From Armatimonadetes bacterium Uphvl-Ar2 (GTDB lineage: Bacteria; Armatimonadota; Fimbriimonadia; Fimbriimonadales; Fimbriimonadaceae): a DNA stretch of 64,000 nucleotides. Shown here in pieces: positions 1 through 64,000 of this stretch. Position 1 is the first letter of the stretch; each line of letters opens with the position of its first letter. Location: NCBI GenBank assembly GCA_002162095.1, contig CP021424.1, positions 1,426,001 to 1,490,000 of the forward strand, read 5' to 3'. Below the pieces are notes generated by a model that was not told the DNA's origin, did not search any database, and saw nothing but the letters and a program-made list of their open reading frames with translations. Position numbers and translations under genes: made by a program.

Positions 1-2
1 GG

Positions 3-80
3 GGCTTGGCAGTCTTGGGATTGGCGGTGGTCGGCGGAGGTGCCTGGGCGCTGAAGGGTCGCAGGACGCAGATCTCCTGA
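3..80 (+). CDS. 3' end of an unidentified gene (probable C-terminal membrane anchor)
   Basis: An open frame enters from the left edge and stops at TGA (78-80). Its 25 visible residues are a Gly/Ala/Val/Leu-rich hydrophobic stretch followed by a basic tail (LKGRRTQIS). This resembles a C-terminal transmembrane helix with a cytoplasmic end. Too little is present to name the gene, and the frame choice rests only on this composition. Confidence 0.35.
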   Translation, partial: GLAVLGLAVVGGGAWALKGRRTQIS

Positions 81-167
81 TTGAGTCCGTCCGGGTATCG
101 CGCCGTCCTCCTAGCGGCCATTCGAGAGTGAAGGTTTCTTGCCCTACCTCGGTATATTGGGGGCACC

Positions 168-1088
168 ATGACCTCCCTGGCCCTTGCCCTCCTGGTTTCT
201 GCCGCGCCCGCCCAGGAGCCACCGGTGCGCGTGTTCATCCTGGCCGGGCAATCGAACATGGTGGGGCACGGATTCATTGCCGCCAACCCCGAGCGCAACG
301 GCGGCAAGGGCAGCCTGGAGTACGTGGTTTCGGCCCCCGGGGCGCCCCCGCTCTATCGTCGACTCAAGGACTCCGACGGTGAATGGCGCGTGCGCGATGA
401 TGTCTTCATCGACTACTTCGACCGGAAGGGCAATCTCACGGTCGGCTACGGGGCAGGCAAGGACACCATTGGCCCTGAGCTCGGCTTTGGCCACGTGGTG
501 GGGGATGCGCTGGAGGAGCCTGTCCTCCTCATTAAGCTGGCGTGGGGTGGAAGGAGCTTGGCGGTGGACTTCCGTCCGCCGAGTTCGGGGGGCACCGTCG
601 GCCCCACCTACACCGAGATGATCCGGGGCGCAAAGAAGGCGATGGCCGATGCCGAAACCAACTTTCCGCAGTGGAAGGGCCGGCGCTTTGTCATCAGCGG
701 ATTCGGCTGGCACCAGGGTTGGAATGACCGGATCAACGGGGACTATGTGGCCGAATACCAAACGAACATGGCGAATTTCATCGGGGATGTCCGGCGGGAT
801 TTGAAGGCGATCGGGATGCCCTTTGTCATCGCCGAAACCGGCATGGGCGGCAGGGAAGAGACCAACGAGCGCGCCCTGGCCCTGATGAAGGCCCAAGCCG
901 CCGTGGCCGAGCAGCCGGAATTTGAAGGCAATGTGGCCTTTGTGGGTACGCGCGGGTTTTGGCGCTCCCCCGATCAGTCCCCAAGTGACCAGGGCTACCA
1001 CTGGAACCAAAACGGAGAAACCTACTTCCTGATTGGCGATGCCATGGGCCGGGCGATGGTGAAACTGATGGACGAGGCTGCGCGATGA
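168..1088 (+). CDS. Sialate O-acetylesterase-like secreted SGNH hydrolase
   Basis: A 306-residue protein with a short signal peptide (residues 1-15, ending SAAPA) and the SGNH nucleophile block GQSNM at about residues 27-31. GWHQGWND at about 180 supplies the later catalytic His region typical of the SASA (DUF303 / CE6-like) family. Such enzymes remove acetyl or other acyl groups from carbohydrates outside the cytoplasm; the substrate here is unknown. A TATATT hexamer lies 9 nt before the ATG, so the leader must be very short. The stop overlaps the next start (ATGA), implying co-translation with the hypothetical gene at 1085. Confidence 0.8.
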   Translation: MTSLALALLVSAAPAQEPPVRVFILAGQSNMVGHGFIAANPERNGGKGSLEYVVSAPGAPPLYRRLKDSDGEWRVRDDVFIDYFDRKGNLTVGYGAGKDTIGPELGFGHVVGDALEEPVLLIKLAWGGRSLAVDFRPPSSGGTVGPTYTEMIRGAKKAMADAETNFPQWKGRRFVISGFGWHQGWNDRINGDYVAEYQTNMANFIGDVRRDLKAIGMPFVIAETGMGGREETNERALALMKAQAAVAEQPEFEGNVAFVGTRGFWRSPDQSPSDQGYHWNQNGETYFLIGDAMGRAMVKLMDEAAR

Positions 1089-2689
1089 TCCTGCAACTCC
1101 TGGCGCTGGCCGCCCTTCCTCACCAAACGGTGAATACGCCGGTGCCGACGGAGATGGCGGGCTACCTCATCGTGCCGCACGAGCGGGTCGATAGCAAGTA
1201 CAACGCGGGCTTCTCCATGTACGTGGCGGCCTGGCCGCTGCAGCAGAACTACCCGGGCAATGCGTTCCAGAGCGGCCTGTTCGGCACCTGGATGTTCCCC
1301 CAGTTTGAGGGCGAGGGCCCCAAGGACCACTACACGGATATCGAAGGCGGGCTGGGCTGGTGGCGCGACACGCGGTTCGCCACCGAGACCCCCAAGTTCA
1401 TCATGGGTGGGGTGACGCTCAACTTTGCCGAATGGGCGAACGGCCCCGGCGCGGGCAAGGGGCGCGATTGGAAGAACCCGACCGGGCTCTACGGGGTGGC
1501 GCAGCTGAGCCCGTGGGTGATCTGGCCACCCGATGGCCTGAACCTGAAGCAAGGCACGCGGGGCGAGCTGTTCGGCTACGGCTATCTGCCTTTGCCGCTC
1601 ACCGAGCCAAAAGCCCAAACCGCCGGCAAGCCCGTGCCGACGGGGAACCATGCCTGGACTCTCTTTTTGAACACCCAGAACTTCAAAGGGCCGGTGGCGT
1701 TCTTCACCCCCTACTTCTGGTCCAAGGCTTCGGCGGAGAACCCGGCCCTCGCGGGATTGTTCCTGGATTCGCGGCCCTCGGAGCCGAACCGGGCGGTGCA
1801 AATGGAAACCCAGCACGTGCCGGCGATGGTCTCGGCGGCGGCCGACGGCACGATGTACGCGCGGATCGCCCCGACGCATTTCCCGGGGGCGGCGCAGGGG
1901 GAAGCGCCCCTCATTCACCGCATGACGGTGTACGACAAATCGGCCCTGTGGAACTCAGTGGAGCGGTGGTTCCAGGGTGGCCCGGCGGTCAATGGCGGCA
2001 TCGGGGCTTCCTCTTTGGCGATGCACACCTTTAAGGGCGGAGGCTATTCCACGTGGCGGATCTACATTCCGGGGCAGCCGCGCGACCAAGCGGCCGAGGT
2101 GGATTGGGCCGCCTACGCGAAGCCCGTGGCGCTGGACGAGCTGACCTATGGGATTGAGTGGAATCGCTCCGTCTTGGGGCAGTCGGCGCCGCAAGATGGG
2201 ATGTGGACGTTGCCCGAGTTTTACCGTTTGGTGAAAACGGACAACGGCAAGCAGGTTTGGAAGGCGGTTGACGTGTTTCAGGTCCCGCGCGAGACGGGCC
2301 TGAGGCAAGCTCAGTTCCCCAAGCCGCAGCGCATCACGGAACCCTACGTCACGCCCACAGAGGCGGATTCGACTTGGAAGAAGCCCGGGCCGGTGGCGGG
2401 GCCTTTCACGCGCACGCTGGGCGATGGGAGCGAGATCACCTATGCGTGGTATCGCTTTGCGGACCAGCCCGCCCTCTTGAACGCGGACCTCACTCCCGCC
2501 GAGCGAGAGCAACTGCAGCGCCGGGTGGTGCTCTTGCACCGGAGCTGGAATCGGTCCCGGAACTACTTGCCCGCGCCCACGGTCGGCAAGCTGGCCAGCA
2601 TTGACCCGGCGTTGGTGGTCACCCCTCCGCCCGGCCTTGAGGCGGGCTACGTGCCGATTGTCACGCGGCAGGGGTTGCGGGAGAGATAG
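1085..2689 (+). CDS. Secreted hypothetical protein in an operon with the SGNH esterase
   Basis: A 534-residue protein that overlaps the esterase by ATGA. The N-terminus (MILQLLALAALPHQTVNTP) looks like a short signal peptide. The body is rich in Trp, Pro, Gly and aromatic residues and has no motif I recognise. It may be a beta-rich extracellular protein that works with the esterase on a polysaccharide, but that is inferred from position only. Codon use is GC-rich like its neighbour, with no sign of disruption. Confidence 0.75.
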   Translation: MILQLLALAALPHQTVNTPVPTEMAGYLIVPHERVDSKYNAGFSMYVAAWPLQQNYPGNAFQSGLFGTWMFPQFEGEGPKDHYTDIEGGLGWWRDTRFATETPKFIMGGVTLNFAEWANGPGAGKGRDWKNPTGLYGVAQLSPWVIWPPDGLNLKQGTRGELFGYGYLPLPLTEPKAQTAGKPVPTGNHAWTLFLNTQNFKGPVAFFTPYFWSKASAENPALAGLFLDSRPSEPNRAVQMETQHVPAMVSAAADGTMYARIAPTHFPGAAQGEAPLIHRMTVYDKSALWNSVERWFQGGPAVNGGIGASSLAMHTFKGGGYSTWRIYIPGQPRDQAAEVDWAAYAKPVALDELTYGIEWNRSVLGQSAPQDGMWTLPEFYRLVKTDNGKQVWKAVDVFQVPRETGLRQAQFPKPQRITEPYVTPTEADSTWKKPGPVAGPFTRTLGDGSEITYAWYRFADQPALLNADLTPAEREQLQRRVVLLHRSWNRSRNYLPAPTVGKLASIDPALVVTPPPGLEAGYVPIVTRQGLRER

Positions 2690-2807
2690 GCATTCTTCAC
2701 GGCCTGCGAAGACAAGTAGGGGCCGGTCCAAGAGCTCGGTCGGCGATTTCGAGTTATCGTGGGCCCCGGAGAAATCTAGCTGGGCTCAGGGACAGGTAAG
2801 TGATCCC

Positions 2808-3428
2808 TTACCACTGCTTGGCCCAATCCGGTGCTGAAAGGGGCTCAAACGTAGAAAGGTTACTGTCGTACAAGACCCTGAGATTATCGCCCTCAAAATC
2901 GTACACTTTGCCGTCTTTGAACAGAACTTCGCGTTTACGTTGATCCCTTCCGCATGCCGCACCTGTTCTCGCATCAATGACCCATCGGCGCTTGTGTTCT
3001 TGTAGCAAGTATTCGTAGTTGTAGCCATTGTGAGAGATGGATCGAGGACTAATAGTTAAGCGCTCTAGCGGGCAGGCCTTATCAGCGTAGACTTTGGAAT
3101 CAGTGATGTAAAGACGGTCCCGGAAAATCTGCGTGTCATTATAGCATAGTGGTCTTTCTACTACTTCTAGGGCAGTGAAGTACGGTGGACGACAGACCGT
3201 CACATGCTGGTCATCTCGCATGATTTCTATCGCAGCGTACTTCCCGTCGGAAGTCATCGTAACGTCATGTACCACTCCCCTGATCCACTGCCCGGGAACG
3301 AAGACATCCGTATCCGTGTGCCACAAAGCCATCTGCGTAAATTTTGTGGGGCCCCTTCTGAAAAGCACACAAACGGGCGCGCGAGGGGCAAAGTAACCAA
3401 TAAGTCTTGCCGGGGCTTTGGGCGTCAT
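2808..3428 (-). CDS. Hypothetical protein, 206 aa
   Basis: I do not recognise a family. The protein begins with a short hydrophobic, Arg-rich segment (about residues 8-25). It then has alternating polar and beta-type stretches with signs of repetition such as SDGKYAAIE and KDGKVYDFE, which could be a small beta-propeller or beta-sandwich. The start is supported by TAGATT on the minus strand at 3435-3440, exactly 6 nt before the ATG. Base composition is clearly more AT-rich than the flanking genes, which may mark acquired DNA. Confidence 0.6.
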   Translation of the reverse strand: MTPKAPARLIGYFAPRAPVCVLFRRGPTKFTQMALWHTDTDVFVPGQWIRGVVHDVTMTSDGKYAAIEIMRDDQHVTVCRPPYFTALEVVERPLCYNDTQIFRDRLYITDSKVYADKACPLERLTISPRSISHNGYNYEYLLQEHKRRWVIDARTGAACGRDQRKREVLFKDGKVYDFEGDNLRVLYDSNLSTFEPLSAPDWAKQW

Positions 3429-3434
3429 AACATA

Positions 3435-3440
3435 AATCTA
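3435..3440 (-). promoter_or_regulatory. -10 hexamer TAGATT, leaderless type
   Basis: TAGATT followed by 6 nt and then ATG (3428). Transcription would begin at or next to the start codon. No Shine-Dalgarno sequence is present. Confidence 0.5.
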
Positions 3441-3535
3441 TAACCAGTATACGACTCTTCGCTGCTGGCTTTCGAAAGCCGTCCAAGCGAATCGCCAAGC
3501 GCTTTCCCAGGAGAAGGGGTCGCTGGGACATCATG

Positions 3536-3611
3536 TGGTGGAGGCTAGGGGATTCGAACCCCTGACCCCCTGCTTGCAAAGCAGGTGCTCTCCCAGCTGA
3601 GCTAAGCCCCC
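3536..3611 (-). tRNA. tRNA-Ala (anticodon TGC), CCA encoded
   Basis: Read on the minus strand, the 7-bp acceptor stem GGGGGCT pairs with AGCCTCC (one G-U). The D arm is TAGCTCAGCTGGGAGAGCA. The anticodon arm CCTGCTTTGCAAGCAGG has TGC in the loop, and the T arm contains GGTTCGAATCC. The discriminator A is followed by an encoded CCA (3536-3538). The total is 76 nt, and all arms fold by eye. Confidence 0.97.
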
Positions 3612-3648
3612 ACGGGTTCAGCCACGATTGTACCTGCCTGGCGAATAG

Positions 3649-4110
3649 CTACAGGCCCATGGCGCGCATGTGCTCTTCTTCCACCTCGTGGGCTAGGCGC
3701 TGAAGGTCGTCCGCCATGGCCTTGCGAATGGCCCCCCGCATGAGCGGAGCGAGCGCCGTGATCAAGCAACCTTTTGGTTGGGGCGACATCACAAACACCA
3801 CTTCGGTCCCGCCGTTCACCGATCGAAAGTCAAAGGCCATCGTCTCCAAGGAGGATTGATCGTCCGAGGTCATTACAAAGCGGTTGGGCGCCTGATACTC
3901 AATGATTTCGTGTACGGCCGAGGTCGGGCTTTGCGCATCGCCGGCAATCATCCGCCACTTCACCCCCGCACCCTCATGGTGCTCCGACTCGAACTCAAAG
4001 AAGAGTGCCTCGAACATCACTCGGCTCAATCGCTCCCAGTCGGAGAACGCGGCAAAGGCCACGTCTACCGGGGCTTTCAGGTGAGCGGTAACGGTGATCG
4101 GGGACGCCAT
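3649..4110 (-). CDS. SRPBCC (START/Bet v1-like) family protein
   Basis: A 153-residue protein starting MASPITVT at 4110. A longer frame to 4302 exists, but it would run into the divergent aldo/keto reductase and has non-homologous-looking sequence. The order of elements fits the polyketide cyclase/SRPBCC helix-grip fold: beta strand (ITVTAHLKAPVDVAFAAFSD), central acidic strands, then a long C-terminal helix (MRGAIRKAMADDLQRLAHEVEEE). These proteins bind hydrophobic ligands; no specific ligand can be named. A TAACGT hexamer sits 10 nt before the ATG. Confidence 0.65.
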   Translation of the reverse strand: MASPITVTAHLKAPVDVAFAAFSDWERLSRVMFEALFFEFESEHHEGAGVKWRMIAGDAQSPTSAVHEIIEYQAPNRFVMTSDDQSSLETMAFDFRSVNGGTEVVFVMSPQPKGCLITALAPLMRGAIRKAMADDLQRLAHEVEEEHMRAMGL

Positions 4111-4146
4111 GGCTTGACGGACGTTACCCAAAGCGCGGCAGACCAG

Positions 4147-4152
4147 TAGAAT
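4147..4152 (+). promoter_or_regulatory. -10 hexamer TAGAAT, leaderless type
   Basis: TAGAAT, 6 nt, then ATG at 4159. It fixes the start of the aldo/keto reductase and predicts a leaderless mRNA. Confidence 0.55.
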
Positions 4153-4158
4153 GCCCGC

Positions 4159-5076
4159 ATGAACCGCATCCCCTTCGGCCAAAGTGGCCTCGACGTCAGC
4201 GAAGTCGCGATTGGCTGCATGCGCATCGCCCGCATGGAGCCGGACGCTATAGACCAGTTTGTGCGCACGGCCATGGATCGCGGGATCAACTCCTTTGACC
4301 ATGCCGACATTTACGGGCGGGGGGCGTGCGAAGAGGTCTTTGCCGCCAGCGTAAAGCGCCTAAATATCCCACGCGAAAGCATGTTTCTCCAGAGCAAGTG
4401 CGGCATACGCGCCGGGTTCTTTGACTTCTCCAAGGCGCACATTCTGGACTCGGTGGAGAAGATCCTGGGACGGCTCAACACGCCGTATCTCGATTGCCTA
4501 CTCCTCCACCGCCCGGACGCCCTGATGGAGCCTGAGGAAGTCGCGGAGGCCTTCAATGAACTCCAAGAAGCCGGCAAGGTGCGCCACTTTGGGGTGAGCA
4601 ACTTCAACCCCGGACAGATCGAGCTTCTGCAGGCCGCCTGCGCCCAGCCGCTCCAGGCGAACCAGCTCCAGCTGAGCCTGATGCACACCGGGATGATCGA
4701 CCGGGGCCTAACCGTCAATATGCGCCACGAGAACTCGCTGGACCGCGACGGAGGCGTGCTGGATTACTGCCGGCTCAAGCGGATCACGGTGCAGGCATGG
4801 TCGCCGTTCCAATTTGGTTTCTTCAAAGGCGTATTCATGGATTCGCCCAAGTTCCCGAAGCTCAACGCCGTGATGGACCGGATGGGCGAGAAGTACGGGA
4901 TGACCAAAACCGGGCTCGCCATTGCGTGGATTCAGCGTCACCCGGCCCAGATTCAGTCTGTTTTGGGCACCACCAATGCGGGACGCGTGAACGAAGTCGC
5001 CGACGCTTGCACCAAACGGTTAAGCCGCGAAGATTGGTACGAGCTTTACCGCGCGGCGGGCAACATTCTCCCTTAA
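4159..5076 (+). CDS. Aldo/keto reductase, YdhF-like
   Basis: A 305-residue NAD(P)H-dependent oxidoreductase with the TIM-barrel AKR fold. The tetrad residues are visible: Asp and Tyr in DHADIYG (about 50-56), Lys in QSKCG (about 80) and His in LLHRPD (about 115). GVSNFNPGQ and a C-terminal cofactor region (QSVLGTTNAGRVNE) follow. The FDHADIYG start and overall order resemble E. coli YdhF. The physiological substrate is unknown. The gene is convergent with the CxxCH protein, and their stop codons overlap inside TTAA. Confidence 0.88.
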   Translation: MNRIPFGQSGLDVSEVAIGCMRIARMEPDAIDQFVRTAMDRGINSFDHADIYGRGACEEVFAASVKRLNIPRESMFLQSKCGIRAGFFDFSKAHILDSVEKILGRLNTPYLDCLLLHRPDALMEPEEVAEAFNELQEAGKVRHFGVSNFNPGQIELLQAACAQPLQANQLQLSLMHTGMIDRGLTVNMRHENSLDRDGGVLDYCRLKRITVQAWSPFQFGFFKGVFMDSPKFPKLNAVMDRMGEKYGMTKTGLAIAWIQRHPAQIQSVLGTTNAGRVNEVADACTKRLSREDWYELYRAAGNILP

Positions 5077-5921
5077 GGGAAAACGCCCATGTCGCGGGGC
5101 TTCGCCAAGTTGCGGTCGGGGGCATCCGCCCACGGCAGTTCCAGGAAGATTTGGTCGGCCTTCTCGCGGTCGCCCAGAGCGGCGGTGGCGTAGGCCAGCC
5201 TGAGCCGGGCGGAGTCGCTCTTCGGGTCGCGGGCCAGTTCTTCGGCGGCTTGGTCGCGCATGGCCTGGGCGTCGCCCGAATCCCGCAGGATCTCGATGTA
5301 CCGCTCCGTAATCCACAGGTTGCGCACATCGAGGCTGGAATAGTTGGGGTTGCCGCGCATGGGGCCATGGCAAGCCTGGCATCCCGCCGCCGGCCAGAAA
5401 GCGAGGTGCTCCACAATCCGCTCGATGTTGAGCCGTTCGGTGGCGATGTTGCCCTCAATTCGGGCGATCCGGGCGTTCATTTCGTAAACGCGGCGCTCGT
5501 CGCGGGCGTTGAGGCCACTGTTCTGGCGCAGTCGCCGCAGAAGCTGCTTCGCCTCGGCAATTTCTCCGCTCAGCAGGTGCTTGTAGGCGGTGGTGACGGG
5601 GTCACCGGGGATCGGGTCGTACTGGTCAGGGTACTTGCGCAGTTCGGTCAGGCGGGCGGTATCGCCCATGCGCAGCGCCACCACTCGGGCCAGGCGCGCC
5701 CATTCAGCGCGTTCGTCTTCATCCATCTTCCGGCCTTCCATCGCCTTCAGCATGGCGGCGGCCTTGGCGTTCTCTTCGGTGCGGGCAAGGCCCATGGCAT
5801 CGCGCACTTCCCACATCAGGGTGTAGTGGTCCTTTTCGGCGGGGGGGTCTTGCCGGTTCGGAATGGCCAGAGCCGCTCCGAACACCACCACCGTTGCCAA
5901 CACAATGAACTTCGTTTTCAT
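5073..5921 (-). CDS. Exported protein with one CxxCH heme-type motif and helical repeats
   Basis: A 282-residue protein with a signal peptide (MKTKFIVLATVVVFGAALA). The middle is helical and rich in Ala, Arg and Glu, compatible with TPR-like repeats (residues about 60-165 and 215-270). CQACH at about 180 is a single c-type heme attachment motif. No clear distal Met is identifiable. A periplasmic redox or sensing role is possible but unproven, and CxxCH could also bind metal. The start has a signal peptide directly after ATG. Confidence 0.65.
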   Translation of the reverse strand: MKTKFIVLATVVVFGAALAIPNRQDPPAEKDHYTLMWEVRDAMGLARTEENAKAAAMLKAMEGRKMDEDERAEWARLARVVALRMGDTARLTELRKYPDQYDPIPGDPVTTAYKHLLSGEIAEAKQLLRRLRQNSGLNARDERRVYEMNARIARIEGNIATERLNIERIVEHLAFWPAAGCQACHGPMRGNPNYSSLDVRNLWITERYIEILRDSGDAQAMRDQAAEELARDPKSDSARLRLAYATAALGDREKADQIFLELPWADAPDRNLAKPRDMGVFP

Positions 5922-6065
5922 GCTTTGTCCCGAACCGCCTTCTCATTAGACTACCAGCCTCAAAGGAAGGGTCATGTCCTCCTTTCGTGCGACACCTTCC
6001 CGGTTTCGTACGGATTTTTAGGAATCCGGACACGTTCCCAGCAAATCGGGCAAACTGAAACTGCC

Positions 6066-7022
6066 TTGTCGGTCGAGCTGATTTCCGCCAACCTCCTGTC
6101 GCCCATGGTTCTGGCTTTTGCCTTGGGCTTCCTGGCCACGCTCATCAAAAGCGACCTTAAGTTGCCGGAAGGTCTCTACACCTCGCTCAGCATCTATCTC
6201 CTCTTTGCAATTGGCCTGAAGGGTGGGGCTGAGCTTTCGGTCACTCCGGTTTCGCAGCTCTGGGCGCCTGCTTTGGGCACGCTTGTCGTCAGCTTGGTCA
6301 CGGCATGGATCGCTTACATCGCCTCGCGCAAGCTCGGCAAGCTGGATAAGGCCAATGCGGCGAGCTTCGCCGCTCACTACGGTTCCGTTTCGGCTGTAAC
6401 GTTTATTGCCGCCGAGTCATTTGCCACGCTGCAGGGCCTCAAGTTCGAGGGGTTCATGCCCGCACTGGTGGCGCTGTTGGAAATCCCCGCGATCCTGTTC
6501 GCGTTGGCCTATCTCGGCCGGGCCAAAGACGGGGCCAAGGTGGGGGTGGTGGTGCGGGAGCTATTCACGGGCAAGACCATTGTGCTGCTGGTGGGTGGGG
6601 TGCTGATCGGCGTGCTCACGGGCAAAGAGGGCATGGCCCAGGTGCAACCCCTTTTTGGCGATCTCTTTAAGGGCGCCCTCACCATCTTCCTGCTAGAGAT
6701 GGGTTTGGTGGCGGCCAGCCGGGTGGACGAACTCAAGGCCAACGCCTTGTTCATCGGGCTCTTTGCGACACTTGTGCCCCTGGTGAACGGCTTGATTGGG
6801 GTGGTGATTGGCCACTACTGCGGGCTCTCGGATGGCGGGGCGGGCATCTTGGGGGCGATGGCGGCCAGTGCGTCCTACATCGCGGCCCCGGCGGCCGTGC
6901 GCATTGCTCTGCCCTCGGCGAACCCCAGCCTGTACCTCACGGCGGCTTTGGCCGTGACCTTCCCGTTCAACTTGTTGGTCGGGATTCCGCTGTTCCAGCA
7001 GGTCGCCCAGGCTTTGGGTTGA
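6066..7022 (+). CDS. sbtA: Sodium-dependent bicarbonate transporter, SbtA family
   Basis: About 318 residues and almost entirely transmembrane. The N-terminus (ANLLSPMVLAFALGFLATLI), a central GLKGG, a repeated second half beginning near ELFTGKTIVLLVGG, and AASASYIAAPAAVR in the last third match the SbtA/DUF897 family, which imports bicarbonate with Na+. The start is TTG at 6066, chosen because family members begin just before the first helix. An in-frame ATG at 6105 would cut that helix. The open frame continues far upstream without being coding. No SbtB regulator is adjacent. Confidence 0.82.
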   Translation: MSVELISANLLSPMVLAFALGFLATLIKSDLKLPEGLYTSLSIYLLFAIGLKGGAELSVTPVSQLWAPALGTLVVSLVTAWIAYIASRKLGKLDKANAASFAAHYGSVSAVTFIAAESFATLQGLKFEGFMPALVALLEIPAILFALAYLGRAKDGAKVGVVVRELFTGKTIVLLVGGVLIGVLTGKEGMAQVQPLFGDLFKGALTIFLLEMGLVAASRVDELKANALFIGLFATLVPLVNGLIGVVIGHYCGLSDGGAGILGAMAASASYIAAPAAVRIALPSANPSLYLTAALAVTFPFNLLVGIPLFQQVAQALG

Positions 7023-7049
7023 CACTAGTAATGTAGACATAAATATACT
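7019..7049 (+). promoter_or_regulatory. Promoter TTGACA-N19-TATACT (leaderless type)
   Basis: The -35 TTGACA (7019-7024) overlaps the stop of the transporter gene, and the -10 TATACT is at 7044-7049. The -10 ends 6 nt before the ATG of the DinB gene at 7056, so the transcript would be leaderless. The 19-nt spacer is slightly long. Confidence 0.55.
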
Positions 7050-7055
7050 ATTCTT

Positions 7056-7544
7056 ATGTCGGCTCTCGATGGTCTTCTTCTCGCATGGGATCGCCAGCAG
7101 GCGATGATTCTCGACTTGCTGGATGTCGTCTCCGATGATCACATGTCCCTGCGTGCGCTGGAGGGGCGCATGACGGTCGGCGAGCACTTTCAGCATATCT
7201 CTGAGGTGCGCATGTACTGGTTGGGCCAGATCGCCGCCAAGAACCCGGGCGCAAACATCAATGGGCCTCGCCTCCCCTTTGATGGGACCAGGGACGGGCT
7301 GCGGCAAGCCCTGGAAGGGAGCCATGCCGCCGCCCGGAGCTATTTGGCGGCATCATTAGAATCCGATTCGGCCGGAACCCCCTATGATCACCCCGCGCTC
7401 TACTTCGGCCACATGCTGTGGCACGAAGGCTGGCACGTCGGTCAGATTGACCTGGCGCTGGAGCGCGGCGGAGCCGAACTCAGCGAAGAGTGGGCCGAGC
7501 GCGCCCTGTGGGAGCGCTGGCGCGGCCCAGAAGAATGGGAATAG
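7056..7544 (+). CDS. DinB family protein
   Basis: A 162-residue protein with a four-helix DinB/YfiT-like fold. The expected metal ligands are visible: His in EHFQHI (about residues 46-49) and two His in HMLWHEGWHVGQ (about 127-138). The family includes thiol-dependent transferases and hydrolases as well as members of unknown function, so no reaction is assigned. The gene has its own promoter overlapping the end of the transporter gene, so it is probably expressed separately. Confidence 0.8.
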   Translation: MSALDGLLLAWDRQQAMILDLLDVVSDDHMSLRALEGRMTVGEHFQHISEVRMYWLGQIAAKNPGANINGPRLPFDGTRDGLRQALEGSHAAARSYLAASLESDSAGTPYDHPALYFGHMLWHEGWHVGQIDLALERGGAELSEEWAERALWERWRGPEEWE

Positions 7545-7545
7545 C

Positions 7546-8544
7546 CTAAACCAATCGGGCGAGCAAAGCGGTGCGTTCGTCGTCGGTTTGCAGGGTGGCC
7601 TTGGCCGCGTTCAGCACCAAGGATTTCAGGACATCCGCATTCCAGCCCCAGGTCTTTGAGGCCCGGTGGTACTCCTCGGACAGCGTGGTGTTGAACATCG
7701 GTGGGTCGTCGCTATTCAGCGTCACCCGCAGGCCCCGGTCGCGCAGCTTGGCCAGGGGGTGTTCTTCCCAACTTGGCACCACGTTCAGGCAAATGTTGGA
7801 GCTGGGACACACCTCCAGCACCACTTGCTTCTCGATGAGTTCGTTCACCAGGGCGTCGTCCTCGAGGCATCGAATGCCGTGGCCAATGCGCTTGCATTCG
7901 GTCAGTTCCAGCGCTTCCCAGATGCTGTCCGCGCCTTGGGTTTCTCCGGCGTGCGGGACAATGGGCAGGCCGTGCGCCATGGCGTAGTTGAAGGCGGCGC
8001 GGTGGTCTTCGGCAGGGCCAACCCCCTCGATCCCGCTCAGGCCCAGGGCGACCACGCCCTTCCCGTGGGCGTCCACCGCGTGTTCGGCGATGGTGACGCT
8101 GTCCTCGGGCAGGTCTTGCCGCACGAAATCCATGATGATCCCGAGGTCCACGCCGTGGTCTCGCCGCCCATGCGTAATCCCACGGCGCAGGGCGTCAATC
8201 TGCTCGTCAATGGGGATGGCGGCGTGCTGGAAGATCGTGCCCGCCGTAAAGGTGGCCTCGGTGTAGAGGATGTTTTGCTCGGCCTGCCCGGCCATGAACT
8301 CGGTGACGATGAACTCGATGTCCTCAGGCTCCTGAATGCACTGCGAGAGCAACGTATAGACCTCGACGAAGTGCGGGAAGTCCGTAAACCGATACCACTC
8401 CCGCAGGCCCGCCACGGTGGAAGCGGGAAGGCCAATGTCGTTCTTCTTGGCGAGCCGGAGAACGGTCTCGGGGCGAATGCTCCCTTCGATGTGCACGTGG
8501 AGTTCGACTTTAGGGAGGGCCTGGCATTCCGCCAACGAAAGCAT
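7546..8544 (-). CDS. add: Adenosine deaminase
   Basis: A 332-residue zinc amidohydrolase that converts adenosine (or deoxyadenosine) to inosine in purine salvage. Visible blocks are the N-terminal metal site VELHVHIEGS, PHAGE with the catalytic Glu (about residue 195), the zinc His in RIGHG, and LNSDDPPMF with the metal-binding Asp near 275. Length is normal. The start is fixed by TATGCT 6 nt upstream of the ATG on the minus strand. It is convergent with the DinB gene and separated from it by one base. Confidence 0.93.
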   Translation of the reverse strand: MLSLAECQALPKVELHVHIEGSIRPETVLRLAKKNDIGLPASTVAGLREWYRFTDFPHFVEVYTLLSQCIQEPEDIEFIVTEFMAGQAEQNILYTEATFTAGTIFQHAAIPIDEQIDALRRGITHGRRDHGVDLGIIMDFVRQDLPEDSVTIAEHAVDAHGKGVVALGLSGIEGVGPAEDHRAAFNYAMAHGLPIVPHAGETQGADSIWEALELTECKRIGHGIRCLEDDALVNELIEKQVVLEVCPSSNICLNVVPSWEEHPLAKLRDRGLRVTLNSDDPPMFNTTLSEEYHRASKTWGWNADVLKSLVLNAAKATLQTDDERTALLARLV

Positions 8545-8550
8545 GCCGCT

Positions 8551-8603
8551 AGCATAACACTCTGGATAGGGGGGATGCGACCAGGCCCGCCAGAGAGTAA
8601 CCT
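8551..8603. promoter_or_regulatory. Divergent leaderless-type promoters
   Basis: On the minus strand, TATGCT (8551-8556) stands 6 nt before the adenosine deaminase ATG at 8544. On the plus strand, TAACCT (8598-8603) stands 6 nt before the oxidoreductase ATG at 8610. The 65-bp gap therefore holds both promoters and no leader sequence for either gene. Confidence 0.5.
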
Positions 8604-8609
8604 GCGGGC

Positions 8610-9584
8610 ATGAGCAAGCGGCTTGCGTTCCTCGGGGTTTCTCACATCCACGCGGGGGGATTTTCTGACTTGGCCTTCGCGCGGGGCTTCACCTGCGCCG
8701 GAGTTTTCGATTGGGATGCCACGCGAGCGGCTACGATTGCCAGCAGGCTCGATGCGCCGGTGCGGGAGCTGGATGAGCTCTTGAAGGACGAGACTGTGGA
8801 TGCTTATGTCATCGTCAGCCAAACCGTGCGCCACCAGGACCTCATCCCGGCCGTGGCTCCGCTCGGGCGACCCATCTTTGCTGATAAGCCCCTGGGCACC
8901 AGCCGCAAGACGGCGGAAGCCCTGGCCAAGTTGCTGCAGAAGCACAACGCGGTGTTCCACACCGGCTACTTCCAGCGGGGAAGTGCGGAAGTGCAGACAA
9001 TCAACCATTGGGTGAAATCTGGCCGCTTTGGTCAAATCACGCGGGCGCGCATGAGCAACTGCCACAGCGGGGCGCTGGGCGGCTGGTTCGATACGGATTA
9101 CAAGTGGATGACGGAGCGCGAACAAGCCGGATGCGGAGCCTACGGCGACCTGGGCAGCCACGGCATTGACCTCCTGATGTGGATGTTTGGCGATGTGGAG
9201 CAGGTGGTGGCGTCGGTCGCTCCCGGTACGGATCGCTACCCCGGTTGCGACGAAGTGGGCGAGGGGATTCTGAAGTTTAAGAATGGCGTGATTGCGACTC
9301 TGGCGGCCTCATGGGATGACGTAGCCAGCCCGTATCGCCTGCAGATTGCAGGGACCGAGGGCCACGCCATTTTGGGTGATGAACTGCGCTGGGCCGGCAA
9401 GGATGGACGTTGGGAGACCGTAACCGACCTCGAACCGGCGGCCCCGGCGGGCTTTGCCGCGTTCTTGGACCACTTGGAAGGGAACAACGTCCCGCTGATT
9501 TCGCCGGCTGAAGCGGCCGCCCGCACCGCGGTTGTGCAGGCCATCTACGAATCCGTGGACAAATCGAAGTGGGTTAAGCTCTGA
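8610..9584 (+). CDS. Gfo/Idh/MocA family oxidoreductase
   Basis: A 324-residue NAD(P)-dependent oxidoreductase. The Rossmann start is modified (LAFLGVSHIHAGGFSD instead of GxGxxG). DKPLG at about 92-96 is the variant of the family EKP motif carrying the catalytic Lys. GDLGSHGIDLLMWMFG at about 178 holds the usual C-terminal-domain Asp/His. These enzymes oxidise or reduce sugars and cyclitols; the substrate is not predictable. The leaderless promoter supports the start. Confidence 0.85.
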   Translation: MSKRLAFLGVSHIHAGGFSDLAFARGFTCAGVFDWDATRAATIASRLDAPVRELDELLKDETVDAYVIVSQTVRHQDLIPAVAPLGRPIFADKPLGTSRKTAEALAKLLQKHNAVFHTGYFQRGSAEVQTINHWVKSGRFGQITRARMSNCHSGALGGWFDTDYKWMTEREQAGCGAYGDLGSHGIDLLMWMFGDVEQVVASVAPGTDRYPGCDEVGEGILKFKNGVIATLAASWDDVASPYRLQIAGTEGHAILGDELRWAGKDGRWETVTDLEPAAPAGFAAFLDHLEGNNVPLISPAEAAARTAVVQAIYESVDKSKWVKL

Positions 9585-9597
9585 ACCCCGGCCTGTC

Positions 9598-11070
9598 CTA
9601 AGGCACGATCGGCCGCACGTCTTGGCCTGTGGATTCGTCCACGGGCCATTGTGCATTCATCCGCTCGAGTTCTTGGCGCAGTCGGTCGCCCATTTCCTTG
9701 AGCCGCTCGGGTTGGCGGACGCTGAGGTCGCGGGTCTCCCCGAGGTCATTGGCAAGGTTGTAAAGCTCCCACCGCCGGGTGCCGTAGTAGAAGATCACGC
9801 GGAAATCACCGAGGCGCATCGCCGAATAGGGTTCTAGCCCCGGTCCGCCCCAACCCCGGTGGTGCGGGAAGTGCCAGACAATCGGGGTCGTGCGGGCCGA
9901 ATCCTGGTTTGCCTGAATTCGTTCCGCCCAGTCCTCGCCATCCCCCGGGGCCGCCTTGATGCCGGCCAGGCTGGCCATGGTGGCGTGCAGATCCGTACCC
10001 ACGAGGGCGGCTTTCGCCCAATCCGCCTGGGGAATATTTGGCCCCGCCATCACCAGCGGCACGCGAACGCCGCCTTCATAAGCCGAGCCCTTGCCACTCC
10101 GCAGGGGAAGGTTGTGGAGATTGGGATAACCACCCCGCGAGCTTTGCGAAAGGCCACCGTTATCGCTGGTGAAGACCACAATGGTTTGGTCAAGCTGGCC
10201 GTGCTTGGCAAAGGCTCCCAGCACCTCCCCTATGGCATTGTCCACGCTCTCCATCATGGTGGCGTAGGCGGCTTCGGTAGGGTTCATGCCTTCGTAGTGC
10301 TCCAGCAGTCGTTTATTGGCCTGGATGGGCGTGTGCACGGCAAACGGGGCGTACCAAATGAACATGCGGCGCCCCGCCTGCAGCGAGGTGTCGATCTCCT
10401 TCACCGCCTCTTTGGCGAGGGCTTCTTCGAGATAGATGTCTTGCCCGTGGTAGGCCTCCAGGTTCGGGACATCGTGCACGGGCGGAGGAGTGGTGCCATC
10501 CGGGCGGCGGGCAAAATTCTCGGTGCCGTAGAAGCTGCTAGGGTGCCCGGCACTGCTACCACCAATAGTGCGATCGAACCCTAAGTTGGTCGGGTTGGCC
10601 CCGGCCGTGCCCTTGCCCGCAAAGTGGGCTTTGCCAATTTGGACGGTGCGATAGCCCGCCGACTTGAAGACTTCGGCGAGCGTGGGGGTGGTGCCGGGCT
10701 GGAATCCGCCGGTTTCCCAAGTGGGCAAGGTGAGGCCGGGATACTTCTCGCCCGTGTCCTGGCCGGGGGCGGAAACCCACGAGGTGATGCGGTTGCGGGC
10801 GGGGTGCTGGCCCGTGAGGATGGAAACCCGTGAGGGCGTGCAAACGGTGCAGGCGCTGTAGCCCTGACGGATGGTAAGCCCGCGCTGGGCGAGAGCGGCA
10901 ACTTGCGGGGTGCGCACTTGCCGGCCCATCAGCTTCTCCGGCACCCCGAAGCTCAAGGAGGTGTCTTGCCAGCCGAGGTCATCTACTAAGAAAAGAACGA
11001 CGTGCGAAGACTTGACCGGTGCGGGCCGCGGCTCACTTTGGGCAAGTGAGAGGGCAAGCAGACACCACAT
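9598..11070 (-). CDS. Secreted arylsulfatase family protein
   Basis: A 490-residue protein with a short signal peptide (MWCLLALSLAQS). LVDDLGWQD holds the paired Asp metal ligands. SACTVCTPSRVSILTG carries the C-x-P-S-R sulfatase signature, whose Cys is converted to formylglycine. GKAHFAG, FTSDNGG and a C-terminal Asp-rich end follow. It belongs to the alkaline-phosphatase superfamily and is expected to hydrolyse sulfate esters outside the cytoplasm. The open frame extends further upstream but overlaps kynureninase; the chosen ATG has a signal peptide and CATACT 7 nt upstream. Confidence 0.9.
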   Translation of the reverse strand: MWCLLALSLAQSEPRPAPVKSSHVVLFLVDDLGWQDTSLSFGVPEKLMGRQVRTPQVAALAQRGLTIRQGYSACTVCTPSRVSILTGQHPARNRITSWVSAPGQDTGEKYPGLTLPTWETGGFQPGTTPTLAEVFKSAGYRTVQIGKAHFAGKGTAGANPTNLGFDRTIGGSSAGHPSSFYGTENFARRPDGTTPPPVHDVPNLEAYHGQDIYLEEALAKEAVKEIDTSLQAGRRMFIWYAPFAVHTPIQANKRLLEHYEGMNPTEAAYATMMESVDNAIGEVLGAFAKHGQLDQTIVVFTSDNGGLSQSSRGGYPNLHNLPLRSGKGSAYEGGVRVPLVMAGPNIPQADWAKAALVGTDLHATMASLAGIKAAPGDGEDWAERIQANQDSARTTPIVWHFPHHRGWGGPGLEPYSAMRLGDFRVIFYYGTRRWELYNLANDLGETRDLSVRQPERLKEMGDRLRQELERMNAQWPVDESTGQDVRPIVP

Positions 11071-11077
11071 GCCTCTA

Positions 11078-11083
11078 AGTATG
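11078..11083 (-). promoter_or_regulatory. -10 hexamer CATACT before the sulfatase gene
   Basis: CATACT, 7 nt, then ATG (11070) on the minus strand. It lies next to the kynureninase stop, so the sulfatase probably has its own leaderless transcript. Confidence 0.4.
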
Positions 11084-11086
11084 GCC

Positions 11087-12319
11087 CTAGAACTGAGCTT
11101 TGAGAACCTCGACGGCGCGGGCCAACTCGTCGCTCGTGTTGAGGAGATCCGGCCCGAACCGCACGTGCCCGCCCCGCGCGTCCGTGTTGACGCCGTGCGC
11201 CTTGAGTCGCTGGACGAGCTCGCTGGTGTCCGCGTGCGGGACCAAGGCGTAGCCGCCCCAATTCGCGGTATTCGCCGGGGCGTGATGGGGGATGCCGGCG
11301 GCCTTGAGGTGCTGGCGGAGGAAGCTGAGCTGCTGGAGACTGTAGGCACGGATGCGGTCCACCCCCAGGGCGAGCGTGAACCGCAAGCCCGGCAAGGCCT
11401 GGTAGTAGGTGAGGATGGGCGGGGTGCTTTCCAGCCAGCCATCGCCGCCCGTGGCCCGCACGGCAAAGGGGGGCTCGGTGGGTTCAGCGCGGTGGTAACT
11501 AAAGACGTCTCGCTTGGCAAACCAGCCCGTATCCAGAGTCCGCATGGTCTCCTGATGGCGCGGATGAATCGCCAGCCAGCACGCCCCCGGCCCCCCGCGC
11601 AGATACTTGTAGCACCCGCCGACGGCAAAGTCCACATCCAAGTCGCGGACCGAGAAGGGGAAGACCCCCGCACTGTGATAGGTGTCGAGCAAGACTTTGG
11701 CGCCCACTTGATGAGCGGATTGCACCACTTGGGTGAGGTTGGGCAGCACTTGCCCCGTGCTGAAGATCACCTGACTCACCACCACGAGGTCGCAGCCGGG
11801 AGTGATGGCGGCGGCCACATCCGCCCCGTCGTAGATCGGCACGGTGCCGTCGAGTCCGCGCGCGTCCACCCAGGTGACTTCGGCGCGGCCCGCGTCGCCG
11901 TAGGCTTTCAGGATGAAATCGAGGCTGTCGAACTCGCCCCGCGTGGCCACCACGCGCACCGGCCGATCTTGAGGAAAGGCATTGAGCACGGCCCGCAGGC
12001 CCTGGCCGGCGCTCGTCTTGGGCACCACCCCCCGGGGGTCATCCAGGCCGATGAGGTCGCTGATGCACCGCCGGTATTCGGTCAGGGCACCCATCCACGC
12101 GCCCCCGCTCCAGGCTTCGTCCATCGTGCCATACCAGGCATCCAAGGCCGACGCCACCGAGTCAACCATCTGGTCAAGCGGGCGGCCGAGGGAGTGATTG
12201 GCGAGATAGATCTCCTGCCGCGCCAGCACGCGCGAAAAGAGCGGCGCAATATGAGCCCGGATGAGCCCCTCGTCCAGCGGCCCGTTGCCCAGTCCTGACA
12301 GGGCTAAGTCCAAATTCAT
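11087..12319 (-). CDS. kynU: Kynureninase
   Basis: A 410-residue PLP enzyme of aminotransferase fold type I that cleaves kynurenine to anthranilate and alanine. The PLP lysine lies in [12 protein letters not shown] (about residue 232). LLDTYHSAG supplies the PLP-contacting Asp and His, and the N-terminus has [10 protein letters not shown]. It overlaps tryptophan dioxygenase by ATGA, so the first and third steps of the kynurenine route are co-translated. A kynurenine formamidase gene, needed between them, is not seen nearby. Confidence 0.92.
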
Positions 12320-13158
12320 CGGCCGATCTCCGTTCGGACATCCCAGAGTTCAGGGAAGAGGCGGATATCCACCCCGCGCCGCAAAAAGGGCACCCCGCTA
12401 CTCCCGCCGGTACCCGTTTTGAAGCCAATAATCCGCTCCACCGTCTTGACATGTCGGAATCGCCACAGCAAGAACTGCTCCTCCACGTCCACCAGCTTTT
12501 CGCACATTTCGTAGGCGTCCCAGTGCTCGTGGGGGTTGTCGTAAATCTGCTTGAACACCTGGATCACCCCCGGCTGCGGGGTGTAGGGCTGGCTCCAATC
12601 TCGATTCACGGACTCCGCTGGCACATCAAACCCGTGCCTCGAGAGGTAGATCAGGAACTCGTCGTACAGGCTGGGGGCGTTCAACAAGCGCTGTAACTCC
12701 GCGTATTCCACCTCATGGTTAGCAAAGACCCTAATCGAACGGGCATCCTTGTTGCCAAAGTAGAACTCGATCATCCGGAACTGGTGGCTCTGGAACCCGC
12801 TCGCCGCGCCCAGCACATTTCGGAACTGTACGTACTCGCTGGGGGTAAGCGTTTCCAGCACCGCCCACTGTTCAAACAGCATCCGCTGGACCTGCTTCAC
12901 CCGCGCCAAGATCTTAAAGCACGGCGAAAGCTCATCGGCCTGCACGTGCGCCACCGCCGCCCGCAACTCGTGCACCGCCAGCTTCATCCACAGCTCCGAG
13001 GTCTGGTGCTGGATGATGAACAGCATCTCGTCGTGATGCTCAGGGTTGCTCAGCGGCTCCTGGGCGGCCAGGATGCGGTCTAGCCGCAAATACCCGCTGT
13101 AATCCATCCGCGATCGAAAATCGGTCTCAATGGTCTCTTCGTATCGTGATTGGCTCAT
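12316..13158 (-). CDS. kynA: Tryptophan 2,3-dioxygenase
   Basis: A 280-residue heme dioxygenase that opens the indole ring of L-tryptophan to give N-formylkynurenine. Diagnostic segments are [33 protein letters not shown] (the first His/Glu region of the active site) and [16 protein letters not shown] with the heme-ligand His (about 237), followed by [12 protein letters not shown]. Length is standard for the bacterial enzyme. It is the first gene of the kynA-kynU pair. No leaderless -10 is visible at its ATG. Confidence 0.95.
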
Positions 13159-13254
13159 GCGGTCACCCGTGGCCAGACGTTACCCCCGGCATCGGCCCCA
13201 GTCGCACTCAGGCACGGACACGATTCCGCCGAGGTCAGCGTTAGGGGGTACAGG

Positions 13255-14061
13255 ATGAAGATTTCGCGGCGCAAGTTCCTCAAGGGCGCTGCCATCGGCA
13301 CCGCTGCGGCTGCAGGGGTCGGGTTTTGGCAGCTGGGCGAAGTCGATCGCCTGCGCGTGCGTCATCAAGCCCTCACTTTGCCCCGCTGGGATGCCCACGG
13401 CCTGCGGGTGGCGCTCCTCACCGACCTGCACGTGGACCAGGACGCCGCCGAGGCCCTGGCCCTCCGCGCGATTGAACTCGCCGCCCAGGAAAAGCCCGAC
13501 CTCATTCTCGTCGTCGGCGACACCATCTCCCGGCATTACCAAAAGACGCCGCAGCACATCACCACCGTGATGGGCCGGCTCCGCGACACCGGAATCCCGT
13601 GCTACCAAGTGCTGGGCAACCACGAGTACTGGGCGTTCCGCGCCCACGAAGTGGTGGCCTACCTCCAGGCCTCCCCCGTGCCCCTCCTGCGCAATGAAGT
13701 GCAGGAGATCGAAGGGATCAACCTGTGGGGCGTGGATGATGCGCTGATGAACCGCTGGCGACCCGATTCACTACCGCGCAAATACGACCGCAACGTGCTG
13801 GCCATGCTGCACGAACCGGACCCGAGCGAAGACCTGCAGGGCGCCCCTAGCTTGGTGGTCAGCGGGCACAGCCACGGCGGCCAAGTGTGCCTGCCGGGGC
13901 AAATTTCCTTCCACACCCCCAAGGGGGCGCGGCAATACATCCGGGGGTTCTATCCCAGCGCGCCCAATCCGCTCTTTGTGAGCTGTGGGGTGGGCACCAC
14001 CGGGCCGCGCGTGCGAGCCTTCTGCCCGCCCGAAATCAATATCCTGACGCTGAACGGTTAG
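13255..14061 (+). CDS. Tat-exported metallophosphoesterase, YkuE-like
   Basis: A 268-residue protein with a twin-arginine leader (ISRRKFLKG, then an Ala-rich hydrophobic stretch). It has all calcineurin-type blocks: LLTDLHVD, VVGDT, GNHE (about residue 120), SGHSHGGQ. It resembles the YkuE/LpxH-like exported phosphoesterases with dimetal centres. A role in envelope lipid or cell-wall turnover is possible; the substrate is unknown. The start at 13255 is chosen because the Tat signal follows directly; an upstream in-frame start gives an implausible N-terminus. It is convergent with the lipoprotein gene and shares its last 4 nt. Confidence 0.88.
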   Translation: MKISRRKFLKGAAIGTAAAAGVGFWQLGEVDRLRVRHQALTLPRWDAHGLRVALLTDLHVDQDAAEALALRAIELAAQEKPDLILVVGDTISRHYQKTPQHITTVMGRLRDTGIPCYQVLGNHEYWAFRAHEVVAYLQASPVPLLRNEVQEIEGINLWGVDDALMNRWRPDSLPRKYDRNVLAMLHEPDPSEDLQGAPSLVVSGHSHGGQVCLPGQISFHTPKGARQYIRGFYPSAPNPLFVSCGVGTTGPRVRAFCPPEINILTLNG

Positions 14062-15023
14062 TTGGCGATCTTGGTCGGGGCGGGGAGCGCGAACTCCTTG
14101 TCTTCGTACGCGCCGCCGAACGCCCACCGGGCCGTCCACATGAACTTGCTTTCAGTGCCGTCCTCGAACTTCGCCACGCTGCGCAGGGTCACCGGCAGCC
14201 AGCGCTCGCCGTCAATCACAAATTCGTAGGTCACCGGCGAACCCGTTTTGCGCTCGGCCACAATGCGCACGATCTTCCGATCCTTATCCTGGATGCGGGC
14301 GGTGGTCGTCTCCATCGTGGTGGTGAAGGCGGGGTCGGCTTCCAGGGCCTTCAGGGTTGCCGCCCACGGCAGCTGATCCTGCGCAAACACCGACGAAACG
14401 ATCGTCGGCATCTGGTCGGCTAGGGTGTCCAGCTTCAGCGGCGCGGATTTCGTGTTCCCAAAGGCGGCCAGCGGTTCAAACTCACCACCGTCGCTGTGCA
14501 CGCGCTTTTGGCCGTTGCCAATGGCACGGTGGGTGCGGGCTTCGGTCTTCGGTTGGTACCACTCCAGGCTAAAGGTGCGGCGGTCGCGAACCTTGAGCGT
14601 GCCCTTGCCGGCCAGTTGTGCACCTTTGTATTCAATGGTCGTCTGGGTGTCGGCCATGGCGTCCTTCAGGTTCGCCAGGGCTTGGTCAATCTGGGTGCCG
14701 GTCTTCTCGATCTCGGTGGGGGCCACGGTCTCCCACTGGTCGTTGGGTTGGTTCACCGGTTTGACTTCAAAGTTCTGCGCCGGGATGTTGAGCGACTGCG
14801 TGCCTTCGCCCTTGGGCGTGGTGGGGGTGGTCGGCGTGCTGCCGGTGCCACTCGTCTCGTCCGTCTTGGGCACAAAACCCTCAGGAACGCCGGTGCTGGC
14901 CGCCGGGTTGTTGGGGTCCACGTTCACCGGGGCCTTGCTGGCCGTGCCGCCGCCGTTCTGGCAACCGGCCACCACCACGGCCAGGGCCGCGCCCATCATC
15001 CAGCCCGCAAACTTCAACCGCAT
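14058..15023 (-). CDS. LolA-like lipoprotein
   Basis: 321 residues. A lipoprotein signal (LAVVVAGC, Cys about residue 20) is followed by a low-complexity Pro/Thr-rich linker (residues 30-85). The C-terminal domain has the beta-rich pattern of outer-membrane lipoprotein carrier/sorting proteins (GKGTLKVRDRRTFSLEWYQP ... VRIVAERKTGSPVTYEFVID). It likely sits in the envelope and binds acyl chains or contributes to envelope assembly. The start was taken at MRLKF, where the lipoprotein signal begins. Assignment to the LolA-like fold is by pattern only. Confidence 0.65.
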   Translation of the reverse strand: MRLKFAGWMMGAALAVVVAGCQNGGGTASKAPVNVDPNNPAASTGVPEGFVPKTDETSGTGSTPTTPTTPKGEGTQSLNIPAQNFEVKPVNQPNDQWETVAPTEIEKTGTQIDQALANLKDAMADTQTTIEYKGAQLAGKGTLKVRDRRTFSLEWYQPKTEARTHRAIGNGQKRVHSDGGEFEPLAAFGNTKSAPLKLDTLADQMPTIVSSVFAQDQLPWAATLKALEADPAFTTTMETTTARIQDKDRKIVRIVAERKTGSPVTYEFVIDGERWLPVTLRSVAKFEDGTESKFMWTARWAFGGAYEDKEFALPAPTKIAN

Positions 15024-15085
15024 CGAGGTAGTAGACGCGCGGGAGCCCGGCTTTCGTTCCCACCGGGGCCGCATCCCCAGGCCCA

Positions 15086-16809
15086 TCAATGCAGCGGCAC
15101 CCCACCAGGAGCCCCCACGTTCAAGGGGTGATCAAGTTGCGCCCAGTCGGAGAGCTTAAGGTGCGGGAAGGGCGCATCCTTCTGCTGGCAATCCCGCAGG
15201 AACTCCGTCTCCTCCTCGGTCATCGTGTGGCCATCCGCCACGGCCTCGGCCAGGGCCAGCAGGCGTTCCAGCCGGTCAGTGTGGTCGGCAAAGCGGATTT
15301 CGCTGTAATCCCGCGCCGAGAAGGTCGAGATCAAGAACTGCCAGTCGCTCGATTCCGCCAGCAGCAGCTCTCGGGCGGCCTGCTCCAGAATCTCCTGCGC
15401 GGGGCCAGTGCCCTGGGTGCGGCACAGGTCGCGGAACCGCGTCTCCAGCGGATACAGGCGCTCCCACGTCCAGTGGTTGTCGGGGTTCAGCCACACGCTG
15501 TGATAGCCGCCCTCGCCCCAAGAGCCTTCGGGCAAGTGGATGAGGTGGCGGGCCGGTTCGCGGTCCACGGTGTCACCACCGCTCACCATTTCGATATCGC
15601 CATCCAGCGCCATCTGCTTCGCGCATTCGTAAAGGAACTCCGGCCCCTCGAACCACCAGTGGCCAAAGAGCTCGGTGTCGTACATCGCCACCACGGTGCC
15701 CTCGCGCCCGCTCTGCCCCCGGTAGGCGGCCAGCGTGCTCTTCACCAAGCCCACAAAGTCCTTGGCGTGGGCGGCAATGTTGTCAAACGCCACCCACGGG
15801 TCGTAGGGTTGCTTGGCGCCCAGGTCGGCCTTGTTGGGGCTGATGCGCCAGTAGCGCAGGCGGCCGGGATACAGCTGCTTGTGGAACTCCAAGTACCACT
15901 CGTTGCCGGGGTAGCCCACGTCGCCGCTCCACACGCGCACGGTGGTTTGCGGGTCGCGGGCAAAGACGGTGGCGCCGCCGGGGATGAGGTAGTGCTCGTA
16001 TTCGCTGCGGGCATCGGCCGGGGGCGTAAAGAGGTTGCGGCTGCGCTGGAACATCTCCGCGAGGTGCGGGAACGATTGCCAATAGGTGCCCAGGGGTTCG
16101 CCGCCCCGGATGAGGTGGCTATCCACAAAGAAGTACTCCACCCCGTTTTCCAACAAGAACTCCTGCACCGATTTGCGCGGCCAGGGGGTTTCGCCTTCGC
16201 TGGTGGGGCGCGCCCAGTCGTAGCCGGGGCGATAGGCGCACTCCGGCAGCCAGAACCCGCGCGGGGCCTTGCCGTAGCGGCGCTTGTGGCTGTCCACCGC
16301 CGTTTTCACCTGCGCCTGGATGCTCTCGTCTGTGCCCAGCAGCGGGAAGTAGCCGTGGGTGGCCCCGCAGGTGATCAGCTCGATCAAGCCGTCGTCTTGG
16401 AACGATTTGAAGCCGGCGTTCAGGTCGCGACCCCAGCGGTGCTTAAACTGCACCATCGCCCGGGTGTAAAAGCGCTGCCACCACGCGGCCAGGCCCACCA
16501 TTTGCAGTTCGTCGTTGAGGGCAAAGCGCTCTTGGTCATGGATGGCGGCCTGGATTTTCTCTTCGCAGTACTCCTCGAACCCGGCGGCGAAGGCGGGGTC
16601 GGCCAGTTGCTCCGCCAGGATGGGGGTCATGTTGATGGTCCAGCGGGGGCGGATGCCCTCGTTGCGGAGGCGCTCCAGGGCGTCCAGGATGGGCAGGTAA
16701 CACTCGGCGGCGCTTTCGAACAGCCAGTCGGTGCCGTGGGGGATTTTCCGTGGCTCAGCACATAGGGCATGTGCGAGTGGAGACAAAGGAGAAATCGCCC
16801 GACCGGCAT
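15086..16809 (-). CDS. GH57 1,4-alpha-glucan branching enzyme (one apparent frameshift near the N-terminus)
   Basis: A glycogen-branching enzyme of family GH57 with a DUF1957-type C-terminus. The catalytic Glu is in GFWLPECAY and the Asp in MYDTELFGHWWF. The true N-terminus (MPVGRFLLCLHSHMPYVLSHGK) is in another frame from the body (HGTDWLFESAAECYLP). One extra C in the five-C run at 16738-16742 would join them. The ATG at 16809 has a TACAAT box 6 nt upstream, confirming that the gene starts there. Without the repair, the first conserved motif (HSHMPY) is lost from the 566-residue open frame. A sequencing or assembly error is the simplest cause. Confidence 0.85.
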
Positions 16810-16815
16810 GGGTTC

Positions 16816-16821
16816 ATTGTA
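16816..16821 (-). promoter_or_regulatory. -10 hexamer TACAAT for the GH57 gene
   Basis: TACAAT, 6 nt, ATG (16809), leaderless type. It is important here because it locates the start upstream of the frameshift. Confidence 0.6.
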
Positions 16822-16860
16822 GCCCGGGACGCGGGCGGGCCGGTGAGGGAGGCACGGCCA

Positions 16861-17844
16861 TCAAGCGCCGTGCGGGACATGAATCTGATTGGTGCGGCTG
16901 CAAGAGTAAGTCTGGGCTTGGCCGGTGCGAGCATCGATCCGGGCCGAGCACCACATCTCTTGCTCATACGAAGTGCCATGCACGATGAAGACGGGAGTGA
17001 GACGACTAAATCGGGAGACTCGGTCGTCGGATTTCAAGTCAAGCTTGTAGCTTGCATACAACTTGATTCTCTCCTTTTGGATCGTCACTCGCTCGCTGCG
17101 CCAAAGGTTTATGCAGATTTCCTTCACCTTGTCTTCCGGAAGGATGGGATCCCACGGCCCGGGCGGCGGCATCGGGGTTGCCCGGGCCTGAAGGACTTTT
17201 CCCGTCTGCGCATCGACAAGCACATGCCCCATGCGAGCCGTATTCAATCGAAATCTCGGATCGGGATTTAGCTCGGTGAAATTGCCAGAAAAGACTCTTC
17301 GCGGATAGTTGTTGGTGTAATGATAGGAGTCCCTGGATTCGACTAAGTTAAAGCGCCAGAAGAACACATGTTGAGTAGGTACGCCAACAGATTTCAAGTA
17401 ATCGAGCATCACTTGTTTGGCTTCTGAGTCGCTCCGAATGGCGTGGGGTTGGTCTTGCCGGTAGGGTTGATCCTGATAAAAGGACTGACCTAAGGAAAAC
17501 GATTCAAATTGGCCCGTGAAGGCGTGATAGGAAATGGTGGCTTCCGGAGTGTCTAGCCGGACAAAGTGGTTTCGCTCTACGCTTTGCTGCGCGAGGGAGG
17601 GAGACATGCTATTGGCCAGAAGCAGCTCCCGCATTCGCGAACCCCGGTTCGGCGGAATGTTCAAGAGAAGCGGATACTCTCGCACATAGTGGCGGATGAC
17701 CAAGACCAGCGAGGACCCCGCCAAAACGGCCAAGGGCAAGAGGATTCGAAGTCGGTTCGCCCTCCACCATTCTATGGCTCGACTCGACCCACCGGAGCCA
17801 AGGGGAAGGGATTGATCCCTAGTGCTCCGTCTCACTTCTCCCAT
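16861..17844 (-). CDS. Membrane-anchored PepSY-like protein
   Basis: 327 residues with one N-terminal membrane helix (about 32-52, ILLPLAVLAGSSLVLVI) and an extracytoplasmic domain. Two PepSY-like units are visible: RSDSEAKQVMLDYLKSVG ending in VLVDAQTGKVLQ, and PEDKVKEICINLW ending in ARIDARTGQAQTYSC. It is a distant paralog of the proteins at 18603, 33076, 34109 and 35157. PepSY domains often act as protease propeptides or inhibitors; that role is not shown here. It diverges from the DUF4424-like gene and shares its control region. Confidence 0.65.
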   Translation of the reverse strand: MGEVRRSTRDQSLPLGSGGSSRAIEWWRANRLRILLPLAVLAGSSLVLVIRHYVREYPLLLNIPPNRGSRMRELLLANSMSPSLAQQSVERNHFVRLDTPEATISYHAFTGQFESFSLGQSFYQDQPYRQDQPHAIRSDSEAKQVMLDYLKSVGVPTQHVFFWRFNLVESRDSYHYTNNYPRRVFSGNFTELNPDPRFRLNTARMGHVLVDAQTGKVLQARATPMPPPGPWDPILPEDKVKEICINLWRSERVTIQKERIKLYASYKLDLKSDDRVSRFSRLTPVFIVHGTSYEQEMWCSARIDARTGQAQTYSCSRTNQIHVPHGA

Positions 17845-17870
17845 TGTGACCCCCGCGCCGCGCCTTTGGT

Positions 17871-17878
17871 TACAATAC
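17871..17878. promoter_or_regulatory. Overlapping divergent -10 boxes
   Basis: On the plus strand, TACAAT (17871-17876) lies 6 nt before the ATG at 17883. On the minus strand, TATTGT (17878-17873) lies 28 nt before the ATG at 17844. The two boxes overlap by 4 bp, so transcription of the two genes may be mutually exclusive at any instant. Confidence 0.45.
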
Positions 17879-17882
17879 AGGC

Positions 17883-18598
17883 ATGTGGATCGGCTTAGCC
17901 TTGGCCCTCAATGACAGCGCGGTGATGGGGGTGGGCGGCACCGTATCGGCCCTGGACACCACCACCCCGGTGCGCATGGTGCGCGAGCGCATCGACATCC
18001 ACATGGGCCAGCGCAAGGTCAATGCCGAGTTCCTCTTCCAGAACACCGCCAACACCCCCACGCGGGTGCTGATGGGGTTCCCGGAAGAAGGCGGCGGCGA
18101 CATCGAGGTGCCCGGCCCCAACCGCAGCACCTGGTTTAAATCGTTCCGCAGCTGGGTGGATGGCGAGCCCGTGGCCGTGCAGCGCCGCCCCTCCGAAGGC
18201 GACGACATGTTCTATAAGCAATGGTGGACCAAGGAGGTCACCTTTGCCGCGCGGCAAGAGCGCACCGTGCGCAACGAATATGTGACCACGCTGGGGGGAG
18301 TGCCACCGGCATCAGCTGGCTGACGTATGTGCTTTCAACCGGGCGGCCCTGGCAGGGCACCATCGGCGAGGCGGTGATTACGGTGGATTTGGCGGGGATT
18401 CCGCGCAACGCTTGGATTGGGGCGCGCCCGGCCAACTACGTGCGCCAGGGCGACAAGCTGGTGTGGGTGAAGCGCAATTTTGAACCCGAAGAGGACGAGG
18501 AAGTGGTGGTGGCGTACTGGGTGCAGGTGAAGGGGTCGCCGATTGTGCGGCCGGACGAACTGCGGCAGCAGTACGGCCCGATTTTCCAGCGGGATTAG
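17883..18598 (+). pseudogene. DUF4424-like secreted protein, frameshifted
   Basis: Two open frames together encode about 238 residues of one protein. The first (17883-18323) runs MWIGLALALNDSAVMG to VTTLGG and continues out of frame. The second frame resumes at SATGISWLTYVLSTG and ends at 18598. Adding one G to the six-G run at 18293-18298 joins them exactly. The N-terminal part (signal-like start, then VRMVRERIDIHMGQRKVNAEF) resembles DUF4424, an extracytoplasmic beta-rich family of unknown role. Either a one-base sequencing error or a real slippage site would explain it. Confidence 0.6.
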
Positions 18599-18602
18599 AT
18601 CG

Positions 18603-19541
18603 ATGAGCAAGCGAGTTTGGTGGATTCTGGGCGGCGTCGTGGTGCTGTCCGCGGGCGTGTACTTTGGTGTCAATGCCATGGCCCCACGCAAGCCGGTTAG
18701 TGCGCATGAAGAGCGCATCAGGGAACTGTTTGCCGCAATTGATGAACCGGCTTCGGACTTCAAGATGTTAGCGCCTAAGGATCAACGGCAATGGGGCATT
18801 GCCAATGACACAACGGTGATGATCCATGATCCAAGCCTGCAGATCACGCAGATCCGGCGATGGCCAGCTTGGCTCAAGCGGAATCCGGAGGCCCCTCCTG
18901 GCCCGGGTGCAGTAGAGAATGCCAAAGAAGCAACAGAAAAGCTCGCCGCCCTCCTCCCCAAACTCGGGCTTGGCGACCTCAAGTACAAGATTCTTACGGC
19001 GCATCGACTCGAGACGCAGCCCTTCTTAGTCACCAAGAATGGGCGTCAGGAATGGGAGGAGCGGAAGGCCAGGCCGCGCTACATGGTGTTTTTTCGAGAG
19101 ACTCACGAGGACCCGCGCTACTATCTCGATGGCTTGCGTGAAGGCCAAGTCGAATACTGCGCAAACTCTGGCGAACTATTGCAGTTCTACATCAACTACC
19201 CGGAGAAGGCCGGCGAGTGGGAATCTATTGTCACCGAAGAACAAGCCGCTCGAAAAGTGCGCGAGGCGTGGAAGTTTTGGCCTGAGGCGGCTTCGGTAGC
19301 TCGCACCACGGTAGATCGGATTTGGATGCATTACTGGACCGACTACAAACTCCGACACGAGACACCAATGTCGGGCGGATACGTGGTGCGGGGCCTGGAT
19401 GCCAAGGGTGACCTCCTGTGCATCGGATTTGTGGTGGGGAAGACCGGAGAAGTGAGCAGACCAGACTGCGGCGACCTTCCCGATTTGTTGAACTGGAGCG
19501 GCGAGATCCGCAGGTACCGACCCACGGAACTAGCCCCCTAG
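18603..19541 (+). CDS. Membrane-anchored PepSY-like protein
   Basis: 312 residues. The N-terminal helix (VWWILGGVVVLSAGVYFGV) is an uncleaved-type anchor. The extracytoplasmic part shares the layout of the other PepSY-like proteins here: FRETHEDPRYYLDGLREGQ, then CANSGELLQFY, then VTEEQAARKVREAWKFWP, and a final VVGKTGEVSRPDC. It starts 4 nt after the DUF4424-like gene and is probably in the same transcript. An intrinsic terminator follows. Confidence 0.65.
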   Translation: MSKRVWWILGGVVVLSAGVYFGVNAMAPRKPVSAHEERIRELFAAIDEPASDFKMLAPKDQRQWGIANDTTVMIHDPSLQITQIRRWPAWLKRNPEAPPGPGAVENAKEATEKLAALLPKLGLGDLKYKILTAHRLETQPFLVTKNGRQEWEERKARPRYMVFFRETHEDPRYYLDGLREGQVEYCANSGELLQFYINYPEKAGEWESIVTEEQAARKVREAWKFWPEAASVARTTVDRIWMHYWTDYKLRHETPMSGGYVVRGLDAKGDLLCIGFVVGKTGEVSRPDCGDLPDLLNWSGEIRRYRPTELAP

Positions 19542-19560
19542 CCGCCCCGCCCACCCCCAC

Positions 19561-19590
19561 CGGGCCCACCCGGGCGCGCAGGCCCGTTTT
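19561..19590 (+). terminator. Intrinsic terminator
   Basis: CGGGCC (19561-19566) pairs with GGCCCG (19581-19586), followed by TTTT. It ends the 17883-19541 transcript just before gyrB. Confidence 0.6.
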
Positions 19591-19648
19591 CAGGTAGATT
19601 CCAGGGTGAAATGACCAGGGAAGGTCTCCCCGGTCGCGCTTGATTGCA

Positions 19649-21703
<2,055 letters not shown>

Positions 21704-21726
21704 GCGCGTCGGAGAACACCTTGCTT

Positions 21727-21747
21727 CCCCGGTGCTGGCCGCCGGGG
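21727..21747 (+). terminator. Hairpin after gyrB (weak terminator candidate)
   Basis: CCCCGG (21727-21732) and CCGGGG (21742-21747) form a 6-bp GC stem with a 9-nt loop. There is no clear T tract, so termination is uncertain. Confidence 0.35.
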
Positions 21748-21771
21748 TAGTTCGAATTGCAACCTGCCGGT

Positions 21772-21777
21772 TATAAT
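21772..21777 (+). promoter_or_regulatory. Consensus -10 TATAAT of cassette 1
   Basis: Perfect TATAAT with TTCGAA at 21751-21756 as a poor -35 (15-nt spacer). The predicted start is near 21784. A strong Shine-Dalgarno GGAGAGGAGG (21791-21800) lies 7 nt before the ATG at 21808, unlike the leaderless genes around it. Confidence 0.5.
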
Positions 21778-21807
21778 TGCCGTCTGGAAGGGAGAGGAGG
21801 CATCCGT

Positions 21808-22359
21808 ATGACGAGGGGGCTCTCCGCGCGTACTCGAGCACGCCCGGGAGGTTACGGTTTGAAGGTTGAACGACTACGTATCGTGGTTCCGTGGTTACTC
21901 GTGCAGCTCTACGTCATGATGGCCACGAGCTCATACTGGGTGTTTCTTCGGATTGGCTTCATGCCGTTCTACTCGGAGGAAGTGGAGCAAGGAGCGGATC
22001 GGCAAGGTGTGCTGCTCAATGGCTTCAAGCACGCTCTGACGAGTCCGAACCTTTGCTTTGACGTGAACAATGTCTACCTCTGGCACGGCACAGCTTGGAA
22101 TGGGGTTATTGGAGTTTCAGCATTTTTGCTTTTTGGGTTGCTGGCCACGCTGTGGGGCTCGGGTCTAAAGTGGATCAACCTTATTCTTGGCGTACTCCTC
22201 GGGGTGTGTGTTTCGCTCAGCTTGTTCTTTCTTGCGGAGACCCCCATCTTCGAATGGTACGAGCTACTGGTCAAGTGGAGCTTGCTTGCCGTACTAGCTC
22301 TTCAGGCGAGGCTATCAGCTTTCCTCTTAAACAAAACATTAGCAAGAATGGAGAGCTAA
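21808..22359 (+). CDS. Four-helix membrane protein of cassette 1
   Basis: 183 residues of unknown family. Hydrophobic helices are visible at about 30-50 (VPWLLVQLYVMMATSSYWVF), 90-110, 115-140 (LILGVLLGVCVSLSLFFL) and 145-165. It is paralogous to the product at 23258; shared features include YWVFLRIGFMP/YWVVLRVVFMP and a late LLAV/LLAA helix after EWYELL/QWYELI. The start is set by the strong Shine-Dalgarno sequence. It precedes a pilin-like gene by 40 nt, and this pairing is repeated in cassette 2, suggesting the two proteins work together. Confidence 0.7.
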   Translation: MTRGLSARTRARPGGYGLKVERLRIVVPWLLVQLYVMMATSSYWVFLRIGFMPFYSEEVEQGADRQGVLLNGFKHALTSPNLCFDVNNVYLWHGTAWNGVIGVSAFLLFGLLATLWGSGLKWINLILGVLLGVCVSLSLFFLAETPIFEWYELLVKWSLLAVLALQARLSAFLLNKTLARMES

Positions 22360-22399
22360 AGCTTGGGGGCAGCATAGAGCCACGAAAGAGAGAACGAAA

Positions 22400-23116
22400 A
22401 TGCGCAATGAACTAGTACAAAGACACTATGCCGGTATGCGAGCCGGCTTTACGTTGATCGAAGTGATTGTGTCTCTGGCAATCATCGCCCTCATCGCCGC
22501 CATCGTCTTTCCAGCCATCGGCCGGAGTAAGGAATCAGCCTTGCGAACTCGAGAGGAAGCCGCGTTGCGCCAAATCTACGTGGCCGTCAACCTTTACGAA
22601 GCAGATTTCGATCAGCAAGCTTTGCCCTCGCTGGACCACCTCAAGGACGGCTATCTTAAACTTAGCTTCCTAGAAAACCCGAGCGACGTGCGAAGCGCCA
22701 TGAAACGGTCCGATTGGCCCGCCAATCTCTATGTGACTCTTACGAATGTGGATCTTCCAGAACACATTGCACAGAGATCCACGGCCCGAATCGGGTACTT
22801 CTATCTCAAGGCGTTCGAAGGCCGCTTCCCGGCTGGACGATCCTTTGCTGAGTATCGCAACAACCCCGAAATTGGGATGGTCACCGGTTTTGGGCTCCTC
22901 AAATGCAATGGGGTGTGCGAATACGGTCGGTGGAACACCCTTGAATCAGGCCAAGCTCCACTCAACGTTTACGGCAGTCTCGGGACGGTGCGGATGGATG
23001 GCTCGATCTTGTTCCGCACGCGGCCAAAGGAGTGTTCGCCCGGCCCGCTGGGCCACAACAATCTCTTCTTCGGGGGCAAGCTCAATTGCCAGACCGTTCC
23101 CGTTTCTCCCGGCTAA
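22400..23116 (+). CDS. Type IV pilin-like (pseudopilin) protein of cassette 1
   Basis: 238 residues with a prepilin leader cleaved before Phe in AG/FTLIEVIVSLAIIALIAA; Glu5 of the mature protein is present. The remainder is a soluble domain with four Cys (KCNGVCEYG and later single Cys), which suggests disulfides outside the cell. It is closely related to the product at 23773; stretches such as VNLYEADFDQQALPSLDHLK are identical. Processing would need a prepilin peptidase encoded elsewhere. The stop is followed at once by copy 2 of the gyrB tail. Confidence 0.8.
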   Translation: MRNELVQRHYAGMRAGFTLIEVIVSLAIIALIAAIVFPAIGRSKESALRTREEAALRQIYVAVNLYEADFDQQALPSLDHLKDGYLKLSFLENPSDVRSAMKRSDWPANLYVTLTNVDLPEHIAQRSTARIGYFYLKAFEGRFPAGRSFAEYRNNPEIGMVTGFGLLKCNGVCEYGRWNTLESGQAPLNVYGSLGTVRMDGSILFRTRPKECSPGPLGHNNLFFGGKLNCQTVPVSPG

Positions 23117-23118
23117 GT

Positions 23119-23152
23119 CCGCGCCGTCACCAACCTCGACTGGCACTATTAA
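23119..23152 (+). repeat. gyrB-tail direct repeat, copy 2
   Basis: An exact 34-of-34 copy of the gyrB 3' end, non-coding here, two bases after the pilin stop. The distance from copy 1 is 1449 bp. Confidence 0.95.
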
Positions 23153-23191
23153 ACTGGATCATCGCGGCTTCGCGTAAAGGGCTTGCGTGTT

Positions 23192-23214
23192 GGGATTGCA
23201 CCTTGGTGCAACCC
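23192..23214 (+). other. Hairpin between cassettes
   Basis: GGG-a-TTGCACC pairs with GGTGCAA-CCC, a 10-bp stem with one bulge, between repeat copy 2 and the next gene. It has no T tract. It could be a terminator remnant, an mRNA structure or part of a recombination site. Confidence 0.4.
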
Positions 23215-23257
23215 ATCCCCAGCGCCTACCGTCTTCCACTGTAGGAGGTGCGGCTTG

Positions 23258-23776
23258 ATGCCTGGGGGTGCAAAGCAGACGGGATTGCCAGCGGCCGTAT
23301 TGTTACTCCACGCCTACACGGTATGCACATTGAACACCTATTGGGTGGTTCTGCGTGTTGTTTTTATGCCGATTGAATCAGATTTAGTCAATCGGCAGGA
23401 GATTCTTGTTTCTGGCGTCGGTGATGCGCTTCGGATGCCCCTCCTTTACTTTGTTCCCGAGTCTACATACTTTTGGTACTCAACAACTCTCAATGGGGTG
23501 GTGGGTGCGCTGGCCTTCACAGTTTACGGACTTGTAGCTCTGTCCTGGCTGAGCAAGCGTAAGGCCATGAGAGTCGTAGCCGGAGTCGCCCTCGCCGTTT
23601 GCGTCTGTATCAGCCTTGTGTTCGTCGCCACCACGCCGGTGCTCCAATGGTACGAGCTGATCATCAAGCTCAGCCTGCTGGCGGCATTAACCGGACTAGG
23701 CATAGCATCCGAGAAGTTGCGTCAAAAGCTCGTGGATAGGCTAGCGGGCGACGAGAAAGAATGGAGTCCATCATGA
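23258..23776 (+). CDS. Four-helix membrane protein of cassette 2
   Basis: 172 residues, paralog of the protein at 21808 and likewise of unknown family. Hydrophobic helices lie at about 12-35, 78-100, 105-128 (VVAGVALAVCVCISLVFVAT) and 133-150. The start follows AGGAGGTG (23243-23250) by 7 nt. It overlaps the next gene by ATGA, so membrane protein and pilin are translationally coupled, which strengthens the view that they form a functional pair. Confidence 0.7.
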   Translation: MPGGAKQTGLPAAVLLLHAYTVCTLNTYWVVLRVVFMPIESDLVNRQEILVSGVGDALRMPLLYFVPESTYFWYSTTLNGVVGALAFTVYGLVALSWLSKRKAMRVVAGVALAVCVCISLVFVATTPVLQWYELIIKLSLLAALTGLGIASEKLRQKLVDRLAGDEKEWSPS

Positions 23777-24480
23777 TTCGGCATGGCACCTCCAACCGAT
23801 GCACGAAGGGAATCACCCTGATCGAAGTAATCGTGTCGCTGGCGGTCATTGCCCTGATCGCGGCCATCGTCTTTCCGGCCATCGCCCGGAGCAAGGAATC
23901 GGCCTATCGCACCAGAGAAGAGGCCTCCCTGCGCCAGATCTACGTGGCCGTCAACCTCTACGAAGCGGATTTCGACCAGCAGGCGTTGCCCTCTTTGGAC
24001 CACCTCAAGGATGGCTATCTCAAGCTCAGCTTCCTGGAGAGCCCCACGGACGTCCGTGCCGCCACCAAGCTTTCGGACTGGCCCGCCAACCCCGGCATCT
24101 ACATTAAGGAGTTCGACAAACCCGAACACCTGGAGCAGCGGTCAACCGCCCGGATCGCCTATTCCTCTCTCAAGTCGTACGAAGGCCGTTATGCGGCTCG
24201 GCGCACGTTCGCCGAATATCGAGACAACCCCGAGCTGGGCATGATTGCCGGCCTGGGTTTGCTCAAGTGCAACGGGGCGTGCGAATACGGCAAGCGCAAC
24301 CCCATCAATTCCGGCCATCCGCCTTCTAACCTCTATGGCTACGTGGGGGCCGTGCGGATGGATGGCTCCATCTTCTTCCGGATTCGCCCGAAGGAGTGCA
24401 CATCCGCCACAATGGGGCACAACAACCTCTTCTTCGCCAAGGACCTCACCTGTAAGGTGTCCCCGGTCACGCAGATCTAA
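23773..24480 (+). CDS. Type IV pilin-like (pseudopilin) protein of cassette 2
   Basis: 235 residues. The leader is cleaved before Ile in KG/ITLIEVIVSLAVIALIAA. The soluble part is collinear with the cassette 1 pilin, including the KCNGACEYG cysteine pair and a C-terminal GHNNLFF. ATG at 23773 is preferred over 23761 because GGAG lies 6 nt upstream and the ATGA overlap couples it to the previous gene. The stop is followed by copy 3 of the gyrB tail. Confidence 0.8.
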   Translation: MIRHGTSNRCTKGITLIEVIVSLAVIALIAAIVFPAIARSKESAYRTREEASLRQIYVAVNLYEADFDQQALPSLDHLKDGYLKLSFLESPTDVRAATKLSDWPANPGIYIKEFDKPEHLEQRSTARIAYSSLKSYEGRYAARRTFAEYRDNPELGMIAGLGLLKCNGACEYGKRNPINSGHPPSNLYGYVGAVRMDGSIFFRIRPKECTSATMGHNNLFFAKDLTCKVSPVTQI

Positions 24481-24482
24481 GT

Positions 24483-24516
24483 CCGCGCCGTCACCAACCT
24501 CGACGGACACTATTAA
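24483..24516 (+). repeat. gyrB-tail direct repeat, copy 3 (diverged)
   Basis: 32 of 34 bases match copies 1 and 2 (CTGG is CGGA here). It sits two bases after the second pilin stop and 1364 bp from copy 2. Confidence 0.9.
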
Positions 24517-24630
24517 AAATGCTAGGTTTGGCCCTGGTAGATGTGCCGGATATTGCGTCAATCATAGCATTGACTATTACGGGAGGTTCATCATTCAACT
24601 GCCTGGAACTATCTGGGCAGGATGATCCTT

Positions 24631-25344
24631 ATGTATAAGTTCGCTTTGAGTGCCCTCGCTTTGGGTGCCGTAGCTATGAGTTCCGCCCAGGCGCTGATGT
24701 ATGATTCCGTACCGGCGACGGTGACCAACTACTTCGCCCCCGGTGGTGCCACCAACCAAGCGGGGAACACCATCACCCGCCTGATGGCCGACGACATCGA
24801 CATGATTGATGCCTTCCCGGGCGCGCAGATCACGAGCTTCGCCTTCACCCTGGTGAATGCGAACACGACGACGGTTTCGTTCCGCCCGCGCGTGCGCTTC
24901 TATGCTTTGACCGGCACGACGGCGACCACGTTGGGCAACTACATCACGGGTTACACGCTGAACCCGGTCTCCATGACGGCGAACTCGGCCACGACCTACA
25001 CGGTGAACATTGGTCCGGGCTTCAACGTGCCCAACAACTTCTTCCTGTGGGCCGGCCTGACGTTCGACAACAACACCGGCGCAACCGGTGCCACGGCGAC
25101 GCAACTGGACAACATCGGCTGGGCGGTGGGTCAGCCGTCGGTGGGCACCAGCGATGACATCTTCTTCCGCACCACGGCGGCGGGCAGCTTCGTTGGCGGC
25201 AACCCGGCCGGCGGCTACTTGTTCTTCAACGGCAATCCGCCGGCGAACTTCGCGTTCCGCCTGAATGCCGTGCCGGAACCGGCGAGCATGATCGCGCTTG
25301 GTGCGGGCCTGCTGGCCATGATGCGCCGACGCCGCGCTGCCTAA
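24631..25344 (+). CDS. PEP-CTERM sorted extracellular protein
   Basis: 237 residues with a signal peptide (MYKFALSALALGAVAMSSAQA), a Thr/Asn/Gly-rich beta-type body, and a PEP-CTERM tail (AVPEPASMIALGAGLL, then RRRR). PEP-CTERM tails are recognised by an exosortase/archaeosortase-type enzyme during export; none is encoded in this window. An alternative start at 24622 adds three residues. AGGA lies 8 nt before the chosen ATG. The body differs from that of the four-gene array further on. Confidence 0.85.
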   Translation: MYKFALSALALGAVAMSSAQALMYDSVPATVTNYFAPGGATNQAGNTITRLMADDIDMIDAFPGAQITSFAFTLVNANTTTVSFRPRVRFYALTGTTATTLGNYITGYTLNPVSMTANSATTYTVNIGPGFNVPNNFFLWAGLTFDNNTGATGATATQLDNIGWAVGQPSVGTSDDIFFRTTAAGSFVGGNPAGGYLFFNGNPPANFAFRLNAVPEPASMIALGAGLLAMMRRRRAA

Positions 25345-25367
25345 ATCAGCGGGCAAACGACCAAAAG

Positions 25368-25405
25368 ATCCCGTCCTTGGCCATTGGCCGGGGCGGGATT
25401 TCTCC
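25368..25405 (+). terminator. Intrinsic terminator
   Basis: ATCCCGTCC (25368-25376) pairs with GGGCGGGAT (25391-25399) over 9 bp with one G-T, followed by a T-rich stretch. It ends the PEP-CTERM transcript. Confidence 0.65.
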
Positions 25406-25460
25406 TTATGACCGACCGGCTCGGACAGGGACTCGGCTGACCTCAACCCCGCCTCGCAAG

Positions 25461-25466
25461 TAGAAT
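25461..25466 (+). promoter_or_regulatory. -10 hexamer TAGAAT before lepA
   Basis: TAGAAT, 25 nt before the lepA ATG, predicting a leader of about 18-20 nt. No convincing -35 is visible. Confidence 0.35.
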
Positions 25467-25491
25467 AGTTCAGCCGCGCGGGTCTCATTCG

Positions 25492-27288
25492 ATGGACCAA
25501 TCCCTTATTCGCAACTTCTGCATCATCGCTCACATTGACCACGGAAAGTCCACTTTGGCGGACCGAATCCTGGAAGTCACGGGGGCGGTGCGTGGTCATG
25601 CCCAAGAGCAGATGCTGGACACGATGGACCTGGAGCGCGAGCGGGGCATCACGATCAAGATGACGGCGGTCCGGATGAACTTCACCGCCAAAGATGGCAA
25701 AACCTACCAGTTCAACCTGATTGACACGCCCGGCCACGTGGACTTTACGTACGAAGTCAGCCGCGCGCTCTATGCCTGCGAAGGCGCACTCCTGGTGGTG
25801 GATAGCACCCAGGGCGTGGAAGCCCAAACCATTGCCAACGCCAGCATGGCCATGAATCAGAACCTCGCCATCATCCCGGTGGTGAACAAGATGGATCTCC
25901 CCCACGCCGACCTGGAGATGGCCAAGGACGAGATCGAAAACGCGCTGATGATCGACGCGAGCGAGGCGATCCCGTGCAGCGCCAAATCGGGCATGGGCAT
26001 CACCGACATCTTGGAAGCGGTGGTGGAGCGCATTCCGCCCCCGACCGGCGACAAGGAAGCCTCCTTGCGGGCGTTGATCTTCGACTCGCACTTCGACACC
26101 TATCAAGGCGCGGTGGCCTATGTACGCGTGGTGGATGGCGAGGTGAAGCCGGGCGACAAGATCCGGATGATGTCCACGGGCAAGACCTTTGATGTCGACG
26201 AAGTGGGCGTGTTCCGCCCGCGTCTGGAGCGGGGCCAGGCCCTGCGCACCGGCGAAGTGGGCTTTATCACCGGCGCCATCAAGACGATTGGGGATGCGGC
26301 GGTGGGCGACACCGTCACCAGTGCGGAAAATTCGGCCGTCGAGCCGCTACCCGGCTACCGCAAGGCGAAGCCGATGGTGTTCTGTGGTCTCTATCCCACC
26401 GATAGCGACCAGTACGCGGACCTGCGCGAGGCCATCGAGAAGCTTCAACTGAACGACTCGTCGTTGCAGTTCGAGCCCGAGACCAGTGCGGCCCTCGGCT
26501 TTGGGTTCCGCTGCGGCTTCCTGGGCTTGCTGCACATGGAAATCGCCCGCGAGCGCCTGGAGCGCGAGTTCAACTTGGACCTCATTCTCACCGCGCCGAG
26601 CGTGGACTACCAGGTCTACATGAATGACGGCTCGATGCTCCACATTTCGAACCCGAGCGAGCTCCCGAGTCCCAACCACATCCAGCGCATCGAGGAGCCG
26701 ATGGTGGACGCCACCATCATGGTGCCCAACGATTACGTGGGGGCTGTGATGACGCTTTGCCAAGACCGTCGCGGCGTCTATAAAAAGACGGAATACCCCT
26801 CGCAAACCCGCTGCTTAATTTATTACAGCCTGCCTTTGGGTGAAATTCTTCTCGACTTTTTTGACAAATTAAAGTCCAGCACGCGCGGATATGCCTCGCT
26901 TGATTATGAGTTTAGCGGCTATCAAGATAGTGACCTTGTGAAAGTGGATATCCTGCTCAATGGCGACCAGGTGGACGCTCTCAGCTTCATTGTGAACAAG
27001 CAGTTTGCCTACTATCGCGGCAAGGCCATCGTGGAGCAGCTGCGCAAGGTGGTGCCGCGCCAGCAGTACGAGGTCAAAATCCAGGCGGCGATTGGCTCCA
27101 AGATCATCTCGGCGGACGTCATCAAGCCGTTCCGCAAGAACGTGATTGCCAAGTGCTACGGCGGCGACGTTTCGCGCAAGCGAAAACTGCTGGAAAAGCA
27201 GAAGAAGGGGAAGAAGCGCATGAAGAACATCGGCAGCATCGAGGTGCCGCAAGAAGCCTTCCTCTCCGTGCTGCGCGTGGCCGAGTAG
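25492..27288 (+). CDS. lepA: Elongation factor 4 (LepA)
   Basis: 598 residues; the translational GTPase that back-translocates or remodels stalled ribosomes. G1 AHIDHGKST, switch-[12 protein letters not shown]4 NKMD and G5 SAKSG are intact. The LepA-specific C-terminal domain is present ([20 protein letters not shown]). An AT-rich stretch with unusual codons lies at about 26790-26950 (residues 433-486), but the protein sequence there is conserved in character. Length is standard. Confidence 0.97.
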
Positions 27289-27327
27289 TGTTCGCTCCTC
27301 GTTCTCGACCCCCGCATAAGTACCAGT

Positions 27328-27333
27328 TAAACT
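27328..27333 (+). promoter_or_regulatory. -10 hexamer TAAACT, leaderless type
   Basis: TAAACT, 6 nt, ATG (27340). It drives the first two-gene PEP-CTERM transcript. Confidence 0.5.
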
Positions 27334-27339
27334 GAACTT

Positions 27340-28095
27340 ATGTCATCTTGTTCGATGGGCGAGGTACCCTCTGGGAATCAAGGGGTTATCTCTGCGATGA
27401 AGAGGACATTAATTTTATTTACGGCGCTGGGAGTTGTTGGCTCTGCGCACGCCGTCGTCATTGACGATTTCACTACGGGGCTGTTTTCGGCTTCGTATGG
27501 TGGGAACGCTTACTTTACGGGTGGTGCCACAGTTCCCAACGCTGTCGGCCCGCTCCGCTACCACAGCACCAAGTTCAATGCGAATCCGCTCTTTGCGCAG
27601 ACGTTCATTGACATGCTGGGCGACGGCAAGACCTACATTGAAACCGGTCCGGGTGTGGATGCCGAAGTCACCCTGGCGTGGGCTGGTGGTCTGACCTCGG
27701 GCACCGGCACCTTCGGGGGCGGCTCGCTCAATGCGAACCAGTTCACGGCGATTCCGGCGAACCTGAGTGGCCTCACGGGCTTCCAGGTGGGCTACGAAAA
27801 CGCCGACCAGAACTTTGACCTCGTGATGGGGTTCATTGACACGACGAACAACGTGTTTGAACTCTCCACTCCGGTCACGGTGACGGCGGGCACGGGCTCG
27901 GTGGTCATTCCCTTCTCGAGCATCAACCTCACCAACATCAACTTGGCGAGCGTGGATGGCGTGGTCTTCCGCGCGTTCATGGATCACAGCCAAGACGTGA
28001 CGATCACTCGCCTCAATGCGGTGCCGGAACCGGCCAGCATGGTGGCGCTTGGCGCAGGTTTGTTGGCGCTTTTGCGCAGGAGTCGGCGCGCCTAA
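27340..28095 (+). CDS. PEP-CTERM protein, array member 1
   Basis: 251 residues. A signal peptide (MKRTLILFTALGVVGSAHA) begins 19 residues into the frame, so translation may instead start at 27397. The ATG at 27340 is used because the -10 box predicts a leaderless message beginning there. The body begins VVIDDFTTG, shared in form with the next three genes (VxxDxF). The C-terminus is AVPEPASMVALGAGLLALL followed by RRSRRA, a PEP-CTERM sorting tail. It is probably an extracellular surface or secreted protein of unknown role. Confidence 0.82.
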   Translation: MSSCSMGEVPSGNQGVISAMKRTLILFTALGVVGSAHAVVIDDFTTGLFSASYGGNAYFTGGATVPNAVGPLRYHSTKFNANPLFAQTFIDMLGDGKTYIETGPGVDAEVTLAWAGGLTSGTGTFGGGSLNANQFTAIPANLSGLTGFQVGYENADQNFDLVMGFIDTTNNVFELSTPVTVTAGTGSVVIPFSSINLTNINLASVDGVVFRAFMDHSQDVTITRLNAVPEPASMVALGAGLLALLRRSRRA

Positions 28096-28113
28096 GTCGC
28101 TGGAGAGGACAAC

Positions 28114-28809
28114 ATGAAGAAAATTTTCATTCCCCTGACTCTGGTGGCCATGGCGGCGGTCTCGCAAGCCGTGGTGATCGACACCTTCAGTGATAACCAA
28201 TCCGCCACGTTTGCAACGGATGGATACTCGGTGAACTCGGCTCCGGGAGGTACGATTGCCAGCGCGGGCGCCCGCACCTTCAGCGCGGACATTACGGCCA
28301 ACCCGAACAACCGCTTCATCCGGATGCAAAACACTTCGGGCAACCTGGTGATTCAGACGGGCTCGGGTGTGGCGGGCAACGCGTTCATCATCCTCACGGG
28401 TGCGCTGAACAGCGGGGCGCCTAACAGTGGGAGTTCGAGCTTCCCGGTTCTCAGCGATCACACGCCGATGAACCTGGACCTCAGCGGCTACAACGCTTTG
28501 GAGATTGACTACCTGGGTAATGACCAGGCCAGTACGGGCATCTCGGTGGTGGTGTACGACAACATGTTCGCCAATAGCGACGTGAGTGCCGTCTTCAACC
28601 CGACGGTAGGCAATGGCACGCTGATCATTCCGTTCAGCAGCATCTTCAGTACGGTGCCGGCGAATAGTGTGGGTCTCATCGGCCTGCGTGTGGGCCTCCC
28701 GAACGGGAACGACATCGCCTTTGGCGAAGTCCGCGCCGTGCCGGAACCGGGCACGATGATCGCGATGGGTGCGGGCTTGCTCGCTCTGGCGCGACGCCGC
28801 CGCAAGTAA
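28114..28809 (+). CDS. PEP-CTERM protein, array member 2
   Basis: 231 residues with a signal peptide (MKKIFIPLTLVAMAAVSQA), the VVIDTFSDN opening shared with its neighbours, a beta-type body and the PEP-CTERM tail (AVPEPGTMIAMGAGLLALA, RRRRK). It lies 18 nt after member 1 with GGAGAGGA ahead of the ATG, so the two form an operon ending at the terminator at 28829. Divergence from the other members is large outside the ends, implying an old duplication. Confidence 0.85.
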   Translation: MKKIFIPLTLVAMAAVSQAVVIDTFSDNQSATFATDGYSVNSAPGGTIASAGARTFSADITANPNNRFIRMQNTSGNLVIQTGSGVAGNAFIILTGALNSGAPNSGSSSFPVLSDHTPMNLDLSGYNALEIDYLGNDQASTGISVVVYDNMFANSDVSAVFNPTVGNGTLIIPFSSIFSTVPANSVGLIGLRVGLPNGNDIAFGEVRAVPEPGTMIAMGAGLLALARRRRK

Positions 28810-28828
28810 GCGCATATCTTCTAGAGCA

Positions 28829-28864
28829 AGAGCCTCCTGACCCTTCGGGCTGGGAGGTTTCTTG
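28829..28864 (+). terminator. Intrinsic terminator
   Basis: CCTCC (28833-28837) with GGAGG (28853-28857), and CCC with GGG inside around a TTC loop, followed by TTTCTTG and a second T run. It separates PEP-CTERM pairs 1-2 and 3-4. Confidence 0.65.
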
Positions 28865-28969
28865 CCTTTTCCCCTAGTGGGATTACCAGGTTTGTAGTCT
28901 TTCGGTTAAACGCGTCAGCCCTGGGAGAATGACCAGATTTGAAGGGGTATATTTCAACTGGGTAGTTAT

Positions 28970-29662
28970 ATGAAGAGGACCTTATTCGCACTACTGGCAT
29001 TGATTGGATCCGCCTCGGCGTTTGCGGTCGTTTTGGACGACTTCAACGCAGGCACTTACTATCAGGACTCCAACGCCACGTCTTACAACACGGAGAATGT
29101 GGCCGCCGGCCTGATGCGCTACGGCAACCACGTTTTCTTCAGCAATCCCGACTCTCGATATCTGACCACCGAGATTGCGGGCGGTCAGCTTTACGTTGAG
29201 GCCGAAACCGGTGTGAATGCGGTATTCACCTTCGGCCACTTGGGCGGACTGCTCAATGGCGCTCCGGCCAGTGGCTCAGGCGCCTTGTCGACCCTAGATG
29301 CTGCCTCTTTCCCCACGGCCATGAATTGGACGGCGACTCCGGTCGTCGAGGCTGTTTTCAGCGCCAGCGATCAATCCACGGCCACCGTCCAGTTCTGGGC
29401 GTATGAGAAGTCCGGCTCCTCGATTGGCAATTTATTCAATTCCTCGGTACTCAGCATTCCCCAGGGCGGCGGCACGGTCAGTTTTGACTTCAGCACCACT
29501 GGCCTGAATCTTGCCAATGTAGGTGCATGGGGTATGAACCTTGGGCTACCCACTGGGAACGACCTCGCCATTGACCAAGTGAACGCGGTGCCGGAACCGG
29601 CGACGCTCATCGCTCTCGGAGCAGGTTTGGCCGCCTTCGCTCGTCGACGCAAGGCCAACTAA
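28970..29662 (+). CDS. PEP-CTERM protein, array member 3
   Basis: 230 residues with a signal peptide (MKRTLFALLALIGSASAFA), then VVLDDFNAGTYYQ and an ETGVNAVFTFGHLGG segment that aligns with member 1 (ETGPGVDAEVTLAWAGG). The tail is AVPEPATLIALGAGLAAFA plus RRRKAN. TATATT at 28948-28953 may be its -10. Like the others it has no catalytic motif I can see; a matrix or surface role is the general expectation for PEP-CTERM proteins. Confidence 0.85.
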   Translation: MKRTLFALLALIGSASAFAVVLDDFNAGTYYQDSNATSYNTENVAAGLMRYGNHVFFSNPDSRYLTTEIAGGQLYVEAETGVNAVFTFGHLGGLLNGAPASGSGALSTLDAASFPTAMNWTATPVVEAVFSASDQSTATVQFWAYEKSGSSIGNLFNSSVLSIPQGGGTVSFDFSTTGLNLANVGAWGMNLGLPTGNDLAIDQVNAVPEPATLIALGAGLAAFARRRKAN

Positions 29663-29680
29663 CACAAGGAGACAAAGAAC

Positions 29681-30379
29681 ATGAACAAGAGTTGGTTCCT
29701 CCTGAGCCTCGTCACCATCGGCACGACCGCTCAGGCAAACATCATCATTGATGATTTCTCGACGGGCAACTACAGCTACAACACGACAGTGGACACCTAC
29801 ACGTCGCAAACCGGCATCACCGCCATTGCGCCGACCCGCTACGTGGCCCACGACTTTGTCGCCAACCCGAACGCGCGACCGATCCGCACCGAAGTGGCCG
29901 GAGGCAAGCTGTTCATCTCCACGGGTGTCAACGTTAATGCGAAGCTGAACTTCAACTACATGGCCAGCCTCAAGAACTCGGTGCCGGCCCAAGGTTCCGG
30001 CCTGCTCGGTCTGTCGAGCTTCAATGCCGCGAGCCCGGCGATTGACATCAGCAGCGAAAGCGCCTTCAAGTTCGATTACGAGAACAACGACCAGAACAAC
30101 ACGATGATCTACGTGTATGCCTGGAACTCGGACTTCACGGCCTTCAACGCTTCCGCGGGTTACTCGGTGGCCGCGGGCAACGGCAGCCTCACCATCCCCT
30201 ACAGTGCGGTCTTCACCACGGTGAATCCGAACAGCATCGGGATGCTGGGCTTCGGCGTCCTCGCTCCGACGAGCAACGACATCACGCTGACGAGCGTGGC
30301 CGCGGTGCCCGAACCGGCCAGCATGATCGCGCTGGGTGCGGGCTTGCTCGCTCTGGCTCGACGCCGCCGTAGCAAGTAA
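29681..30379 (+). CDS. PEP-CTERM protein, array member 4
   Basis: 232 residues with a signal peptide (MNKSWFLLSLVTIGTTAQA), the IIIDDFSTGNY opening and an STGVNVNAKLNFNYMASL segment parallel to member 3. The tail is AVPEPASMIALGAGLLALA, RRRRSK. It follows member 3 by 18 nt with AAGGAG before the ATG, so members 3 and 4 are an operon. A strong terminator follows, shared with the convergent serine hydrolase gene. Confidence 0.85.
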   Translation: MNKSWFLLSLVTIGTTAQANIIIDDFSTGNYSYNTTVDTYTSQTGITAIAPTRYVAHDFVANPNARPIRTEVAGGKLFISTGVNVNAKLNFNYMASLKNSVPAQGSGLLGLSSFNAASPAIDISSESAFKFDYENNDQNNTMIYVYAWNSDFTAFNASAGYSVAAGNGSLTIPYSAVFTTVNPNSIGMLGFGVLAPTSNDITLTSVAAVPEPASMIALGAGLLALARRRRSK

Positions 30380-30405
30380 GCCAAGCCTCTTCATTTACCC
30401 AAAAA

Positions 30406-30442
30406 GGAACCCGGATCTCCAAAACGGAGACCCGGGTTTTCT
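30406..30442. terminator. Strong intrinsic terminator between convergent genes
   Basis: AACCCGG-A-TCTCC (30408-30420) pairs with GGAGA-C-CCGGGTT (30426-30438), with a 5-nt loop and TTTT after it. A-rich sequence on the other side lets it also work for the minus-strand gene. Confidence 0.8.
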
Positions 30443-30462
30443 CTTGCACCAACCAAGCCCGC

Positions 30463-32106
30463 TTAGCGGCGCGTGAACAGCAAGCGGCTCGCGCGGCCCC
30501 CGGCGTCCACCCGGATGGCAGGCCAGCTTGTGCCTTCACCTTCGGGTGTGATGGTCAAGAAGCCACCCACGCTCAGCTGCTTGGCGTTTCCCAGGGTGCC
30601 CGCCCCCCAGTCGTGGCCGTTGATCTTCACCTGCAGGGCGCCGTCCTTCTCGGTCACCACGATCGCGTATTCCAGTTCTTCGCTCCAGAATTCACCAACC
30701 CACGCCGCGCGCTGTTCGGCGGTGGCGGCAAAAGCTTCGCCCCGGGGGCCGCGCAGCTTGGCGCCGCCTTGGTCCAGTACGACTGCCGGAGATTTCCCTT
30801 CGGCAATCGCGTCGAAGGTGAACTTGGCCTGCGCCGCCGCGTAGCTGAATTCACGCTCGCCGGTGCGGGTCAACTCGATCTTGGGTTGGCCCTGGGGCAG
30901 GGCAAAGAGCTTGCCGCCCTCCACCGAGAACTCAATCGGCAACTCAATCGGCTTCAGTACGAAGCGCCCGGCGTAGGCCGCCAGGATCTCCGGCGTCAAC
31001 GGACTCCAGTCCTGGCTTCCCGCCGAGGCGACCGGGGCCGCCGGCTCGGGCAGGTCTAGCAGAATCCGGGCGATCTTGTCGTTCATCTGCTTGCTCAGCT
31101 GGGTGCCGTCATTGCCGGCCGTGAACACCGACCACCCCGTCTCCGGGAACACCGTAAACATCGCGTGGAACCCGCTCCAGTCCCCGCCGTGCTGAATGCG
31201 CGTGGCTGTGCCGAGCTTATCGAGGAACAGCCCGCCCGCGTAGCGCATGCCCGGCCCGAAGGGACGCGGCGAAGGCTTCAGCATCGCCTCGTGCCAGGGG
31301 CGTTCCGCTTCGGTGGGCGTGGCCAAAAAGCGCGACCACTTCGCCATGTCGCCCGTAGTGGTCAGCATGCCGCCGTCCCCCACAATGCTCGCCCGCAGGC
31401 GCATGGCCAAGAATCCCTGGCCGTTGCGCACATAGCTGTTGGCGCGCTGCTTCACCAGCAGCTCCGCGCTGGCGTCATAGAGCGAATCCTTCATCCCCAG
31501 CGGCTCCCACACCAGGTGGCGGGTGGCGGTGGTCAGGTCGGTTTTCTCTGTGCGCTTCACCACCTCGGCCAGCAGGGCGTAGCCGGTGTTGCAATACATC
31601 GCGGCCGCGCCGATGGGGAAGTTCGTCTCCCGCTGCTTCTTCATCATCTCAATGAGCTCGTCGGGGTCGGGGGTGTGGTTCAGGTCGCCGCCGTTGCTCA
31701 TCAAGTTCATATTCAAGTAGTCGCGCAGGCCGCTGGTGTGGTGGATGAGGTGATGCAGCTTGATCGCCTCCATCCACTCGGGTAGCTCGGGGATGTGCTT
31801 GCGGATGGAATCTTCTTGCGAGAGCTTGCCCTCCAGTTCCAGCCGCACAATGCTGGCCACCACAAACTGCTTGGTAATGCTGCCAATGTCAATGCGGCTT
31901 TCGGGGGTCAGGCGAGTGCCCTGCTCCAGGTCGGCCAGGCCGAGGCCCTCTTGCATCACAATCTCACCGTTGTGATAGATGGCCACCACGCCGCCGGGGC
32001 CGTCTTCGGTGCGCCAGGGCTTCAGCACTTCGGCAATCGCGGCTTGCTTTTCCGCGCTCAGGGTGGGCGGCTGCAGCAGGCACAGGGCCAGCATCATCGT
32101 GGTCAT
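30463..32106 (-). CDS. Serine hydrolase, class C beta-lactamase / D-Ala-D-Ala carboxypeptidase family
   Basis: 547 residues with a signal-like N-terminus (MMLALCLLQPPTLSA). The catalytic SxxK is SITK (about residue 77), the YxN is YCN (about 173), and an HxG-type third motif is IQHGGDWSG (about 315). A C-terminal beta domain (residues about 370-547) resembles the lipocalin-like extension found in this family. It may act on peptidoglycan peptides or small amide/ester substrates; antibiotic resistance should not be assumed. It is convergent with the PEP-CTERM array. Confidence 0.85.
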   Translation of the reverse strand: MTTMMLALCLLQPPTLSAEKQAAIAEVLKPWRTEDGPGGVVAIYHNGEIVMQEGLGLADLEQGTRLTPESRIDIGSITKQFVVASIVRLELEGKLSQEDSIRKHIPELPEWMEAIKLHHLIHHTSGLRDYLNMNLMSNGGDLNHTPDPDELIEMMKKQRETNFPIGAAAMYCNTGYALLAEVVKRTEKTDLTTATRHLVWEPLGMKDSLYDASAELLVKQRANSYVRNGQGFLAMRLRASIVGDGGMLTTTGDMAKWSRFLATPTEAERPWHEAMLKPSPRPFGPGMRYAGGLFLDKLGTATRIQHGGDWSGFHAMFTVFPETGWSVFTAGNDGTQLSKQMNDKIARILLDLPEPAAPVASAGSQDWSPLTPEILAAYAGRFVLKPIELPIEFSVEGGKLFALPQGQPKIELTRTGEREFSYAAAQAKFTFDAIAEGKSPAVVLDQGGAKLRGPRGEAFAATAEQRAAWVGEFWSEELEYAIVVTEKDGALQVKINGHDWGAGTLGNAKQLSVGGFLTITPEGEGTSWPAIRVDAGGRASRLLFTRR

Positions 32107-32188
32107 TGCAATGTGTAATACCGCAGATTTTCAGCCCAGGTTGCCGGGAACGGAGAGAATCTAATCCCGGCCCGGGCTGTGTGCGGCG

Positions 32189-33076
32189 TTATTCTCCTCG
32201 TGTTTGGCTTGCGTTCCAACAATAATGTTGCAAGATCGAGCCATCCCGCGCATCGATTCTGGCCATACACTGCGTCGACTCCTCATTCACAAATCCGGTC
32301 ACGTAGTAGCCCGGAACCAGGCGATCCTCCGGCTTGACCTTCGTGGAGTTTCCGGATCGAATGTACTGTGCCTTGGCCTAAACTTGCCGAGGATCGAAGT
32401 TAGCACCCGAACCGCGCCAAACTTCCTGTGCAATCTCCACGGCCCGTTGTTCCGAAATGGTCTCCCCCCAAGGGGCCGCGGGCGGAATAGCGTTTGAGTT
32501 GTACTTGAGGACAAGCCCCGTCGCAGCATCCATGACAATGTTGCCCTTGCGAAGGCCCGCGGAGACATACCGTTTGTCACTCTTGGATTCCTCGAACCTT
32601 GCTACGAAGATCTTCCGCTCGAAGCCCATTACAACCTGCCGAGAAGCTTCGCCCTCGAGAGTTTGGGATTGGGTGAAGTCATACGCCTCCATTTCAACGC
32701 CTGCCTCTTTCAGGAAGAGGCTCATGGCGGCCTCGGCTTGAGACTCCGACTTCAATTCATGGACACTGCCTGGCTTAAGCGGATGCGAAGCAAAAAAGCT
32801 CGTCGGTCGACTCAATTGGATGAGTTGCCCCGTGTGCTGGTCTAGCCAAATCCGGACCGAGGGTGTTTCGAGCATGACGCCCCCGTTTTTCGTTGTCAGC
32901 AGGTTCGCTTGAGATGGGTCCTCTTTGCTAGCCTGAAGCACTTGCCGCATCCGCGCTTGCGTGTCCACCTGGCCCGTAGCCAGAGAGCTGAGTTGGTCGC
33001 GGTAAATCCAGCCCCCGGCCCCGAGCGCCATCACCCCCACCGCCGCCACCGCAAACAAGGAGGGACGCAGTTTCAT
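32189..33076 (-). pseudogene. PepSY-like paralog 1, interrupted by an in-frame TAG
   Basis: The frame opens at ATG 33076 (GGAG 8 nt upstream). It encodes the same membrane anchor as paralog 2 (MKLRPSLFAVAAVGVMALG), and reads PepSY-like unit 1 and half of unit 2 before TAG at 32378-32380. Without a frame change the homologous C-terminus continues: AKAQYIRSGN, PEDRLVPGYYV, MARIDARDGSILQHYC, ending at TAA 32189. The distance from the upstream TTG to the TAA (33154-32189) is 966 bp, identical to the same span in paralog 2. The stop aligns with an Arg in paralog 2, so a single substitution explains it. A truncated protein of 232 residues could still be made. Confidence 0.75.
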
Positions 33077-33316
33077 CAGTTCAACTCCAAAGGGTTCTCC
33101 AGGGTTGGCCTGCCGCACCCATCGGCCGCCAAGCTTCACCTTCTGACTTCCCAACCTACCAACAAGTTACGGGAGTTGTCAAGCCGCGTCTCCTTGCACG
33201 TGCTGTAAACAGAAACCAGCCTTACTCTCCGCGCATGCGGCTGGGAATATGGCAGGAGTTCTGCATCACCTTTCCGCTTCGCCCATCAATGATCGCAAAG
33301 CAGTGCCACGAATCTG
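32931..33316. repeat. 386-bp direct repeat, copy A
   Basis: Nearly identical to 33964-34349 (offset exactly 1033 bp, about ten differences). It covers the 5' part of paralog 1, its promoter, the intergenic space and the 3' end of paralog 2. Confidence 0.9.
33153..33182 (-). promoter_or_regulatory. Promoter TTGACA-N18-TAGGTT of paralog 1
   Basis: The -35 TTGACA (33177-33182) and -10 TAGGTT (33153-33158) are on the minus strand. The predicted leader is about 70 nt and includes the GGAG site for ATG 33076. The same TTGACAACyCCCGTAA block occurs at paralog 2 and upstream of 36365. Confidence 0.65.
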
Positions 33317-34109
33317 CATCCGATGAAGCTCCAAGCACGTACCCTGGAATCAGGCGATCTTCAGGAAGGATTTTCTTGCTACTTCCGGTGCTCACATACT
33401 TCGCATGAATCCGCACCATTGACGGCTCAATATTAGCTCCCGATTGCTGCCAAACATCCAGCGCAATCTCCTTTGCCCTTGCTTCATCGATATTGAGTTC
33501 CCAAGGTGCTGCCGGTGGAAGGATGATGGAACTGAACCGAAGAATTAGTCCCGTTTGGCCATCCACGACAATCGACCCACTTCGACTCGCAGTCGCCTCG
33601 AATCGCGGATCACTCTTTCGTTCGACAAACCGGGCAGTGTAAATCTTCCTCACATGGCCCGATGCGGCCTGTGTGGCCTCTTCACCTTCGAGAGTTTTGA
33701 ACCCCTCGAACTCGTAGGATTCCATTTCTACCCCCGCATCCCGGATGAAGGCGGCCATCACCGCCTTCGCATCTCCTTCAGAACGGACAACGTGGGGCCC
33801 CTCAGGCTTGTAGGGATAATTGGCATAGAAGTCTCTCGATCGACTAACTGAAACCAATTGGCCAGTCTGTTCATCCAAGCGAACGCTGACAGAGCCGTTT
33901 CCTATCTGGATACTCCCGTTGAAGGTCCGGGCCTGCGATGCCAGATTGGGATCCAACTGGAAGGCCTGAAGCACTTGCCGCATCCGCGCTTGCGTGTCCA
34001 CCCGGCCTGTAGCCTGAGAGCTGAGTTGGTCGCGGTAAATCCAGCCCCCGGCCCCGAGCGCCATCACCCCCACCGCCGCCACCGCAAACAAGGAGGGACG
34101 CAGTTTCAT
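33222..34109 (-). CDS. PepSY-like paralog 2 (mosaic)
   Basis: 295 residues from ATG 34109 (GGAG upstream). A membrane anchor (residues 1-25) identical to paralog 1 is followed by two PepSY-like units: VRSEGDAKAVMAAFIRDAG to VVDGQTGLILRFSS, and DEARAKEIALDVWQQSG to AIIDGRSGKVMQNSC. From about residue 60 onward it matches paralog 3 far better than paralog 1, while its promoter and anchor match paralog 1. The gene therefore looks like a chimera made by recombination between neighbours. It is an extracytoplasmic protein of unknown function. Confidence 0.75.
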   Translation of the reverse strand: MKLRPSLFAVAAVGVMALGAGGWIYRDQLSSQATGRVDTQARMRQVLQAFQLDPNLASQARTFNGSIQIGNGSVSVRLDEQTGQLVSVSRSRDFYANYPYKPEGPHVVRSEGDAKAVMAAFIRDAGVEMESYEFEGFKTLEGEEATQAASGHVRKIYTARFVERKSDPRFEATASRSGSIVVDGQTGLILRFSSIILPPAAPWELNIDEARAKEIALDVWQQSGANIEPSMVRIHAKYVSTGSSKKILPEDRLIPGYVLGASSDADSWHCFAIIDGRSGKVMQNSCHIPSRMRGE

Positions 34110-34349
34110 CAGTTCAACTCCAAAGGGTTCTCCAGGGTTGGCCTGCCGCACCCATCGGCCGCCAAGCTTCACCTTCTGACTTCCCAACCTACCAACAAGT
34201 TACGGGGGTTGTCAAGCCGCGTCTCCTTGCACGTGCTGTAAACAGAAACCAGCCTTACTCCCCACGCATGCGGCTGGGGATTTGGCAGGAGTTCTGCATC
34301 ACTTTGCCGCTTCGCCCATCAATGATCGCAAAGCAGTGCCACGAATCTG
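33964..34349. repeat. 386-bp direct repeat, copy B
   Basis: Second copy of the block at 32931-33316. It covers the 5' part of paralog 2, its promoter and the 3' end of paralog 3. Confidence 0.9.
34186..34215 (-). promoter_or_regulatory. Promoter TTGACA-N18-TAGGTT of paralog 2
   Basis: Identical in layout to the promoter at 33153-33182; -35 at 34210-34215 and -10 at 34186-34191. Confidence 0.65.
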
Positions 34350-35157
34350 GACCAGCAGAAGCCCCGAGAACGTACCCCGGGATCAAACGATCTTCGGGCT
34401 TGATTATCAGAGGGTTTCCGGTGCGCACATACTTCGCTCTGATGTTCACTTGAGAGCCTTCAATACTCGCCCCCGATCCGCGCCAAGCATCCAAGGCTAT
34501 CTCCTTTGCCCTAGCTTCACTAATATTGAGTTGCCAGGGATCTGCCGCGGGCATGATAACCGAGTTGAACGAGAGTAATTTTCCAGTTTGCCCGTCAACC
34601 ACCATGAATCCGCTCCGACTTGTAGTGGCCTCAAAGCGAGGGTCACTTTTTCGTTCAACGAAACGGGCGGTGTAGACTTTCCGCGCCTGGCCGTAAGCGG
34701 CCTGGGTGGCTTCTTCACCTTCGAGAGTTTTGAACCCTTCGAACTCGTAGGATTCCATTTCTACTCCCGCATCCCGGATGAAGGCGGCCATCACCGCCTT
34801 CGCTTGTGCCTCAGAACGGACAACGTGGGAGCCATCGGGTTTGTACGGCTTTTCGGCATAAAATCCTCGTGATCGACCAATCGATACCAATTGTCCTGAG
34901 TGTTCGTCCACGTGAGCCTCAACGACCTCATTGCCAATCTGGAGACCACCGTTGACAGACTGGGCCTGCGCAGCTAAGTCTGGATTAACTTCAAATGCTT
35001 GAAGCACCCGTCTCAAACTCCCCTCACTGCCACCACCCGAAAGTGTTCGAAGACTAAGGCCCTCCTTGAAAAAATAGGGACTTATCAAGCTCCCTAGGAT
35101 AAGAACTGCGACGGCAGAAAGTGCTACTTTCTGACCTAGTTTGAGATTTGTATGCAT
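34255..35157 (-). CDS. PepSY-like paralog 3, coupled to the putative peptidase gene
   Basis: 300 residues from ATG 35157, which overlaps the stop of the upstream gene (TAATG). A membrane anchor (VALSAVAVLILGSLISPYFF) differs from paralogs 1 and 2, but the two PepSY-like units are nearly those of paralog 2 (SEAQAKAVMAAFIRDAG; SEARAKEIALDAWRGSG; AIIDGRSGKVMQNSC). Coupling to a gene with caspase-like motifs suggests it may bind or restrain that peptidase, as PepSY domains do in some protease precursors. This is inference. Confidence 0.75.
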   Translation of the reverse strand: MHTNLKLGQKVALSAVAVLILGSLISPYFFKEGLSLRTLSGGGSEGSLRRVLQAFEVNPDLAAQAQSVNGGLQIGNEVVEAHVDEHSGQLVSIGRSRGFYAEKPYKPDGSHVVRSEAQAKAVMAAFIRDAGVEMESYEFEGFKTLEGEEATQAAYGQARKVYTARFVERKSDPRFEATTSRSGFMVVDGQTGKLLSFNSVIMPAADPWQLNISEARAKEIALDAWRGSGASIEGSQVNIRAKYVRTGNPLIIKPEDRLIPGYVLGASAGPDSWHCFAIIDGRSGKVMQNSCQIPSRMRGE

Positions 35158-36365
35158 TAGCGCCACCATTGACTGGGATCGCCCAAGTAGACTGACTTGC
35201 CTTTTGCCTGGAGATCACCGAAAACACGCATATCCGCTATGCCAATGGTGACCGATTTGTCCATTGTGGCCGGTCTAGTCTTGTTTATTTCCGGCACCCA
35301 AGTATTGTATACCGCGATTGCGTCTAGCCTAGCCGCATGAACCGTCTTTTTGCTCTCCAAAAGGCTTTGCCAGAATACAAGCTCAGCCAGACGAGATTCA
35401 GGGAAGAAGGCTGATGGCTCGAAGCTCACGACTGCCTCGTTCGCATCTCCAAACATCGGATTCGGGTTATAACGAGTACCGTGCGGCCAAGTCAGACCGT
35501 TCTTGAACGCATTGGTAGTGCCGGTATGGCACGAATTCACGAAGCCGATCGTAAGCACTGGCTCACCGCTGTTATAAGGTGGCAAAGAGTCATTGCTGGG
35601 GGTAGGTCCCTCGCCGATCGCCACTATTCTTGCTGCCTCCGCCGAGTAGACAGGGGCGTGGGTCTTAAGTGCATAGAAACGCCATGCCTCACCGATGGGA
35701 TCATCGCCATGATCGGGAATGTGATTGTTGTCTGTAATCCTTGCCCCGGGAAAGTTTGCCGATCCATTTGAACCATGCGTCTGTACCGAGAAGATTGTTG
35801 ACATCATGACATCGTTCCGCAGATCAGTCTTCGTCCAAGTGTTATCGAAATGAGCAGAGGTCTGGTATTGGGCGCCGGTGTGGACATTCTGCATCTGAAT
35901 ATGCTCAGGGTGCGGACCCGTGCCGCCCGATAGGAAGTCTTTTTGGACCAGCATGCGTGATCGATTGATTACCGGCCGGGTTGGGGCAATGCTTTCAAAA
36001 ATGCCGTCAGATGCTCAAACTTTAACCCGGATGTCTAAAGCAGTGCCATGGGGGAAGTGCGTTGAATCGAAAACGACCTCCGAACTGACACTAAATAGAA
36101 ACGGACCCACAGGGCCCCTGTGCCAGTGTCGAGTAAGTTGACCGCCAATCCGAATTTCATACTTATAGATGGTCGGTTCGTAGAGCATGGGGTTGTCCGG
36201 GTCCGCCTCTGAAGAGACAATGAACCCAAACTTGCAATTCGTACCGCTCCAGTACTCAGGCATTTCGCTAATGCCTCCAGAGGAAATGTGAATGTCCCCG
36301 GTCACGCTTCCTAGCGAGAGGGCAGGGAGCGCACTTGCGAGAAGGAATGCCCCGACAAGCTTCAT
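35157..36365 (-). pseudogene. Putative secreted caspase-like (clan CD) protein, interrupted by an in-frame TGA
   Basis: One continuous frame of 402 codons is broken only by TGA at 36015-36017. The N-terminal part has a signal peptide (MKLVGAFLLASALPALSLGS) and a beta-sandwich-like domain ending DIRVKV. After the stop the frame continues ASDGIFESIAPTRP. The C-terminal part contains IFSVQTHGSNG and, about 80 residues on, IGFVNSCHTG, the hydrophobic-strand-HG and hydrophobic-strand-C pattern of caspase-like peptidases. AVVSFEPSAFFPESRLAELVFW and ESKKTVHAARLDA follow, as in that fold. A Trp codon (TGG) would restore it. The ATG at 35954 has no obvious ribosome binding site. Confidence 0.55.
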
Positions 36366-36372
36366 GTAACGG

Positions 36373-36402
36373 ATATTACCTTGCCATTACGGGGGTTGTC
36401 AA
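36373..36402 (-). promoter_or_regulatory. Promoter TTGACA-N18-TAATAT
   Basis: -35 TTGACA (36397-36402) and -10 TAATAT (36373-36378), 7 nt before ATG 36365. It carries the same TTGACAACCCCCGTAA block as paralogs 1 and 2, so the four genes may share control. Confidence 0.65.
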
Positions 36403-36473
36403 GAGTGCTTTTATGCGTATTTTTCGCAAATGTTTACTCCTACCCGCCCCGGAGCCCCGCGCCCCCGGCGCGT

Positions 36474-36479
36474 CATACT
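36474..36479 (+). promoter_or_regulatory. -10 hexamer CATACT before ftsY
   Basis: CATACT, 6 nt, GTG at 36486. This favours the GTG start over the ATG six bases later. Confidence 0.35.
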
Positions 36480-36485
36480 TAACCC

Positions 36486-37364
36486 GTGGCCATGTTTCGG
36501 GGAATGATGCAGCGGGTGGACCGGCTGCTCGGTCGGGGCGTCATTGACGAAGCGCTGTACGAAGACCTGGAAGAAGCCCTCCTCCAGGCCGATACCCCCA
36601 TCTCCGTCACCGGCGAGATCCTGGAAGAACTGCGCCAGGCCGTGCGCACGGAGCGCATCACCGACCCCGCGGGCATCAAGGACCGCCTGCAAGAGGCCAT
36701 CCGTCGCCGATTTGACCAAAAGGCGAAATCTGCCCTCTATCGCCACATCGTCAACCCCACGGTCTACCTTTTTGTGGGCGTGAACGGGGTGGGCAAAACC
36801 ACCACCATCGGCAAGCTGGCCACGCGCCTGGTGGGGCAGGGCCGCAAGGTGCTGCTGGCCCCCGGCGACACCTTCCGCGCCGCCGCCATTGACCAACTGA
36901 AGTTGTGGAGCGAGCGCAGCGGGGCTGAGTTCATCAACGCCCAGCCCGGCGCCGACCCCGGCAGCGTGATTTTTGACGCAGTAACCGCCGCCAAGGCCCG
37001 CAATATCGAATTCGTGCTGGCCGACACCGCCGGCCGCCAGCACACCAAGGCCGCCCTGATGCACGAACTGGGCAAGATCACCAAAGTGCTGGAGAAGGCC
37101 CACGGCCGCCCGGCGGACGAGGTGCTGCTGGTGCTGGACGCCAACACCGGCCAGAACGCCATCCGGCAGGCGGAAGAGTTCCGCGCGGCCGCCCAGGTGA
37201 CCGGCCTGGTGCTGACCAAGCTGGATGGCACCAGTCGGGGCGGTGCCCTGATTGGGATTCATGAGCGGCTGGGCATCCCCGTCAAGCTCATTGGCCTGGG
37301 CGAACGCCCGGATCAGTTGCAAGACTTCGATCCGGACGTGTTTGCGGCCCAGCTGTTCGACTGA
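36486..37364 (+). CDS. ftsY: Signal recognition particle receptor FtsY
   Basis: 292 residues; the SRP-receptor GTPase that docks ribosome-nascent-chain complexes at the membrane. The N domain is followed by G-domain motifs GVNGVGKTTTIGKLA, DTFRAAAIDQLK, DTAGRQHTK, TKLDGTSRGG and GLGERPDQLQDF. The long acidic A domain of E. coli FtsY is absent, as in many bacteria. It starts at GTG 36486 or ATG 36492. Confidence 0.95.
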   Translation: MAMFRGMMQRVDRLLGRGVIDEALYEDLEEALLQADTPISVTGEILEELRQAVRTERITDPAGIKDRLQEAIRRRFDQKAKSALYRHIVNPTVYLFVGVNGVGKTTTIGKLATRLVGQGRKVLLAPGDTFRAAAIDQLKLWSERSGAEFINAQPGADPGSVIFDAVTAAKARNIEFVLADTAGRQHTKAALMHELGKITKVLEKAHGRPADEVLLVLDANTGQNAIRQAEEFRAAAQVTGLVLTKLDGTSRGGALIGIHERLGIPVKLIGLGERPDQLQDFDPDVFAAQLFD

Positions 37365-37367
37365 CGC

Positions 37368-38021
37368 TTAGTGACTGTGGCCTAAGTCGAGGAACTTGCG
37401 TTCCGGATTGTGGCGACCCGGGAAGGGGAAGCCGACCAGCGTCTGCGAGAACTTGAAGTAGCGGGAACTTGTGTCGGCGTGGCCGTAGTTGGCACCTTCC
37501 GTAAACCGCTTCTGGTCAATGCGCTCGCTGAACCAGTTTTCGCCGTCTTCTTCGTACAGCGATTCATCGTCCCAGCTGGTGCCGTCCTCCGGCCACGGGT
37601 GGTAGTCGGTGTCTTCCACGCCCTTGGCGCGCGGGGCCAGGGCGATCTGCTCGCTCGGATACTCGAACGAGGTGAGGCTCGCCCCGTGGGCAAACAGACC
37701 GTTGATCAGGTAGTCCGTGGGCGGCTCATCATCTTCGGCCCGGTAGGCGGGCGTGCGGAAGACTTGGCGGTTCTTGACGTAGGGGTAGAGCGGGTCGAAC
37801 CAGTCGTAGCCGGTCTCTTCGTCCTTCACCACGCTGTTGTCGTCCCAGTCGGCGGCGTAAATCTGCAAGGCAATGCCGATCTGCTTAATGTTGCTGAGGT
37901 CGGCCGTCTTCTTGGCGGCTTCTTTGGCCCGCGCAAAGACCGGGAAAAGGATGGCGGCCAAGATCGCGATGATGGCGATGACCACCAACAGCTCGATCAA
38001 GGTAAAGCCCCTTCGATACAT
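37368..38021 (-). CDS. Type IV pilin-like protein (DUF1559-type)
   Basis: 217 residues starting [19 protein letters not shown], with the prepilin peptidase site after Gly5. [18 protein letters not shown] is the helix continuation typical of Armatimonadota and Planctomycetota pseudopilins, and the C-terminal [12 protein letters not shown] matches the H-D motif of this group. The soluble domain is very acidic. The start at 38021 is fixed by CATACT 6 nt upstream; the longer open frame is not coding. It shares its upstream region with the pilin gene at 39655. Confidence 0.85.
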
Positions 38022-38027
38022 ACAAAC

Positions 38028-38033
38028 AGTATG
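38028..38033 (-). promoter_or_regulatory. -10 CATACT within conserved CTTCAAGTGCATACT block
   Basis: CATACT, 6 nt, ATG 38021. The 15-bp block including it is identical upstream of the pilin gene at 39655, and TGCAA lies about 18 bp further up in both. Confidence 0.5.
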
Positions 38034-38129
38034 CACTTGAAGCAATGCAGTGTTGCATTTACCTGGCAATAATCGTTGCGTAAGCACCGATTCCCGCAAA
38101 GTTGCCAGGCGCTGGGGGCCACGAGACAG

Positions 38130-38166
38130 AAAACGGGCCCCGTTCCCGGAAGGAACAAGGCCCGCG
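38130..38166 (-). terminator. Intrinsic terminator after the choice-of-anchor M gene
   Basis: On the minus strand, CGGGCCTTGTTCC pairs imperfectly with GGGAACGGGGCCCG and is followed by TTTTCTGTCT. Confidence 0.65.
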
Positions 38167-38187
38167 AGGGAGGAGTACCGAAGGAAG

Positions 38188-38913
38188 TTAAGCCTTGCGT
38201 CGGCGTCGGAGGGCGAGCAGCGCCGCCCCGCCCAGGGTGAGCATGGTCGCCGGTTCCGGCACGGCCGTCTGCACACCGAAGTAGTAGGTGTATTCATCGC
38301 TGTAGATGCGCTGGCCGTTCAGCACCGCCGAGGCCTTGAACGTGAGCTCATAGATCCCGGTCTGCGTGAACACGAAGGAGCCGTGCTCGTGGCCGCCCAC
38401 CGTCGAGATGAACTTATCCGTGGCGTCAATGCCGTTGGCCGAAGCGAACCATTCCGTCGGCGAGCTACCCGAACCCTGGAAGAAGGAGACATGGCCCGGG
38501 CCGGTGAAGCTCAGGAACTGGACTTCCACCCACTCGGCCGAGATCGGATCGCGGCGCGGGTCGGTGTTTGTGAAGGAATCGAACGTACCCGGGGCAATCT
38601 CTTCGAATCCGAAGCCCAGCCAGGGGATGCCGCTGACGTTGCTTTGGTAGTTGCGCCAAATCGGGGCTCCCGCGCCCACGCCAATGAAGTCGTAGGCAGA
38701 ACCGGCCGGGCGAGTGGCGGCCGAGGCCGGACCGTAGAACAAGTAAGCCTCGGTGGGCTCGAACTCTTCTTCGGTGTCGTGAATGTGGATGTGCGGATCC
38801 CAGACGCCGGCATCGTAACCTAATCCAAGGTCGATGTGGCCTTCCGAGACCTGAGTCCAGGCGAAGGCCGGAGCGGCGAGAGTTGCGAGGGCGAGTATAG
38901 CAAGGGTTCTCAT
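38188..38913 (-). CDS. PEP-CTERM protein with choice-of-anchor M-like domain
   Basis: 241 residues with a signal peptide ([18 protein letters not shown]). [21 protein letters not shown] is the GHxDxG...W.xHxH opening of the surface-anchored 'choice-of-anchor M' family, and [19 protein letters not shown] matches its second conserved part. The tail is [19 protein letters not shown] plus RRRRKA. The several His residues could bind metal. It lies 25 nt after a pilin-like gene in the same direction, so they are probably co-transcribed and both reach the cell surface. Confidence 0.82.
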
Positions 38914-38938
38914 GATGATAAGGAAGGGTCAGGGAAGA

Positions 38939-39655
38939 TCAGTCTTCGGGGGGCTTGGCGAAGTCGAAACCCTGCAGAGCCCAGGCACGAATTTGCTTCG
39001 CGGGCAGGCTCTTGACATGGGTGTCAGCGTAAACGTAGTTGGCGCTCCCCTGGGTGGGGTCGCTTTGTGTGCGGAAGAAGGCTCCTGGCTGGATCTCCTG
39101 GATGATGCGTCGCCACCGGAGTTCGGGGTTGGTGGTCTGGAACCAGTAGTACGAGTGCACGTGGTCGTCGTAAACGCTGGGGTTCTTTGAGAACGCCACG
39201 AGCCAGAAGAGCATCGTGTCGGTGGGGCGCGGCAGATTGTCCAGGGAGCGCGTCATCCCCGGCACGATTTCGATCGGGTCGAGATTGTCCGTCAGGTCCG
39301 AGAGGTAGCCGTTGATGACGTAACTGGTGCCGCCCAGGCGGGTGCGTCGCGGCCCATTGGGGTCGGCAGGGGAGACGCGGATCTCGTCCACCTTGCCGGT
39401 GTACGAAAGCAGGTTGTAAACCCACGCGCGCTGGGCGTTGCCGCCGGAGGAGTGCATGCTGGAGGGCATGCCGCCATCGTTGTCGATCGCATACAGGTTG
39501 ATGGCGATCGCAATCTGACGCATGTTGGATGCGTCCATGGTTTTCTTGCCGGCTTCCTTGGCGCGCGCAAAGACCGGGAACAGAATCGCCGCCAAAATCG
39601 CGATGATCGCGATGACGACCAGGAGTTCAATTAGGGTAAAGCCCCTCCGGTACAT
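38939..39655 (-). CDS. Type IV pilin-like protein (DUF1559-type)
   Basis: 238 residues, starting [19 protein letters not shown] with cleavage after Gly5. AKEAGKKTMDASNMRQIA continues the helix, and YADTHVKSLPAKQIR near the end carries the usual C-terminal Asp-x-His motif. The start is fixed by CATACT 6 nt before ATG 39655. It is the first gene of an operon with the choice-of-anchor M protein. Confidence 0.85.
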   Translation of the reverse strand: MYRRGFTLIELLVVIAIIAILAAILFPVFARAKEAGKKTMDASNMRQIAIAINLYAIDNDGGMPSSMHSSGGNAQRAWVYNLLSYTGKVDEIRVSPADPNGPRRTRLGGTSYVINGYLSDLTDNLDPIEIVPGMTRSLDNLPRPTDTMLFWLVAFSKNPSVYDDHVHSYYWFQTTNPELRWRRIIQEIQPGAFFRTQSDPTQGSANYVYADTHVKSLPAKQIRAWALQGFDFAKPPED

Positions 39656-39661
39656 ACAAAG

Positions 39662-39667
39662 AGTATG
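39662..39667 (-). promoter_or_regulatory. -10 CATACT of the pilin/anchor-M operon
   Basis: CATACT, 6 nt, ATG 39655. It lies inside the same CTTCAAGTGCATACT block as at 38028, with TTGCAA about 19 bp upstream. Confidence 0.5.
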
Positions 39668-39692
39668 CACTTGAAGGGTCTAAGTATTGCAA

Positions 39693-39968
39693 CTATTTAG
39701 CAATAGTGGTTTCGATAATGTGGCTTTCGGTCCCTTTGGGGGCGTGCGGGGCTCGTCCCGCGGCCGCCTGGCCACGCTTCCATCGGAGGTATGCCACCCC
39801 CGCATAGGTCACCAATGTGGCGACCACGGCCACGTCGTCACTCCAGCCCAGGAGCGGGATAAGGTCGGGGATGATGTCAATCGGTGACGCACCGTAGATC
39901 AGCGCTGTCAGCAACGAAACAATGGTTCCCCAAGGGCGGCCTGGGGCCTGGATGGGGCGATTCTCCAT
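39693..39968 (-). CDS. DUF1232 (YkvA-like) small membrane protein
   Basis: 91 residues. The diagnostic DUF1232 core is ALIYGASPIDIIPDLIPLLG followed by DDVAVVATL (residues about 22-52), with two short membrane segments. The C-terminus is basic, then polar. Function is unknown across the family. It lies 40 bp downstream of the DUF1800 gene on the same strand. Confidence 0.85.
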   Translation of the reverse strand: MENRPIQAPGRPWGTIVSLLTALIYGASPIDIIPDLIPLLGWSDDVAVVATLVTYAGVAYLRWKRGQAAAGRAPHAPKGTESHIIETTIAK

Positions 39969-40008
39969 GTTTCGTTAGACGGAGGCCCGCCCCACCCGGT
40001 GGCACACC

Positions 40009-41448
40009 TTAGGCCATTTGGAATTCCGGTGACCCGAAGATCAGCCGGGCCACGGCCCGCGCTCCAGCTTGGGCGTTGCGCGGCGTAATGCGCTCGCCGC
40101 ACGCCAGCCGGGCGGCTTCCTCGAGTTGCTTCACCTTGGCGGCGGGCAGCTCGGCATCAAACCACTCCACCATCGCCGCCACCAATCCGGCCGGGTTCGG
40201 GTCACGGGTGATGAGCGGAAAGACTTGGAAGCCGATGGAAGGGTTCATGGCGCCACTCGGGCGGTCGGCAAAGAGGCGATCGGCCCACTTTACGCGCTCC
40301 ACCATGGTGGCGCTGCTGATCCAGGCTTCGCCCCACAGCCAGCCGGCCACATCGGGTGGCTCCAGCAGTTTCATGCCCATCCCGTTCATGCTGCCTTGCG
40401 CCAGTCGGGAGACCGCCACCAGCCGCACGGGGGCGTTTTCCCGTTGCGTGTTGGATTGGTACTCGCGGAGCGGGTCGTTGTAAACCCCCAGGGCGCGGAG
40501 CGTCGGCACGATGAAGTCCACAGGGTTCTTCACCAGCGCGCGCTCGGCCCGTTCGCTCACAAACTCAGGGTGCAAGGCCACCATGCGCACCAGGTCCTTA
40601 ATCACCATGCCCTTGGCACGCCACGCCTGGGCAATCTCCTCCACCAATTCGTCCTTTGGCTTGGGATAAACAAAGAACTCCCAGAACTTGTAAACCAGAT
40701 GCCGAGCGGTCTGCGGGTGCTCGGCCAGCATCTTCAGCACGGCATCCCCGTCAAAGTTCGCGGTCTTGCCCAGGATCTTCTTCGTCCCGTTGTCGTGTTG
40801 AGCGCGGTCGTAATAGAAAACCAGTTGCCGGCCGGGCAGGGTAGCGGCTCGGAACGGCGCCAGTCGCGGTCCTTGCACCGAGAATGTCCAACCCGTGAAC
40901 GCGCGTGCCACCTCCGGGATGTCATCTTCTTCGTACTGATCCACTCCCAGGGTGAAGAGCTCCATCACCTCACGGGCAAAGTTCTCGTTCGGCTTGTCCT
41001 TGGTGTTCTGGCAGTTGTCCAGCCAAAAGAGCATGGCGGGGTCCTTGCTGACCTCGGTGAGCAAGGTGAGAAACGAACCGAGCCCATTTTTGCGCAGGGT
41101 CTCGACGTGCTGGATGAGCGGTGCGCTCTTGTCCACCTTTTGCAGGCTGGTGGCAAAGTGGTCGTGCCAAAAGAGGGTGAGCTTTTGCTGCAGCGGGTAC
41201 CCGGTGACGCCCAGGCGCGTCATCCACGCGGCTTGCACAATCGGCGGCGAGATGGCGTTGTTCTGACGATTTCGGAAATCCTCGACGGTCAGATCGTAGC
41301 CTTCGGATCGATCTTCAAACTCCAGCAAGCGGTCCACGGCCGTGCGGTAGCCCCGCGTGCCGTAGAACTCCATCTCGGAGACGCTCGCCCCCAGGCCGAA
41401 GCGGCGCAAGAGGTGCCGGATTTTCTGCTCGTCAGTTTGCAGCGCCAT
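40009..41448 (-). CDS. DUF1800 domain protein
   Basis: 479 residues. Family landmarks: IRHLLRRFGLGAS at the start, LTLFWHDHFATS (about 112-123), NENFAREVMELFTLGVDQY (about 153), ARAFTGWTF, and HPQTARHLVYKFWEFFV (about 240). DUF1800 proteins are often exported and encoded beside DUF1501 proteins; no DUF1501 gene is adjacent here and no signal peptide is visible. The biochemical role is unknown. Confidence 0.88.
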   Translation of the reverse strand: MALQTDEQKIRHLLRRFGLGASVSEMEFYGTRGYRTAVDRLLEFEDRSEGYDLTVEDFRNRQNNAISPPIVQAAWMTRLGVTGYPLQQKLTLFWHDHFATSLQKVDKSAPLIQHVETLRKNGLGSFLTLLTEVSKDPAMLFWLDNCQNTKDKPNENFAREVMELFTLGVDQYEEDDIPEVARAFTGWTFSVQGPRLAPFRAATLPGRQLVFYYDRAQHDNGTKKILGKTANFDGDAVLKMLAEHPQTARHLVYKFWEFFVYPKPKDELVEEIAQAWRAKGMVIKDLVRMVALHPEFVSERAERALVKNPVDFIVPTLRALGVYNDPLREYQSNTQRENAPVRLVAVSRLAQGSMNGMGMKLLEPPDVAGWLWGEAWISSATMVERVKWADRLFADRPSGAMNPSIGFQVFPLITRDPNPAGLVAAMVEWFDAELPAAKVKQLEEAARLACGERITPRNAQAGARAVARLIFGSPEFQMA

Positions 41449-41504
41449 TGGAGGGGATAGACGTAGGGTCGGGGTCAGGGTTCAGTGAGGCCAGGGGGAG
41501 AAGG

Positions 41505-41550
41505 AGAAAAGGAAACGGCCTGAGCTTCTCGTGAGAAGTCCAGGCCGGCT
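41505..41550 (-). terminator. Intrinsic terminator after the small gene at 41570
   Basis: On the minus strand, CGGCCTGGACTTCTC pairs with GAGAAGCTCAGGCCG (about 13 pairs) and is followed by TTTCCTTTTC. Confidence 0.75.
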
Positions 41551-41569
41551 CGGAGAATGAACGATCCCC

Positions 41570-41773
41570 TTACTTAGCGTTCTGCTCGGGGACGTCCGTC
41601 TTGCCGTAGGCGTCCGCGCTCACGAACTTGTACAGCTTCTGCCCGTCGTGCTCTGCCCACAACATATGGCGGGTCTGCTCGCCGTTCTTGGTTTGGCGAA
41701 TGGACTTCATCTTTCGCACCGCGGATTCCGGCACGTCCACATGGGACCGGGTCTTCAAATTATAAAACCGCAT
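41570..41773 (-). CDS. Small hypothetical protein, 67 aa
   Basis: A basic, soluble 67-residue protein (MRFYNLKTRSHVDVPESAVR to the C-terminal TDVPEQNAK) that I do not recognise. Support for it being real: a strong terminator directly behind it, divergence from the Fur-family gene, and plausible codon use. It may be a small nucleic-acid-binding or regulatory protein, but nothing in the sequence decides that. Confidence 0.6.
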   Translation of the reverse strand: MRFYNLKTRSHVDVPESAVRKMKSIRQTKNGEQTRHMLWAEHDGQKLYKFVSADAYGKTDVPEQNAK

Positions 41774-41908
41774 AGATCTCGACTCTCAATTGGTCTGCTT
41801 TCGAGGGTTACCCCAGAAGCATGCCCTAGTTTGCCCACATTCTTCCGCGGAACGCAAGTCAATTTGAACCAGAATCGCGAACTTTGTGCTGGTACGCTTG
41901 AGTTTGAG

Positions 41909-42370
41909 ATGTCGGGAACCGCTTCTGAGTTCGTTTTACAGTCCCTCGAACGCATGAAATCCCGAGGTCTCCGCATCACCATGCCGCGTCGGCTGGTGTT
42001 GCAAGCCCTCGATGAAAGTGTGCAGCCGCTCACGGTGGCGGCGGTCCGAGACCGGGTACTGGAGTCCGGTGGCCACATCGATACGGTGACGGTGTATCGC
42101 ATCCTCTCGGCCCTGCAGGAGATTGGCATTGCCCACCGAATCGGCTTGCTGGATGCCTTTGCCCCTTGCCGCCTGGCTCACGACCACCAGGATCACCAAC
42201 TTCACGCCGTGTGCGAGGGATGCGGCAAAGTGATTGAATCGGAACTCACCCCGGCCCAAGAAAACCTGGCCACCGAAAGCATGATCGCCCGGGGGTTCTC
42301 CCCCGAGCGATTCATGTCGAGATTCTTGGCCGTTGCCAAGAGTGCGGGCCGGTGCCCGCTTAGGCTTTAG
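41909..42370 (+). CDS. Fur-family transcriptional regulator
   Basis: 153 residues. A winged-helix domain (RMKSRGLRITMPRRLVLQALDE, then HIDTVTVYRILSALQEIG as recognition helix) is followed by a dimerisation domain with HDHQDHQLHAVCEGCGKV, which has one CxxC zinc pair and His ligands. A second C-terminal CxxC is missing (only GRCPLRL), so structural zinc binding may be incomplete. It could be Fur-, Zur- or PerR-like. TACGCT lies 10 nt before ATG 41909, giving a very short leader. It shares the intergenic region with the gene at 41773. Confidence 0.85.
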   Translation: MSGTASEFVLQSLERMKSRGLRITMPRRLVLQALDESVQPLTVAAVRDRVLESGGHIDTVTVYRILSALQEIGIAHRIGLLDAFAPCRLAHDHQDHQLHAVCEGCGKVIESELTPAQENLATESMIARGFSPERFMSRFLAVAKSAGRCPLRL

Positions 42371-43899
42371 TTCAGCGAGATCTTGGCTTGACCCTGGACG
42401 GCGTTGCCGTTCATGTATCGGCGGTACTTCACCGCAATCTCGTTGGTCTTACTGGCCAGGGCCTTGGCCACGTCCTCCAGTTCCTTGATTTCGCGGCCGT
42501 TGACCTCGGTGATCACGTCGCCGGCTTTGAGGCCGAGTCGGCTGGCGTTCGAGTTCGGCTGCACGTCGCGGATGACAAACCCGTCTACGTTGTCGGGGAG
42601 GTTGTACGTCGTGCGGTCGCTCGCTTCAATCTTGCCGAGGGTCACGCCCAGCAGTTGGCGGCGCGGCACCACTTGCGGGGCCTCGCTTTCCTCGCGGCTG
42701 TCCGGCTGCAGGCGCTCCTGCATATCCGGGAACATATCGCGGAGTTCATCCGGCATGCGCTGCATGCGTTCCGGTGCCACCTGGCTGATGTTTTGCTCAG
42801 CCGGCGGGCCTTCCACCTTCATGTTCGTCGTCATGCGCTGGTCGTTGCGGTAGTAGGTCACCGGCACCGAATCACCCGGATTGGCTTCGATCATCGCGAT
42901 GCGAACGTCCAGTTCACTCTTAATCTGGCGTCCGCCGATCTCGGTGATGATGTCACCGGCCTTCAGGCCTGCCTTCGAGGCCGGGGTGTCGGCGCTTACG
43001 TCTTCCACCTTCGCCCCTTCCAGGTTGCGTTGGCGCTTTTCAAACGGTCGCAGGTCGGCCGGGATTAAGCCCATAAAGCCGCGTTGCAGCTTGCCCGTGG
43101 CAATGATTTCTTCGGCCACCACGCGCACCGTCTTGGCGGGGATGGCAAAGCCGATGCCCTCGCTGGCACCCGTGCGGCTGTAAATGTAGCTGTTGACGCC
43201 AATCACGCTGCCGCGCAGGTCAATCAGCGGGCCACCCGAGTTGCCGGGGTTCACGGCCGCGTCGGTTTGGATCATGCCGCTGTAGCTGCGGGCCGCACCG
43301 CCGCCACCCACCACGGAGCTACGACCGAGGCCGCTCACGTGGCCAATGGTGACAGTGTTCTCGAGGCCAAACGGGGAGCCGATGGCGATGGCGAACTGGC
43401 CAATTTTGACCTCGTCGCTGTCGGCCAGGCTGAGAGTGGGCAGGTCGCGGGCGTCAATCTTCACCATGGCGAGGTCGAGGGTCGAGTCGGACATCGCAAT
43501 CACGCGCCCATCAAACTCGCGGCCATCGGCCAAGGTGACCTTCACCGTCTTAGCGCCTTGCACCACGTGGTCGTTCGTCACGATCCAGCCGTCGGCGCGG
43601 TAGATGAAACCGGAACCCTGCGCACCTTGGCCGCTGGAGAGGTTCACCACCGCCTGCCGGGCGTTCTCGGAGAGATTGGTGATCTCATTCTCGAAACTGG
43701 CCAACGAGGGGGCCGAACTAATCTCCAGGTTCGGTTGGTTGGTCAGGCGGGCCGGAGCCGCGGCCGGCGCGACCGCGCTCGTTCGGTTCTGAAACCACTT
43801 CGGCAGAATGATGGCCGGGGCCAATCCGGCGCCCAGAATAAGGACACCCGCCGTGACGGCGATGCCTGGGCGACGAACGAAGGTTTCGATCAGTTTCAT
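42367..43899 (-). CDS. htrA: HtrA/DegP-type serine protease with two PDZ domains
   Basis: 510 residues with an N-terminal signal anchor (VTAGVLILGAGLAPAIIL). The trypsin-like triad is His in TNDHVV, Asp in STLDLAMVKID and Ser in NPGNSGGPL. PDZ1 (about 285-375) contains AGLKAGDIITEIGGR, and PDZ2 (about 410-500) contains LGLKAGDVITEVNGR. It degrades or refolds damaged extracytoplasmic proteins. The start at 43899 follows AGGAG and overlaps the previous gene by ATGA, making it the last gene of the sigma/anti-sigma/RseB-like operon. Confidence 0.93.
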   Translation of the reverse strand: MKLIETFVRRPGIAVTAGVLILGAGLAPAIILPKWFQNRTSAVAPAAAPARLTNQPNLEISSAPSLASFENEITNLSENARQAVVNLSSGQGAQGSGFIYRADGWIVTNDHVVQGAKTVKVTLADGREFDGRVIAMSDSTLDLAMVKIDARDLPTLSLADSDEVKIGQFAIAIGSPFGLENTVTIGHVSGLGRSSVVGGGGAARSYSGMIQTDAAVNPGNSGGPLIDLRGSVIGVNSYIYSRTGASEGIGFAIPAKTVRVVAEEIIATGKLQRGFMGLIPADLRPFEKRQRNLEGAKVEDVSADTPASKAGLKAGDIITEIGGRQIKSELDVRIAMIEANPGDSVPVTYYRNDQRMTTNMKVEGPPAEQNISQVAPERMQRMPDELRDMFPDMQERLQPDSREESEAPQVVPRRQLLGVTLGKIEASDRTTYNLPDNVDGFVIRDVQPNSNASRLGLKAGDVITEVNGREIKELEDVAKALASKTNEIAVKYRRYMNGNAVQGQAKISLN

Positions 43900-45029
43900 G
43901 GAACTCCTATGTATCTCTGGGAGGACGGTACATAAACTTCGGGGATCCGAGTTTGTGTGCCGTTCACTATTTCTGGCAACGTCAAGACGATGTCGTTTCG
44001 TTCCGGGGCCCATTCCGCGCTTTGGGCCACGGCGGAAACACAGCTCTTCAGCAGGTCTTCGCGAACTCCACCAAGGGCATTGATGCCCAAAACACCGACC
44101 AGGCGAACAGGCCCACTGCGGAAGGGACTGCGTTCGTGTTGGTCGGTGTTCCAGATGTAGACCGAAACCGGTGTCATCCCGTCCGTCAAGCGGATCGCGA
44201 GGATCGGTTTGGATTGGGTGCCAATGATTTGGGCCCCTTCCATGCGGAAGCCATCGGGCCAAGCCCGGGGCAATGGCGGGTTGATACGGGTGAAGCGTTC
44301 ACTTTCGCGCACGCTGGCCAGGGTTTGGGGGCCCCACAGGCGTAAGACGTCGGTGTTCTCGCGTAGCGGCAAGCGGAATGACTCGCGGCTGAGTTGCCGG
44401 GGAAACTCGACGCTCACCGTGTCCGTCACTGTCATCGCGGCGCCGGTGGGCGGCTCGATGATGTACCGAAGCACAAACCCGGTGCTGCGGTCAATCCACA
44501 TCCGGTGGGTGGCCACGCTGTCGTAGCGGGGGATGATGCGGACTTCGTTCGCCGAGCGACCGGCGATGGTGGTGCGCTCGCCCATGCGGACGGTGTAGTT
44601 CTGCCGAATGAGCGCAATACGGCGATCCGGTGCCCACTGGTAGGTGCGGTTCGAGGTTTCCTCGATCACCTTGTTATCATCCGGGAAAAACGTGCGGCGC
44701 ACCTTGCGATCGTCGTAGACGATGCGACCTTGGGCGTCTAGCGGCTGCAAGTAGTGCGTGAGTTGGCCGTAGCTGGGGGAGGTGAACACCTTGACCATGC
44801 GCGGCTGCCCCGGGCCCTCAGGCCGCTTTTGCACGGCAATGGACGTCACCTTGGTCGACGCCTGCAGACCCTTCATCAGCAAGTCGGTGACATCATCGGC
44901 GGCCGCCAGGCTCACCAGCAGCGCGAGTGAAAGGGCGCTACCAGCCCGAGTAATTTGCGGGAACAATCGGCGTACTCCCCATGGCCGGCGCGGCGCCGGC
45001 CGCGTAGGCCTGGTCAATGCTTTCATCAA
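43896..45029 (-). CDS. RseB/MucB-like sigma-factor regulatory protein
   Basis: Up to 377 residues with a secretion signal (SALSLALLVSLAAADD). The domain after it matches the MucB/RseB N-terminal LolA-like fold in style: VTSIAVQKRPEG, KVRRTFFPDDNKVIEE, RTTIAGRSANEVRIIPR, MWIDRSTGFVLRYI. It would sense mislocalised lipoprotein or envelope lipid and modulate the anti-sigma factor next door. The start is uncertain. ATG 45029 overlaps the anti-sigma gene by 92 nt; a TTG at 44966 would place the signal peptide near the N-terminus. Confidence 0.75.
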   Translation of the reverse strand: MMKALTRPTRPAPRRPWGVRRLFPQITRAGSALSLALLVSLAAADDVTDLLMKGLQASTKVTSIAVQKRPEGPGQPRMVKVFTSPSYGQLTHYLQPLDAQGRIVYDDRKVRRTFFPDDNKVIEETSNRTYQWAPDRRIALIRQNYTVRMGERTTIAGRSANEVRIIPRYDSVATHRMWIDRSTGFVLRYIIEPPTGAAMTVTDTVSVEFPRQLSRESFRLPLRENTDVLRLWGPQTLASVRESERFTRINPPLPRAWPDGFRMEGAQIIGTQSKPILAIRLTDGMTPVSVYIWNTDQHERSPFRSGPVRLVGVLGINALGGVREDLLKSCVSAVAQSAEWAPERNDIVLTLPEIVNGTQTRIPEVYVPSSQRYIGVP

Positions 45030-45378
45030 ATTCAGTCACCGAGCTCGCCCCTCGGGGATTGGCCAGCCAGGTCGCGAGGACCACGGCCAATACCGAAGCG
45101 GCTGCCACACCCGTCCAGATGTGGCGCGGGCTACGCGGGGCACTCTGGGCGGCCAGCTTGGCCTCAAATCCTGCCTTCACTCGGTCAAAGCTCTCGTCGT
45201 TGACCTCTGGCATCACCATCAGCGCCAAGTTGAGCTTGAGCGACCGCAGGTCATCGTAGGCTTGCTGACAGGCCGGGCACTGCGCCAAGTGCGACTTGAC
45301 TTCTAGCATCTCCTTGCCCATCAATTCGCCATCGACCAGGGCCGAAATCATGGCCTCTCGACCTTCGCAGTGGTTCAC
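44938..45378 (-). CDS. Anti-sigma factor with zinc-finger (ZAS) domain
   Basis: 146 residues. The N-terminal zf-HC2 motif has HCEG, then a His and CPAC in SHLAQCPACQQAYDDL (about 29-44), forming the H-x3-C-x2-C zinc site. One membrane helix (about 88-108, IWTGVAAASVLAVVLATWLA) precedes a short extracytoplasmic tail. It binds the sigma factor encoded immediately upstream; the two genes overlap by ATGA. Confidence 0.88.
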   Translation of the reverse strand: MNHCEGREAMISALVDGELMGKEMLEVKSHLAQCPACQQAYDDLRSLKLNLALMVMPEVNDESFDRVKAGFEAKLAAQSAPRSPRHIWTGVAAASVLAVVLATWLANPRGASSVTEFDESIDQAYAAGAAPAMGSTPIVPANYSGW

Positions 45379-45956
45379 ATCATCCCCCGGGCGGACGTCA
45401 CGCCCATTCGCTCCATGCGGTTGCGGAGCTGCTTACGGCCTCGGTGAACGCGGGAGCGAACCGTGCCGACGCTTGTGCCCATGGTTTCGGCGATCTCTTC
45501 ATACGAGAGACCCTCCACGTCGGCAAGCCAAATCGCCAATCGAAAATCAGGATTCATTTCTGCAAGGGCGCGCTCAAGGGGTTCGGCGAGCGTGTTGTCC
45601 GCCATGGCCTGATCGGCCAGACCGGATTCGTCCGCAATCTCCCACGATCGCTCGCTTTCCTCGTGTGCATCCAGGCTTACGGCCCACAAGCGCTTGGCCT
45701 TGCGGCGCAGGTCGATGTGGACATTCGTCATGATCCGGAACAGCCAGCCTTGGAAGGGAAGGGCCGGATCGTAACGATGGAAGAAGCGGTAGGCGCGCAG
45801 GTAGGTTTCCTGTAGCAGGTCCTCGGCATCGGCAGCGTTACCACTCAGCCGGTACGCCAGGTGGTACGCACTCCGATAGGAGTCCGCCATATGCTGTTCA
45901 AAGACCTCTTTCGAGGTGGCTTTGGAATGCGTGAAAATCTGAGTCCAACTGGCCAT
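45375..45956 (-). CDS. ECF RNA polymerase sigma factor (SigE-like)
   Basis: 193 residues. Region 2 contains DAEDLLQETYLRAYRFF and GWLFRIMTNVHIDLRRK. Region 4 contains LSYEEIAETMGTSVGTVRSRVHRGRKQL. It directs transcription of envelope-stress genes and heads an operon of anti-sigma factor, RseB-like sensor and HtrA protease, all overlapping or adjacent. A GGAAC-N18-CGTA element upstream may be an autoregulated promoter. Confidence 0.93.
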   Translation of the reverse strand: MASWTQIFTHSKATSKEVFEQHMADSYRSAYHLAYRLSGNAADAEDLLQETYLRAYRFFHRYDPALPFQGWLFRIMTNVHIDLRRKAKRLWAVSLDAHEESERSWEIADESGLADQAMADNTLAEPLERALAEMNPDFRLAIWLADVEGLSYEEIAETMGTSVGTVRSRVHRGRKQLRNRMERMGVTSARGMM

Positions 45957-45989
45957 ACTTGCCCTTCCGAGCGCAATGAATATCTGCTC

Positions 45990-46016
45990 TACGAAGCGGC
46001 TCGTCCCACTAGTTCC
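45990..46016 (-). promoter_or_regulatory. Candidate ECF-type promoter (GGAAC-N18-CGTA)
   Basis: GGAAC (46012-46016) and CGTA (45990-45993) on the minus strand resemble the -35/-10 pair of extracytoplasmic-function promoters and lie 33 nt upstream of the sigma gene. The spacer is at the long end. Confidence 0.3.
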
Positions 46017-46019
46017 GCA

Positions 46020-46898
46020 CTAGGACCGGCTACTGCCGGTGAGTTCCATACTGAGAACGTCCAGAAGCAGGGTCGGGTGGGCCGAGGCCATCAATCGATG
46101 AGACTCTTGAATTGCTGACCTCAAATTGTACCGCTCTGGGTGGGTGTGGCTCAACCAATCTCCGGTGAATTGCAAAAGATCAGTGAGGGCCGCGCGGTCG
46201 CTGACTTCCATCGTCTTTTGCCACTGCAACGCCCATTTCCGAAGCTGATCGCCCGTGCGCAGGGCCGCTCCGTCGGGAGCGTCCACGGCGTTGCGCAAGA
46301 TTTGGTCGAGCTCGGCGAGGCACTCTTGCCCGGCTTCCGATTCGATGGTTTTGGACCAAAACCCCGTAGAAATCAGGGGCTCCGGCACACCCACGCACAG
46401 GCATCGTGACCGAATCGTCCGCGTAATCCGGCTGATGCGGGTGGTGGTGAGCACCAGGCGGGCGTAGGGTGAGGGTTCTTCCAGCGTCTTGAGCAAGGCA
46501 TTGGAAGCCCGGTGGTTGGCCCGGTCAAAGTCGGTGATTGCCACAATCTTGCGCGGCGACATCATGGGCGGCGTGCGCAAAAAGCGCCTCACAGGTACGC
46601 CCTCCCACTTCACCGGCCGGTCCACCTCGGTGATCATCTCCAGATTGATGATGGGGGGGTTGCTGGTGGGTTCGATGATCTGCACATCCACCCCGCCGTT
46701 CTCGCTGCGGCACGGCCCGCATTCGCCGCAGGGGCCGGTGGCCGTAGGCTGCTTGCACGCCCACATGGAGACCAGTTGCATCATCCAGTGACGGATGGGG
46801 GATTGGCCAGACCCGTAGAGCAACACGGCGTGGACCCCGCTCTCCGGTTGGACGAGGCGGTCAATCAGGCGTTCCAGGCGAGGGTCAGAAGCGGACAA
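46020..46898 (-). CDS. holB: DNA polymerase III subunit delta' (HolB-like)
   Basis: 292 residues; a clamp-loader subunit. The zinc module CGECGPC (about 57-63) is present, the P-loop region is degenerate (LLYGSGQSPIRHW) as expected for delta', and SNALLKTLEEPSPYARLVL and TIRSRC (arginine-finger motif) are clear. TTG at 46898 is the likely start and overlaps the end of the c-di-AMP receptor gene by 14 nt, so the two are co-translated, an arrangement also known in other bacteria. Confidence 0.9.
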   Translation of the reverse strand: MSASDPRLERLIDRLVQPESGVHAVLLYGSGQSPIRHWMMQLVSMWACKQPTATGPCGECGPCRSENGGVDVQIIEPTSNPPIINLEMITEVDRPVKWEGVPVRRFLRTPPMMSPRKIVAITDFDRANHRASNALLKTLEEPSPYARLVLTTTRISRITRTIRSRCLCVGVPEPLISTGFWSKTIESEAGQECLAELDQILRNAVDAPDGAALRTGDQLRKWALQWQKTMEVSDRAALTDLLQFTGDWLSHTHPERYNLRSAIQESHRLMASAHPTLLLDVLSMELTGSSRS

Positions 46899-47217
46899 AC
46901 TCGTCCACCGGCATCACAAAGAGGACGGCACCGCCCACCGGCACCTTCACGGGTGCGGCCATAAATCCGGTGGTGGCCGGGGTGCTTTCGTAGGGGGCCA
47001 GGTTCACCATTTGCTCGCGGGCCTGGCAGTTGTCGCTCACAATCGCCTTCAGTGTATCGATTTGGTCGTCCTCGCACCCGGTGAGGATGGTGGAGTTGCC
47101 TTCGCGCAGGAAGCCGCCCGTGGAGCCGATCACGGTGAACTTGAACCCCGCCTTAAGGAGGCTCTCGGTCAACCGGTTTCGATCTCGGTTATGGACGACA
47201 ATGACGCCAAGTTTCAT
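46885..47217 (-). CDS. Cyclic di-AMP receptor (DarA/PstA, PII-like)
   Basis: 110 residues starting MKLGVIVVHNRDRNRL. STGGFLREGNSTILTGCEDDQ is the diagnostic loop and strand of the DUF970 PII-like family that binds c-di-AMP as a trimer. The start at 47217 is chosen by alignment with the family; TATAAT (47233-47238) lies 15 nt upstream. With PgpH at 62408 it points to c-di-AMP signalling in this organism. Its downstream partner is holB. Confidence 0.9.
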   Translation of the reverse strand: MKLGVIVVHNRDRNRLTESLLKAGFKFTVIGSTGGFLREGNSTILTGCEDDQIDTLKAIVSDNCQAREQMVNLAPYESTPATTGFMAAPVKVPVGGAVLFVMPVDEFVRF

Positions 47218-47232
47218 GCGCGCTGTAACTTC

Positions 47233-47238
47233 ATTATA
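47233..47238 (-). promoter_or_regulatory. -10 TATAAT of the c-di-AMP receptor/holB pair
   Basis: Perfect TATAAT, 15 nt before ATG 47217, immediately after the terminator at 47241. The leader would be about 8 nt. Confidence 0.5.
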
Positions 47239-47240
47239 AC

Positions 47241-47275
47241 AAAACGGGCCCGCCATCTCTGGCGAGCCCGGTTTG
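47241..47275 (-). terminator. Intrinsic terminator
   Basis: CGGGC...GCCA pairs with TGGC...GCCCG (47245-47270). On the minus strand a GTTTTG run follows. It ends the pilin/lipoprotein transcript. Confidence 0.6.
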
Positions 47276-47295
47276 AACGTACGAGTCCCTGCAGA

Positions 47296-47463
47296 CTACG
47301 GCGAGTCGTCGAACTTCGGCGTGCCTTTCTGTTCGAGTTCAGCCGCCTTCTTTTCGCGATCCGCGTAATCCGATTGAGCACTGCTATCGGTCACGTCGCC
47401 ACCGGTGCAACCGATGGTGAACATGATCGAGGACAGGGCGAGCAGAGCCAGTAGGTATCGCAT
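47296..47463 (-). CDS. Small lipoprotein, 55 aa
   Basis: A short gene of 55 codons: signal MRYLLALLALSSIMFTIGC with a lipidation Cys at about 19, then an acidic and basic hydrophilic tail (GGDVTDSSAQSDYADRE, ELEQKGTPKFDDSP). It starts 6 nt after the stop of the pilin gene and is followed by a terminator, so it is the second cistron of that operon. Function is unknown; it may stay attached to the membrane and assist the pilin. Confidence 0.65.
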   Translation of the reverse strand: MRYLLALLALSSIMFTIGCTGGDVTDSSAQSDYADREKKAAELEQKGTPKFDDSP

Positions 47464-47469
47464 GGATTC

Positions 47470-48435
47470 TTACTGACCCAGGGCCCACATCGGGTAGTTG
47501 ACAGCCGTGTTCGGCGTCACGCCCGGACGATAGGTGCCCGAGGAGATACCGCACTGGGTGTTGGCATCCACCGGCACGCCGTATTCGGCAGCGGACGGAG
47601 TGCGCGACAGGAACTGCTTGACCGGGTAGGCCTTGGTGCTGGTGTCAGCATGGCCAACCACCACGACGCCCGCGAAGGTGACCTTCGGGTTCGGGTCGCC
47701 TTGGGCAACACACGAAGCGTTCAGCTTCATGAAGTTGGCAGCCCAGAATTCGCGGATGGCCATCGGATAAACCTGTTGGTCCACCAGCGGGTTGTTGATG
47801 GCGTCCACCACGACCGGCGCAAAGTTGATGTCCGGGTTGGAGAATTCCATCAGCAACATGGCTTCGCCCACGTTCGGCACCGAGGTGCCGGTGCCGCCGA
47901 GCCAGCTATTGCGGGTTCGACCAGCAGCCGTCGCGGAGCGGTTCCAAGTGTTCAGAGCACCGGTGAGGGCCAGGTTGATGGCGAAGCCACCCATGATTTG
48001 GCCGCACTGGCTGTACTGACCGGTCGGACAGGACGCCGTGTTCGGGTTGAGCTTAGCGCGACCCGGGTGTTCGAACAGTTGCACGTTCTTGGTGTAGGGG
48101 CGAACCCACTTCTGCCAGGCGTAGTGGTTCATGCGGAACGGGAAGCCGTTGGCGCCGTTGCACCACGGGGACGGATCCGTACCAGCGGCTTGGTTGTTGT
48201 TCGCGGTGTTGAGCGAGCTGTTCAGTTCACAGTCGTCGTTGCGCGGATACAGGTCATCGTAGTCGCCCATGTAAATCTGGAGCGCGGTGCCGATTTGCTT
48301 TTGGTTGCTGATGGCTGCCGCCTTCTTCGCCGCGGCCTTCGCTTGCGCAAAAACCGGGAAGAGGATCGCCGCCAGGATGGCGATGATGGCAATAACCACC
48401 AGGAGTTCGATAAGGGTGAAGGCCTTCTTCTGCAT
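47470..48435 (-). CDS. Type IV pilin-like protein (DUF1559-type)
   Basis: 321 residues beginning [19 protein letters not shown], with Ala at the cleavage position. [30 protein letters not shown] follows in the usual order, the large soluble domain contains several Cys, and [15 protein letters not shown] is the C-terminal motif. GAGGAC before the ATG serves as ribosome binding site, and a CATACT -10 lies at 48469-48474. It is co-transcribed with the small lipoprotein. Confidence 0.88.
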
Positions 48436-48496
48436 GATTCGTCCTCGAGTCCGGGGAACGGAGTCTCAAGTATGGGCCGAAACGGTTATCCAAATG

Positions 48497-49651
48497 TTAA
48501 GAGTAGGACTCCATGCGGGGCCCAAAGCCTGGTGTAACGGACAGGTTTTCCCGCAATTTATCCACATCCTGCCTCTCTTCGACGAAGGATCGAAGGAAAG
48601 AACTCCCCCAAAGGATGTCGATGGGGAGCAGGACATCCTCGTATTCATACGGGGGATCGTTCCAGCGCATTTGACCCTCGCTTTGGGCCCAAATGACCTG
48701 GAACATCCGGGCCGTCGCCTCGACGGGGCGGAAAGTGGCTCGGTCGGTCACATGAACGTACGCCCCGCCGCACACCTGGCCGGCGTGTTTGTGGAAAGTG
48801 GGCTGGAACGTGATGGGCCGGAACCACACCCCCGGCATGTTCAATCCGTTCAGTTCGTCACACAGTCGCCAGGGATCGAGCCAGGGGGCGCCGAGGGTCT
48901 CAAAGGGGCGCGTGGTACCCCGGCCTTCGCTTAGGTTGGTGCCCTCGATCAGCACCATGCCTGGATAGACCACGGCGGTGTTCACGGTCGGCATGTTCGG
49001 GCTGGGCGGCACCCAGGGCAGGCCGGTGGCTTCGAACATCATGTCGGGCTGCCACCCTCGGCAGGGGATCACCTCGAGTTCGGTGTTCGGATAGAAGGTG
49101 TCGCGCATCCACATCGCCATCTCCCCGAGCGTGCGCCCGTGGCGCATCGGGCAGGGATGCAAGCCGACAAAACTGGCAAACGTGGGGTCGAGGAGCGGGC
49201 CTTCCACCGCCCCGCCAATCGGGTTGGGGCGATCTAGCACGGTGAGCGGAATGCCGTTGCGTCCGCAGGCCTTGAGGCAGTAGGCGAGGGTCCACACAAA
49301 GGTGTAGACCCGGGTGCCCACGTCTTGTACGTCGAACACCAAGCGGTCCAGCCCCGCGAGCATGGAATCAAAGGGTTCACGCGTTTCGCCGTAGAGGCTA
49401 TAGAAGGGGAGGCCGGTGCGCTCGTCGCGGTAGCCCTCCCACTCAATCATGTTGTCTTGGGTGTGGCCCCACACCCCGTGCTGGGGGCCAAACACGGCGC
49501 CCACATTCACGCCGGCCCGTAAGAAGTGATCGAGATTGTGCACCAGGTCCGAGGCGATGGCGGCTTGGTGCGTCACCAAGCCCACGCGCTGGCCACGCAC
49601 GGCGGCGAAGCCCTCGTCAATCCATACATCCAGGCCCGTTTGCGTGCGCAT
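48497..49651 (-). CDS. namZ: Exo-beta-N-acetylmuramidase NamZ-like (DUF1343, GH171)
   Basis: 384 residues. Family blocks are present: RVGLVTHQAAIASD, FGPQHGVWG, FDVQDVGTRVYTFVWTLAYCL, LDRPNPIGG, EGPLLD, GRTLGEMAMWM, and EGTNLSEGRGTTRPFE. NamZ enzymes remove MurNAc from the non-reducing end of peptidoglycan fragments, in wall recycling. No signal peptide is visible with the start used, so it may act in the cytoplasm. TAAAGT lies 8 nt before ATG 49651, which is therefore preferred over upstream in-frame starts. Confidence 0.88.
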   Translation of the reverse strand: MRTQTGLDVWIDEGFAAVRGQRVGLVTHQAAIASDLVHNLDHFLRAGVNVGAVFGPQHGVWGHTQDNMIEWEGYRDERTGLPFYSLYGETREPFDSMLAGLDRLVFDVQDVGTRVYTFVWTLAYCLKACGRNGIPLTVLDRPNPIGGAVEGPLLDPTFASFVGLHPCPMRHGRTLGEMAMWMRDTFYPNTELEVIPCRGWQPDMMFEATGLPWVPPSPNMPTVNTAVVYPGMVLIEGTNLSEGRGTTRPFETLGAPWLDPWRLCDELNGLNMPGVWFRPITFQPTFHKHAGQVCGGAYVHVTDRATFRPVEATARMFQVIWAQSEGQMRWNDPPYEYEDVLLPIDILWGSSFLRSFVEERQDVDKLRENLSVTPGFGPRMESYS

Positions 49652-49691
49652 CTCGCTTGACTTTACTGGCCCGGGGGAGGCAGGCACAAGA

Positions 49692-50024
49692 CTAGCCCGG
49701 GGGCCAGCTCAGGTCGCGCCCGCCAATCAGGTGCACGTGCAGATGCGGCACGGTCTGCCCGGCCTGCACGCCTTGGTTGATGACCAGGCGGTAGCCATCG
49801 GTCAGGCCCTGTTGTTCGGCAATCAAGCGAGCCGCGTACAGCAGGCGTTCGTGGTCGCCGCAGGGCTCCACCGTCGCCACGCCCTCAATCTCGGTCTTCG
49901 GGATGATGAGGATGTGCACCGGGGCCTGCGGATTGATATCCCGGATGGCGAAGCAGTGCTCGTCTTGGTAGAGAATCTCGCCGGGGATTTCCCCGTCGAG
50001 GATCTTGGTGAAGAGGGTCGGCAT
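49692..50024 (-). CDS. HIT-family nucleotide-binding protein
   Basis: 110 residues with the histidine triad TVPHLHVHLIGGR near the C-terminus and the N-terminal FTKILDGEIPGEILYQDE typical of Hint-like nucleoside phosphoramidases. The start at 50024 overlaps the upstream stop as TAATG, so it is coupled to the secreted protein gene. The substrate is probably an AMP-conjugate; the exact role is unknown. Confidence 0.92.
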   Translation of the reverse strand: MPTLFTKILDGEIPGEILYQDEHCFAIRDINPQAPVHILIIPKTEIEGVATVEPCGDHERLLYAARLIAEQQGLTDGYRLVINQGVQAGQTVPHLHVHLIGGRDLSWPPG

Positions 50025-51931
50025 TATGGGGTGCCTCCGGCCTGGGCGATGGGGTGGACGCGCATCGGGCTCGGGGTGGCGCCCACCGGCCACACGGCGC
50101 GCAAGTAAACGTAGCGCGCCTGCACGGACCGCGCCGCGTACATCCCGCCCGGGCCTGCCGCGATTTGGCTGACATGGGGGATGCGGATCCAGCGGCTCCC
50201 GGTGCCGGGTTCGCCGGTGCGTCGGGTGCGCAATTCCATGCGGAGCGGAGCGGGGCCATCGAAGGTGATGCCGCCAATCTGCCGGTCGCGGCTGATGTCG
50301 TAAATCACCTCGGTCACGCGGCCTTCCATGCCCACCGCAAAGGCGGCCTGGGCGGGCTGCGGCACGTCCACGGGTTCGGGTTCGCGGCCCTGGGTCAGGT
50401 CGCTGGCACGATCTACGGGGCGGTCGCTCAGGTTGGCGCGCAGGTGAATCCAGGCGGCGGCTTGTCCGGTCACCAGGCGCTCGTACAGCAACCGGCTGGA
50501 ATCAATCGCAATCTCCGCCACGTCGCCGCCTTGGGTTACCGTCACGGGGACATCCTTGCCCTCGGCGTTCCAGCCCTGCTTGTCCTTGCGGGAAATGGGG
50601 AAGAGGCCGTTGGGCGTGCGGGCCACTTCGGCGCCCTGGTCCGGGTTCAAAACCATCACCTTGGCTCCCTCGATGCGCTGATTGCTCGCGTCGCGCAGGT
50701 CGATGATAAGGGTGGTGGGGCCGGCCTCAATCTTGTCGAGATCAGCCGGCTTCATCGTGGCCTTGGCGTGCAGCCACGCGGCAAAGTCATTCGGGAGAAC
50801 GTTGGTGCGGAAGTCGTCCCACGGCGATTCCTCCGGCCAATCCCACACGGCCAGGGTGCGCGGGGCGCTGGGCGGCAGGATGAAGTCGGCGCGGCGGTCG
50901 CGGTTGGGCGTCATCTCCCAGAACGGGATGGAGGCATCGATCATCAGCGCGGTGTGCGCAAGGCGGCCCTGGCTGCCGCTCATGGCATAGGCGGTGCGGG
51001 AGGTGGGGAGCCCGACTTCATTAGCGCGGCGCACGTCGTGGGGCAACCATGCCCCCACGGCCGGGGTGGCCATGGGATAGATGCGGACCGCGTTGTTCTG
51101 GGCGATGGTGTCGCCCGCCACGTCCAGCTTAGCCACCACCGGGCCGCTGTTCGCGGGCAAGGCCACCGGCATCTCCTGTGTGGCACCCGGCCCGAGCGGC
51201 GGGGTGCTGATGGCGCCCACATTGGCGCCAGCGAACGAAATCAACCCGGCGGGGAGGGGATCCGTGCCTGTGTTCCGCACGGTCACGCTCCATCGGCGCG
51301 CGCCGGTGCTGTCCACTTGCAATTTGGGCTCTTCCAGCGTGGCGTCCACGGCGGCGGGGGGCATCCACGAGGCTTTGACCTCCAAACGCGGATAGCCCTG
51401 CGCGGATTCGAAGGAAGGAATCTCGGCCTGCTGCCCGAACTCAATGGCCAGCCCGTAGTGGTTGAACGGGTGGTCAATCATCTCTTGCACTGCGCCGCGC
51501 AGCCCTTCAATACGGACTCCGTTCGGGCTCTGGCTCATCGTCACGCCCGGGATGTCCTGGCTGTCCTCGCTCCCTTCGGCCCCGCCGCGCTGCCACTTGC
51601 GGGTGCCTTGGGCCAGACTCCAGTTGGCTTCGTCTTGACCCCAGGGTCGCCGCACGATGCGAACCGAGTTCAGAGTGGTGGGGCGCGTACCGAGTACGGT
51701 CAAATCGAGGCTTGCGAGTTGCACACTCATCAAGCCCATGGGCGCGCGGGTATCGGCAAAGTCAATCAGCAGGACGCGGCGAGGTCCCACGGCCAGCACC
51801 GGGCTTTGGCCAAAGGTTTGCTCCTTCGCGCTCTCGGCCAGTACGGTGTCGAAACCGCGATCCCACACTTGGTCCGCGCTCGCGGGTTGTTGAGCAAGGG
51901 CGAGCAACGCCGTGCAAGCAACGAAGGTCAT
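50024..51931 (-). CDS. Large secreted hypothetical protein (DNRLRE-like N-terminus)
   Basis: 635 residues with a short signal peptide (VACTALLALAQQPASA). The first domain (about 25-190) resembles DNRLRE-type beta-sandwiches (DTVLAESAKEQTFGQSP, WGQDEANWSL). A CARDB-like segment follows (WSVTVRNTGTDPLPAG, about 235-300), and the C-terminal part (RWIRIPHVSQIAAG, RYVYLRAVWPVG) looks like a discoidin-type module. It is probably an extracellular carbohydrate- or surface-binding protein. TAAACT stands 6 nt before the ATG, and the HIT gene is coupled downstream. Confidence 0.7.
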   Translation of the reverse strand: MTFVACTALLALAQQPASADQVWDRGFDTVLAESAKEQTFGQSPVLAVGPRRVLLIDFADTRAPMGLMSVQLASLDLTVLGTRPTTLNSVRIVRRPWGQDEANWSLAQGTRKWQRGGAEGSEDSQDIPGVTMSQSPNGVRIEGLRGAVQEMIDHPFNHYGLAIEFGQQAEIPSFESAQGYPRLEVKASWMPPAAVDATLEEPKLQVDSTGARRWSVTVRNTGTDPLPAGLISFAGANVGAISTPPLGPGATQEMPVALPANSGPVVAKLDVAGDTIAQNNAVRIYPMATPAVGAWLPHDVRRANEVGLPTSRTAYAMSGSQGRLAHTALMIDASIPFWEMTPNRDRRADFILPPSAPRTLAVWDWPEESPWDDFRTNVLPNDFAAWLHAKATMKPADLDKIEAGPTTLIIDLRDASNQRIEGAKVMVLNPDQGAEVARTPNGLFPISRKDKQGWNAEGKDVPVTVTQGGDVAEIAIDSSRLLYERLVTGQAAAWIHLRANLSDRPVDRASDLTQGREPEPVDVPQPAQAAFAVGMEGRVTEVIYDISRDRQIGGITFDGPAPLRMELRTRRTGEPGTGSRWIRIPHVSQIAAGPGGMYAARSVQARYVYLRAVWPVGATPSPMRVHPIAQAGGTP

Positions 51932-51937
51932 AGTCTC

Positions 51938-51943
51938 AGTTTA
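51938..51943 (-). promoter_or_regulatory. -10 hexamer TAAACT, leaderless type
   Basis: TAAACT, 6 nt, ATG 51931. Confidence 0.5.
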
Positions 51944-51951
51944 GACGTCCA

Positions 51952-52716
51952 TTACCAGGCAACGTAATGAACTCGGTCACTGGTCCGGGTCGGCGGGTCC
52001 AGCGTGTAGCTGGCAAGGCAGTGGATGTGCTCAAACCCGGCGTCGTAAAGTCCTTCCACCACTTCCTCGGAGCGGTGCGCCCGTTGGACGTGCACTTCTT
52101 GGAACGGCGCTCCATCGCGTGGCCAAAACTGCATCCGCACCTGGATGATGCGGGATTCAGGGTCGTAGTCGCCCTTCCAGCGGTAGCGCAGACGCAGGTG
52201 CTTGCGCTCGTCGGACATATCGAAGAGTTTTTCTTCGAAGGCATACGCGGTGTTGAGGTCAAAAATGAAAGCCGCCCCCGGCTTGAGGTGCTTGCGCACC
52301 TGGGCCAGCGCCGCCCGGAACCCCTCTAGCGAGGGGATGTAATTGAGGGAATCGAAGAAGGAATACGCGCCGTCGTACTGCTCGCCGAATTCAAAGTTGG
52401 TCGCATCGGCCACGCGGAAGGTGAGCGGGTGCGGCCCCGGGTTGCGCTTTCGTTTGGCCGCCTCGATCATGGCCGCACTGAGGTCAAACCCGGTGACCTG
52501 GTAGCCCACCCGCGAGAGTTCCCGCGCGACTTTGCCCGTACCGCAGGCCACATCCAGCACGTGGTTGGGGTCTTGATCGTAGGTGAGCAGGAGCAAGCGG
52601 TAGTAGTCCACCCACATGTCGTAGGGGACCGACTGCATCAACTGCTCGTAATAGGGGGCCAGAGGCCCGAAGGATTTAGGCTCGCCGCTGGGCACGCATC
52701 CGCATGATGATCGCAA
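51952..52716 (-). CDS. Class I SAM-dependent methyltransferase
   Basis: 254 residues. Motif I is VLDVACGTGKVARELS (about 53-68), an acidic residue follows in GFDLSAAMIEAA, then RVADATNFEF and LKPGAAFIFDLN (motif III-like). The substrate is unknown. It overlaps pstA by 41 nt if ATG 52716 is used; GTG at 52695 is an alternative start. It occupies the position after pstA where pstB is often found, but it is unrelated to ABC ATPases. Confidence 0.85.
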   Translation of the reverse strand: MRSSCGCVPSGEPKSFGPLAPYYEQLMQSVPYDMWVDYYRLLLLTYDQDPNHVLDVACGTGKVARELSRVGYQVTGFDLSAAMIEAAKRKRNPGPHPLTFRVADATNFEFGEQYDGAYSFFDSLNYIPSLEGFRAALAQVRKHLKPGAAFIFDLNTAYAFEEKLFDMSDERKHLRLRYRWKGDYDPESRIIQVRMQFWPRDGAPFQEVHVQRAHRSEEVVEGLYDAGFEHIHCLASYTLDPPTRTSDRVHYVAW

Positions 52717-53578
52717 TCGCGTTGAGGCTGATGAGGATTCCCATCAGCACGATGATGGTGCTGGCCGAGAGGTCTTTGAAATCTTGCTGCGGTCGCTGCG
52801 CCCAGTTGAACACCTGGAGCGGCAACACACCGTAGCTATCGAACGGGCCAGTGGGCACGCTGTTCACCATAACGGCGGCCCCCACCACGATGAGCGGTGC
52901 GGTTTCACCGATGGCGCGGCTGGCGGCGAGGATGATGCCGGTGAGGATGCCCGGAGTGGCCTGGGGCAACACGACGCGCCGGATGGTTTGCCAGCGGGTC
53001 GCGCCAAGCGCGAGAGAACCATCGCGCAGGCTCGAAGGCACCGCTTTGAGGGCTTCCTGCGCCACCATGATGACCAGGGGCAGCGAGAGCAGACTCATGG
53101 TCAGGGCCCCGGCCAGCAGGGTTTTGCCCGAGCGGGCGTCCCCCGCCAAAACGGCTACGAACGGCACAAAAATGGCCAAGCCCAGCATCCCGTAGATGAT
53201 GGAGGGCACCCCGCTCAGGTTGGCGATGTTGAGCTGGATGATGCGCTTGAACCACGAGTCGCGCCGGTTGAACTCTTCCAGATAGATGGCCGCCCCGACC
53301 CCAATCGGCACCGTGAAGAGCAGGGTGAGCGACATGATCCACAGCGTGCCGAAGAGCGCGTGGCGCGCCCCGCTACCGGTGGCGCGTCGGCCCGGGAATT
53401 CGTTGATCAAGTCCGGCCCGAGATAGCGCATGCCGCTGGAGCCGATCCGATACAGCAGGATGACAAGCAGGCTGACGGCGATGAACGCGGCGATGCCCAT
53501 GAGCACCACGAAAACGCGGTCCACCGTCTTGCGCTGGCGGATGCGGGCGGCCGCCGCCGGGGTGGAAAACCGGCTCAT
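52676..53578 (-). CDS. pstA: Phosphate ABC transporter permease PstA
   Basis: 300 residues with six membrane helices and a long N-terminal cytoplasmic part. GTLWIMSLTLLFTVPIGVGAAIYLEEF and the permease EAA loop (EALKAVPSSLRDGSLALGATRWQTI) are diagnostic. It pairs with PstC to form the channel for high-affinity phosphate uptake. It overlaps pstC by ATGA. No pstB lies next to it in this window. Confidence 0.95.
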   Translation of the reverse strand: MSRFSTPAAAARIRQRKTVDRVFVVLMGIAAFIAVSLLVILLYRIGSSGMRYLGPDLINEFPGRRATGSGARHALFGTLWIMSLTLLFTVPIGVGAAIYLEEFNRRDSWFKRIIQLNIANLSGVPSIIYGMLGLAIFVPFVAVLAGDARSGKTLLAGALTMSLLSLPLVIMVAQEALKAVPSSLRDGSLALGATRWQTIRRVVLPQATPGILTGIILAASRAIGETAPLIVVGAAVMVNSVPTGPFDSYGVLPLQVFNWAQRPQQDFKDLSASTIIVLMGILISLNAIAIIMRMRAQRRA

Positions 53579-54513
53579 GAATACACCTGCCGGTACTTGC
53601 GCACAAACTTGTTCGCCAAGAGATTGAGCCCGAGGGTGATGAAGAACAGCGTGAGGCCGACGGCGAACACCGTGAAGTAGTCAATGCCGCCCCGGGGCAG
53701 GTCGCCCTTGCTCGTGTTCACGATGTAGGCAGTCATCGTCATCCCGCCGTCGAGGAAGTTGGCCGTGAGGTTGGGCATGAGGCCCGCCGCCATCGCCACC
53801 GCCATGACTTCGCCCACCGCGCGGGAGATGGCCAAGATGAAAGAGGCGACGATGCCGGAGAGCGCCGCCGGGATGACGACATCCTTGATAGATTCGAACT
53901 TGGTGGCCCCCATGGCCACGGCCCCATCGGGCAGGGAACGGGGCACGGAAGAAATCGCGTCCTCGCACAGCGAACTGACCAGGGGCAGGGTCATGATGCC
54001 GACCACGATGGCCCCGGCCAACAGATTCAGCGGCGCGATAGTGGGGAAGATGCTACGCAGGAACGGGGTGACAACGGTGAGCGCAAAGTAGCCGTAGACG
54101 ACGGTCGGCACCCCGGCCAGCAATTCCAGCGCGGGCTTGACCACGTTCCGGACCTTGCGCGGGGCGTATTCGGCCAAGAAAATGCCCACCATCAGGCCAA
54201 GCGGAATGCTGATGAACGCCGAACCGAGCGTGATGAGAAGGGTGGACGAGACCAGCGGCAAAATGCCGAACTTGCCACCGGCGGGTTGCCATTCCCGGCC
54301 GGTGAGGAACTCACCGACGGAGACCTGCTGGAAGAACGGCAGGGAATTGAGGAGAAGCACCACCACGATGCCGATGGTGGTGAAGGCAGAAACCAGGGTG
54401 GCCGAGAAGGTTCCGCCCTGGATGAACTGCTCGATGAGACGCTGGTTGCCCCGCTTAGAGCGCAACATAATGGCGGCCCGATCGCCCGCTGAATTCGGAA
54501 TCGGTGCCGCCAT
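53575..54513 (-). CDS. pstC: Phosphate ABC transporter permease PstC
   Basis: 312 residues with six helices. LLITLGSAFISIPLGLMVGIFLAEYAP and the EAA loop (EDAISSVPRSLPDGAVAMGATKFESI) identify the family, with GEVMAVAMAAG in the later helices. It is translated between pstS and pstA; only 15 nt separate it from pstS. Confidence 0.95.
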   Translation of the reverse strand: MAAPIPNSAGDRAAIMLRSKRGNQRLIEQFIQGGTFSATLVSAFTTIGIVVVLLLNSLPFFQQVSVGEFLTGREWQPAGGKFGILPLVSSTLLITLGSAFISIPLGLMVGIFLAEYAPRKVRNVVKPALELLAGVPTVVYGYFALTVVTPFLRSIFPTIAPLNLLAGAIVVGIMTLPLVSSLCEDAISSVPRSLPDGAVAMGATKFESIKDVVIPAALSGIVASFILAISRAVGEVMAVAMAAGLMPNLTANFLDGGMTMTAYIVNTSKGDLPRGGIDYFTVFAVGLTLFFITLGLNLLANKFVRKYRQVYS

Positions 54514-54528
54514 AGTCTGTGGTCTAGG

Positions 54529-55593
54529 TTACTTGGTGGCGGTAGCCGCTGCGCCCGAACTCAGGGCATCGGCCATCGACATTCCCGGCTTAAAGGTGTT
54601 GAAAACTGCACCGGTGATGCCCTTTTCCACTCGTTCCCAAGCCTTGGCGTAGATGTCGGCGGGGAGCGGGATGAAGCCGGTGTCCTTCACCAGGTCGCTG
54701 CCACCTTCCATCGCGAACTTCACGAACGCCTTCACCTCCGGTCGCTCCAGGCTCTTCTTGTTGATGTAGATGAGCAGCGGGCGGGAGAGCGGCGAGTAGG
54801 TGCCGTCTTGCACGGTGGTGCCGTCCGGGGTCACGGGGCCGTTGCCGCCGTCAATGGCGACCACGTTCAGGCTGTCCTTGTTCTCTTCGTAGTAGGCAAG
54901 GCCGAGGTAGCCGAGGGCACCCTTGTCGCCAGTCACGGCCGGAACCATGGAACTGTACTCGGGGAACTGGTTGTAGTCTTGGCGACCCTGGTCGGTGCCG
55001 CCGTTCACGGTTTCGTTGAAGTACTCGTAGGTGCCGTGGGCGTCGGTCGGGCCGCAGAGCACCAGCTTCTGGTCGGGGAACGCCGGGTTGATGTCCTTCC
55101 AGTTGGTGATCTTGCTGTCCTTGTGCCAGACCTTCTTCAGGTCGTCAATGGTCATGGACTTGGCCCAGGTGTTCTCCTTGTTCACCACGACGGTCAGGCC
55201 GTCGAACGCGATGGGGACTTCAATGAATTCGATACCGGCCTTCTTGAGGGCTTCGATCTCCTTGTCCTTGATCGGGCGGCTGGCCGTGGCAATGTCAATT
55301 TCGCCGCGAGCGAACATTTCCATGCCCGCGCCGGTGCCGGCTTGGTTGACTACCGTCTTCACATTCGGCGCCATGTTGCCGAAGCCGTCCTTGCTGGCAA
55401 AGGCTTCGACGATGGGATAGACCGTGCTCGATCCGTCGATCTTAATGTCGCCGGTCAGGTTCGTATCCGGTGTGGTCGCGACCGCGCCGGTTCCGGTTCC
55501 CGTGGTGTCTTCGGTCTTGGCCGACGGGGCGCAAGCCCCTCCAAGCAGGGCGCCTGCCAACGCCAGAGTGCAGAGCGGAATCCAACTTCGCAT
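54529..55593 (-). CDS. pstS: Phosphate-binding lipoprotein PstS
   Basis: 354 residues with a lipoprotein signal (LALAGALLGGAC). Binding-protein motifs are IDGSSTVYPIVEAFA, NQAGTGAGMEMFARGEIDIATASRPI and GPTDAHGTYEYFNE. It captures phosphate for PstCA. The start at MRSW (55593) has GGGGA 7 nt upstream; a longer frame to 55749 is not coding. A tandem TTAACA PHO box lies 34 bp upstream, so expression is probably induced by phosphate limitation through PhoP/PhoB. Confidence 0.95.
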   Translation of the reverse strand: MRSWIPLCTLALAGALLGGACAPSAKTEDTTGTGTGAVATTPDTNLTGDIKIDGSSTVYPIVEAFASKDGFGNMAPNVKTVVNQAGTGAGMEMFARGEIDIATASRPIKDKEIEALKKAGIEFIEVPIAFDGLTVVVNKENTWAKSMTIDDLKKVWHKDSKITNWKDINPAFPDQKLVLCGPTDAHGTYEYFNETVNGGTDQGRQDYNQFPEYSSMVPAVTGDKGALGYLGLAYYEENKDSLNVVAIDGGNGPVTPDGTTVQDGTYSPLSRPLLIYINKKSLERPEVKAFVKFAMEGGSDLVKDTGFIPLPADIYAKAWERVEKGITGAVFNTFKPGMSMADALSSGAAATATK

Positions 55594-55626
55594 AGTGTTT
55601 CCCCGCTTTTGAGTTTCACTAGCGAA

Positions 55627-55643
55627 TGTTAAGGAATTGTTAA
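55627..55643 (-). promoter_or_regulatory. PHO box: TTAACA-N5-TTAACA upstream of pstS
   Basis: On the minus strand, TTAACA (55638-55643), ATTCC, TTAACA (55627-55632): two hexamers with an 11-bp period, the arrangement bound by PhoP-type response regulators in Bacillus. It lies between acpS and pstS, just upstream of the phosphate uptake genes. Confidence 0.6.
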
Positions 55644-55645
55644 GG

Positions 55646-55987
55646 CTAGGGCGGGCCGACCACTTGAGCGACCGCGACCGCGTTGTCTCGCTCGTGGCTA
55701 ATGGACACAAGGACCCGGCAGCCGGGCGGCAATCGATGAGGGGCCACATGGACTTCCGGGGCGCCGCTCAGGTCGTTCACCACGATCACGTCATGCCAGC
55801 CGGGGCGCGTGCCCAGCGCTTTGGCGACGGCTTCCTTCACCGCCCACCGCCCGGCCACGCGCTGGGGGCTCAACGTTTGCTCGCGCTCGCTGGGGGCGAG
55901 GATGCGATCGAGGAATCCCGGCCTCTGCATGGCCTTCGTGATGCGCTCCACGCTGACAATATCTATCCCCAGCCCGCGGACCGTCAC
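55646..55987 (-). CDS. acpS: Holo-[acyl-carrier-protein] synthase
   Basis: 113 residues starting at GTG 55987, overlapping the previous stop as GTGA. RGLGIDIVSVERI holds the Mg-binding Asp, and AGRWAVKEAVAKALG holds the catalytic Glu-Ala core. VSISHERDNAVAVAQ ends the protein. It transfers phosphopantetheine from CoA to apo-ACP. It is slightly short but complete. Confidence 0.93.
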   Translation of the reverse strand: MTVRGLGIDIVSVERITKAMQRPGFLDRILAPSEREQTLSPQRVAGRWAVKEAVAKALGTRPGWHDVIVVNDLSGAPEVHVAPHRLPPGCRVLVSISHERDNAVAVAQVVGPP

Positions 55988-58068
55988 GAGTTGGCATCCT
56001 GCAGCATCTCGGCGAGGTCCACCAGCTTGATGTTGTCGCCATCCGGGCGCTGCTTCAGTCCGGCGTCGAGCATGATGCGGCAGAACGGGCACGCCACGGC
56101 CACGGTGTCCGCGCCGGTTTCCACGAGCTGATCGAGGCGGCGGTTGGAGGGGCGTTGGTTCGGCTCCTCGTCCATCCACATGCGGCCCCCGCCTGCGCCG
56201 CAACACAGGGTCTTGCGGCCGTGCTGATCGGGCTCGGCCAGCACCCGCAGGGGGTACGGCTCGTTCTTGGCCAGGTCCAGCAGGGTCACCGTTTCGTCCA
56301 GGTGGGTTTGGTCGCCCACCAGGCTACGCGGGGCATCGCTGGTGTTGTTCACGCGGGCGAGGTAGCAGGGGTCGTGGTACGTCACGCGGCCAGGTTCGGG
56401 GGTCGCGCCCATTAGTCGGCCTTCCGCTACCAGGTCGGCCAGCAACTCGGTGTGGTGCAGCACCTCGAGGGTGGCCCCGAAATCGCCGTATTCGTTGCGC
56501 AGGGTGTTGAGGCAGTGCGGGCACGCCGTCACCACGCGCTTGATGCCGTAGTTGGCAAAAGCGGCCACATTCATCACCGCTTGCGCTTGGAACTGGAATT
56601 CGTCGCCCAGTCTTCGCGCCGGGTCGCCGGTGCAGAGTTCTTCGTTGCCCAGGCAGGCGTAGCTCACGCCGGCCTTGTTGAGCAGGTCCACCAGGGCGCG
56701 GCTCGTGCGCATCCCCAGGGGGTCAGTCGCGCCGGCGCAGCCCACCCAGAAGAGCACCTCAAACGGCTTGCCGTCGCGGGCCAGGGGCACGTTCAGCCCC
56801 TTCATCCAGTCCTCGCGGTTGCCGGCAGGGGCGCCCCAGGCGTTGCCAGTGCCGGCCATCTGCCGCAGCACGGTGGCACCGCTTCCGCTCAAGCGGCCTT
56901 CGGCGACGAGGTGGCGTCGGGCATCCACGATCATGTCCACGTGCCGGATGAGCACCGGGCAGGCCTCCACGCACGCGTTGCAAGTGGTGCAGGCCCACAG
57001 GGCTTCTTCGCTGACGGCGGCGGCGACTTCTTCGCCCGTTTCGGCCGCCTTGGCGATGTCGGCCACCACTTGCTTGGGGTTCAGAATCTTGCCGACGTTA
57101 TGGGCGGGGCAGACTTCGGTGCAGCGCCCACACGTCATGCAGGCGTCCAGCGACAGCAGGTGCCACTGCGTGTATTGGTCCGCCGTGGCCACGCCAATGC
57201 GGCCCGTTTCTTCCACCTGGGCCATCGAAATCGGCTCCAGCCGCCCCATGCTTGCCTCGGGGTTGTGCCCGGCGGCAGTGAGCGTGGCGGTGAAGATGTG
57301 CTTGATCTTCATCTGCGGCAGGGTGATGAAGAACACGGCCACCAGCGCGGCGTGCGACCACCAAATGCCTCGATAAGCATCGTTGCTAATCGCGGGCATG
57401 ACCTTGGAAAGGGCATAGCCGACCGGAGCATAGAAATCCCACGGCTGCGGCGTATTGGCCATGCGTGCGGCCTCCAGCACGTAGCCACCGACGCCCAAAA
57501 GGAGCAGGAGTGCCAGCACCAGGTGGTCCTTCACTTCGTGGCTCAGCGGGTTGCCGTTGAACTCGGGCTTGCCGGTTTCGGGATTGATGACGGCCGGTCC
57601 GTATTGCCGCAGCAAGTTGATGCGCCGCCCCCACGCCCAGGCCACACCGACCACGAAGAACATGCCCAGCACATCAAAGACCGCTTCGTACGCCAGGTAG
57701 TACGCGCCCTTATGGAAGTTGGGAATGCCCACGGCTTGGCCGTAGACGGCAATAAAGAGCAGGGTCGTCGCCAAGAAGAGCGCCATGAACCCGTAGAAGA
57801 TCATCAGGTGCATAGGTGCGCCGCTCTTGGGGCGGCTGCTTTGCACCTTGCGCTGGCCCAAAATGAACTTGGCTACGCTCCCGAGCGGGTCAGGCTTCCA
57901 GTTGATGGGCACGCCTTTGCGCCACACCGGCAAGCGGCGCAGGAATTGCGCGATCATGAGCGCCAGGCTCACCGCCATCACCACGTAAAACACGTTCTTC
58001 TCGGCGGAAGAAAGGTGCATGTACGACTGGCGGGTGGGCACCGCAGCCCAGAGCGTGGTGAGACTCAC
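55984..58068 (-). CDS. Membrane-bound (Fe-S) heterodisulfide reductase-like oxidoreductase
   Basis: 694 residues. About six membrane helices in the first 270 residues have the NarI-like cytochrome-b pattern. Two [4Fe-4S] ferredoxin clusters follow (CMTCGRCTEVCP, CTTCNACVEACP). Two CCG domains end the protein: the first has TACPHCLNTL and an incomplete Cys set, the second LCCGAGGGRMW with ACPFCRIML. Such proteins often link electron-transfer flavoprotein to the quinone pool. The start is GTG 58068, with CACAAT 6 nt upstream. Partner ETF genes are not in view. Confidence 0.88.
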   Translation of the reverse strand: MSLTTLWAAVPTRQSYMHLSSAEKNVFYVVMAVSLALMIAQFLRRLPVWRKGVPINWKPDPLGSVAKFILGQRKVQSSRPKSGAPMHLMIFYGFMALFLATTLLFIAVYGQAVGIPNFHKGAYYLAYEAVFDVLGMFFVVGVAWAWGRRINLLRQYGPAVINPETGKPEFNGNPLSHEVKDHLVLALLLLLGVGGYVLEAARMANTPQPWDFYAPVGYALSKVMPAISNDAYRGIWWSHAALVAVFFITLPQMKIKHIFTATLTAAGHNPEASMGRLEPISMAQVEETGRIGVATADQYTQWHLLSLDACMTCGRCTEVCPAHNVGKILNPKQVVADIAKAAETGEEVAAAVSEEALWACTTCNACVEACPVLIRHVDMIVDARRHLVAEGRLSGSGATVLRQMAGTGNAWGAPAGNREDWMKGLNVPLARDGKPFEVLFWVGCAGATDPLGMRTSRALVDLLNKAGVSYACLGNEELCTGDPARRLGDEFQFQAQAVMNVAAFANYGIKRVVTACPHCLNTLRNEYGDFGATLEVLHHTELLADLVAEGRLMGATPEPGRVTYHDPCYLARVNNTSDAPRSLVGDQTHLDETVTLLDLAKNEPYPLRVLAEPDQHGRKTLCCGAGGGRMWMDEEPNQRPSNRRLDQLVETGADTVAVACPFCRIMLDAGLKQRPDGDNIKLVDLAEMLQDANS

Positions 58069-58074
58069 AAAGAC

Positions 58075-58080
58075 ATTGTG
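58075..58080 (-). promoter_or_regulatory. -10 hexamer CACAAT, leaderless type with GTG start
   Basis: CACAAT, 6 nt, GTG 58068. No other start codon fits the frame. Confidence 0.45.
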
Positions 58081-58086
58081 ACGAAT

Positions 58087-58767
58087 CTAGGCCAATCTTG
58101 CACCCGTGGAAACTGCGCAAGCCCCCGCAATCCGGGCGAAGGGCTGTACGGCCACCCGTTCTTGGTTCTGCTGAAGCCACGCCAATATCTCGTCGTGCAG
58201 GGCGAGATCGATGCCGCCCGATTCTCCCACCGGGCCGAAGGCAAGCACCAGCCACGAGCCGTCATCGCGGGCGAGTTCGAGGCTACGCAGCACGTCGGCG
58301 GCCGGGGCATGCGGCACGTGAAGGCAGGCGACAAGGTCGGAATGGGTGGACTGCGGCCGGTTGAAGCCCGCCCGGCCCGTGCGGATGCAGCGGTAGATGG
58401 GCGCCAGCCGGGGCGCATAGTTCACGTCGTTGAAGCAGCGAGGTTCGCCGGCGGGCAGGGCCAACGAGTGCTCGTATTGCGCCCCAAAGAGCTCCAGGAT
58501 CATGTGCCGAGTGGTGCGGATTTCGGCTTCCACCATATCCGGCGTCCAGGCGGGCAACCGGCCATCCGGGAGAGCGCTGGCGAGGAGCGAACCGTTCCCA
58601 ATTTCGTGGCCCTGTTGGGCGACCTCGCGCCAGGCGGCGGCGCGGGCCAAGAGATGACTGGGGTCGGCAAAGAACGTAGCCCGGAGCCCGGCTTTCTCCA
58701 GGGCCGGTACGACGACCTCCAAGTGGTTCAGTGTCGTCCCATCGTAGGTGAGGGTGACGGCCACCAT
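58087..58767 (-). CDS. Polysaccharide deacetylase-like protein with degenerate active site
   Basis: 226 residues with the order of a NodB-type barrel: VTLTYDGTTLNHLEVVVPAL, ATFFADP, GHEIGNGS, then TRHMILELFG. The catalytic TFDDG is reduced to TYDG, and the HxxxH metal ligands after GHEIGN are absent (GSLLAS). It may therefore be inactive, bind a sugar, or use another site. There is no signal peptide. TACAAT 6 nt before the ATG defines the start. Confidence 0.7.
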   Translation of the reverse strand: MVAVTLTYDGTTLNHLEVVVPALEKAGLRATFFADPSHLLARAAAWREVAQQGHEIGNGSLLASALPDGRLPAWTPDMVEAEIRTTRHMILELFGAQYEHSLALPAGEPRCFNDVNYAPRLAPIYRCIRTGRAGFNRPQSTHSDLVACLHVPHAPAADVLRSLELARDDGSWLVLAFGPVGESGGIDLALHDEILAWLQQNQERVAVQPFARIAGACAVSTGARLA

Positions 58768-59068
58768 AACTCTATTGTACGCGCTTTAGGGGTGCCAATA
58801 ATTGATTTCCTTTGAAGCGGCAGGCTAGAAAATGACTGTTGCCAAGAAAGGATGCGGAAACAAATCACAATCCGAATCCCCTCGGGTGAGTCGGCATGCT
58901 GATCGTGATAGATAGGGCCGCAAGCAGAAGTATTGGACTTGCCCTTGGGCTAACAGTATCGAGCTTCGAGGCTTTACAATGAACCGGACGAAGGGCGTTC
59001 TTTCGGCGTAAGGCAGAAGAAGATTGGAAGTTCTTCTCGCGTAAGGGATTCAATCGCATTCATTGGAT
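58768..59068. other. Intergenic region, 301 bp, more AT-rich than average
   Basis: It contains the -10 TACAAT (58774-58779, minus strand) of the deacetylase-like gene. Only two tiny frames of 27 and 28 codons begin with ATG on the plus strand, and neither has recognisable features. A TACAAT at 58977-58982 has no start codon at the leaderless distance. No RNA gene was recognised. Confidence 0.5.
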
Positions 59069-60085
59069 ATGGCCATGCTGACAGTGGAAGAAAGGGTAGC
59101 GGCGTGTCTGATTGGTACAGCCGTCGGAGACTCAATCGGGCTGCCTCGGGAGGGCCTCACTGCCTCCCGAGCACGCAAGATATTCGGAGACGAAGTGCAC
59201 CATTCTTTCCTCTTCGGTCGGGGAATGGTCAGCGACGACACGGAGCATGCTGCGATGACCGTGATCGCCTTTATCCAGTCATCAGGTGATGTAAAGCACT
59301 TCCAACGCTCCTTAGGCCGAGAATTGGCGCAATGGTTGATCAGTGCGCCAGCGGGCGTCGGCTTCGCCACCCTGAAGTCCTGCCTGAAACTCTGCATCGG
59401 GATCCCAGCCTCGAAGAGCGGAGTCCGCTCGGCAGGTAACGGACCGGCGATGCGGGCCCCCGTTCTGGCGGCGTTGATTGAGGATTGGCAGAAGTTGATC
59501 CAGTACGTAGACGCTTCCTCGCGTGTCACGCATACCGACATCCAGGCGGTGGAGGGCGCACGTCTCTTGGCGATGGTGACCCGACTCCTGATTGAGGGGC
59601 ACCCTCAGCCGCTGGAGGAAGCCATCCGGTTCGTCCACCTTTCGGATTCTTGGACAGAGGCTCTCGAATCGCTTCGGGTCGCGGAGAGCCTTTCCACTGA
59701 ACGGTTCGCGAGAGAGCTCGTCGGTGGAGATGGGGTAAGTGGCTACATCCTTCACACGGTGCCGGTGGTGCTGCACGCCGTACTCCGAAACGGACCGGAC
59801 TACGGAGGCGCTATTCGGAGCCTTATTCATTGTGGCGGGGACACTGACACCACCGCCGCCATCGCAGGGGGAATGATTGCTGCCGCACACGGTCAAGACG
59901 GGATCCCCGAAGCGTGGCGTGACGGCATCCGCGACTGGCCTTACTCGCTACGCTCGCTCCGTGCCCACTCTACGATGCGCACATCGTTGCCACAGTTCCT
60001 TCGACACCCGTTGCCGCTGCGATGGGCACGAAATGCTCTCTTTCTTGCGGCCGTTTTGGGGCACGCGGTTCGTCGAATTTTCTAA
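59069..60085 (+). CDS. ADP-ribosylglycohydrolase family protein
   Basis: 338 residues of all-alpha ARH/DraG type. The metal-binding motifs are GTAVGDSIGLP (about 15-25), SDDTEHAAM (about 55) and GGDTDTTAAIAGGM (about 255). The C-terminus has a hydrophobic stretch (ARNALFLAAVLGHAV). It should remove ADP-ribose from a protein or small molecule; no cognate transferase is encoded nearby. ATG 59069 is chosen; TTG 59063 and ATG 59075 are alternatives. Its flanks are more AT-rich than the rest, which hints at transfer. Confidence 0.85.
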   Translation: MAMLTVEERVAACLIGTAVGDSIGLPREGLTASRARKIFGDEVHHSFLFGRGMVSDDTEHAAMTVIAFIQSSGDVKHFQRSLGRELAQWLISAPAGVGFATLKSCLKLCIGIPASKSGVRSAGNGPAMRAPVLAALIEDWQKLIQYVDASSRVTHTDIQAVEGARLLAMVTRLLIEGHPQPLEEAIRFVHLSDSWTEALESLRVAESLSTERFARELVGGDGVSGYILHTVPVVLHAVLRNGPDYGGAIRSLIHCGGDTDTTAAIAGGMIAAAHGQDGIPEAWRDGIRDWPYSLRSLRAHSTMRTSLPQFLRHPLPLRWARNALFLAAVLGHAVRRIF

Positions 60086-60150
60086 GGCCTATCCCCTGGA
60101 CCTTGAGCTGCCCATGGCGGCGGAGACCTTCCAACCCTCTTGAATGGACC

Positions 60151-60639
60151 TTACGGGGTGGGTTTCGTTTGTTTCTTCAGGCGCAGGGGGGTGTCCTTCT
60201 TGCCCTCGCTCGCCATCAGGATGGTGCCGGCGGACTGGTTGCGGGAGATAAGGTAGGTCACGCCCCCGGCGGTGAGCTTAACGGTGGTGGGGTCTGGCCG
60301 CTCCCATTTGCCCGTGGAGACGTTGCCAAACAGGCTGAATTCGAAGGTCATGTCGGCGCGAAGTTCCAAGCGAATCCCGCCCAGTTGATCGGCAAAGCCC
60401 GGGCTCATCTTGATCTCCCGGCCCTGGTCGTCCTTCAGCACCTGGGGGTCTTCGCTTTCGTAGATGCCGGCCCACCCGTCTTCGGTCGCGGCCCCGACTT
60501 CGGCGGGGGTCATGGGATTGGAGTCCGCCGACTTGGCCGCCGGCTTGTCGGGGGTTGAGGAGTCCGACGAGGCGGGTTGGCAGGCGACGAGCAGCGCCAG
60601 GCTGGCCAGGGCGAGCAGGCTAGAGAGGAACTTGACCAT
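60151..60639 (-). CDS. Hypothetical lipoprotein, 162 aa
   Basis: It begins MVKFLSSLLALASLALLVAC, a typical lipoprotein signal, then a Ser/Pro/Lys-rich linker. A small beta domain (GIRLELRADMTFEFSLFG to YLISRNQSAGTILMA) could be a lipocalin-like barrel. The start lies inside the last 20 nt of the coiled-coil gene, so the two are co-translated. The family is not recognised. Confidence 0.75.
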   Translation of the reverse strand: MVKFLSSLLALASLALLVACQPASSDSSTPDKPAAKSADSNPMTPAEVGAATEDGWAGIYESEDPQVLKDDQGREIKMSPGFADQLGGIRLELRADMTFEFSLFGNVSTGKWERPDPTTVKLTAGGVTYLISRNQSAGTILMASEGKKDTPLRLKKQTKPTP

Positions 60640-61210
60640 GGTATCCATCAAGGGTGAGGCGGGCATCTTCGATGCTGAGGGCGAGGAGACGCTTGAGCAC
60701 CACCAACTCGGGGTGATCCTCGGCGAGACTGTTAACAATTCCGAACGATTCCTTGAGGCTAAGGAAGGCGTTCTCCGCTTCTTTCACGCGGCGCAGGCGC
60801 TCCTCATCGGCGCGGGCGAAGTCCACCTTGATATCGGCGGGGGTCGGAATCTTGGTGGCAATGGCGGAGAGGGAAGCCCCGGCGTCGTCGAGCAGGTTAA
60901 GGGATTCGGTGAGGGCTTCTTTCAACTCTCCTTGAGCGCGGGCCCGTTGGGCGACGGCTTCGCGGCGCGTGTCCACCATCGTGTTTAGCGAGTTTTGCGC
61001 TCGCACGGAACCTTCACGGAGGGCGTCTTCCAGCTTGCGCTCGGCCGCACGCTGGCTCACTTTGTCCACTTGGGGGTCGGCGGGTTTCGGGGCGGGGGCC
61101 GGGAGCCGGGCCGGTGCGGGTTGCGGGCGCGTGAAGTACCAGGCCGCGCCGCCGAGCACCAAGACGCTCGCCACGATCGCTACCGGGAGGACTCGCACGG
61201 GTTTTCCCAC
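60620..61210 (-). CDS. Membrane-anchored coiled-coil protein
   Basis: 196 residues with GTG start. One N-terminal helix (VLPVAIVASVLVLGGAAWYF) and a Pro/Ala-rich linker (PAPARLPAPAPKPADP) precede a long charged helix from about 50 to 185 (DKVSQRAAERKLEDALREG and onward), likely a coiled coil. It may tether the lipoprotein encoded downstream. The GTG lies 6 nt after TACAAT on the minus strand, so the start is well supported. Confidence 0.75.
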   Translation of the reverse strand: MGKPVRVLPVAIVASVLVLGGAAWYFTRPQPAPARLPAPAPKPADPQVDKVSQRAAERKLEDALREGSVRAQNSLNTMVDTRREAVAQRARAQGELKEALTESLNLLDDAGASLSAIATKIPTPADIKVDFARADEERLRRVKEAENAFLSLKESFGIVNSLAEDHPELVVLKRLLALSIEDARLTLDGYHGQVPL

Positions 61211-61216
61211 GCCGGA

Positions 61217-61260
61217 ATTGTACTGAAGGCACTCGCAAGGGCTCGGGCTTCGACTACAAT
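61217..61260. promoter_or_regulatory. Divergent leaderless promoters, both TACAAT
   Basis: On the minus strand, TACAAT (61217-61222) is 6 nt before GTG 61210. On the plus strand, TACAAT (61255-61260) is 6 nt before ATG 61267. Only 32 bp separate the two boxes, and neither has a recognisable -35. Confidence 0.6.
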
Positions 61261-61266
61261 CCGGAC

Positions 61267-62142
61267 ATGACGTTGACGTTGCTGGCGGCCGCCTTGGTTC
61301 AGGGCGAACCCACGAGCCCCTACCTTTTGGAAATCAGCCAACCCGGCCGGGTTGAGGCCCGAACGGGCCTGACCGACCTGAAGACCGGCCAAACCGTGAA
61401 CTTGGACGAAGTGGCAAAGGCCGCGCGTAACGTCCGCTTTGTGTTAGTGGGCGAGCAGCACAACACCCCGGCTCACCATGCGATGCAAGCCGCCGTCATC
61501 GAAGCCCTGGTCAAAGACGGTCGCGAGGTCACGGTGGGCTTTGAGATGTTCACCTTCGATAACCAGAAGAGCCTGGCCGGATGGACGCAAGGCCGCTGGA
61601 CGGAAGACGAGTTCATTGCCAAAAGCAACTGGGCCGAGCAGTGGGGCTTCCCGTTTTCGGCGTACCGGCCGATTTTTGAATCCGTCCGCACGCACAAGCT
61701 GCCGATGGTGGCGCTGAACGTGCCGCGCACCTGGGTGCGCCAGATTAGCCGCAACGGGGTGGACGCCATGCTGCCCGAAACCAAAGCCCGCGTGCCCAAG
61801 CTCGACCTAACGCACCGAGGGCACCGCATGGTGTTCGACAGCCTGATGGGTGGCCACATGGGTTCGAACATGGACAACATTTATGCGGCCCAAGTGCTGT
61901 GGGACGAAGGCATGGCCATCAACGCCCGCCGAGAAATGGACACGCGCCGCGCGAATCCGAAGGCCGTGATGGTGATCGTCGCGGGGATTGGCCACGTGAT
62001 GCACAAGTCGGGCATTGACCTGCGCATCACGCAAGGAACGGGCGAACCCACGTTGAGCGTGATTTGCGTGGAGCCGGATGCCGCGAATGAAGTGGCGCGC
62101 AGCCTGGGCGACTACGTCTATCGGCCCGCCGCCGGTAACTAG
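61267..62142 (+). CDS. ChaN/Tiki-like secreted protein
   Basis: 291 residues with a short signal peptide (MTLTLLAAALVQG). FVLVGEQHNTPAHHAMQ (about 60-75) is the EHxN-type opening of the ChaN/Tiki/TraB fold. VGFEMFTFDNQ, WGFPFSAYRPIFE and VMVIVAGIGHVMH carry the later Glu and His positions. ChaN-like proteins bind heme or iron; the wider superfamily includes metal-dependent peptidases. TACAAT 6 nt upstream supports the start. Confidence 0.85.
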   Translation: MTLTLLAAALVQGEPTSPYLLEISQPGRVEARTGLTDLKTGQTVNLDEVAKAARNVRFVLVGEQHNTPAHHAMQAAVIEALVKDGREVTVGFEMFTFDNQKSLAGWTQGRWTEDEFIAKSNWAEQWGFPFSAYRPIFESVRTHKLPMVALNVPRTWVRQISRNGVDAMLPETKARVPKLDLTHRGHRMVFDSLMGGHMGSNMDNIYAAQVLWDEGMAINARREMDTRRANPKAVMVIVAGIGHVMHKSGIDLRITQGTGEPTLSVICVEPDAANEVARSLGDYVYRPAAGN

Positions 62143-62144
62143 GA

Positions 62145-62174
62145 TTGGGTCCGGTATACAAAAGTAGGTATCCT
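62145..62174 (+). promoter_or_regulatory. Candidate rpsU promoter TTGGGT-N18-TATCCT
   Basis: -35 TTGGGT (62145-62150) and -10 TATCCT (62169-62174) predict a start near 62181, directly before the AGAGGA ribosome binding site of rpsU. Confidence 0.4.
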
Positions 62175-62194
62175 GCCGATAAGAGGATTACGTC

Positions 62195-62362
62195 TTGATC
62201 TACGTTGCCATTCACACCGGAGAAACGCTTGATAGTGCTGTCAAGCGATTCAATCAGAAGGTTCAGCAGTCCGGCTTGCTCCGCGACCTGAAGGACCACG
62301 CTTTCTACGAAAAGCCGAGCGAAAAGCGCCGCCGCGCCTCTCGCCGACGCGGTCGCGCCTAA
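62195..62362 (+). CDS. rpsU: 30S ribosomal protein S21
   Basis: 55 residues starting at TTG 62195: MIYVAIHTGETLDSAVKRFN, then QQSGLLRDLKDHAFYEKPSE and a basic end KRRRASRRGRA. This is the full S21 pattern. AGAGGA (62182-62187) lies 7 nt before the TTG, and no ATG is available. It is a small-subunit protein that aids 16S rRNA-mRNA pairing. Confidence 0.95.
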   Translation: MIYVAIHTGETLDSAVKRFNQKVQQSGLLRDLKDHAFYEKPSEKRRRASRRRGRA

Positions 62363-62380
62363 GCGCCCAGTTTTCGGTTC

Positions 62381-62403
62381 CCCCGGAGCCATTTCATCCG
62401 GGG
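62381..62403 (+). other. Perfect 7-bp hairpin just before pgpH
   Basis: CCCCGGA (62381-62387) and TCCGGGG (62397-62403) flank a 9-nt loop, four bases before the pgpH ATG. It has no T tract, so it may hide the start codon or act as a weak attenuator between rpsU and pgpH. Confidence 0.45.
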
Positions 62404-62407
62404 TGCT

Positions 62408-63883
62408 ATGGCTACTCCGAAACCGATCCAACATCTCCAGTCCACAAGTTGGGGGCGTTGGATCGTTCGCATTTTCGGGTCGCTCATGGTGGCGGCCGCC
62501 ATCACGCTGCACTTGCAGTGGCCCATTTCGCCGCTGGTCGCGCTCGGTCTCACCTGTCTTTCCCTCGCCGCCGGGGCCATGATGGCCGTGCACTTGCGGC
62601 AGAGCGGCCTGCCGGCGGATGAAGTCCGCCGCGACGAACTCATCGTTTTTGCCACCAGCCTGGTGGCCATTCTGGGCACCCAGATCATTGTCACCTTGCT
62701 CAAGGGCGAAACCAGTCCGGGCTTGGTGTATCTCAGCCTCGGTCCGATCGTCGCGCAGGCCATGCTGACCTCGGCGTTGCTAGGCCCGAACATCGCGGTC
62801 ATAGGGGTGACGGTGGTCAGTCTGCTGCTGGGGATGAGCGGGGCCCTCGCGCCCGATACCGTGATGGCGGCGTGGATTGCCGGGGTGGTGGGAAGCCACG
62901 CGGTGAACCCCATCAAGCAGCGCAGTGACCTGCTTCGCGCCATCGGCGTGCAGACCATTGCCCACGTGATCCTGGTGGCGGCGGTTTCGATTTCAGTGAG
63001 CAAACCGCTCCTCGAAATCGGTTGGGGCATCATGTGGGCCTCGGTGGCCGCGCTGGTGGCGACCAGCGTGTTTTGGCTTGGGTTGGCGGTGCTGGAACGC
63101 TTGTTTGGCTTGGTCAGCGACTGGTCGCTTCTGGAACTCTGTAGCCCTGAGCATCCGCTCCTCCGCGACCTCACTTTGAGGGCTCCTGGCACCTATGCCC
63201 ACAGTGTGGCGGTGGCCAACCTGGCCGAGAATGCCGCTCGCCTGGTGGGGGCGAACCCGGTGCTCGTGCGGACGATGGCGTACTTCCACGACATCGGCAA
63301 GACCCTGCGACCCAGCTATTTTGTGGAGAACCAGACCGGCGACAATCCGCACGACAACATGACGCCGGCCCTCAGTGCGCAAGTGATTCGGGCGCACGTG
63401 GGCGACGGGGTGGAGTTAGCCCGCAAGAAGCGGATGCCCAAGATCATCGTGGATGCCATCCAGCAGCACCACGGCACCACGCTCATCACTTATTTCTATC
63501 ATCGCGCTTTGACCACGGCCACCAACCCGGATTCGGCGAGCATGGAGCCGTTCTTCCGCTACGACGGGCCGCGCCCACAAACCCGGGAAATCGCGATCTT
63601 GCACCTGGCCGACCAAGTGGAAGCCGCCACCCGCACCTGCCACGGTGGGCCGGAGGAGTGCGCCCAACTCATCCGCGACCTCATCGACAGGAGCCGAGCC
63701 GAAGGCCAGCTGGCCGAGTGTGACCTCACCTTCCGTGAGCTCAGCCTGATCACGGATGCTTTCATTAACACCGTGAACGCCCTCCGCCACGAGCGGGTGG
63801 AGTACCCTGAACTGCCGGACCCTTCGCCGCCGGTGAACCAAGATGGTGACCCTGACGAACCATACGTCCAATCGTCTCCTTAA
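62408..63883 (+). CDS. pgpH: PgpH-like HD-domain cyclic di-AMP phosphodiesterase
   Basis: 491 residues. Seven hydrophobic segments (about 15-240) form the 7TM-HD membrane part. The HD domain has HPLLRDLTLRAPGTYAHS (metal His), MAYFHDIGKTLRPSYFVEN (His-Asp), and the later VIRAHVGDGVELA and IQQHHGT metal ligands. It hydrolyses c-di-AMP to pApA and so opposes the signal sensed by the DarA-like receptor at 47217. The large extracellular 7TMR-HDED domain of Firmicute PgpH is missing. The next gene, ybeY, overlaps by 41 nt, which is the usual neighbour. Confidence 0.9.
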   Translation: MATPKPIQHLQSTSWGRWIVRIFGSLMVAAAITLHLQWPISPLVALGLTCLSLAAGAMMAVHLRQSGLPADEVRRDELIVFATSLVAILGTQIIVTLLKGETSPGLVYLSLGPIVAQAMLTSALLGPNIAVIGVTVVSLLLGMSGALAPDTVMAAWIAGVVGSHAVNPIKQRSDLLRAIGVQTIAHVILVAAVSISVSKPLLEIGWGIMWASVAALVATSVFWLGLAVLERLFGLVSDWSLLELCSPEHPLLRDLTLRAPGTYAHSVAVANLAENAARLVGANPVLVRTMAYFHDIGKTLRPSYFVENQTGDNPHDNMTPALSAQVIRAHVGDGVELARKKRMPKIIVDAIQQHHGTTLITYFYHRALTTATNPDSASMEPFFRYDGPRPQTREIAILHLADQVEAATRTCHGGPEECAQLIRDLIDRSRAEGQLAECDLTFRELSLITDAFINTVNALRHERVEYPELPDPSPPVNQDGDPDEPYVQSSP

Positions 63884-64000
63884 CTCGACGATTCGGGACG
63901 TGGTGGCGCGTTTGCTGGTGCACCACGGCCACGAGGGCGCGGGGGTGGAGATCGTGATTATGGAGCCGGGGGCCATCCGCGAGCTCAACCGTGACTACCG
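63843..64000 (+). CDS. ybeY: Endoribonuclease YbeY, 5' part (cut by window end)
   Basis: The first 52 codons, from ATG 63843: MVTLTNHTSNRLLNSTIRD to EIVIMEPGAIRELNRDYR. The ELNRDYR motif is the conserved early block of YbeY. The metal-binding His motif lies beyond the window. Overlap with pgpH fits the known pgpH-ybeY gene order. It matures 16S rRNA and takes part in ribosome quality control. Confidence 0.85.
   Translation, partial: MVTLTNHTSNRLLNSTIRDVVARLLVHHGHEGAGVEIVIMEPGAIRELNRDY

What the first reader, a model, noticed from the sequence alone, without database searches (positions are those of the whole stretch)
34255..36402. Putative secreted caspase-like protein coupled to a PepSY-like membrane protein
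The C-terminal part of the 35157-36365 gene has IFSVQTHGSNG and IGFVNSCHTG about 80 residues apart, then a strand-helix pattern (AVVSFEPSAFF, LAELVFWQSLL, KKTVHAARLDA) like clan CD peptidases (caspase/C25/CHAT type). It is preceded by a signal peptide and a beta-sandwich domain. TAATG couples it to a PepSY-like membrane-anchored protein, and PepSY domains often restrain proteases. Two further paralogs with the same promoter block follow. This could be a peptidase/inhibitor module not previously described.
Basis: inference. Interest (0 to 1): 0.6.

Follow-up and report, generated by a model that had tools for sequence, protein, structure and literature searches.

The report
Secreted caspase-fold protease with inhibitor-like partner
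The window holds a probably disabled copy of a two-gene unit, a secreted caspase-fold enzyme followed directly by a membrane-anchored partner of the kind that restrains enzymes, and intact copies of this unnamed pair occur, often several per genome, across the bacterial phylum Armatimonadota.

Summary
The finding is real and larger than reported. The 35157-36365 gene (minus strand) belongs to an unnamed secreted family: signal peptide, beta-sandwich, then a clan CD (caspase/gingipain/CHAT fold) domain. It has no Pfam hit. The catalytic-type His and Cys are kept in 30 of 30 near-full-length members. The family profile aligns with CHAT at both residues, and nearly all the best structural matches of an AlphaFold2 model are clan CD. 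The downstream gene is an exported PepSY protein whose modelled relative has three PepSY repeats and best matches YpeB, thought to hold SleB inactive. Fifty-five of 60 family segments have a same-strand downstream ORF, 45 of them partner-profile hits, most often with a 4-nt stop/start overlap. The pair recurs outside the family and co-diverges even among paralogs of one genome. The enzyme occurs in 40 of 291 Armatimonadota genomes. The window copy is probably a pseudogene: in-frame TGA in the enzyme gene, TAG in the third PepSY copy, and no enzyme gene in a congeneric genome that keeps one damaged PepSY gene. Best explanation: an extracytoplasmic cysteine protease restrained by its partner. 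Fold and linkage are shown; protease activity and inhibition are inferred.

The parts
35157..36365 (-). Secreted clan CD (CHAT/gingipain-like) protein gene, interrupted by one in-frame TGA (probable pseudogene)
   Evidence: homologues without the stop; own-genome intact paralog at G000:C1:1662435-1663652
36309..36365 (-). Signal peptide (MKLVGAFLLASALPALSLG)
   Evidence: sequence; N-terminal hydrophobic stretch in 25 of 31 near-full-length family members; inference
36018..36308 (-). N-terminal beta-sandwich domain with family motifs MPxYxSGT and FDSTHF
   Evidence: alignment; strands in AF2 model of homologue; Ig/PKD-like matches at model residues 1-102
36015..36017 (-). In-frame TGA stop
35160..35978 (-). 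Clan CD catalytic-type domain
35775..35777 (-). Catalytic-type His (THG), invariant in 30/30
35529..35531 (-). Catalytic-type Cys (SCHTG), invariant in 30/30
34255..35169 (-). Coupled PepSY (YpeB-like) partner with N-terminal hydrophobic membrane anchor; start overlaps enzyme stop (TAATG)
33222..34187 (-). Second PepSY-like copy with its own promoter block
32193..33154 (-). Third PepSY-like copy, interrupted by in-frame TAG at 32378-32380 (approximate 3' end)
36387..36403 (-). Promoter -35 block CTTGACAACCCCCGTAA; TTGACA-18-TAATAT, 7 nt before ATG (possibly leaderless); copies at 34200-34216 and 33167-33183, nowhere else in genome

Best explanation
It is one decayed copy of a phylum-wide two-gene module. 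Gene 1 encodes an exported cysteine peptidase of clan CD (nearest by sequence profile to CHAT, by fold to gingipain R and CHAT), made as signal peptide + beta-sandwich + caspase-type domain. Gene 2, translated from an overlapping start codon, encodes an exported PepSY protein (three PepSY repeats, YpeB-like in the modelled relative) held at the membrane in many members by an N-terminal or C-terminal hydrophobic segment. The two are probably made at matched amounts, meet outside the cytoplasm, and the PepSY protein holds the peptidase inactive or positions it until it is released or degraded, as is hypothesised for YpeB and SleB. Shown: gene structure, predicted fold, invariant dyad, coupling, co-divergence. 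Inferred: export, proteolysis, inhibition, membrane tethering. In this genome the window copy is probably non-functional (TGA), while an intact paralog with its own coupled partner exists elsewhere.
For: Clan CD fold: the top 25 VIA-align rows are clan CD or CHAT-type apart from DdvA (8rot, not checked), up to Z 11.4. Strands of the model end directly before the His and the Cys, as stated for clan CD (PMC4357240). Profile alignment to CHAT places THG on THG and DACxxG on SACxTG, E 4.6e-5, against E>0.2 for unrelated controls. His 30/30, Cys 30/30, GD 30/30. Partner: PepSY in 14 of 36 members, best 3.5e-6, and DUF4901 in 5 of 36; hhalign of window partners with other partners 96.8%, E 2.8e-10; Foldseek to YpeB E 4.4e-9 and VIA Z 13.8, with M4/M36-type propeptides (vibriolysin, fungalysin) also listed. 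Linkage: 55 of 60 family segments have a downstream ORF, 45 are partner-profile hits; modal 4-nt overlap; same order outside the family. Co-divergence: Mantel r 0.65, 0/5000; within-genome shuffles 0/5000; 10 paralog pairs of one genome r 0.70, 1/5000. Partners also occur alone, while enzyme genes hardly ever lack one: the asymmetry expected of a restraint.
Against: No activity data. The AF2 model of the enzyme has mean pLDDT 53.8 and Foldseek alone gave no match below E 0.001. No Pfam, NCBIfam or PADLOC family matches the enzyme. Co-divergence can come from duplication as a unit without physical interaction. Some CHAT and other clan CD domains are not general proteases. The window copy itself is interrupted.
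Confidence: 0.6

Rival explanations
1. The PepSY partner is not an inhibitor but a foldase, stabiliser or membrane anchor needed to make or localise the clan CD enzyme, like an intramolecular chaperone propeptide supplied in trans.
For: PepSY-containing propeptides of M4 proteases assist folding as well as inhibit (established knowledge); such propeptides are among the structural matches; the partner is anchored in many members; matched translation.
Against: PepSY partners also exist alone without the enzyme, which a dedicated foldase would not need to; known PepSY propeptides act on metalloproteases, not clan CD.
Confidence: 0.25
2. The clan CD domain is not a degradative protease but a transpeptidase or self-processing enzyme at the cell surface, like PorU (C25) or legumain-type ligases, acting on a few sorted proteins.
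For: Best structural match is C25 gingipain; the fold supports transpeptidation in known relatives (established knowledge). The window also encodes PEP-CTERM-like surface proteins.
Against: Copy number up to about 17 matches per genome and strong divergence do not look like a single housekeeping sortase; no linked cargo signal was found.
Confidence: 0.12
3. The pair is a secreted protease weapon or self-killing factor with the PepSY protein as immunity: multi-copy, fast-diverging, decaying, with orphan immunity genes.
For: Tandem arrays and broken copies in several genomes; cognate co-divergence inside one genome; orphan partners; G001 keeps a lone partner where the window has the module.
Against: No polymorphic-toxin delivery domain recognised, no secretion-system marker, no PADLOC hit; the same pattern fits ordinary surface-protease family expansion.
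Confidence: 0.15
4. The window locus alone is debris: a pseudogene beside unrelated PepSY genes.
For: TGA in the enzyme gene and TAG in the third PepSY copy; enzyme gene absent from G001.
Against: The same order and coupling recur in intact copies across the phylum, so the association is not accidental even if this copy is dead.
Confidence: 0.1

Closest known systems
SleB/YpeB operon of Bacillus spores
   Same: Exported enzyme gene with a PepSY partner from one operon; membrane-anchored partner with PepSY domains thought to hold the enzyme inactive (PMC13393411); the partner model matches the YpeB C-terminal domain best (Z 13.8).
   Different: SleB is a peptidoglycan lytic enzyme, not a clan CD peptidase; Bacillus spores versus Armatimonadota; the anchor lies at either end in different partners.
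CHAT domain peptidases (PF12770)
   Same: Clan CD; profile alignment matches both catalytic residues; second-best structural match is a CHAT protein.
   Different: Below Pfam detection; exported with a beta-sandwich, while CHAT proteins are usually intracellular (established knowledge); PepSY partner.
Gingipain-type peptidases C25 (PF01364)
   Same: Secreted; clan CD; best structural match RgpB (Z 11.4); the C-terminal GD motif aligns.
   Different: Domain order reversed (sandwich before the catalytic domain); no Pfam hit; no cis prodomain seen; sequence profile similarity confined to 55 columns.
PepSY propeptides of M4/M36 metalloproteases
   Same: PepSY-type fold that restrains a protease; fungalysin and vibriolysin propeptides match the partner model.
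   Different: Act in cis on metalloproteases; here a separate gene next to a cysteine-type enzyme.

Membership tests
Clan CD cysteine peptidases | Catalytic His-Gly at the end of a core strand | tested here: met
   His 30/30, following Gly 28/30; strand 158-163 ends before His164 in the model
Clan CD cysteine peptidases | Catalytic Cys at the end of the next core strand | tested here: met
   Cys 30/30; strand 216-221 ends before Cys222
Clan CD cysteine peptidases | Caspase-haemoglobinase fold | tested here: met
   VIA-align Z 11.4 RgpB, 11.0 CHAT, 9.6 separase; caution: model pLDDT 53.8 and Foldseek E above 0.001
Clan CD cysteine peptidases | Peptidase activity | not testable with these tools
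   no assay
CHAT (PF12770) | Pfam gathering score | tested here: not met
   0 of 12 members match; hhalign E 4.6e-5 shows distant relation only
Peptidase C25 (PF01364) | Pfam gathering score | tested here: not met
   no member matches; own genome has no C25 match; hhalign only 55 columns
PepSY (PF03413) | Profile match of the partner | tested here: inconclusive
   Window partner 14.6 bits, cut-off 24; 14 of 36 homologous partners at E<1, best 3.5e-6
PepSY (PF03413) | Helix plus antiparallel sheet repeats as in YpeB | tested here: met
   Model of a homologous partner, pLDDT 75.7, three alpha-beta4 repeats; YpeB Foldseek E 4.4e-9, Z 13.8
YpeB | Partner of SleB in endospore formers | tested here: not met
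   Partner sits next to a clan CD gene, in Armatimonadota

The most novel reading that the evidence does not exclude
A new class of extracytoplasmic caspase-fold enzymes, expanded and diversified in Armatimonadota, each with a private PepSY partner acting as trans-encoded inhibitor or immunity protein, used in conflict between cells or in self-lysis.
Probability: 0.15. Interest if true: 0.8.

Novelty: new variant of a known kind. Interest (0 to 1): 0.62.

Why it matters
Clan CD peptidases and PepSY regulators are each well known, but I found no description of them as a coupled pair, and the enzyme family has no Pfam, NCBIfam or PADLOC model. A pair that recurs across a poorly studied phylum, is multi-copy, and co-diverges inside single genomes would give a trans-acting PepSY partner for a caspase-fold enzyme and a ready test system for how PepSY domains restrain enzymes.

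Tried and rejected
Single-sequence Pfam and PDB sequence searches gave nothing useful. Collection scans: first genome scan none, A1 not conserved enough, A4 found 5 loci in two Fimbriimonadaceae assemblies, viral contigs none. Selenocysteine or recoding of the TGA was rejected: the position is in the linker after the beta-sandwich, does not align with a Cys, relatives have sense codons there, and the neighbouring ftsY gene ends in TGA. An initial reading that the pairing was unique to this genome (the window-specific profile A2 finds PepSY only in the genus) was wrong: a profile of the partners elsewhere is homologous to it. Orphan PepSY genes were checked for other proteases upstream; none was recognised by eye.

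Full report
What is there. The 35157-36365 (-) frame reads 402 residues with one TGA at codon 117. Before the stop lie a signal peptide and a beta-sandwich; after it lies the domain with THG (His197) and SCHTG (Cys279). The gene ends in TAATG, where the PepSY-like gene 34255-35169 begins. Two more PepSY-like copies follow at 33222-34187 and about 32193-33154; the third has an in-frame TAG. The motif CTTGACAACCCCCGTAA stands upstream of the enzyme gene and of the two trailing copies and nowhere else in the genome. Upstream of the enzyme gene it forms TTGACA-18-TAATAT ending 7 nt before the ATG, so the message may be leaderless (inference).

Relatives. A protein search found homologues in 9 of 61 genomes, the window's own included. 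A profile (A1) found the family in 25 of 85 genomes of the same family and 40 of 291 genomes of the phylum, in 26 of 156 genera. One genome has 17 matches, several in tandem arrays. Several genomes hold broken copies. The window's own genome keeps an intact paralog at C1:1662435-1663652 with a coupled partner, plus more distant ones.

Fold and active site. No Pfam, NCBIfam or PADLOC family matches. An AlphaFold2 model of the ACE_ARM1 homologue from six sequences has mean pLDDT 53.8 and pTM 0.56; its strands end at the His and at the Cys. Foldseek gave no match below 0.001, but VIA-align of its candidates ranks RgpB 11.4, SAVED-CHAT 11.0, DdvA 10.8, separases, gingipain K, MALT1 and caspases first. 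A family profile of 30 members aligns with CHAT members of the same phylum at E 4.6e-5 over 140 columns, His on His and Cys on Cys; against C25 only the C-terminal 55 columns align; unrelated controls give E above 0.2. Across 30 near-full-length members the His, the Cys and a late GD are invariant. The clan CD rule that the dyad sits at the ends of strands 3 and 4 is from PMC4357240.

Partner. Fifty-five of 60 family segments have a same-strand ORF of at least 200 aa directly downstream; 45 of these are hits of an iterated partner profile, and most of the remaining full-length cases also have a coupled ORF. The commonest junction is a 4-nt ATGA/GTGA overlap. Outside the window's family the same order holds for most of 17 further segments. 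Pfam PepSY matches 14 of 36 partners, best 3.5e-6, DUF4901 5 of 36. The window partners are homologous to the others (hhalign 96.8%, E 2.8e-10). The partner model (pLDDT 75.7) shows three alpha-beta4 repeats and a C-terminal helix. YpeB C-terminal domain is the best match by Foldseek (4.4e-9) and VIA-align (13.8). Many partners have an N-terminal or C-terminal hydrophobic anchor.

Co-divergence. Trees of 30 enzyme-partner pairs correlate (Mantel r 0.65, 0 of 5000 permutations). Shuffling partners only within genomes also never reached the observed value, and ten pairs of one genome alone give r 0.70 (1 of 5000). Duplication as a unit would also give this.

Asymmetry. Enzyme genes nearly always have a partner, while partner-like genes also occur alone. 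In G001, the same genus and about 96% identical in much of the flanks, window 32166-36443 is replaced by about 1 kb with one PepSY gene, apparently frameshifted, directly behind a similar promoter block and with no enzyme gene. This fits loss of the enzyme with a lingering partner.

Mechanism. By analogy with YpeB, which is expressed from a conserved operon with SleB and is hypothesised to hold it inactive at the membrane (PMC13393411), and with M4-type propeptides, I infer a membrane-held PepSY restraint on an exported clan CD peptidase. Catalysis, export and inhibition are untested.

Novelty. Searches of the open literature for CHAT with PepSY, caspase-like with PepSY, and Armatimonadetes with caspase found no description. 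Most subscription papers are not covered. I rate it a new variant of known kinds.

Noticed in passing
window 29681-30379 (+) and 38188-38913 (-): Two proteins with VPEPASM/VPEPATM...RRRR tails, PEP-CTERM-like surface proteins on either side of the module.
   Followed up: no
window 37368-38020 (-) and 38939-39670 (-): Two prepilin-like proteins sharing an almost identical N-terminus [35 protein letters not shown].
   Followed up: no
window 16861-17844 (-) and 18543-19541 (+): Two further divergent PepSY-like membrane proteins related to the module partner, without a clan CD gene detected nearby.
   Followed up: partly
G000:C1:2291203 and 1709057-1712147 (L070, L071): Distant paralogs of the enzyme in the same genome, each also followed by a closely spaced or overlapping secreted ORF that the partner profile does not detect.
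   Followed up: partly
L052, L065, L074-L077, L079, L086: Broken or fragmentary copies of the enzyme gene in several independent genomes, often with an apparently intact partner.
   Followed up: partly
PDB 8rot_A, residues 798-991 (match to the model of the L112 protein): The anti-sigma factor DdvA matches the clan CD model at Z 10.8, suggesting a clan CD-like domain in a transmembrane anti-sigma factor.
   Followed up: partly
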